A model generated the notes under the pieces. The model saw nothing but the letters and a program-made list of their open reading frames with translations. It did not search any database and was not told where the DNA came from. Both the position numbers and the translations under genes were made by a program. Positions 1 through 21,143 of a DNA stretch of 21,143 nucleotides are shown one piece after another. Within the stretch, counting starts at the first letter, position 1, and each line of letters opens with the position of its first letter. Origin of the DNA: a virus; the IMG/VR virus record IMGVR_UViG_3300029787_000404, positions 1 through 21,143 of that record, one strand, 5' to 3'.

Positions 1-29
1 GATACTGTACCATGTAATGTTAATGCCAT
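1..29 (-). CDS. Partial tail-fibre-like protein (N-terminus only)
   Basis: An ATG at 29 follows the stop codon of the preceding fibre gene directly. It has a GGAG ribosome binding site six bases upstream, lying inside the end of that gene. The nine visible residues read MALTLHGTV. I recognise this as a common opening of phage tail-fibre or other structural proteins in marine and environmental phages; that is memory, not a search. The gene runs out of the window, so length and domains are unknown. Its place as the third fibre-type gene in a row supports a tail role. Confidence 0.6.
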
Positions 30-767
30 CTAACTCTCCAATGCTGTAATTCTAGCTTCTAATTCTTGTATTGTTTTGACTAGCAAAGGTACAAGTTTGC
101 TTTGGTCTATTTGTTGCATTTCTTCTGCATCTTTTTCTCCTGTTATAGCCTCAGGTACTACAGTTGAAACTTCATGAGCTAAGAAACCATCTAATGCTGT
201 GTCTGTATTATCAGCTATCCAATTAAACCTGCATGGTTTTAATTGTTTCAATCTTGTTGTTGCATCAAATGTATAATCTACATTTTCTTTTAATCTATAA
301 TCTGATGATGTGTTAAATGAAGTAGCACTTCCTGTTACACCAATACTACCAACTCCAGTAGAATCTTGATGAAAAGTCATTGTAGAGCCAGTAGAAGATA
401 ATCTGTTTAAAGCTATAGCAACACCACCGTCACTAATTAATTCTAATGAGCCATTCTTACTACCAGTATCATTGTAACAACCACCTGCTGTTGTAAATGA
501 ATTAGTTGTTTTTCCAAGTAGTATTTGACCACTACCAAAAAACTGCACTTGGTCAGTACCACCAATTTTTAAATCTACTCTATCATCAACACTTGCATGG
601 ATTGAGGTATCTGCGTCTGCGTCTAAGACCAATTCGTTGCCTTGACAATCTATTGTAGAGCCAATGGTCATTTTTGTTGTACCTGCTGATTGAATATCAA
701 GTGTTCCTGATGTATCAGATGTTATCTTTAATCCATCACTTGTATCTGCATTGATCTTGCTAACCAT
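30..767 (-). CDS. Tail fibre/spike with C-terminal S74 intramolecular chaperone
   Basis: 245-residue virion protein, probably trimeric and attached to the tail. Residues 1-150 are a low-complexity Thr/Ser/Gly/Asp-rich beta region with no recognised enzyme domain. Residues 154-245 match the peptidase S74 (endosialidase-type) chaperone: a SSDYRLKENV motif at 154-163, then LKPCRFNWI, GFLAHEV and a C-terminal helix ending in LVPLLVKTIQELEARI. In this family the chaperone helps the fibre trimerise and then cuts itself off just before the DYRLKEN segment, using a Ser/Lys pair. Ser155 and Lys160 fit that pair here. The start at 767 has an AAGGAG site six bases upstream and lies 10 bases after the previous stop. 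The fibre part is short, so it may be a distal tip rather than a long fibre. Confidence 0.88.
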   Translation of the reverse strand: MVSKINADTSDGLKITSDTSGTLDIQSAGTTKMTIGSTIDCQGNELVLDADADTSIHASVDDRVDLKIGGTDQVQFFGSGQILLGKTTNSFTTAGGCYNDTGSKNGSLELISDGGVAIALNRLSSTGSTMTFHQDSTGVGSIGVTGSATSFNTSSDYRLKENVDYTFDATTRLKQLKPCRFNWIADNTDTALDGFLAHEVSTVVPEAITGEKDAEEMQQIDQSKLVPLLVKTIQELEARITALES

Positions 768-777
768 CTTTTCTCCT

Positions 778-1479
778 TTACAAAATTACTAGTCGTTCAC
801 CGCTAGGCACAGTTAAGGTAACACCACTATTTATCGTGAGTGGTCCCACTGCATGTGCAGATTTGCTACTTGTTATTGTGTAATTCGTTGTTACTGTTCT
901 AGAATTTTCAAAAAATATCTGGTCTGTTCCCCCGCCTGTCGCACCTGCCGTAGCTGTTGCAAAAGATAAATTTCCTGATCCATCAGTTTGAATAACCTGA
1001 TTTGCAGTGCCATCAGCGGCAGGTAATACAAATATCTGATCACCTGTCAATGCAGGTGCCTCAAAACCTACAAAGTTTGAGCCTTCCATGAATCTAAGTT
1101 CTTTGTTGCTACCACCTAAAACTAAATTACCAGTAACAGTTGCATCACCACTTGTCGTTACTGCGCCACCATCTGCAATGGTTATGGCATCATCACCATC
1201 TGTGAATTCTATCAATGCAGTTCTTATTGAATCAGATTTGAAATATTCTACTGTGTCATTGGTTTGGTCTAATTCTAAGATTGGAATATTGCCATCATTA
1301 TCTTCATTTCTTATGTATAGAATATTTGCAGAACTGTCATACCATAATTGGTTGGCATATGTTGTGCTAGGTGCAGATGTTCCTGAAGATGTACTTGCCA
1401 ATGCTTGTAAAGCACTATTCAGGTCTGTACGCGTAGCAGGGAATGTTTGGTTTGCTATACTAAAATCATTTTGACTCAT
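778..1479 (-). CDS. Tail-fibre protein
   Basis: 233-residue protein. The N-terminus (MSQNDFSIANQ, then PATRTDLNSALQALAS and PSTTYANQLWYDSS) is the anchor segment typical of tail-fibre proteins in marine phages. It is followed by a TVTGNLVLGG-type beta repeat region and a C-terminal segment (SAHAVGPLTINSGVTLTVPSG) often seen at fibre ends in the same phages. The role is adhesion or fibre architecture at the tail tip; no enzyme motif is visible. I chose the ATG at 1479, which has AGGTG five bases upstream, over the TTG one codon earlier. It lies between the J-like hub gene and the S74 fibre gene, as expected for a fibre. Confidence 0.82.
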   Translation of the reverse strand: MSQNDFSIANQTFPATRTDLNSALQALASTSSGTSAPSTTYANQLWYDSSANILYIRNEDNDGNIPILELDQTNDTVEYFKSDSIRTALIEFTDGDDAITIADGGAVTTSGDATVTGNLVLGGSNKELRFMEGSNFVGFEAPALTGDQIFVLPAADGTANQVIQTDGSGNLSFATATAGATGGGTDQIFFENSRTVTTNYTITSSKSAHAVGPLTINSGVTLTVPSGERLVIL

Positions 1480-1522
1480 CAAATCACCTTATTATTAAAT
1501 TGTCTTAAATATACCATAGCAT

Positions 1523-4459
1523 TTAACTACTTTCTAGGTATCCGTAGCCTTTTGCAACATAATCAAAAGATCTATCAACGACTGAACCACTAGAATTTTT
1601 AAATTTTATGGTAAAACCTGTTTCACTTTTTGATGTAAGTTCATAAAAATCACCAGTCGCCAATGATTGTGCTGATATCCCTAAACCCTGTAATTCTTTA
1701 AATGCAGGTGAGAATGTAATCGCTTTGCCACCACTTGCTGTGCCTGATGCGACATCATCTTCTGCAGTCGTTCTATCTGGCATATCAATGGTAGCAGATA
1801 ATACACTTATTGCAGGTGTTACACTAGATACAAAACCTTGCAATTGTGTTCGTATTTTTATATATCTACCTTTATATTCGCCTAATTGATAACTTCTGAA
1901 ATCTGTATAAGTTGAATTATCATTTGATACCGATATGAAATGTTCTACATTGATATCATTATGATCTTCGTATGATCCATCAAATAAGCCTTCTCTGTCA
2001 TCAAAATTGCCATTTATTGCATCAAATAATGATGCTGTATCAAATCTTGTAAAAGTGGTGCTTATGGTGATTCTGCTTGAATATATTGCCCCTAAATCAA
2101 TAACTGGGAAATCATAATTACCTTCACTATTGAATGATGAGGTATTGCCTCCATCATCAAAATTACCTGTGGCATCATCAAAATTACCTGTTGTATCATC
2201 AAAAAGTATGCCTTCAATTAATTGAAGAAATTTTGTACCATCTCTTGTAACAATTTCTAAATCTGTACCTAATGTACCTGCAGTGAAATTGGGGCTTTGT
2301 GTAGATGTAGTAACAACATTGAGATCATTATTAATTCTATTAAGTATTATCGCAGATTTGGTTGCATTTACAGATTCTAGATTGATCACATCAATTGCCT
2401 TAATCATATATGTACCTGTTTGTGCAGGTAAAACTATACTATTGGCAGGTTTACCAACCTTTTTGGCTACAATACTACCTTCTTGAAATGTTGCAGATGA
2501 TGTATCAGATGTATGCCTGATAACATAATGCGATAAATCAAGATCAGGAATAGGTGTCCAATTAAGATGTACGAAATCACCTATTACATTCGTTGAAAAA
2601 TTAGTTACATCACTTGGTGGTGCAGTTTTACCAATAACTTCATGTGATGTTGTTGTAAATTCAGAATGAACATTAAATGCGTTTATTGATCTTGCTCTTA
2701 CTTCATATATTGCACCATCTTGTGCATTTACCAATTCAAATATATTTCCCTTACTTCTACCTAATGTAATAAATTCTGCACCTGTTTCATTTGTATTTTT
2801 TGCCTCAACTTCAAATTCATTTGTTGTACCTTGACTAGAGGAACATACAACTTTTAATACTGTTATTGGTGTTTCTGCATAAATTCTTAATTCATCTGTT
2901 ACAACGATAGCAGGAACTGATACATCTTCTGGTCTTGGTAATGTCGTGTTATCTAAAACAAATGCTGATTCTTCCGCATTCCAATCATATACGCTTGATG
3001 CTGTTTCTTTCAGAATAACATTGATACCTATATTTTCTGTACCTGAATCAAAAACCCATTCTGCCACCTCAAATACTTTATTCGTAAAACCAAGCCTTGT
3101 ATTAGATACCTGCACTGTATCACCTACTTGCAATTTGAAACCTTTCATACTCAACTTGGCACTTAAAACCATTTGTTGTCTATTTTTGAAAAGTGTTATC
3201 TTTGCAATTCTTTGTGCCATGGCACTCGATTTTGTAAATGGTAAATCTATATCTGCGAATATTGTTTCACCATCGGCATCTACGAATGTAGAACTTGTAA
3301 CCATCGGATAATCACTTGGTTGGAAATTTGTTTCATCTGATGTAAAAATACCTTTTACTGTATTAAATAATTCTTTTCTTGATTGTTTCGTTTGTAGATT
3401 TATTTGTGAAATAAAATCATCTTCATCAAGCGACATGGTTGGTGATACATATTGCCCACCTTTCAAAACAAATTTACCATTGGTGTAAGACAATATGCCT
3501 ACACATGATGTCAGCATATTTTCAATTATATTCATAGGTGCAATATCGTTATATACAATACCGTGTGTTTCATATTTATTTTCTGTGCCACCACCTGATA
3601 ATGTGATATCAGTATCTGCAAGATTTGCCATTGTGGTAAATGATGTTGTATCTATTGATGATGTAGATATACCTAAACCTAATCGTGTATCTGTTAGATA
3701 ATCGAAAAGGCATAATGCTGGGTTACTTGAGAATGCAGTTGATGAATCTCTAAAATCAAATAATTTCTTGCCTTTTATCTGTGCTGATACATTAGGTAAA
3801 CCATTAGGGAAAATATCTGAATCATATTCTAGTCTTATATATATATATGCAATACCTGATAATTTATGATTTGCTGTCCACTTACTTGATGCTGAGACCA
3901 AATCTGCATCTGCTGATTGTGAATCTGTACCTGTATGTAATTTTATTCTTACTTTTCTTTCACCTGTTAGAATATCAGAGGTTGCAGAAAATTTAGATGG
4001 TGATGTAACTCTATACCTTGCAACACCATTGGCATCTGTTCCATCTGTTGTGATTGTAAGTTCTTCATCATTAAAAAATATTTTATCGAATGATTGTATT
4101 TCATGGGAGGCTATTTGCACAATCAAATGAACAAAATTATTGTTATTTGTTGTGTCCATGAAAAGAATACCACCTGATTTTTTGGTTTCGCCGTATACCG
4201 TATCTCTAGATATAATTGGTTGTTTGACCATTAATGATCTATTTTGCAATTGAGAACTATACGAATCGCCACTTAATGATGAATGTGATATTTTCGGTCT
4301 TGGTGCTAATAATGCTGCGCCATAGGTTATGGCAGTAGCCATAAATACATTACCAGTTGTCGCAAGAACTATTCTGCCAATATCAGATTGTACAAAATCT
4401 GAGACTGCACCTGCAATCCCACTTATTGCTCTACCAATACTTTTTACTATTCCGCCCAT
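1523..4459 (-). CDS. J-like central tail hub / host-specificity protein
   Basis: 978-residue tail-tip protein and the largest gene in the window. Residues about 20-55 are hydrophobic. Residues about 75-110 carry the VYG...GG segment common to lambda J-type hub proteins. Residues about 355-475 resemble the phage tail-3 domain (LFNTVKGIF, then GDTVQVS). Residues about 612-705 look like one fibronectin type III domain. Residues about 745-850 contain FDD(T/A)TGN-type repeats, and the C-terminus (ISAQSLATGDF, FDYVAKGYG) is like environmental J homologues. The role is to form the tail tip and contact the host envelope. The start at 4459 overlaps the preceding gene by 13 bases and has a weak GGA site. 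No lysozyme or peptidase motif was seen. Confidence 0.88.
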   Translation of the reverse strand: MGGIVKSIGRAISGIAGAVSDFVQSDIGRIVLATTGNVFMATAITYGAALLAPRPKISHSSLSGDSYSSQLQNRSLMVKQPIISRDTVYGETKKSGGILFMDTTNNNNFVHLIVQIASHEIQSFDKIFFNDEELTITTDGTDANGVARYRVTSPSKFSATSDILTGERKVRIKLHTGTDSQSADADLVSASSKWTANHKLSGIAYIYIRLEYDSDIFPNGLPNVSAQIKGKKLFDFRDSSTAFSSNPALCLFDYLTDTRLGLGISTSSIDTTSFTTMANLADTDITLSGGGTENKYETHGIVYNDIAPMNIIENMLTSCVGILSYTNGKFVLKGGQYVSPTMSLDEDDFISQINLQTKQSRKELFNTVKGIFTSDETNFQPSDYPMVTSSTFVDADGETIFADIDLPFTKSSAMAQRIAKITLFKNRQQMVLSAKLSMKGFKLQVGDTVQVSNTRLGFTNKVFEVAEWVFDSGTENIGINVILKETASSVYDWNAEESAFVLDNTTLPRPEDVSVPAIVVTDELRIYAETPITVLKVVCSSSQGTTNEFEVEAKNTNETGAEFITLGRSKGNIFELVNAQDGAIYEVRARSINAFNVHSEFTTTSHEVIGKTAPPSDVTNFSTNVIGDFVHLNWTPIPDLDLSHYVIRHTSDTSSATFQEGSIVAKKVGKPANSIVLPAQTGTYMIKAIDVINLESVNATKSAIILNRINNDLNVVTTSTQSPNFTAGTLGTDLEIVTRDGTKFLQLIEGILFDDTTGNFDDATGNFDDGGNTSSFNSEGNYDFPVIDLGAIYSSRITISTTFTRFDTASLFDAINGNFDDREGLFDGSYEDHNDINVEHFISVSNDNSTYTDFRSYQLGEYKGRYIKIRTQLQGFVSSVTPAISVLSATIDMPDRTTAEDDVASGTASGGKAITFSPAFKELQGLGISAQSLATGDFYELTSKSETGFTIKFKNSSGSVVDRSFDYVAKGYGYLESS
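2153..2205 (-). repeat. 21-bp tandem repeat inside the J-like gene
   Basis: Two nearly identical 21-bp units (2153-2173 and 2174-2194) begin ATCATCAAAATTACCTGT on the plus strand, followed by a partial third. They encode successive FDD.TGN heptapeptides at about residues 752-769 of the hub protein. Related but diverged copies follow further on in the protein. The in-frame 21-bp period suggests growth by slippage or unequal exchange. Asp/Asn-rich turns of this kind could bind calcium, but that is a guess. Confidence 0.8.
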
Positions 4460-4911
4460 TTATGATATTCCTTTGTAAATTTTGATCCTACCTTAGCAAT
4501 GTTATTATGCTGATCTATTCTTAGATAATTTATTTTTTTATTTATACCACATTCTTTGACAAAATAATTTAAAATCCATTTCACCTGATAATTTACATCT
4601 TTTGTTGAGACGACATCAATGAGCCATATATTATTACCACCATTGATTTTATTTGGTGTACCTGTTTTTCTAAATAAATGTTGGTTAAGATCATCTAAAA
4701 ATGCCCAACTTAGATATCCAATCACATCTTCTTTGTCAAAAAATAATTTGTATTGTTCTGTATGAATAAATGGTCGTAGATATTCTAATAAATCTAAGTC
4801 GCTTACGATATCATATTTTTGAAATTTCCTAAAAAAATAAATAATATCTAATGCATTACATTCAATTTCTTGTTCCACCGCCCCACACCAACGATTTATC
4901 TTGTAGATCAT
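4447..4911 (-). CDS. HlyC-like toxin-activating lysine-acyltransferase homologue in the tail module
   Basis: 154-residue protein resembling the HlyC/RTX toxin-activating acyltransferase family, which transfers fatty acyl groups from acyl-ACP to internal lysines of RTX toxins. Visible matches: EQYKLFF (52-58), IGYLSWAFL (64-72, family motif SWA), a GG-spaced loop, IWLIDVV (95-101) with Asp99 at the catalytic Asp of HlyC (Asp92), LRID (130-133) and IAKVG (138-142). By hand alignment the HlyC catalytic His23 falls on Tyr33, so activity is doubtful. No RTX toxin is present. It overlaps the tail-tip gene upstream by 50 bases and the J-like gene by 13, the slot where lambda-type phages keep tail-tip genes K and I. 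It is probably a tail assembly or tail-modifying factor. Family assignment fairly sure, function open. Confidence 0.75.
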   Translation of the reverse strand: MIYKINRWCGAVEQEIECNALDIIYFFRKFQKYDIVSDLDLLEYLRPFIHTEQYKLFFDKEDVIGYLSWAFLDDLNQHLFRKTGTPNKINGGNNIWLIDVVSTKDVNYQVKWILNYFVKECGINKKINYLRIDQHNNIAKVGSKFTKEYHKWAE

Positions 4912-5440
4912 CTACAAATTCTAGACCTTTATCGCCAGAAAATAGTTGTTTTTGATCTTGATCTGTATATCTTTTTGCTTTTGCCTTTTCTAATGTAATT
5001 AATTTATTTTCTACTGAAACTCTGACTATAGATTCAACAGCGCCTTCTTGTATAGCCATAGTATCAATAAAACCATCGAAAACTTTATATGGTGTATCTA
5101 CCATTTTGGTTTCATTATCTATGGTTGCGAGAACACCAAAATATATTTCAACAGTTATACCTTGAACATCTTCAGTTAATACTTCAGAAAGTATATTTGA
5201 ATCAATTCCTGACAATGTTAATGTCATACCTGTTGCTTTGATGTCTGATGTTTCTTCTATATTAGATAACCCTAATAAGTTACCTGATCCAACATAGGTT
5301 TCACTATCAAAAAATAGATCACTATAACCTGTCCATAGATTCAATTTATTTGGCGAGAATCCAATAGATACTGCATAAAAAGGTGTAAATGAAGAACTAT
5401 CAAGTTGTGCAGAAAAATCTGTACCAAGTGTTCTTGCCAT
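4862..5440 (-). CDS. DUF2163-like tail-tip protein
   Basis: 192-residue structural protein. The N-terminus (ARTLGTDFSAQLDSSSFTPF) and the body (FYAVSIGF, LWTGYSDL, YVGSGNLLGLSNIEET, a VRVSVENKL strand) look like the DUF2163/tail-tip family, comparable in role to lambda gpL. The C-terminus has the segment DQKQLFSGDKGLEFVDDLQDK followed by a Trp-Gly-Gly, which I recall as conserved among such proteins. The start codon overlaps the previous stop (TAATG). The 3' end overlaps the HlyC-like gene by 50 bases. It probably forms part of the distal tail tip with the J-like hub. No iron-sulphur cysteine cluster like that of gpL was seen. Confidence 0.72.
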   Translation of the reverse strand: MARTLGTDFSAQLDSSSFTPFYAVSIGFSPNKLNLWTGYSDLFFDSETYVGSGNLLGLSNIEETSDIKATGMTLTLSGIDSNILSEVLTEDVQGITVEIYFGVLATIDNETKMVDTPYKVFDGFIDTMAIQEGAVESIVRVSVENKLITLEKAKAKRYTDQDQKQLFSGDKGLEFVDDLQDKSLVWGGGTRN

Positions 5441-5676
5441 TATTTACTCTTTTTTGTTTCTGCTTTGACTTTTCTTTTTTTCTTTACTGTTGTTTTTGTT
5501 TCTGCTGGTTTTGTTATTTTGATTTCTTGTGCAAGACCTTCATCAACGAATATTTTTGCTAATGTGCATTGCCATGGTTTATTACATTCCATAATTTCAT
5601 CTTTTGAATATGTCTTTGTAACATTTCCACTCTCATTTGCAGTACCTACTGCATCTTGTAACATCTTAATTTGCAT
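5440..5676 (-). CDS. Small Lys-rich-tailed phage protein
   Basis: 78 residues. The N-terminal 50 residues (MQIKMLQDAVGTANESGNVTK) read like a small beta-type domain seen in many phage head-to-tail regions. The last 25 residues are almost all Lys, Thr and Ala/Glu, a flexible basic tail that could touch nucleic acid. The start at 5676 has a GGAG site about nine bases upstream and lies 11 bases inside the end of the previous gene. Its stop overlaps the start of the tail-tip gene, so the two are likely translationally coupled. Function is not known; a small structural or connector protein is the best guess from position. Confidence 0.6.
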   Translation of the reverse strand: MQIKMLQDAVGTANESGNVTKTYSKDEIMECNKPWQCTLAKIFVDEGLAQEIKITKPAETKTTVKKKRKVKAETKKSK

Positions 5677-5878
5677 TTTTTTCTACTCCTAGTTCGTACA
5701 TTTTTTCTAAAACTTGTTCCCATGATATTGGCATAGATTCCCATACAATACCACCATATAAGTAATCAATACGATTTTCTAAATTACCGACAATTTTGAA
5801 ACGAGCATGGGGATCAATCTTTTTGATTGCTGTGATTATATCCATTTCTTTATGTGTGAAAGGCATATGTATACTCAT
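5666..5878 (-). CDS. Small conserved phage protein (tail-assembly or XkdW-like, tentative)
   Basis: 70 residues. The pattern AIKKIDPHARFKIVG...YGGIVWESMPISWEQVLEK is like a small phage family in which a 'positions of residues in a sequence' type segment is followed by an IxW motif and a Pro-containing helix. XkdW and several fibre-assembly accessory proteins look like this. The start at 5878 has GGAG ten bases upstream, and that GGAG directly abuts the foot of the hairpin at 5893-5924, so folding may affect translation. The 3' end overlaps the next gene by 11 bases. Function tentative. Confidence 0.55.
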   Translation of the reverse strand: MSIHMPFTHKEMDIITAIKKIDPHARFKIVGNLENRIDYLYGGIVWESMPISWEQVLEKMYELGVEKNAN

Positions 5879-5892
5879 ATTTTATTAACTCC

Positions 5893-5924
5893 GACAAGTA
5901 GGGTGTGAGCTTACCCTACCTGTC
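5893..5924 (-). promoter_or_regulatory. Intercistronic RNA hairpin after the capsid/decoration genes
   Basis: The minus-strand RNA can form a 12-bp stem, GACAGGUAGGGU with ACCCUACUUGUC, around an 8-base loop. The single imperfection is a G-U pair in this RNA but an A-C mismatch in the plus-strand RNA, so the structure favours leftward transcripts. There is no run of U after it, so it is not a normal intrinsic terminator. Instead it abuts the GGAG ribosome site of the next gene. It could protect the 3' end of an abundant capsid/decoration message or damp expression downstream. It resembles the hairpin at 17673-17694. Confidence 0.75.
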
Positions 5925-5944
5925 TAACCTATTTCTAGGATTTG

Positions 5945-6376
5945 TTATGCATCAACAGAGTCCATAGCATTACCTAAGACTGCTTGAATACTAATAGGTG
6001 TACCATTTGAATGGGTACCTGTAGCATCAATTTTCACTCTTACATATCTTTTGCCACCAATATAGCCAATTTGGCTTGTTTGTGGTGTCTCTCCATTTGC
6101 ATCTAGTGTTAAGAAAATGCCTGATCCATCTACACTACCCTCAGTTACACTTGTTGAAGATGTAACTGCAGTAAATGTTGAATCATCATCAGATTCTTGA
6201 AGAATGAAATCAAACTTCACACTACCTGATAATGTATCGCCTTCTATACCACTATTTACTACGAACATAACAGACTCGAATCCCTGTCTGTCAACTGTTG
6301 TGCCATCTGTGTCGGCAGTAAATACCTTCGCATCTTGGCAGGTAACAGCTTTTGTTATATTTGAAATATCTCTCAT
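5945..6376 (-). CDS. Putative head decoration protein
   Basis: 143 residues starting MRDISNITKAVTCQDAKVF, followed by VDRQGFESVMFVVNSG, GSVKFDFILQESDD, GYIGGKRYVRVKID and GTHSNGTPISIQAVLG. This pattern belongs to a small beta-sandwich protein that I recall lying directly downstream of HK97-type capsid genes in many phages and prophages, where a decoration or head-stabilising role is usually assumed. The start at 6376 has a strong GGGAGG site, consistent with high expression, and the gene lies 11 bases after the capsid stop. The decoration role is inferred from position and fold style; a tail role cannot be excluded. Confidence 0.65.
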   Translation of the reverse strand: MRDISNITKAVTCQDAKVFTADTDGTTVDRQGFESVMFVVNSGIEGDTLSGSVKFDFILQESDDDSTFTAVTSSTSVTEGSVDGSGIFLTLDANGETPQTSQIGYIGGKRYVRVKIDATGTHSNGTPISIQAVLGNAMDSVDA

Positions 6377-6387
6377 GTTAGCCTCCC

Positions 6388-7599
6388 TTAAGCACTAATG
6401 TTTTGTAGTTGAATTGCTTCTGGTAGTACAACTGCACCACCAACCCTTTTACGCGCAACATATCTAATATTACCTGCTGTTGCTTGACCATATGGATCAC
6501 GCAATACAGACATATTAACTCTATCTACGATAGTATATGCTCTTGCAAAATCACCGAATGCAACTGGTTTAGCTGATCCACCGATTGCAGGCATATCTGT
6601 AGCTAGTGTATATGGGAAACCAACTAATGTTGTTGGTGCGCCACTGACTAGATTCAAGCCAACATGGAATATTTTTTGACCTTCGCCATCTTCTAATTGT
6701 AGAATTTTAGCGAATGTTGCTCTACTGAATACGAAACGAGCATTGCTCAAGTATTCAGATTTTACTGCATAAACCAAATCTAATAATCCATTGGCAGTTA
6801 ATGCAGAGCCACTACCTGAATTGGTTGTGCCTACACCTGCTGTTGAATCAGTAAATCCTAATGGTTTACCAATGCCTGTTCCTGATACGAATGATGTACC
6901 TTCAAGCAATGCGAATCTTTCAGCGAATTCACCTGCCATTTCTGACTCTAGGTTAAATGCTGAATCTTCAAGCAATGATTGAGATATATCAACAATCGCA
7001 GACATTTCGTGTGCATCAATAGACATCATGCCTGTTGTGTACCCTGTGGTCTCTGCTCTTGTTGCAGTTTCGCTTACGAAAGTTGCAGAGAATTGACCAG
7101 TCCTTTTAGGAATTTCGATACCACGCTTATCTGTTTGTCTTACTCTCGCAATCTGTCTGATTGGTGAGATTTCAGTAACAGTTTTAATTAACTCAGCTAC
7201 ATACTCAGTAGGTGCATAAAAACCACCTAGAGTATCATCTGATTCATATAATGCTTTTGTTTCTTCAGGATCAACTTGACCTTTTCTCAGATAAGAATCA
7301 AATGCTTTCATTTGTAGATTTACAGTTTTTGAATTTGCTGTTTCTGGTCTAGCAAGTGTACTTTCTAGTTTACTTAACTTTTCTTCAGCTTCAGCAAGAT
7401 TCTTTTGTTGTATTTCTACTGTTTGTTTTAATTCAGCATTTTCTGCAACATCTTCTGAGAGTTTATCAACTTTCTCTTGAAGTAAAGGATCAGCATGACC
7501 TTTTTTTTCGATTTCTTTTAATCTTTTATCATTTTCTTCTTTAAAGTCTGAAAATGACTTACCAAGATTTTCTAAAATCGGTTTAATTTCTTCTGACAT
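6388..7599 (-). CDS. HK97-family major capsid protein
   Basis: 403 residues. Residues 1-85 are strongly charged and heptad-like (Glu/Lys/Leu), forming the delta or scaffolding region that the prohead protease would remove. From about residue 115 the mature capsid domain follows: GGFYAPTEYVAELIKTV, SPIRQIARVRQT, GIEIPKR, then ETTGYTTGMMSIDAHEMSAIV, LLEDSAFNLESE, FVSGTGIGKPLG, and a C-terminal ARAYTIVDR with a final beta strand. These are hallmarks of the HK97 gp5 fold. The start has a GAGG site six to seven bases upstream. It follows the protease gene by ten bases, the usual order portal, protease, capsid. Confidence 0.95.
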   Translation of the reverse strand: MSEEIKPILENLGKSFSDFKEENDKRLKEIEKKGHADPLLQEKVDKLSEDVAENAELKQTVEIQQKNLAEAEEKLSKLESTLARPETANSKTVNLQMKAFDSYLRKGQVDPEETKALYESDDTLGGFYAPTEYVAELIKTVTEISPIRQIARVRQTDKRGIEIPKRTGQFSATFVSETATRAETTGYTTGMMSIDAHEMSAIVDISQSLLEDSAFNLESEMAGEFAERFALLEGTSFVSGTGIGKPLGFTDSTAGVGTTNSGSGSALTANGLLDLVYAVKSEYLSNARFVFSRATFAKILQLEDGEGQKIFHVGLNLVSGAPTTLVGFPYTLATDMPAIGGSAKPVAFGDFARAYTIVDRVNMSVLRDPYGQATAGNIRYVARKRVGGAVVLPEAIQLQNISA

Positions 7600-7609
7600 T
7601 TTTACCTCT

Positions 7610-8302
7610 TTAGTTTTTTAGTATGTTTGATAATTGCTTGATACCTTCAATGTCTTCTTTATCGACTACATCTCGTACATCTTTGCCAAAGTTTTTATGT
7701 AGGTAGCTTGCTATTGATTTACAAAGATCAGATGAGAATATGCCTGTATCCCACAAAACATTTTCTACACTTCTCGTTGTAATTTCACCATTAGCCATTT
7801 TGACTTTATCAATTTTGGCTTTTGGATTCATTGGAAAGGTAACCATTGAGACTTCCATTAAGTCTACTTCTTTGATTACTCTTTTTCGGCTTTTTTCATC
7901 ATAACTATACCCTTTAGGGTTAAGTCTGTAGCCTATTGACATAGAGTTTATAGCTCCTGCCTTCATTAATTCGTATGTTTCTCTTCCTCTTTGTGTACCT
8001 AATACCAATTTGCCTTTTATTTTGAGACCTTTATTATCTTCTTCAATTGATTCAATTACACCAATTGGCTCATCAGTTTTATGTTGATAGAGTAATTTTA
8101 TTTCTTTCGGTTTCTTTTTATGTATTGATTTAGAAAATGCGCCTTTTTCAATAACATCATTACCTAAATCTTTATTACCGAATACAGATGCATATCCCTC
8201 AAACTTACCATCTTCGTCAGTATCAAGTTCTTTGTACTCACAATTAAGATCAATAATTTCTTCTGATACATCTTCAAGATAATCTTCTGCTAATTCTGGC
8301 AT
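7610..8302 (-). CDS. HK97-type prohead maturation protease (S78/U35)
   Basis: 230 residues. Residues 30-170 form the protease domain: FEGYASVFGNKD (34-45), GAFSKSI (54-60), LLYQHKTDEPIG (70-81) with His74 as the likely catalytic His, GLKIKGKL, then AINSMSIGYRL (117-127) with Ser122 as the likely nucleophile, and MEVSMVTFPMNP (149-160). It would cut the N-terminal delta domain off the capsid protein inside the prohead. The C-terminal 60 residues are an extra helical tail. The start at 8302 has AGAGGTG about seven bases upstream. Family assignment is secure. Confidence 0.93.
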   Translation of the reverse strand: MPELAEDYLEDVSEEIIDLNCEYKELDTDEDGKFEGYASVFGNKDLGNDVIEKGAFSKSIHKKKPKEIKLLYQHKTDEPIGVIESIEEDNKGLKIKGKLVLGTQRGRETYELMKAGAINSMSIGYRLNPKGYSYDEKSRKRVIKEVDLMEVSMVTFPMNPKAKIDKVKMANGEITTRSVENVLWDTGIFSSDLCKSIASYLHKNFGKDVRDVVDKEDIEGIKQLSNILKN

Positions 8303-8352
8303 ATTTTACACCTCTTTAATTAATAAGTGTATTCTAGCAATAAAAGTGCTAA

Positions 8353-9126
8353 TTAATCAACAAGATCATCTGCATCATAGTTAAAAGTGAAACATCTGCA
8401 ATTTATAACATTTGATGCACCACCTTTCATATCACCAGGGTATGCCATTGGTTTTTCTACGAATCCACCACCACTTACAGGTGTCATAACCAAGAAATCC
8501 TTATCTGCATCTACTTGCATTAGATTCATATTTTTATGCCATGATCTAGTTCTCTCATCAACAGCTGATGCCCATTCCTTGATTGGTCTGCTCAATCCAA
8601 GGTTTTTAATTATTTCTTGATTTCCGAAATTCATGGCTTGATGCGTTTCTGTTCTTGCTATCATAGTAGATCGCCACAGAGAAAATGCGACTGATTTCTC
8701 AATGTTTTTTGCAATGGTATTTATCTCTTGCCCTGTATCTAAACCTCTGGAAATCTCTAATTTAAGAGATGCTCTGGTTGTTTCTGTGATGTTCGATACA
8801 TTCATTGCTGAAAATTGTGATGAATACTGTGTAATTATGGGATCTATGGTGTCATCTTGCTTTTGCATTCTTTGTTTTTGAATTCTATCTTTCATGGTTT
8901 CCATGATTCTTCTTGTACTTCTATCAAATATTTTTGTTAATTCTGTTTGAAATCTTGTAAATGTTTCAGATGATATGTCTTGATTTTTAATAAATTCTTT
9001 TGATGTAATATCTCTGTATTTATAAAATAAATTTCTTATATCTTTTCTTACAGAATTACTTAATGTAAGCAATAATCTAAGTAATTGTTTATATTCTTTT
9101 TGTCTATTTAATCGTATTTTTGCCAT
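8353..9126 (-). CDS. MuF-type head morphogenesis protein (SPP1 gp7-like)
   Basis: 257 residues. Residues 1-90 are helical and basic. Residues 150-250 carry the family pattern: MIARTETHQAMNFG (155-168), VDERTRSWHKNMN (189-201), PMAYPGDMKGG (226-236) and VINCRC (240-245) with the paired cysteines. Such proteins bind the portal and enter the prohead in small numbers; some relatives may be ejected with DNA. No toxin domain is fused here, unlike many MuF proteins of Firmicutes. It overlaps the HNH gene upstream by 23 bases. A 50-base gap separates it from the protease gene; that gap contains only a weak 5-bp palindrome and the protease ribosome site. Confidence 0.88.
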   Translation of the reverse strand: MAKIRLNRQKEYKQLLRLLLTLSNSVRKDIRNLFYKYRDITSKEFIKNQDISSETFTRFQTELTKIFDRSTRRIMETMKDRIQKQRMQKQDDTIDPIITQYSSQFSAMNVSNITETTRASLKLEISRGLDTGQEINTIAKNIEKSVAFSLWRSTMIARTETHQAMNFGNQEIIKNLGLSRPIKEWASAVDERTRSWHKNMNLMQVDADKDFLVMTPVSGGGFVEKPMAYPGDMKGGASNVINCRCFTFNYDADDLVD

Positions 9127-9394
9127 AAATCATTATAAGGGTTTCTTCTAGTAATTCTTGTTGTGTACCCCACTTTTCAGTAAATTTTTTTGAATTATAA
9201 TGATATGCCTCATTTGATGTCCTGTGATGATATGGGCATAAAGGTATGGTTTCATAATGGGTTGATCTTTTAGACATTCTGCCTTGCTTGATATGGTGTA
9301 TTTCTGCAGGTGTATCATTGTAACCCATTTTTCTACATACAATACAACACAAATCAGCCACTTTTCTTAGATGTTCTTTTTCTTTTTTTGTCAT
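9104..9394 (-). CDS. Ref-like HNH endonuclease
   Basis: 96 residues. Zinc and catalytic features are visible: CIVC (17-20), EIHHIKQGR (31-39), TIPLCPYHHR (49-58) and a final His in AYHYNS (63-68), then FTEKWGTQQELLEE. This matches the Ref/HNH phage nuclease pattern, in which HH is the metal and nuclease motif and the CxxC and CPxH pairs hold zinc. Ref of P1 cuts DNA with RecA; HNH proteins next to terminase genes in other phages help packaging cleavage. Either role is possible here. A strong GGGGGAG site precedes the start at 9394, although that start lies 41 bases inside the preceding gene. Confidence 0.82.
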   Translation of the reverse strand: MTKKEKEHLRKVADLCCIVCRKMGYNDTPAEIHHIKQGRMSKRSTHYETIPLCPYHHRTSNEAYHYNSKKFTEKWGTQQELLEETLIMIYGKNTIK

Positions 9395-9671
9395 CTGCTC
9401 CCCCTGTCATCTCATCAGGGAAATGAATTTCCCAACAATCAATGATACAGGATTTAATTATAACAGATATACCACCTATGCCACTATCTTTAGTTAATGA
9501 GTTTGCAATCTTCAAACAATCTTCATCTTCTTCAACCAACCAACCCACAGTTCTTGCAATCTCGAAATTCATTGATCTTGGATTATCAACCCAACCACCA
9601 TCTGCTGTATGATCTTGCCAATCAACACACAACATAGGATATTTTTTTTCTATATCATCAAGATCACTCAT
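9354..9671 (-). CDS. Small conserved phage protein, function unknown
   Basis: 105 residues. The core CVDWQDHTADGGWVDN, ARTVGWLVEEDEDCLKIANSL, GGISVIIKSCIID resembles a small phage family common near head or packaging genes, with a 'W.D...GW' then 'TVG.LV.ED' pattern. The last 15 residues are Lys/Arg-rich. The start ATG at 9671 overlaps the stop of the phosphoesterase gene (ATGA) and has no clear ribosome site, so translation is probably coupled. The 3' end overlaps the HNH gene by 41 bases. No role can be assigned. Confidence 0.65.
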   Translation of the reverse strand: MSDLDDIEKKYPMLCVDWQDHTADGGWVDNPRSMNFEIARTVGWLVEEDEDCLKIANSLTKDSGIGGISVIIKSCIIDCWEIHFPDEMTGGADDKKRKRTSKKSG

Positions 9672-10696
9672 GCTTTATATTTTTTGCCTCTAAACCATGC
9701 CGATCTGTATCTATTGCTTACTTGTACCAATTCAGGTGCCACAGTTTTTTCTATGGGATCAATGGTTACAACAGCAAATCCATTATTCCAATCATTTGCG
9801 ATTGCATCTTCAAGATATGGGTGATAACTATCTGACAGATGTCCTGTTTGTATAGACATACTTGAAGTTGTATATGTGTTAAAAGTTCTTGCATTAAGTT
9901 GGTGTGTATGACCTGTAATGATATGAATACCTGCACGCATAGAATTTTGGTATGCTGTATGGATACCACCTCTAAGTCTGTGCTTGATCATAACTGTATC
10001 ATCAATAAGGTGAGACATTGCCCAATCCCAATCAGGAAATAAACTCGATATTTTAAATGCTTCTAAATCTTCAAATGCCCTACCCCACGACATTGCAGCT
10101 TTAGATAGTCTTGTTTCATGGTTACCGAATGTTGCTATTTGTTTTATTGGGTATTTTGCCTTATCAATTATTCTTTGTATCTTATTCAATTGAGCTTGTG
10201 AATCGTATATTTCTTTTTGTACTGTCCTCTCTTTAGGTCTGATCTCAGTATGAAATTTGGCAAAACTTGATAATACAGATAAATCCATAATATCACCATT
10301 GGCGACAATACATTTTAATTGTCTTGTTTGTACCAAATCTTTTAATACTTTTAACATTATCTGGTATGAGGGTGTTTCGTGTCCCTCAAAGTGAGCATCA
10401 GAGAATACGAGAATACAATAAGGAACATCTGGTGAAATAGAGACATGATTAGTTAATGGTGGTAGATTCTCTCGTTCTAATCTCGTGCTTTGGTTGTATT
10501 TATTATCATGTGGTTTTAACTCGATACCTGTCATTTCTTCAGCTTGTTTTCTATAGAATGACATGGTGCCACCATCTGTAGATAAACCAAGATATGAAAA
10601 TACATCTTTTTGACTTTTCATATCTGGTAGATTCCATGCACGAACGATATCGTGTGCTGTTTTTAGCGAAATACTGGACCTATTTGTGCTAGGCAT
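9668..10696 (-). CDS. Calcineurin-like metallophosphoesterase with N-terminal helical DNA-binding-like region
   Basis: 342 residues. The full metallophosphoesterase motif set is present: SDAHFEGH (99-106), NGDIMD (133-138), FGNHETR (190-196), a metal His in IKHR (237-240), and GHTHQ (262-266). The substrate could be DNA ends, nucleotides or a phosphoprotein. Residues 8-60 (LKTAHDIVRAWNL, QKDVFSYLGLS, MSFYRKQAEEMTGIEL) look like a small helix-turn-helix module that chooses DNA sites. It lies between portal and head genes. The start has a strong AGGAGG site six bases upstream. The enzyme family is sure; its role in a packaging module is not. Confidence 0.87.
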   Translation of the reverse strand: MPSTNRSSISLKTAHDIVRAWNLPDMKSQKDVFSYLGLSTDGGTMSFYRKQAEEMTGIELKPHDNKYNQSTRLERENLPPLTNHVSISPDVPYCILVFSDAHFEGHETPSYQIMLKVLKDLVQTRQLKCIVANGDIMDLSVLSSFAKFHTEIRPKERTVQKEIYDSQAQLNKIQRIIDKAKYPIKQIATFGNHETRLSKAAMSWGRAFEDLEAFKISSLFPDWDWAMSHLIDDTVMIKHRLRGGIHTAYQNSMRAGIHIITGHTHQLNARTFNTYTTSSMSIQTGHLSDSYHPYLEDAIANDWNNGFAVVTIDPIEKTVAPELVQVSNRYRSAWFRGKKYKA

Positions 10697-10704
10697 AAAG
10701 CCTC

Positions 10705-12909
10705 CTATTTTTTAGATGATAAAGGGTGATCACTTGGTAGCAAATCTAAATCAAATTTGCCACTTCTAAACCTTCCTGTTCTCACTGCAACAAGGAAAGC
10801 ATTCACTCTAGCATATGCCCATCTATCCTCTCCACCACTAGCACGCACGCTTGGTCTTACAGAACTTGGATTGGTACGATATGCACCAACACCTCTTCTG
10901 AATACTGCCCCTAACATTCTGACCGTAACCTTTTTACCTTTTTGATTACCATATTTTTCATTATGTTTATCTACCTTACCTTGTAGACCTTTTTTAACAG
11001 ATTCACTCAATGGCGCTTTTTCTTCAAATAATCTAACATCTTTTTTATCGACACATGCGCCTTCAATATATTCAAAATCATCTTCTTTTTCTTCTTCTCG
11101 CATTATTTGATTTCTTTTAGTTTTTGACCATGAGAAACCTGCATCACCACCCCACAAAGCCCATGCGATTCTACCTGCGCTTGGATAACCCTTTTCGCCT
11201 CTGTCAAAGCCTTCAGCTTGTTTATCTACTTCATGCCTTGAAAAGAATGAGTACATTCTTAGAACTGTATTTGGTGACATTTTTTCTTTATTGACCAATT
11301 GATTGGCTCTCGCCACACCTACTTGTGTTCCACCACGATTAAACTCTTTTCGCCATTCTAAACCTCTTTTTGCTTCTTCTGCCATGGCATCTGTACCTGT
11401 TAAATCTAAATCGCTTATGGCTTTATTGTCTCTGAGTCTTTGTTCATATTCATCATGTGTCTTGCATGGCATATACACCATTTGACCATCTTTGTTGTGT
11501 GAATGTATTCCCTGACAACCTATTTCTTCAGCACGGTCAATTGCCTCTTCTTCTGTTGTGAATGTATCTACATCAACAGCCTCTTTTGTGCCATAAATTG
11601 CATTAAAATCTTTTTGAGCACCATCAGGATCTACAGGTTTTGCATTGTCTTGATTACTAGAGCCACTAACTTCACCAATAGGAAATAAATTACTTGGTAT
11701 GTATAGATCATCACCACCTGATACTTCTTCTAAACCTAATCGTTCTCTTGCCTCATTTCTTGTCAAAATACCCGCTTGAACACCACCAACAACATTCTCG
11801 TATATTTGTTTTCTTTTTTCTGTCATTGCAGGTATTGAATCAATATCATATCTAATTGAAATATTACCTTCATACAAAGGTGATAGAAATTCGTTTAAAT
11901 CAGATTCAACTCTGTTTAAAAGAGGTATTATTGTTTCTTCATAAAGAGATAATTTAGCTGTTTCCATATTTGAATATGTATTCGCCTCTGGTATTCCTAT
12001 CAATTGTGCAGGTACACCAAATGTTAGTGCTATTTCTCTTGCAGACATATTTGCCAATTCTAAGAAATCCATATCTTTTGGCGAAAGACCTAATTGTGTA
12101 TAGTCAAAATCACCTTCAAGTAGCATTGGTCTGCCTGAATTATGGCTACCTTGAAATCTAAATTCTAAATCTTCTAATAATCTTGCTCTTTGATCATCTG
12201 TCAATTGCGTAGACATTCCTGATTCATCTGTTGGTTTGAATTTCAACATACCACTTGGTGTTGCACCATTTTTTAATAATGCAACATTATGTAGACCTGC
12301 TAGATTATGTTGGTCAATATTATATGCTGATGCCATCATTGGCGAACAACCATAGTAGTCATCAAGTGGATTCCATAGCTTTATATGTTTGACTTGTGAG
12401 AAACCATTTGTTTGATCTACTGTGTATTTTTCTTTTTCTACACCATTGATAACATAATCGTAAGATTCAGGTATTACGGTTGTACTCGGTCTTATTTGTA
12501 CCCTATCAGGTCGTAATAAATATAATTCATTTGGCATTTTGACTTGGTCTGAATCTCTAAGAATATATGTATTGCCTGAAATCATAAGAAATGAATATAA
12601 ACTTGCAAAGAATTCTATACCACTTTGTGTAGGATTAGGTCTTTTGAGCAATGAAATTAATTCATGGTTTTCGAGCTTTACATCATCATCATATACGCAT
12701 AAATCAACAGCTGATGCACTATTTGCAATTAGTTGAATACATCTGTGTACGATTGCATTGTCTGTGTAGCCTTCTTTTGCATAATCTTTGTATCTTCTTT
12801 GACCTTTTTGTGATTCAGCAGCCAATTTATTGATCATAATTTTAGGTGCTTGTTTTGTTTCTGTTGTAACTTTTTTTTCTTTTACAAAAAACTTATCAAA
12901 ATATCCCAT
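10705..12909 (-). CDS. HK97-family portal protein with two C-terminal accessory domains
   Basis: 734 residues, against roughly 400-450 for usual portals of this family. Residues 30-400 are the portal: LKRPNPTQSGIEFF (88-101), LYLLRPDRVQI (129-139), IKLWNPLDDYYGCSPM (176-191), a helical stem region, AREIALTFGVPAQLIG (290-305) and LTRNEARERLGL (382-393). Then come a GCQGIHSH/YMPCKTHDEY segment (464-488), a domain with RGLEWRKEFNRGG and GYPSAGRIAWALWGGD (about 505-600), and a last domain (about 635-734) with RMLGAVFRRGVGAYRTNP and GKFDLDLLPSDHPLSS. From memory these resemble DUF6321- and DUF5824-type domains of marine phages. The gene starts immediately after the terminase stop, with a weak AGGA site. 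Confidence 0.88.
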   Translation of the reverse strand: MGYFDKFFVKEKKVTTETKQAPKIMINKLAAESQKGQRRYKDYAKEGYTDNAIVHRCIQLIANSASAVDLCVYDDDVKLENHELISLLKRPNPTQSGIEFFASLYSFLMISGNTYILRDSDQVKMPNELYLLRPDRVQIRPSTTVIPESYDYVINGVEKEKYTVDQTNGFSQVKHIKLWNPLDDYYGCSPMMASAYNIDQHNLAGLHNVALLKNGATPSGMLKFKPTDESGMSTQLTDDQRARLLEDLEFRFQGSHNSGRPMLLEGDFDYTQLGLSPKDMDFLELANMSAREIALTFGVPAQLIGIPEANTYSNMETAKLSLYEETIIPLLNRVESDLNEFLSPLYEGNISIRYDIDSIPAMTEKRKQIYENVVGGVQAGILTRNEARERLGLEEVSGGDDLYIPSNLFPIGEVSGSSNQDNAKPVDPDGAQKDFNAIYGTKEAVDVDTFTTEEEAIDRAEEIGCQGIHSHNKDGQMVYMPCKTHDEYEQRLRDNKAISDLDLTGTDAMAEEAKRGLEWRKEFNRGGTQVGVARANQLVNKEKMSPNTVLRMYSFFSRHEVDKQAEGFDRGEKGYPSAGRIAWALWGGDAGFSWSKTKRNQIMREEEKEDDFEYIEGACVDKKDVRLFEEKAPLSESVKKGLQGKVDKHNEKYGNQKGKKVTVRMLGAVFRRGVGAYRTNPSSVRPSVRASGGEDRWAYARVNAFLVAVRTGRFRSGKFDLDLLPSDHPLSSKK

Positions 12910-14184
12910 TTAACTAATCCTAAATATTGCTTGACCTGAACTTTGTAATGAGGTTATAGCCCATACCAATGCATCAACTCTGTCATCATGTTGTGATTTT
13001 ACATTATTTCCTGTGAATTGACACATTTGTTCTTCTAAATCTTTTAATATTCCTACATGATGAACTTTATTTTGTTCATATAGTGCTGATATTGGCTCTG
13101 CTCTGATAACTTTACCTCTTGTTGCCCTAACACTTTTATAGGATATATTTTGCTCTTTTGTGCGTAAAAGTCTTTCAATCAGATCACCACCATTGTTTAC
13201 TTCTGCTACTATCCTATCGCAATCATATTGATGATACAAACTAATAGCCTTGTTTATCCATACATCAGGATTATTTATCATGCTTGAATCATTGAGAATA
13301 TAGAAATGACCTTTACTATCTCTACCTGCAACAACAATACCTGTTTCATCTGAATGGGGATTATTGGTAACTGCAGGATCAATAGCAACAACTATCCTCT
13401 CTAAGTCTGGTGTTTCTTCTACCCTTGATTTCTCAATCAAATCAATATTAAATAATGCACCTTCTATATCTTCTAAGATTTCCGCATATAATTCTTGTCT
13501 ACCTAGTCTTGTTCCCATATATCGTTCTTTTAACATTTCGATAGAAGAACTTGCAAGATTATCCATGTTTTCAAATGTTGTGCCTCTAATAACTTTTGTA
13601 TCTTTTCTTTTTGCTAATGTTTTTATAATCTTTGTTGGTCTTGGTGTTGTTGTAATAATACATTTTGGCTCTTGTCCCAATCTCAATGCCATCATCAAGT
13701 TATCAAATGACTCAGGGTATCGCCATGATGCTAATTCATCACACCATACTCTGTGAAACTGTACACCCCTTAATCTATCAGGCTCTTGTGCAGGGAAACC
13801 CATAACTTTAGAGCCATTGAAAAAGTTTATTTCGTTATTAGATTTGTTATATCCTGATTCATCAAGTAAATCTCTGTTAATGACATTCATAATTCCACTA
13901 TCACCAGTAAATACAACCCTTCTTAAATCTGAATATGTTGGTGCTACTACACCACAGGTTACATTATCATTCATCAAACAATATTGAATTATGTCATAAG
14001 CGCCACATAATGTTTTACCCCACCCACGACCACATAAAAAGAGATAGATATTATAATCAGGATCATCTACGACCAATTGGTTTGGTCTTGCTTTTTTAAT
14101 CCAATCAGTGAGTAGATTTGTTGCTATCTTCTTGCGATAGCTTAGAATCTCGTATGTCTGTGATAAGTTTTCTAAATTTATCAT
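12910..14184 (-). CDS. terL: Terminase large subunit (ATPase and nuclease)
   Basis: 424 residues. The packaging motor ATPase shows Walker A GRGWGKT (52-58), Walker B VWCDE (146-150) and a coupling motif TTTP (178-181). The C-terminal RNase H-like nuclease shows VVAIDPAVTN (265-274) with Asp269, AEVNNGGD (327-334) and HDDRVDALVWAI (399-410). This is the terminase-6/HK97-like type. The start at 14184 gives the conserved WIKKARPNQL segment ahead of Walker A but overlaps the small subunit by 80 bases and has no good ribosome site, so it may depend on coupled translation. Confidence 0.94.
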   Translation of the reverse strand: MINLENLSQTYEILSYRKKIATNLLTDWIKKARPNQLVVDDPDYNIYLFLCGRGWGKTLCGAYDIIQYCLMNDNVTCGVVAPTYSDLRRVVFTGDSGIMNVINRDLLDESGYNKSNNEINFFNGSKVMGFPAQEPDRLRGVQFHRVWCDELASWRYPESFDNLMMALRLGQEPKCIITTTPRPTKIIKTLAKRKDTKVIRGTTFENMDNLASSSIEMLKERYMGTRLGRQELYAEILEDIEGALFNIDLIEKSRVEETPDLERIVVAIDPAVTNNPHSDETGIVVAGRDSKGHFYILNDSSMINNPDVWINKAISLYHQYDCDRIVAEVNNGGDLIERLLRTKEQNISYKSVRATRGKVIRAEPISALYEQNKVHHVGILKDLEEQMCQFTGNNVKSQHDDRVDALVWAITSLQSSGQAIFRIS

Positions 14185-14488
14185 TTTCTTGTGAACTGTC
14201 TGTTACCTCAATTACATTATGTTCTTTCCAACCTGCTTGTGTTTTTAACCAAAAGATACCTGCTGTAACAGCACCATTTGATTCACTCGTAGCAATCTTG
14301 AAAAGATTATTTGCAACTTGAAAATTAGCAGTAGCTTTCCCCTCTCGTAGTTCTTCTTGGTAATATTTATACAATGTTGGTTTACTTATGCCAAGTAGAG
14401 AACATATTTGATCATGGGGTAATCCCATACCTGATGCTTTCTTTACAATCTCGCGTTTATCATCACTAATATTTACTTCTTTTGGCAT
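14105..14488 (-). CDS. terS: Terminase small subunit
   Basis: 127 residues. Residues 16-45 form a helix-turn-helix (KKASGMGLPHDQICSLLG then ISKPTLYKYYQEEL) for recognising the packaging site. AGIFWLKTQAGWKE (81-94) is a motif typical of this terminase small subunit type, followed by an acidic and basic tail that would contact the large subunit. It is directly upstream of terL and overlaps it by 80 bases. The start at 14488 has no clear ribosome site; TATAAA lies six bases before the ATG, which could be a leaderless promoter. The 28-base gap upstream holds only a weak 5-bp palindrome. Confidence 0.85.
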   Translation of the reverse strand: MPKEVNISDDKREIVKKASGMGLPHDQICSLLGISKPTLYKYYQEELREGKATANFQVANNLFKIATSESNGAVTAGIFWLKTQAGWKEHNVIEVTDSSQENDKFRKLITDIRDSKLSQEDSNKSTH

Positions 14489-14516
14489 ATCTTTTTTATA
14501 GAGTAAAAATAAATAC

Positions 14517-15398
14517 TCATTTTCTTTTTAATTTAAGACCATAATTATTATTATTTTCACTAAATGTCAATCCTTTCTTCAAGATCAACTTGTTTTGTTT
14601 CTTAAATTTTCTGTAATTAACCATATGATGCCATCTGCCATACTTCATTTTAAGATCAGAGCAATCAGGGTGAGCTTTAACTAGCATTTGAGATTTAGGC
14701 AAAGTGCCTTCTTTTTCATAGAATTCTTTGGTATTACCACCTTTTAATGTTTGTGTTCTTGCTTTGTGTTGAAGAAATACATTGAATTGCACAGTACACC
14801 AACCTTTTTTTAGCATATCTAGTGATAATATTGTGTCTTCGTTATACCTACCTCTCCATCTAAAAGGTATATCGTTTCTTATAAGGTTACAGCTATATAT
14901 TCTGGTATTAATTGTGAATGGTCCATAATCGGCACCTGCATTATCTACAACAAAAAATGCATAGTTAGGTCCCGCCATGCCTATATTCTTATAGCGTAGA
15001 CAAAAGTCTTCCATAACACGCCACATGACACCAGATTTGCAATCAATTCTCTTGTTATGTTGAAATCGTTTGAACTTATGAATGTTATCGTCCATAACCC
15101 AATGCCATTTGTAGCCTTCTGACATAGAATGTTCCCATATGAAGTTTCTAGCACCACCTGGTCCTTTAGATTTTTTATATTCAAGATCATCAAGTGTGTC
15201 GTATTCATCTTGATATCTTTTATCAAGAACTAATAATTTAGATTTATCTACATATCTACAATATTTTATATATTCTTGTTCTTCTATGACTAATTTGTAT
15301 GGTACTTTTTGTTCTTCTAAGGCATCAGCTGTCAATCTTTGTTCGTATCTTCCTTTTGTTGGTATGTAGAGTGGGAATTGTGGTAGAAGATCACTCAT
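14517..15398 (-). CDS. TET-associated-type glycosyltransferase (TAGT)
   Basis: 293 residues of the TAGT family, which is predicted to glycosylate oxidised (hydroxymethyl) bases in phage DNA and is related to the GREB1 C-terminal domain. Motifs: PLYIPTKGR (9-17), VPYKLVIEEQEY (32-43), GPGGARNFIWEH (79-90), WHWVMDDNIHKF (98-109) with the DD metal and sugar-nucleotide motif, GMAGPNYAFF (140-149), INTRIYSCNLIRNDIPFRWR (163-182), GRYNEDT (183-189) and LKGGNT (218-223). It overlaps ParB by 8 bases at the start. No TET/JBP dioxygenase or hydroxymethylase is in the window, so the modified base would have to be made elsewhere. All expected motifs appear intact. Confidence 0.86.
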   Translation of the reverse strand: MSDLLPQFPLYIPTKGRYEQRLTADALEEQKVPYKLVIEEQEYIKYCRYVDKSKLLVLDKRYQDEYDTLDDLEYKKSKGPGGARNFIWEHSMSEGYKWHWVMDDNIHKFKRFQHNKRIDCKSGVMWRVMEDFCLRYKNIGMAGPNYAFFVVDNAGADYGPFTINTRIYSCNLIRNDIPFRWRGRYNEDTILSLDMLKKGWCTVQFNVFLQHKARTQTLKGGNTKEFYEKEGTLPKSQMLVKAHPDCSDLKMKYGRWHHMVNYRKFKKQNKLILKKGLTFSENNNNYGLKLKRK

Positions 15399-16014
15399 AT
15401 GTTTTGTCTTTCAATACCCTTTGTGGTCGTTCATTGAAATAGATTGTTTTGGTCTTATCTGTAACAGATTGGTTAATTAACTGTGCAAATTCTCTCACTT
15501 GTTCATCATTGTCGAAGTGTAAATATATCGTTCTGTATGGTTTATTATCATCATGGTCAAAATCTGGCATTTCTTTCCAATGTTCTTTTGCCATATCTGA
15601 ATCAAAGTATGTCTCATCACCTTGAAATGTGATCATGTTTTCAAGTTCTTTTTCTTCAAAACCAAGACTATCAAGATCAAAGTTTGAATCTAACAAATCA
15701 CCAAATTCTTTGTTAAGTTTTGGAAAGTCCCAATCTGAATCTTGATTTGTTCTATTGTCTGCTATCCTGTATGCCTTTACATCTTCTGCACTCATATTCT
15801 CTGCTACAAGAACAGGTATTTTTTGAAGATTGAGCTGTTTTGATGCCTCGTATCTTGAATGACCAACAATAATAACATTCTGTGTATCTACAACAATCGG
15901 TTGTTGAAATCCGAATTTTTTTATAGATTCTGCTACTTTTGTTACGTTATTTTTTATGCGTGGATTATTTTCATATGGTACTATTTCTTTTATATCTTTA
16001 AGAAGTATATTCAT
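15391..16014 (-). CDS. ParB/Srx-fold protein
   Basis: 207 residues. The N-terminal ParB domain (1-75) has the pattern DIKEIVPYENNPRIKN, QQPIVVD, VIIVGHSRYEASKQL (47-61, GHSR being the nucleotide-binding box) and LQKIPVLV. Residues 76-95 (AEDVKAYRIADNRTNQ) extend it. A C-terminal part (160-195) with YLHFDNDEQVREFAQLI and TDKTKTIYF is known in phage ParB relatives. Phage ParB-like proteins are often next to DNA-modifying enzymes and terminase genes; here the partner is TAGT. It has no methylase domain. The ATG overlaps the membrane-protein stop (ATGA). It may mark or nick DNA for modification or packaging; partition is unlikely because no ParA is seen. Confidence 0.83.
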   Translation of the reverse strand: MNILLKDIKEIVPYENNPRIKNNVTKVAESIKKFGFQQPIVVDTQNVIIVGHSRYEASKQLNLQKIPVLVAENMSAEDVKAYRIADNRTNQDSDWDFPKLNKEFGDLLDSNFDLDSLGFEEKELENMITFQGDETYFDSDMAKEHWKEMPDFDHDDNKPYRTIYLHFDNDEQVREFAQLINQSVTDKTKTIYFNERPQRVLKDKTYE

Positions 16015-16232
16015 ATGGAATTTAATATACCACTAATGAGTATAATAACACCAATAAAATTAACAAAAATCAGTGGTTTATCGTTTAGAATGTAAGCAAC
16101 GATCAACCAACCTAGTATGCCAAATAACTGAATATATAAATTTAATGGGAATATATTGTATGCTGTCAAACATAAACCGAATGTTAATATTATAGAACTA
16201 AGCCATTTAATATTTTCTGTGTTTTTTATCAA
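16011..16232 (-). CDS. Small three-helix membrane protein
   Basis: 73 residues from a TTG start at 16232 (MIKNTENIKWLSS). A longer version from GTG at 16286 is possible but would overlap the helicase gene by 80 bases. Three membrane helices are plain: WLSSIILTFGLCLTAYN, LYIQLFGILGWLIVAYIL and FVNFIGVIILISGIL. The PLNLYIQLFG...WL pattern resembles small phage and bacterial membrane proteins related to part of PnuC-like transporters. The stop overlaps the ParB start (ATGA). A holin role is possible but nothing specific supports it. Confidence 0.65.
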   Translation of the reverse strand: MIKNTENIKWLSSIILTFGLCLTAYNIFPLNLYIQLFGILGWLIVAYILNDKPLIFVNFIGVIILISGILNSI

Positions 16233-17082
16233 AGTCTTGTACTGTATGAAATGATCTACTCTGTCCTGACCATTTGAGAGTAACACTTCCTATGTTTCCA
16301 TACAAATCAAGTTCTCTTACCTTAGCAATTCTTACTTCAGTCTGTCCTAGTTCAAAATCTCTTGTTACAATCACGCCGATATCTGCTTTATTGTTAAAAT
16401 GAGAACTTCCTGATATAGAATACAAACTATCTACGACAAATTTACCATCAGGATTTCTTATTTGTTTGTTAGGGTGTGCTACCAAGAAACTCATGCTTTC
16501 TGTTTCTCTGTTGAATCTTTTAATTTTTGAAATAACAACTGATATATGCTCATCTTCTCTTAAAATGGTACGATTAGGGTTTATCTCGTTGTATGGATCA
16601 ATAATTAATGCATCAATTCCTAGTTCATTTGCACAAAAATAGGCTTTTTCAAGAATCCAATCAATATCAGGACTATCTGATTTCTTATCAATGAACCAAA
16701 AATGCTTGTCTATAAAGACCAATGCTTGTCCTAGTTCTACTTCTGACATTCTATTTGTAAACATCTTATCAAATGGTTTTTTCGTATATTTTTCAATTAA
16801 TCTTTTCACATTCATAGCAAGAGAATGTTCAGGACTGAAAATGACAAATTTGAAACCATCAGAAATTGCTAGATTCATTGCTATATCATAACTTAATGAA
16901 CTTTTACCACTGTTTGGTGTACCTGTGATCACAGTAAAGCAAGGTTTTACAATCTTCCAATACTTATCTAAGGTTTCAAAACCAGTAGAATACTGTTTAT
17001 GAGACTTTCCATTGTATAAATCTAATACAGAATCGTAGAGATCATTCGCTGTATATATACCATCAGTCTTTTTTTCTACCAT
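16207..17082 (-). CDS. RecA-fold replicative helicase (DnaB/Twinkle-like, no primase domain)
   Basis: 291 residues. Walker A is GTPNSGKSS (54-62), Walker B ALIIDPYNEI (158-167), sensor VAHPNKQ (201-207) and SGSSHFNNKADIGV (224-237), then RIAKVRELDLYG (251-262). The last two segments resemble the C-terminal helicase part of T7 gp4 and Twinkle. The N-terminal 30 residues are too short for a primase or DnaB N-terminal domain, so primers must come from elsewhere. It probably unwinds the phage replication fork. The start at 17082 has a GGGG tract about 8 bases upstream and follows the winged-helix gene by three bases. Confidence 0.85.
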   Translation of the reverse strand: MVEKKTDGIYTANDLYDSVLDLYNGKSHKQYSTGFETLDKYWKIVKPCFTVITGTPNSGKSSLSYDIAMNLAISDGFKFVIFSPEHSLAMNVKRLIEKYTKKPFDKMFTNRMSEVELGQALVFIDKHFWFIDKKSDSPDIDWILEKAYFCANELGIDALIIDPYNEINPNRTILREDEHISVVISKIKRFNRETESMSFLVAHPNKQIRNPDGKFVVDSLYSISGSSHFNNKADIGVIVTRDFELGQTEVRIAKVRELDLYGNIGSVTLKWSGQSRSFHTVQDFDKKHRKY

Positions 17083-17085
17083 ATA

Positions 17086-17421
17086 TTACCCCGCCAAAAA
17101 GTTTTTATTCTTTAGTATTATATTAGTATTATGTGAAGTATTTTCACTTCCAAAATCTTTAGGAATCATCAACCTGTATCTGTTGTGATATTTTTTGCCT
17201 TTTCTTATTTTAATCTTAACTATGAGCTTTAAAACCTCTAATCGCTTTATATGATCAATAACGCACCTGCTCGAACAACCTGCCTTTTTCGCGATATGTT
17301 CTTGCGAGGGATAACACTCATTTTCTTCATTGCAATAGTTTGCCAATAGAATCAGTACTAACTTACTAGTGGGGTGTTTACAATTTTTCTTTAATGCCCA
17401 ACCTATTGCCCTAAAACTCAT
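17086..17421 (-). CDS. Winged-helix replication initiation-like protein
   Basis: 111 residues. Residues 1-75 match the helix-turn-helix domain often found at the N-terminus of phage replication (RepO/DnaD-like) proteins: SKLVLILLANYCNEENECYPS, then EHIAKKAGCSSRCVIDHIKRLEVLKL, and a basic wing IKIRKGKKYHNRYRL. The remainder is short and Asn-rich, with no second domain. It sits between the repressor (ATGA overlap) and the helicase, the normal place for an origin-binding helicase loader. The role of origin binding or helicase loading is inferred from context. Confidence 0.72.
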   Translation of the reverse strand: MSFRAIGWALKKNCKHPTSKLVLILLANYCNEENECYPSQEHIAKKAGCSSRCVIDHIKRLEVLKLIVKIKIRKGKKYHNRYRLMIPKDFGSENTSHNTNIILKNKNFLAG

Positions 17422-17603
17422 AAAATCCAGTCATCTGGGCGTACTAACTTGTCTGTGTGTTTATAGATCATGACCATTTTTGCAGGCTTTGGTGTTTTAT
17501 GGTGATATATATATCCTGACAATGTTGATGCGTTTATGCCTGATTTCTTAGAGAATTTTGCAACAGACATATGATTGCTTTTTAAATATTCTTTTAATTT
17601 CAT
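17418..17603 (-). CDS. Short Cro/CI-like repressor
   Basis: 61 residues from ATG 17603. A longer reading from 17696 would run through the promoter region and is unlikely. The helix-turn-helix is SVAKFSKKSGINASTLSGYIYHHKTPKP (about 13-40), followed by AKMVMIYKHTDKLVRPDDWIL, a C-terminal pattern seen in small phage Cro-like proteins ending in PDDW. There is no dimerisation/LexA-like domain, so it resembles Cro more than CI. TATAAT lies six bases before the ATG, predicting a leaderless mRNA. It overlaps the next gene by four bases. It probably controls both divergent promoters. Confidence 0.78.
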   Translation of the reverse strand: MKLKEYLKSNHMSVAKFSKKSGINASTLSGYIYHHKTPKPAKMVMIYKHTDKLVRPDDWIL

Positions 17604-17609
17604 CTGAGT

Positions 17610-17615
17610 ATTATA
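17610..17615 (-). promoter_or_regulatory. -10 box of the leftward repressor promoter (leaderless)
   Basis: On the minus strand TATAAT is followed by ACTCAG and then the repressor ATG. With usual spacing, transcription starts at the A of the ATG, as for lambda cI from PRM. There is no convincing -35 box and no ribosome site, which fits a weak, regulated promoter. The box overlaps the left arm of the palindrome at 17612-17634. Confidence 0.55.
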
Positions 17616-17634
17616 TATTCTTTTTGAATATATA
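17612..17634. promoter_or_regulatory. Candidate repressor operator (9-bp arms, 5-bp spacer)
   Basis: TATATATTC and GAATATATA form perfect 9-bp inverted arms around TTTTT. The site overlaps the repressor -10 box, so binding would block the repressor's own promoter. In such AT-rich DNA some palindromes arise by chance, but nine perfect pairs at this location are noteworthy. Confidence 0.5.
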
Positions 17635-17649
17635 TCTATAAAAGATATA
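17631..17649. promoter_or_regulatory. Second candidate operator (7-bp arms, 5-bp spacer)
   Basis: TATATCT and AGATATA form 7-bp inverted arms around ATAAA. It has the same 5-bp spacer as the neighbouring palindrome and its centre is 17 bp away. It lies just upstream of the rightward -10 box. Possibly a second repressor site; low information content because of AT richness. Confidence 0.4.
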
Positions 17650-17656
17650 AATAATT

Positions 17657-17665
17657 TGATATAAT
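17657..17665 (+). promoter_or_regulatory. Rightward early promoter, extended -10
   Basis: TGATATAAT is a perfect extended -10 (TGnTATAAT), which can work without a good -35. Expected transcription start is about 17672, immediately before the hairpin at 17673. A second possible promoter, TTGAAT (17624-17629) with TATAAA (17646-17651), overlaps it. It would drive the rightward genes from 17717 onward. Confidence 0.6.
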
Positions 17666-17672
17666 GACCACA

Positions 17673-17694
17673 GAGGGTAGGTGAGCTATCCCTC
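17673..17694 (+). promoter_or_regulatory. 5'-leader hairpin of the rightward transcript
   Basis: GAGGG and CCCTC pair, then TAG and CTA after a one-base bulge, around the loop GTGAG. It would sit at the very 5' end of the mRNA, where hairpins protect against decay. Its sequence is related to the hairpin at 5893-5924. No U run follows, so it is not a simple terminator. Confidence 0.5.
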
Positions 17695-17716
17695 AAATAT
17701 GAAAAGTGAGGTAACT

Positions 17717-17929
17717 ATGAAAAAAACCAAACCAATCGTGAATGTAAAAACTGAAGATCGAATAAAAACGATTGACACCATTGAAAGAGGTGTTGATCAA
17801 TTTATGAAAGATCATGTAATCATCAACACAAGTGATCCTGCATCAGAAAAAAAGATAACAAAAGGTGTTAAAGATCACTTGATGAAAAAGGCAAGAAAAG
17901 AAGTAGAAGAGGTATTTGACAATGAGTGA
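17717..17929 (+). CDS. Small charged protein, first gene of rightward unit
   Basis: 70 residues from the ATG at 17717, which has a GTGAGG site five bases upstream. Earlier in-frame codons lie in the leader hairpin and are not used in my view. It is rich in Lys, Asp and Glu and looks helical (EDRIKTIDTIERGVDQFMKD, then KGVKDHLMKKARKEVEEVF). No family recognised. It overlaps the ERF gene by 8 bases, so the two are probably coupled and the product may act with the annealing protein. Confidence 0.68.
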   Translation: MKKTKPIVNVKTEDRIKTIDTIERGVDQFMKDHVIINTSDPASEKKITKGVKDHLMKKARKEVEEVFDNE

Positions 17930-18557
17930 TGAAAGACCTGTTGAAAAATACATTAAAAATAACCATGGACTTACACATGAACATCATGTTTATTTAATGA
18001 AGGCAAAGAATGATATTCAAAAAATTGATCTCAAACCAAAAGGGCAAGGTCAGTATCAGAATCAGTATTTACCTTTAGAGCAGATTATTGAAGAAATTGA
18101 ACCAATAATGAGAAAACATGAATTTCATGTTCATTTTGATGAAATTATACAAGATAATCCAAACATTCTTATATGCAAGATGATCTGTGTATTCGTGAAA
18201 ACAGGTACAGAGATAATAAAATGCGTTCAAATGCCATGTGATAAGGCAACTTCACAGGGTAGAAAAGGTGCATGGACATATGCAAAACGCCAATGTTATC
18301 AAAACCTGTTGTCATTACCTGACAAAGATAACGATGGTCTTGAAGATATGACTTATCTGCAAAGATTGAAAGCTGTTGGTGAAATGACAAAAGACTTTAA
18401 AGATGATGAAGGCAACAGTCTTGAAGATGTACGAGAGATTGCTGAAAGAAATTATTGGATAAAAGTTAAAGGTGATAAAGCCAAAAGAAATGACATCACG
18501 ACAAAAGATAAAAAACCTACGAATCCATTAGATGCTCTTAAACAACAAGATCAATAA
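17922..18557 (+). CDS. erf: ERF-type single-strand annealing recombinase
   Basis: 211 residues from the ATG at 17922 (MSDERPVEKY), preceded by GAAGAGG nine bases upstream; a TTG two codons earlier is less likely. The ERF pattern is visible: GQGQYQNQYLPLEQIIEEIEPIM (about 40-65), then ICKMICVFVKTGTEI, QMPCDKATSQGRKGAWTYAKR (about 98-120) and NLLSLPDKDNDGLED. ERF proteins anneal complementary single strands in phage recombination, like P22 Erf. The C-terminal tail is charged and likely flexible. No SSB or exonuclease was recognised next to it. Confidence 0.82.
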   Translation: MSDERPVEKYIKNNHGLTHEHHVYLMKAKNDIQKIDLKPKGQGQYQNQYLPLEQIIEEIEPIMRKHEFHVHFDEIIQDNPNILICKMICVFVKTGTEIIKCVQMPCDKATSQGRKGAWTYAKRQCYQNLLSLPDKDNDGLEDMTYLQRLKAVGEMTKDFKDDEGNSLEDVREIAERNYWIKVKGDKAKRNDITTKDKKPTNPLDALKQQDQ

Positions 18558-18759
18558 TAATGGTTTCGGTACACCTCTAGCTCATTTTCCTGAGTTAGAG
18601 GGTAAGGTTGAGCCAATGTTTTTGGCAATAAGTGGTAAGCCAACTGACGATCAACAAAAGCAATTAGATTCTTTTAAAAATTACAAGAAACTAGAAAAAT
18701 TCGTTAAAGGTCATTTCGGTTGGTGTAAATTAACATTATATGTGAGGTATAAAAAGTGA
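18532..18759 (+). CDS. Unrecognised small protein
   Basis: 75 residues. The ATG at 18532 directly follows an in-frame TAG and overlaps the end of the ERF gene by 26 bases; no ribosome site is visible, so the start is uncertain. The body (GFGTPLAHFPELEGKVEPMF, then KPTDDQQKQLDSFKNYKKLE, FGWCKLTLYVRYKK) has a Lys-rich helix and a C-terminal strand. Its stop overlaps the next start in GTGA. No family recognised. The coupled layout supports a real gene. Confidence 0.55.
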   Translation: MLLNNKINNNGFGTPLAHFPELEGKVEPMFLAISGKPTDDQQKQLDSFKNYKKLEKFVKGHFGWCKLTLYVRYKK

Positions 18760-19097
18760 TTATTCAAAATGAAAAAACTAAAATGGTAAAAAATCTATTG
18801 AAAAATTGTTTTACATTTGTTCACAAAAATAAACATATTCAGGTTATAAGTGTAAATCTTTCAAATGCTGAGTTCTCTTGGCGTGAAGATACACTCGATT
18901 ATGTATTAGACCAATGGACATATGACATTGAAATTTTGTATGATGGCATTTCTTATAATATTTATGATTTAACATATTCAAACAGAGATGGAATGCCAAT
19001 CGTGGTAGATGATGATATAAAAGAAATAATTATCGAAGAAATAAAAAATGCAGATGATTTGTTTACATTTTATGATAAAAAAGAGGTAACGATATGA
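18756..19097 (+). CDS. Unrecognised acidic protein
   Basis: 113 residues from a GTG at 18756. A GTGAGG site eight bases upstream and the GTGA overlap with the preceding stop support this start over the ATG nine codons further on. It has mixed alpha/beta character (IQVISVNLSNAEFSW, YVLDQWTYDIEILYD, ISYNIYDLTYS) and an acidic C-terminal half (VVDDDIKEIIIEEIKNADDL). No family recognised. It overlaps the next gene by four bases. Confidence 0.65.
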   Translation: MIIQNEKTKMVKNLLKNCFTFVHKNKHIQVISVNLSNAEFSWREDTLDYVLDQWTYDIEILYDGISYNIYDLTYSNRDGMPIVVDDDIKEIIIEEIKNADDLFTFYDKKEVTI

Positions 19098-19531
19098 GTA
19101 TACATAAAAAAGATGAAAATGATAAAAAAGATACACTTAAATTTTATACAAATGCAAAACATGTTGACTATCCGAAACCACCTGTAATATTGCAAACAGG
19201 TATAATTGAAGATGGCTCAGACATAAAGAAAAAAACATTACTGGTACATGAGACATTTCATGGATCTGATAGCGATGGTAATGCTTTTGTTAGTGAAAAT
19301 TTTGGTTTTTATATCAAGATTGGTAATTTTAAAAAAAATAAGTTTCAAGGGCAAGGTAATGCAAATAAACTCGCATATGGAACAATCCGATATGACCATA
19401 AGATGATTTCTTCAATAGAAGAAAAGAAATATGACATATGGGACAACCAAGATTACTATACTTATAAAGAAAATACATATGTTAAACCTGATGAAACACT
19501 TGACAATAAGGAAAAAAAATACAACGATTAG
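19094..19531 (+). CDS. Unrecognised protein, possibly nucleic-acid related
   Basis: 145 residues. A strong GAGGTAACG ribosome site and a four-base overlap support the start. It is rich in Lys, Asp, Tyr and aromatic residues (FGFYIKIGNFKKNKFQGQGN, then YDIWDNQDYYTYKENTY). It has no recognised domain. Position after ERF would suit an SSB or accessory recombination protein, but I see no clear OB-fold signature, so that remains a guess. Confidence 0.65.
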   Translation: MSIHKKDENDKKDTLKFYTNAKHVDYPKPPVILQTGIIEDGSDIKKKTLLVHETFHGSDSDGNAFVSENFGFYIKIGNFKKNKFQGQGNANKLAYGTIRYDHKMISSIEEKKYDIWDNQDYYTYKENTYVKPDETLDNKEKKYND

Positions 19532-19545
19532 ATAAATAAAAGAAA

Positions 19546-19791
19546 ATGATGTGTAGGTTTTTCATAGTTGTTCCTCATAACACAGGCGATCAGCAAGGGT
19601 TGGTCGCTACACATCAAGAAAAAACCATTGACCAATTAAATCTAAATAAGGCAGAACGCAATGCCATTATGAATGATTTAAAAAACAAATTTAACGATCT
19701 TTATGATCTACCTAAATACAGTAAGACATATAAAATATTGAAAGAAAAATTAAATACTGAATCAGATATTCTTTGCTATAAATATGAGTGA
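19546..19791 (+). CDS. Unrecognised small protein
   Basis: 81 residues from the first of two adjacent ATGs at 19546; only a weak purine-rich stretch precedes it. It starts MMCRFFIVVPHNTGDQQGL, then a helical, charged part (DQLNLNKAERNAIMNDLKNK, YSKTYKILKEKLN). No family recognised. Its 3' end overlaps the next gene by 8 bases. It has an even chance of beginning at the second ATG. Confidence 0.55.
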   Translation: MMCRFFIVVPHNTGDQQGLVATHQEKTIDQLNLNKAERNAIMNDLKNKFNDLYDLPKYSKTYKILKEKLNTESDILCYKYE

Positions 19792-19993
19792 AGAAGTATT
19801 TAAAAAAAATCTAAAAAATTTAACTCATTTGATTGAACAAGATTTGAATGATGTTGGTGTTAACGATATATTTTCAAAACTTTACAACTTACCACTTGAC
19901 TCAGATGAATTAAGACAAGTGGCTTTAAAGTTCTATTCAATTAACAATATGCTTGGCACAAAAGATTTGATCAATGTAAAGATCAAAGAATAA
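19784..19993 (+). CDS. Unrecognised small helical protein, last rightward gene
   Basis: 69 residues (MSEEVFKKNLKNLTHLIEQD, then DELRQVALKFYSINNML). It looks all-helical and acidic, with no recognised domain. It overlaps the preceding gene by 8 bases. The start codon is preceded by AT-rich sequence without a clear ribosome site, so coupled translation is likely. Its last 11 bases overlap the end of the leftward 35-residue gene, and no terminator lies between. Confidence 0.6.
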   Translation: MSEEVFKKNLKNLTHLIEQDLNDVGVNDIFSKLYNLPLDSDELRQVALKFYSINNMLGTKDLINVKIKE

Positions 19994-20090
19994 AGTCCCA
20001 GAATAATGCTATCGCAGATATAATCAGTATCATCTTAATAGTATCAGGTAATTTATCAAATAGATTCATCATTTCATCAACTAGTTTCAT
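19983..20090 (-). CDS. 35-residue single-pass membrane protein
   Basis: 35 residues, MKLVDEMMNLFDKLPDTIK followed by a hydrophobic helix (MILIISAIALFW) and DFIL. The ATG at 20090 has a strong AGGAG site five bases upstream and overlaps the previous stop (ATGA), both good evidence of real translation. The shape, a short amphipathic start and one membrane helix at the C-terminus, is like small phage membrane proteins such as inhibitors or holin-like peptides. Function unknown. Confidence 0.62.
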   Translation of the reverse strand: MKLVDEMMNLFDKLPDTIKMILIISAIALFWDFIL

Positions 20091-20380
20091 ATCAACTCCT
20101 GTTGTCTTGTATTAGTATATTCATCATTAAATCTAAAATCTACCAATCTATATGTCGTTGCATTGAATTTAGATTTTATGGGCTTATTAGTACAATCATT
20201 TAATGCTTGTTTACATGAATCACTTGATACAATCAAAACAGATTTACCATTGTGCTGAATATTTAATCCTTCGCATAAAGTTCCTTTTTTAACAACATAA
20301 TCTCTTACAGATAAGAGTTTATCATTGTAATGTTTCTTTACATCTACGATAAGATAGTTATGTAAGTATTTATATTTCAT
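20087..20380 (-). CDS. Unrecognised small protein
   Basis: 97 residues. It begins MKYKYLHNYLIVDVKKHYND and continues with mixed beta/alpha segments (GLNIQHNGKSVLIVSSDS, then ATTYRLVDFRF) and two cysteines in SCKQALNDC. No family recognised. The start overlaps the DUF3310 stop (ATGA) and its stop overlaps the 35-residue gene (ATGA), so it belongs to the same leftward operon. Confidence 0.65.
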   Translation of the reverse strand: MKYKYLHNYLIVDVKKHYNDKLLSVRDYVVKKGTLCEGLNIQHNGKSVLIVSSDSCKQALNDCTNKPIKSKFNATTYRLVDFRFNDEYTNTRQQELI

Positions 20381-20577
20381 TTTTTTTGCTCACTTATAAG
20401 TTTATTGATGTAACAAAGGGCTTTGTTTAAATCTTCAAGACCATTTTTGTCTTTCCATCTGCAAATATATTTGATTATATTTCCTTCAAGATATGTCATT
20501 TTCTGGTCAATTATGAAGTCCCAAACTTCTATTTTGCCCTTTGTGTAATGTTTTGGTTTTTTGATACAATCAGACAT
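20377..20577 (-). CDS. DUF3310 protein (T7 gp1.7-related family)
   Basis: 66 residues with the family pattern: KKPKHYTKGKIEVWDFIID (6-24), LEGNIIKYICRWKDKNGLED (30-49) and LNKALCYINKLI (50-61). DUF3310 is common in phages; the T7 member gp1.7 is a nucleotide kinase acting on dTMP and dGMP, so a role in nucleotide metabolism is possible. This copy has only the core domain, so enzyme activity on its own is uncertain. It is in a chain of overlapping genes with the 58-residue gene upstream and the 97-residue gene downstream. Confidence 0.82.
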   Translation of the reverse strand: MSDCIKKPKHYTKGKIEVWDFIIDQKMTYLEGNIIKYICRWKDKNGLEDLNKALCYINKLISEQKK

Positions 20578-20746
20578 TCATTTGTTTAACTCTTTCAAAA
20601 TGTTCAATTACCATTCTATCAGAGTCAGCTTGTTTTTGATCATATCCTTTATTAATCAATGTTTCATTCTTACCTGCATACAAGATAAGTCTGTTTTTAC
20701 ATTCATTAATACATTTTTCAATAAGGGTTAATTGTTTTTTAGTCAT
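20570..20746 (-). CDS. Small helical protein, 58 residues
   Basis: 58 residues, beginning MTKKQLTLIEKCINECKNRL, then a linker LYAGKNETLINKGYDQKQAD and a final helix RMVIEHFERVK. It has an AGGA site five bases before the ATG at 20746 and overlaps its neighbours by 8 bases on both sides, so it fills what would otherwise be a 161-base gap. No family recognised; the shape suggests a helical hairpin or small coiled-coil. Confidence 0.68.
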   Translation of the reverse strand: MTKKQLTLIEKCINECKNRLILYAGKNETLINKGYDQKQADSDRMVIEHFERVKQMNV

Positions 20747-21059
20747 TGTAGTCCTCGTATAAAAGTTCTTTTATTGTTTTGTTTGTAGAAAAGTATCTGT
20801 CGCGTTCCATTGGTAATTTGAATGTCTTCGTTCTCAATGCATGAATTTCACGCATGTCAACTAAACCTATTTCTTTACAAAATAGATTTACAAGACCGAA
20901 TGCAATGTCTTCTTCAGGATTGTATTCGGTCAATAACCAATACGAACTACCCTCTGGTAAGAATAGTTTTACAACAGGTTTCTCATTCCAAGAATTGTAC
21001 TTGAATTTCTTGTAATTAGAAATGAGTTTTTTTTCTATAGGTTTTGTAAATAATAACAT
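20739..21059 (-). CDS. DUF2958 protein
   Basis: 106 residues matching DUF2958: MLLFTKPIEKKLISNYKK (1-18), VVKLFLPEGSSYWLLTEYNP (29-48), DIAFGLVNLFCKEIGLVDMR (51-70), then LPMERDRYFSTNKTIKELL. The family is found in phages and mobile elements and has no established function. The start follows the preceding partial gene by one base. Its 3' end overlaps the 58-residue gene by 8 bases. Confidence 0.78.
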   Translation of the reverse strand: MLLFTKPIEKKLISNYKKFKYNSWNEKPVVKLFLPEGSSYWLLTEYNPEEDIAFGLVNLFCKEIGLVDMREIHALRTKTFKLPMERDRYFSTNKTIKELLYEDYND

Positions 21060-21060
21060 A

Positions 21061-21143
21061 TCAACACACCCTAAATATTACTTTAAAGTTTTCTCGTTTT
21101 TCACATATATATTTTCGTTCTTCTTTAGAATATATATTTCTAA
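21061..21143 (-). CDS. Partial C-terminal end of an upstream gene
   Basis: An open frame enters from the right edge and ends at a TGA one base before the DUF2958 start. The 26 visible residues begin RNIYSKEERKYICEK and end VIFRVC. The tight spacing fits the operon style, but 26 residues cannot prove a gene, and the product is unknown. Confidence 0.4.
   Translation of the reverse strand, partial: RNIYSKEERKYICEKRENFKVIFRVC

Follow-up and report, generated by a model that had tools for sequence, protein, structure and literature searches.

An orphan TAGT glycosyltransferase linked to a ParB-like protein ahead of the phage terminase: a predicted DNA-glycosylation cassette from a TET-less lineage

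What does a TET-associated glycosyltransferase (TAGT) modify if no enzyme that would prepare a base for it is encoded nearby? Those DNA-acting TAGT relatives whose acceptor is known, such as the enzymes of phage TET systems and of kinetoplastid base J synthesis, use hydroxymethylpyrimidines, or sugars already joined to these, as acceptors. A TAGT gene in a linear IMG/VR fragment of 21,143 nt from a marine phage (the window, by which we mean the whole stretch of DNA analyzed) raises this question; it lies between a ParB-like gene and the terminase genes.

RESULTS

TAGT and ParB-like genes upstream of the terminase

The gene order in the window is ParB-TAGT-TerS-TerL, with the following features:

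15391..16014 (-), ParB_N/sulfiredoxin-fold protein, 207 aa (ParB_N PF02195, 8e-9)
15391..15603 (-), C-terminal TAGT-partner domain of the ParB-like protein, residues ~138-207, with the pattern WxxMPxF...TxKTKxIWFP
14517..15398 (-), TAGT glycosyltransferase, 293 aa (PF20691), GT-A type fold
14105..14488 (-), TerS, terminase small subunit (phrog_309, 4e-19), next gene downstream of TAGT
12910..14184 (-), TerL, terminase large subunit (PF03237 and PF17289)

The TAGT matches PF20691 (TET-associated glycosyltransferase) at 135 bits (E=4e-39) over profile positions 1-204 of 205, that is, across the whole domain and above the curated cutoff of 27.5 bits. Its glycosyltransferase motifs, which the original prediction had described as intact, are indeed so: MDDN (residues 102-105), RYNEDT (184-189), and GGN (220-222) are invariant in the 42 relatives aligned, with DDN and NEDT constituting the DxD-type metal site and the ED catalytic motif. 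Foldseek searches with an AlphaFold2 model (pLDDT 88) retrieved GT-A enzymes as the best matches, with E values down to 2e-5 at modest TM scores of 0.3-0.5, and a sequence search found no similar solved structure. The gene is under purifying selection, its dN/dS against the sister contig G002 (see below) being 0.10, compared with 0.06-0.10 for the capsid, helicase, and terminase genes.

The overlap of 8 bases between the ParB and TAGT ORFs, also part of the original prediction, is exact (junction ACA TAT GAG TGA / ATG AGT GAT), and both terminase subunits follow as claimed. Foldseek matched the ParB-like protein to the CTP-binding Noc/ParB/KorB proteins at E~1e-6 and also to sulfiredoxin and a serine kinase. 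Judged by eye, GHSR at residues 51-54 replaces the canonical GERR CTP-binding box. Pfam found no HTH in the protein, and no ParA match was found among the window ORFs scanned, a subset of all ORFs. In 70 of 79 TAGT loci, TAGT is preceded by ParB or the ParB C-terminal domain, the remainder mostly ending at contig edges, and this linkage spans Pseudomonadota, Bacteroidota, Acidobacteriota, Actinomycetota, and Verrucomicrobiota.

Other window genes include a small DUF6552 protein (16011-16286) between the helicase and ParB genes, whose listed GTG start is inside the helicase gene; a portal-position protein (10705-12909) of 734 aa, versus ~470-480 aa in many relatives, with an extra C-terminal region; and, among the head genes, a Ref-like RecA-dependent nuclease (PF16786; 9104-9394).

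A TAGT-partner domain in three arrangements

The C-terminal domain of the ParB-like protein, ~60-70 aa long, has no Pfam match and is poorly modelled in the ParB structure prediction. It occurs in three ways: on ParB, as a free ORF of 82-108 aa directly 5' of TAGT, and fused to TAGT, where it corresponds to the N-terminal extension of the enzymes of Aeh1, phage 65, POP12, PTm1, Kuja, and Vibrio phages. A profile comparison of the ParB C terminus with the fused extension by hhalign gave a probability of 99.3% (E 3e-20), while single-profile matches are weak for phage 65 and two small Vibrio phages. A fusion of ParB_N itself to TAGT in the Aeromonas/Vibrio phages was considered and rejected: Pfam finds no ParB_N there, and the common part is the ParB C-terminal domain.

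The partner domain is nearly exclusive to window-type TAGTs. A scan with the domain alone retrieved 88 loci with a domain ORF, of which 86 have a TAGT at most three genes away and 82 have it adjacent; the two loci with no nearby TAGT both carry a methyltransferase resembling those that are fused to TAGT in L031 and interposed between ParB and TAGT in L050. The partner-domain profile does not match the ParBs that occur with Mom or methylases (see below). The linkage and the fusion together suggest that ParB and TAGT make contact, and we predict that the ParB-like protein is a partner or loader of TAGT.

Several relatives have additional genes in the cassette. L031:2615-4294 codes for a 559-aa TAGT with a C-terminal SAM methyltransferase; L050, L053, and L054 have a similar methyltransferase as a gene of its own, located between ParB and TAGT, and in L372 and L375 such an enzyme follows ParB with no TAGT. 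An FkbM methyltransferase is interposed between ParB and TAGT in L009. The same position holds a putative 2OG-Fe(II) oxygenase in two loci only (L035:9455-10000 and L040:9460-9999); this insert is named ferrochelatase in PHROGs (phrog_2954) and cyanophage records, the oxygenase reading coming from a motif and one annotated homologue. An interposed FkbM methyltransferase or oxygenase would be expected if a sugar-bearing product were tailored further. L151:9953-11868 has one ParB followed by two tandem TAGT genes, and Vibrio phage Kuja likewise has two TAGTs.

Search for a base-making partner

That no base-oxidizing partner is encoded in the 21 kb, as first noticed by inspection, agrees with our profile searches, in which the window gave no match to Tet_JBP (PF12851), the thymidylate synthase (TS) family (PF00303), or PF13640 (2OG-FeII_Oxy_3); PF00303 and PF12851 are blind to an unrelated hydroxylase. 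A further TET profile, derived from the phage enzymes, likewise found nothing in any frame of the window or in G002. That PF12851 does detect TET in positive controls (beside TAGT in a Winogradskyella genome, at 85.9 bits, and in the L244, L255, and L257 records) shows that the model is not at fault.

As the record is a linear fragment, we tested the absence on relatives. IMG/VR contig G002 (identity to the window of 78% for TAGT, 86% for ParB, and 92% for TerL) matches the window genes in order over the whole window length and is ~10.5 kb longer. The 528 nt at its start are repeated at its far end with 97.9% identity, which indicates a genome of ~31.6 kb that is closed or circularly permuted. 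The genes beyond the window code for tape measure, head-tail connector, tail, and membrane proteins, for further structural proteins, and for small unknown ones. The suggested search of the rest of the genome for TET/JBP and TS-like hydroxymethylases, carried out on this sister, came back empty, as did one with PF13640; it is accordingly unlikely that, as one of the original suggestions has it, the enzyme making the base resides in another part of the genome. Neither the window nor G002 has a recognizable DNA polymerase or nucleotide-modifying enzyme.

Five further contigs with terminal overlaps (G014, G019, G024, G030, and G039) gave no Tet_JBP or TS match, and G014 has one PF13640 oxygenase. 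Away from the TAGT cassette, 2OG-Fe(II) oxygenases are present in G012, G014, G015, and G035; the weak Tet_JBP match of G035 (14.8 bits) was rejected as a TET, being a generic 2OG-Fe(II) oxygenase. TET was not found on window-lineage contigs of up to 51 kb. Isolates of Erwinia, Pantoea, Chryseobacterium, Acidobacteriaceae, Rhodovulum, and Xenophilus carry prophage forms in their genomes. In eight isolate host genomes of this kind TET is absent and no more than a single TS is present, with a score (~430 bits) to be expected of a host ThyA. The absence of the partner is therefore probably not an effect of fragment ends.

TET-coupled and TET-less TAGT lineages

TET is present in 0 of 80 retrieved loci of the window lineage, in 0 of 42 of the L235-type lineage, and in 38 of 39 of a third lineage; the loci are not independent (at 90% identity they form ~23, 25, and 15 clusters, respectively), and a few short or divergent loci are uncounted. 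In those 38 loci TET is directly downstream of TAGT, in the order ParB-TAGT-TET-TerS-TerL, and the genes overlap in L255 and L257. In the L235-type lineage ParB-TAGT is followed by a small ORF and then a TerL-sized ORF. The window lineage is systematically TET-less, and this phage is hence no exception.

T6 ggt, whose gene adjoins gene 42 (dCMP hydroxymethylase), also matches PF20691 (36 bits), so TET is not a fixed companion of the family; because of long branches, it is unsure where in the tree T6 ggt and the TET-coupled TAGTs belong. The premise that TAGTs pair with TET/JBP or a hydroxymethylase thus holds for the third lineage and T6 but fails, as regards TET, for that of the window.

An exchangeable slot for DNA modifiers

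We also scanned for proteins related to the Psychrobacter phage Y8A ParB, regardless of the neighboring gene. Among the 80 loci, the next overlapping gene or fused domain is an N6/N4 MTase fused to ParB (33 loci), Mom (21), TAGT (7, plus 1 truncated), a C5-MTase (5), ABC-GNAT (4), or TET (1), with representatives confirmed by Pfam. TerS comes next in many of these loci, and TerL after it in those read further. The slot occupied by TAGT is thus a place for enzymes acting on DNA bases, and ParB is a partner common to many DNA modifiers; this interchangeability argues that TAGT modifies DNA.

Two of the slot genes merit separate mention. The Mom of Y8A (L148:5581-6234; PF25680, 188 bits), which overlaps ParB, is annotated only as hypothetical, and the gene given as Mom in the published genome is another one, ORF69 (PMC10434257). 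The ABC-ATPase-GNAT fusion directly after ParB in L220:1333-2400 is possibly the uncharacterized acyl-type DNA modifier mentioned in PMC7824862.

DISCUSSION

Predicted mechanism

We propose, with a probability of roughly two in three, that ParB-TAGT is an in situ DNA-glycosylation cassette ahead of the terminase, acting on an acceptor that no known phage hydroxylase provides. The ParB-like protein would bring TAGT to DNA, or regulate it there, via the TAGT-specific C-terminal domain. The GT-A enzyme would then move a sugar from a host NDP-sugar, probably a UDP-sugar, onto phage DNA; T-even phages draw on host UDP-glucose (PMC2993671). Given the gene order ahead of the terminase, the DNA might be modified after replication, perhaps late and close to packaging, and the lack of a recognizable DNA polymerase or nucleotide-modifying enzyme in the window and G002 fits modification in situ better than the use of premodified nucleotides. 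The acceptor could be a base supplied by an unrecognized or host enzyme or an unmodified base attacked directly. The latter version, in which TAGT and the partner domain would put the sugar onto, e.g., an exocyclic amine with no hydroxymethyl precursor, is a tentative and rather unlikely one, likened to Mom, which occupies the same genomic slot. The Mom family modifies plain adenine.

Alternative explanations

The alternative that survives best, which we regard as a serious contender though short of probable, is that the acceptor is a hydroxylated base from a host enzyme or an unrecognized phage hydroxylase that is unlinked or present in some members only. The acceptor of T6 ggt, a hydroxymethylpyrimidine or a sugar attached to one (PMC2993671), is a precedent, and 2OG-Fe(II) oxygenases do occur in some relatives, including those between ParB and TAGT in L035 and L040. 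However, no candidate is common to the lineage, and the eight prophage-bearing host genomes have no TET and no more than one ThyA-like TS.

It is improbable that the acceptor is not DNA at all but a protein (capsid, terminase, or host factor) or another molecule. The human homologue GREB1, which PMC6163654 assigns to the TAGTs, reportedly O-GlcNAcylates the estrogen receptor (PMC10908778, citing Shin 2021), and marine phage glycosyltransferases may target the host O-antigen (PMC7029224). Against this, the slot holds DNA-base enzymes in related phages, T6 ggt, the biochemically known phage member of the family, acts on DNA (PMC2993671), and no O-antigen genes were seen around TAGT.

A base-making enzyme in the part of the genome missing from the 21-kb fragment would be in keeping with a linear record and a sister ~10.5 kb longer, but it is very unlikely in light of the extra genes of the closed, colinear G002, the 0 of 80 lineage loci with TET, and its absence from the longer contigs and isolate genomes. 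Decay of TAGT as what is left of an earlier TAGT-TET pair, as the presence of TET in a sister lineage and its absence here might suggest, is scarcely credible, being contradicted by the dN/dS, the invariant catalytic residues in 42 sequences, and the ParB linkage kept across phyla.

Significance

Orphan TAGTs are already known in T4-like phages. We add to this that a wide lineage is systematically without TET, down to a closed genome, that a partner domain occurs in three arrangements, and that the slot is exchangeable; no earlier description of these points was found in the literature searched, with Iyer et al. 2013 outside that search. TAGTs thus split into TET-coupled and TET-less lineages using one genomic slot, and the orphan TAGT is the rule in a widespread group rather than an accident of fragmentation. 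The partner domain, whether on ParB, alone, or fused, offers a testable partner of TAGT, and the ParB-modifier-terminase slot is a handle for discovering new phage DNA modifications. If TAGT did work on unmodified DNA, this would be a new route for sugars onto DNA.

Comparison with known systems

The T2/T6 beta-glucosyl-HMC-alpha-glucosyltransferase (ggt, beta-alpha-gt) is a member of PF20691, and its catalytic motifs align with those of the window TAGT. However, it is very divergent, has no ParB, and acts on glucosylated hydroxymethylcytosine dependent on the adjacent gene 42, whereas no TS-family dCMP hydroxymethylase was found in the window or G002.

The enzymes of Aeromonas phages Aeh1 and 65 are closer, with 53 and 49% identity, respectively, to the window TAGT. 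Both phages are without the gene 42 hydroxymethylase (PMC2993671), just as the window is without a dCMP hydroxymethylase, and a 2021 review citing Iyer et al. 2013 states that the Aeh1 enzyme (Aeh1ORF087c) "presumably modifies DNA, unknown base" (PMC8056088). They differ in having the ParB C-terminal domain fused to TAGT, with no ParB_N found, and in a T4-like genome not arranged as ParB-TAGT-TerS-TerL.

The ParB-TAGT-TET-TerS-TerL cassettes (IMG/VR L255, L257, and L265-L303) share the order around the terminase, ParB_N directly upstream, and a PF20691 TAGT. In contrast, their TAGTs are shorter (241-243 aa) and distant, the ParBs of L255 and L257 do not match the window-type C-terminal domain profile, and TET/JBP is directly downstream, whereas no TET/JBP was found in the window, the closed sister, or the 80 lineage loci. 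In Psychrobacter phage vB_PmaS_Y8A (PMC10434257) the modifier is Mom (PF25680, E=2e-55; assigned in the present analysis) and the ParB C terminus is unlike that of the window, but the architecture is the same: ParB overlaps a DNA modifier by 8 nt, followed by TerS and TerL.
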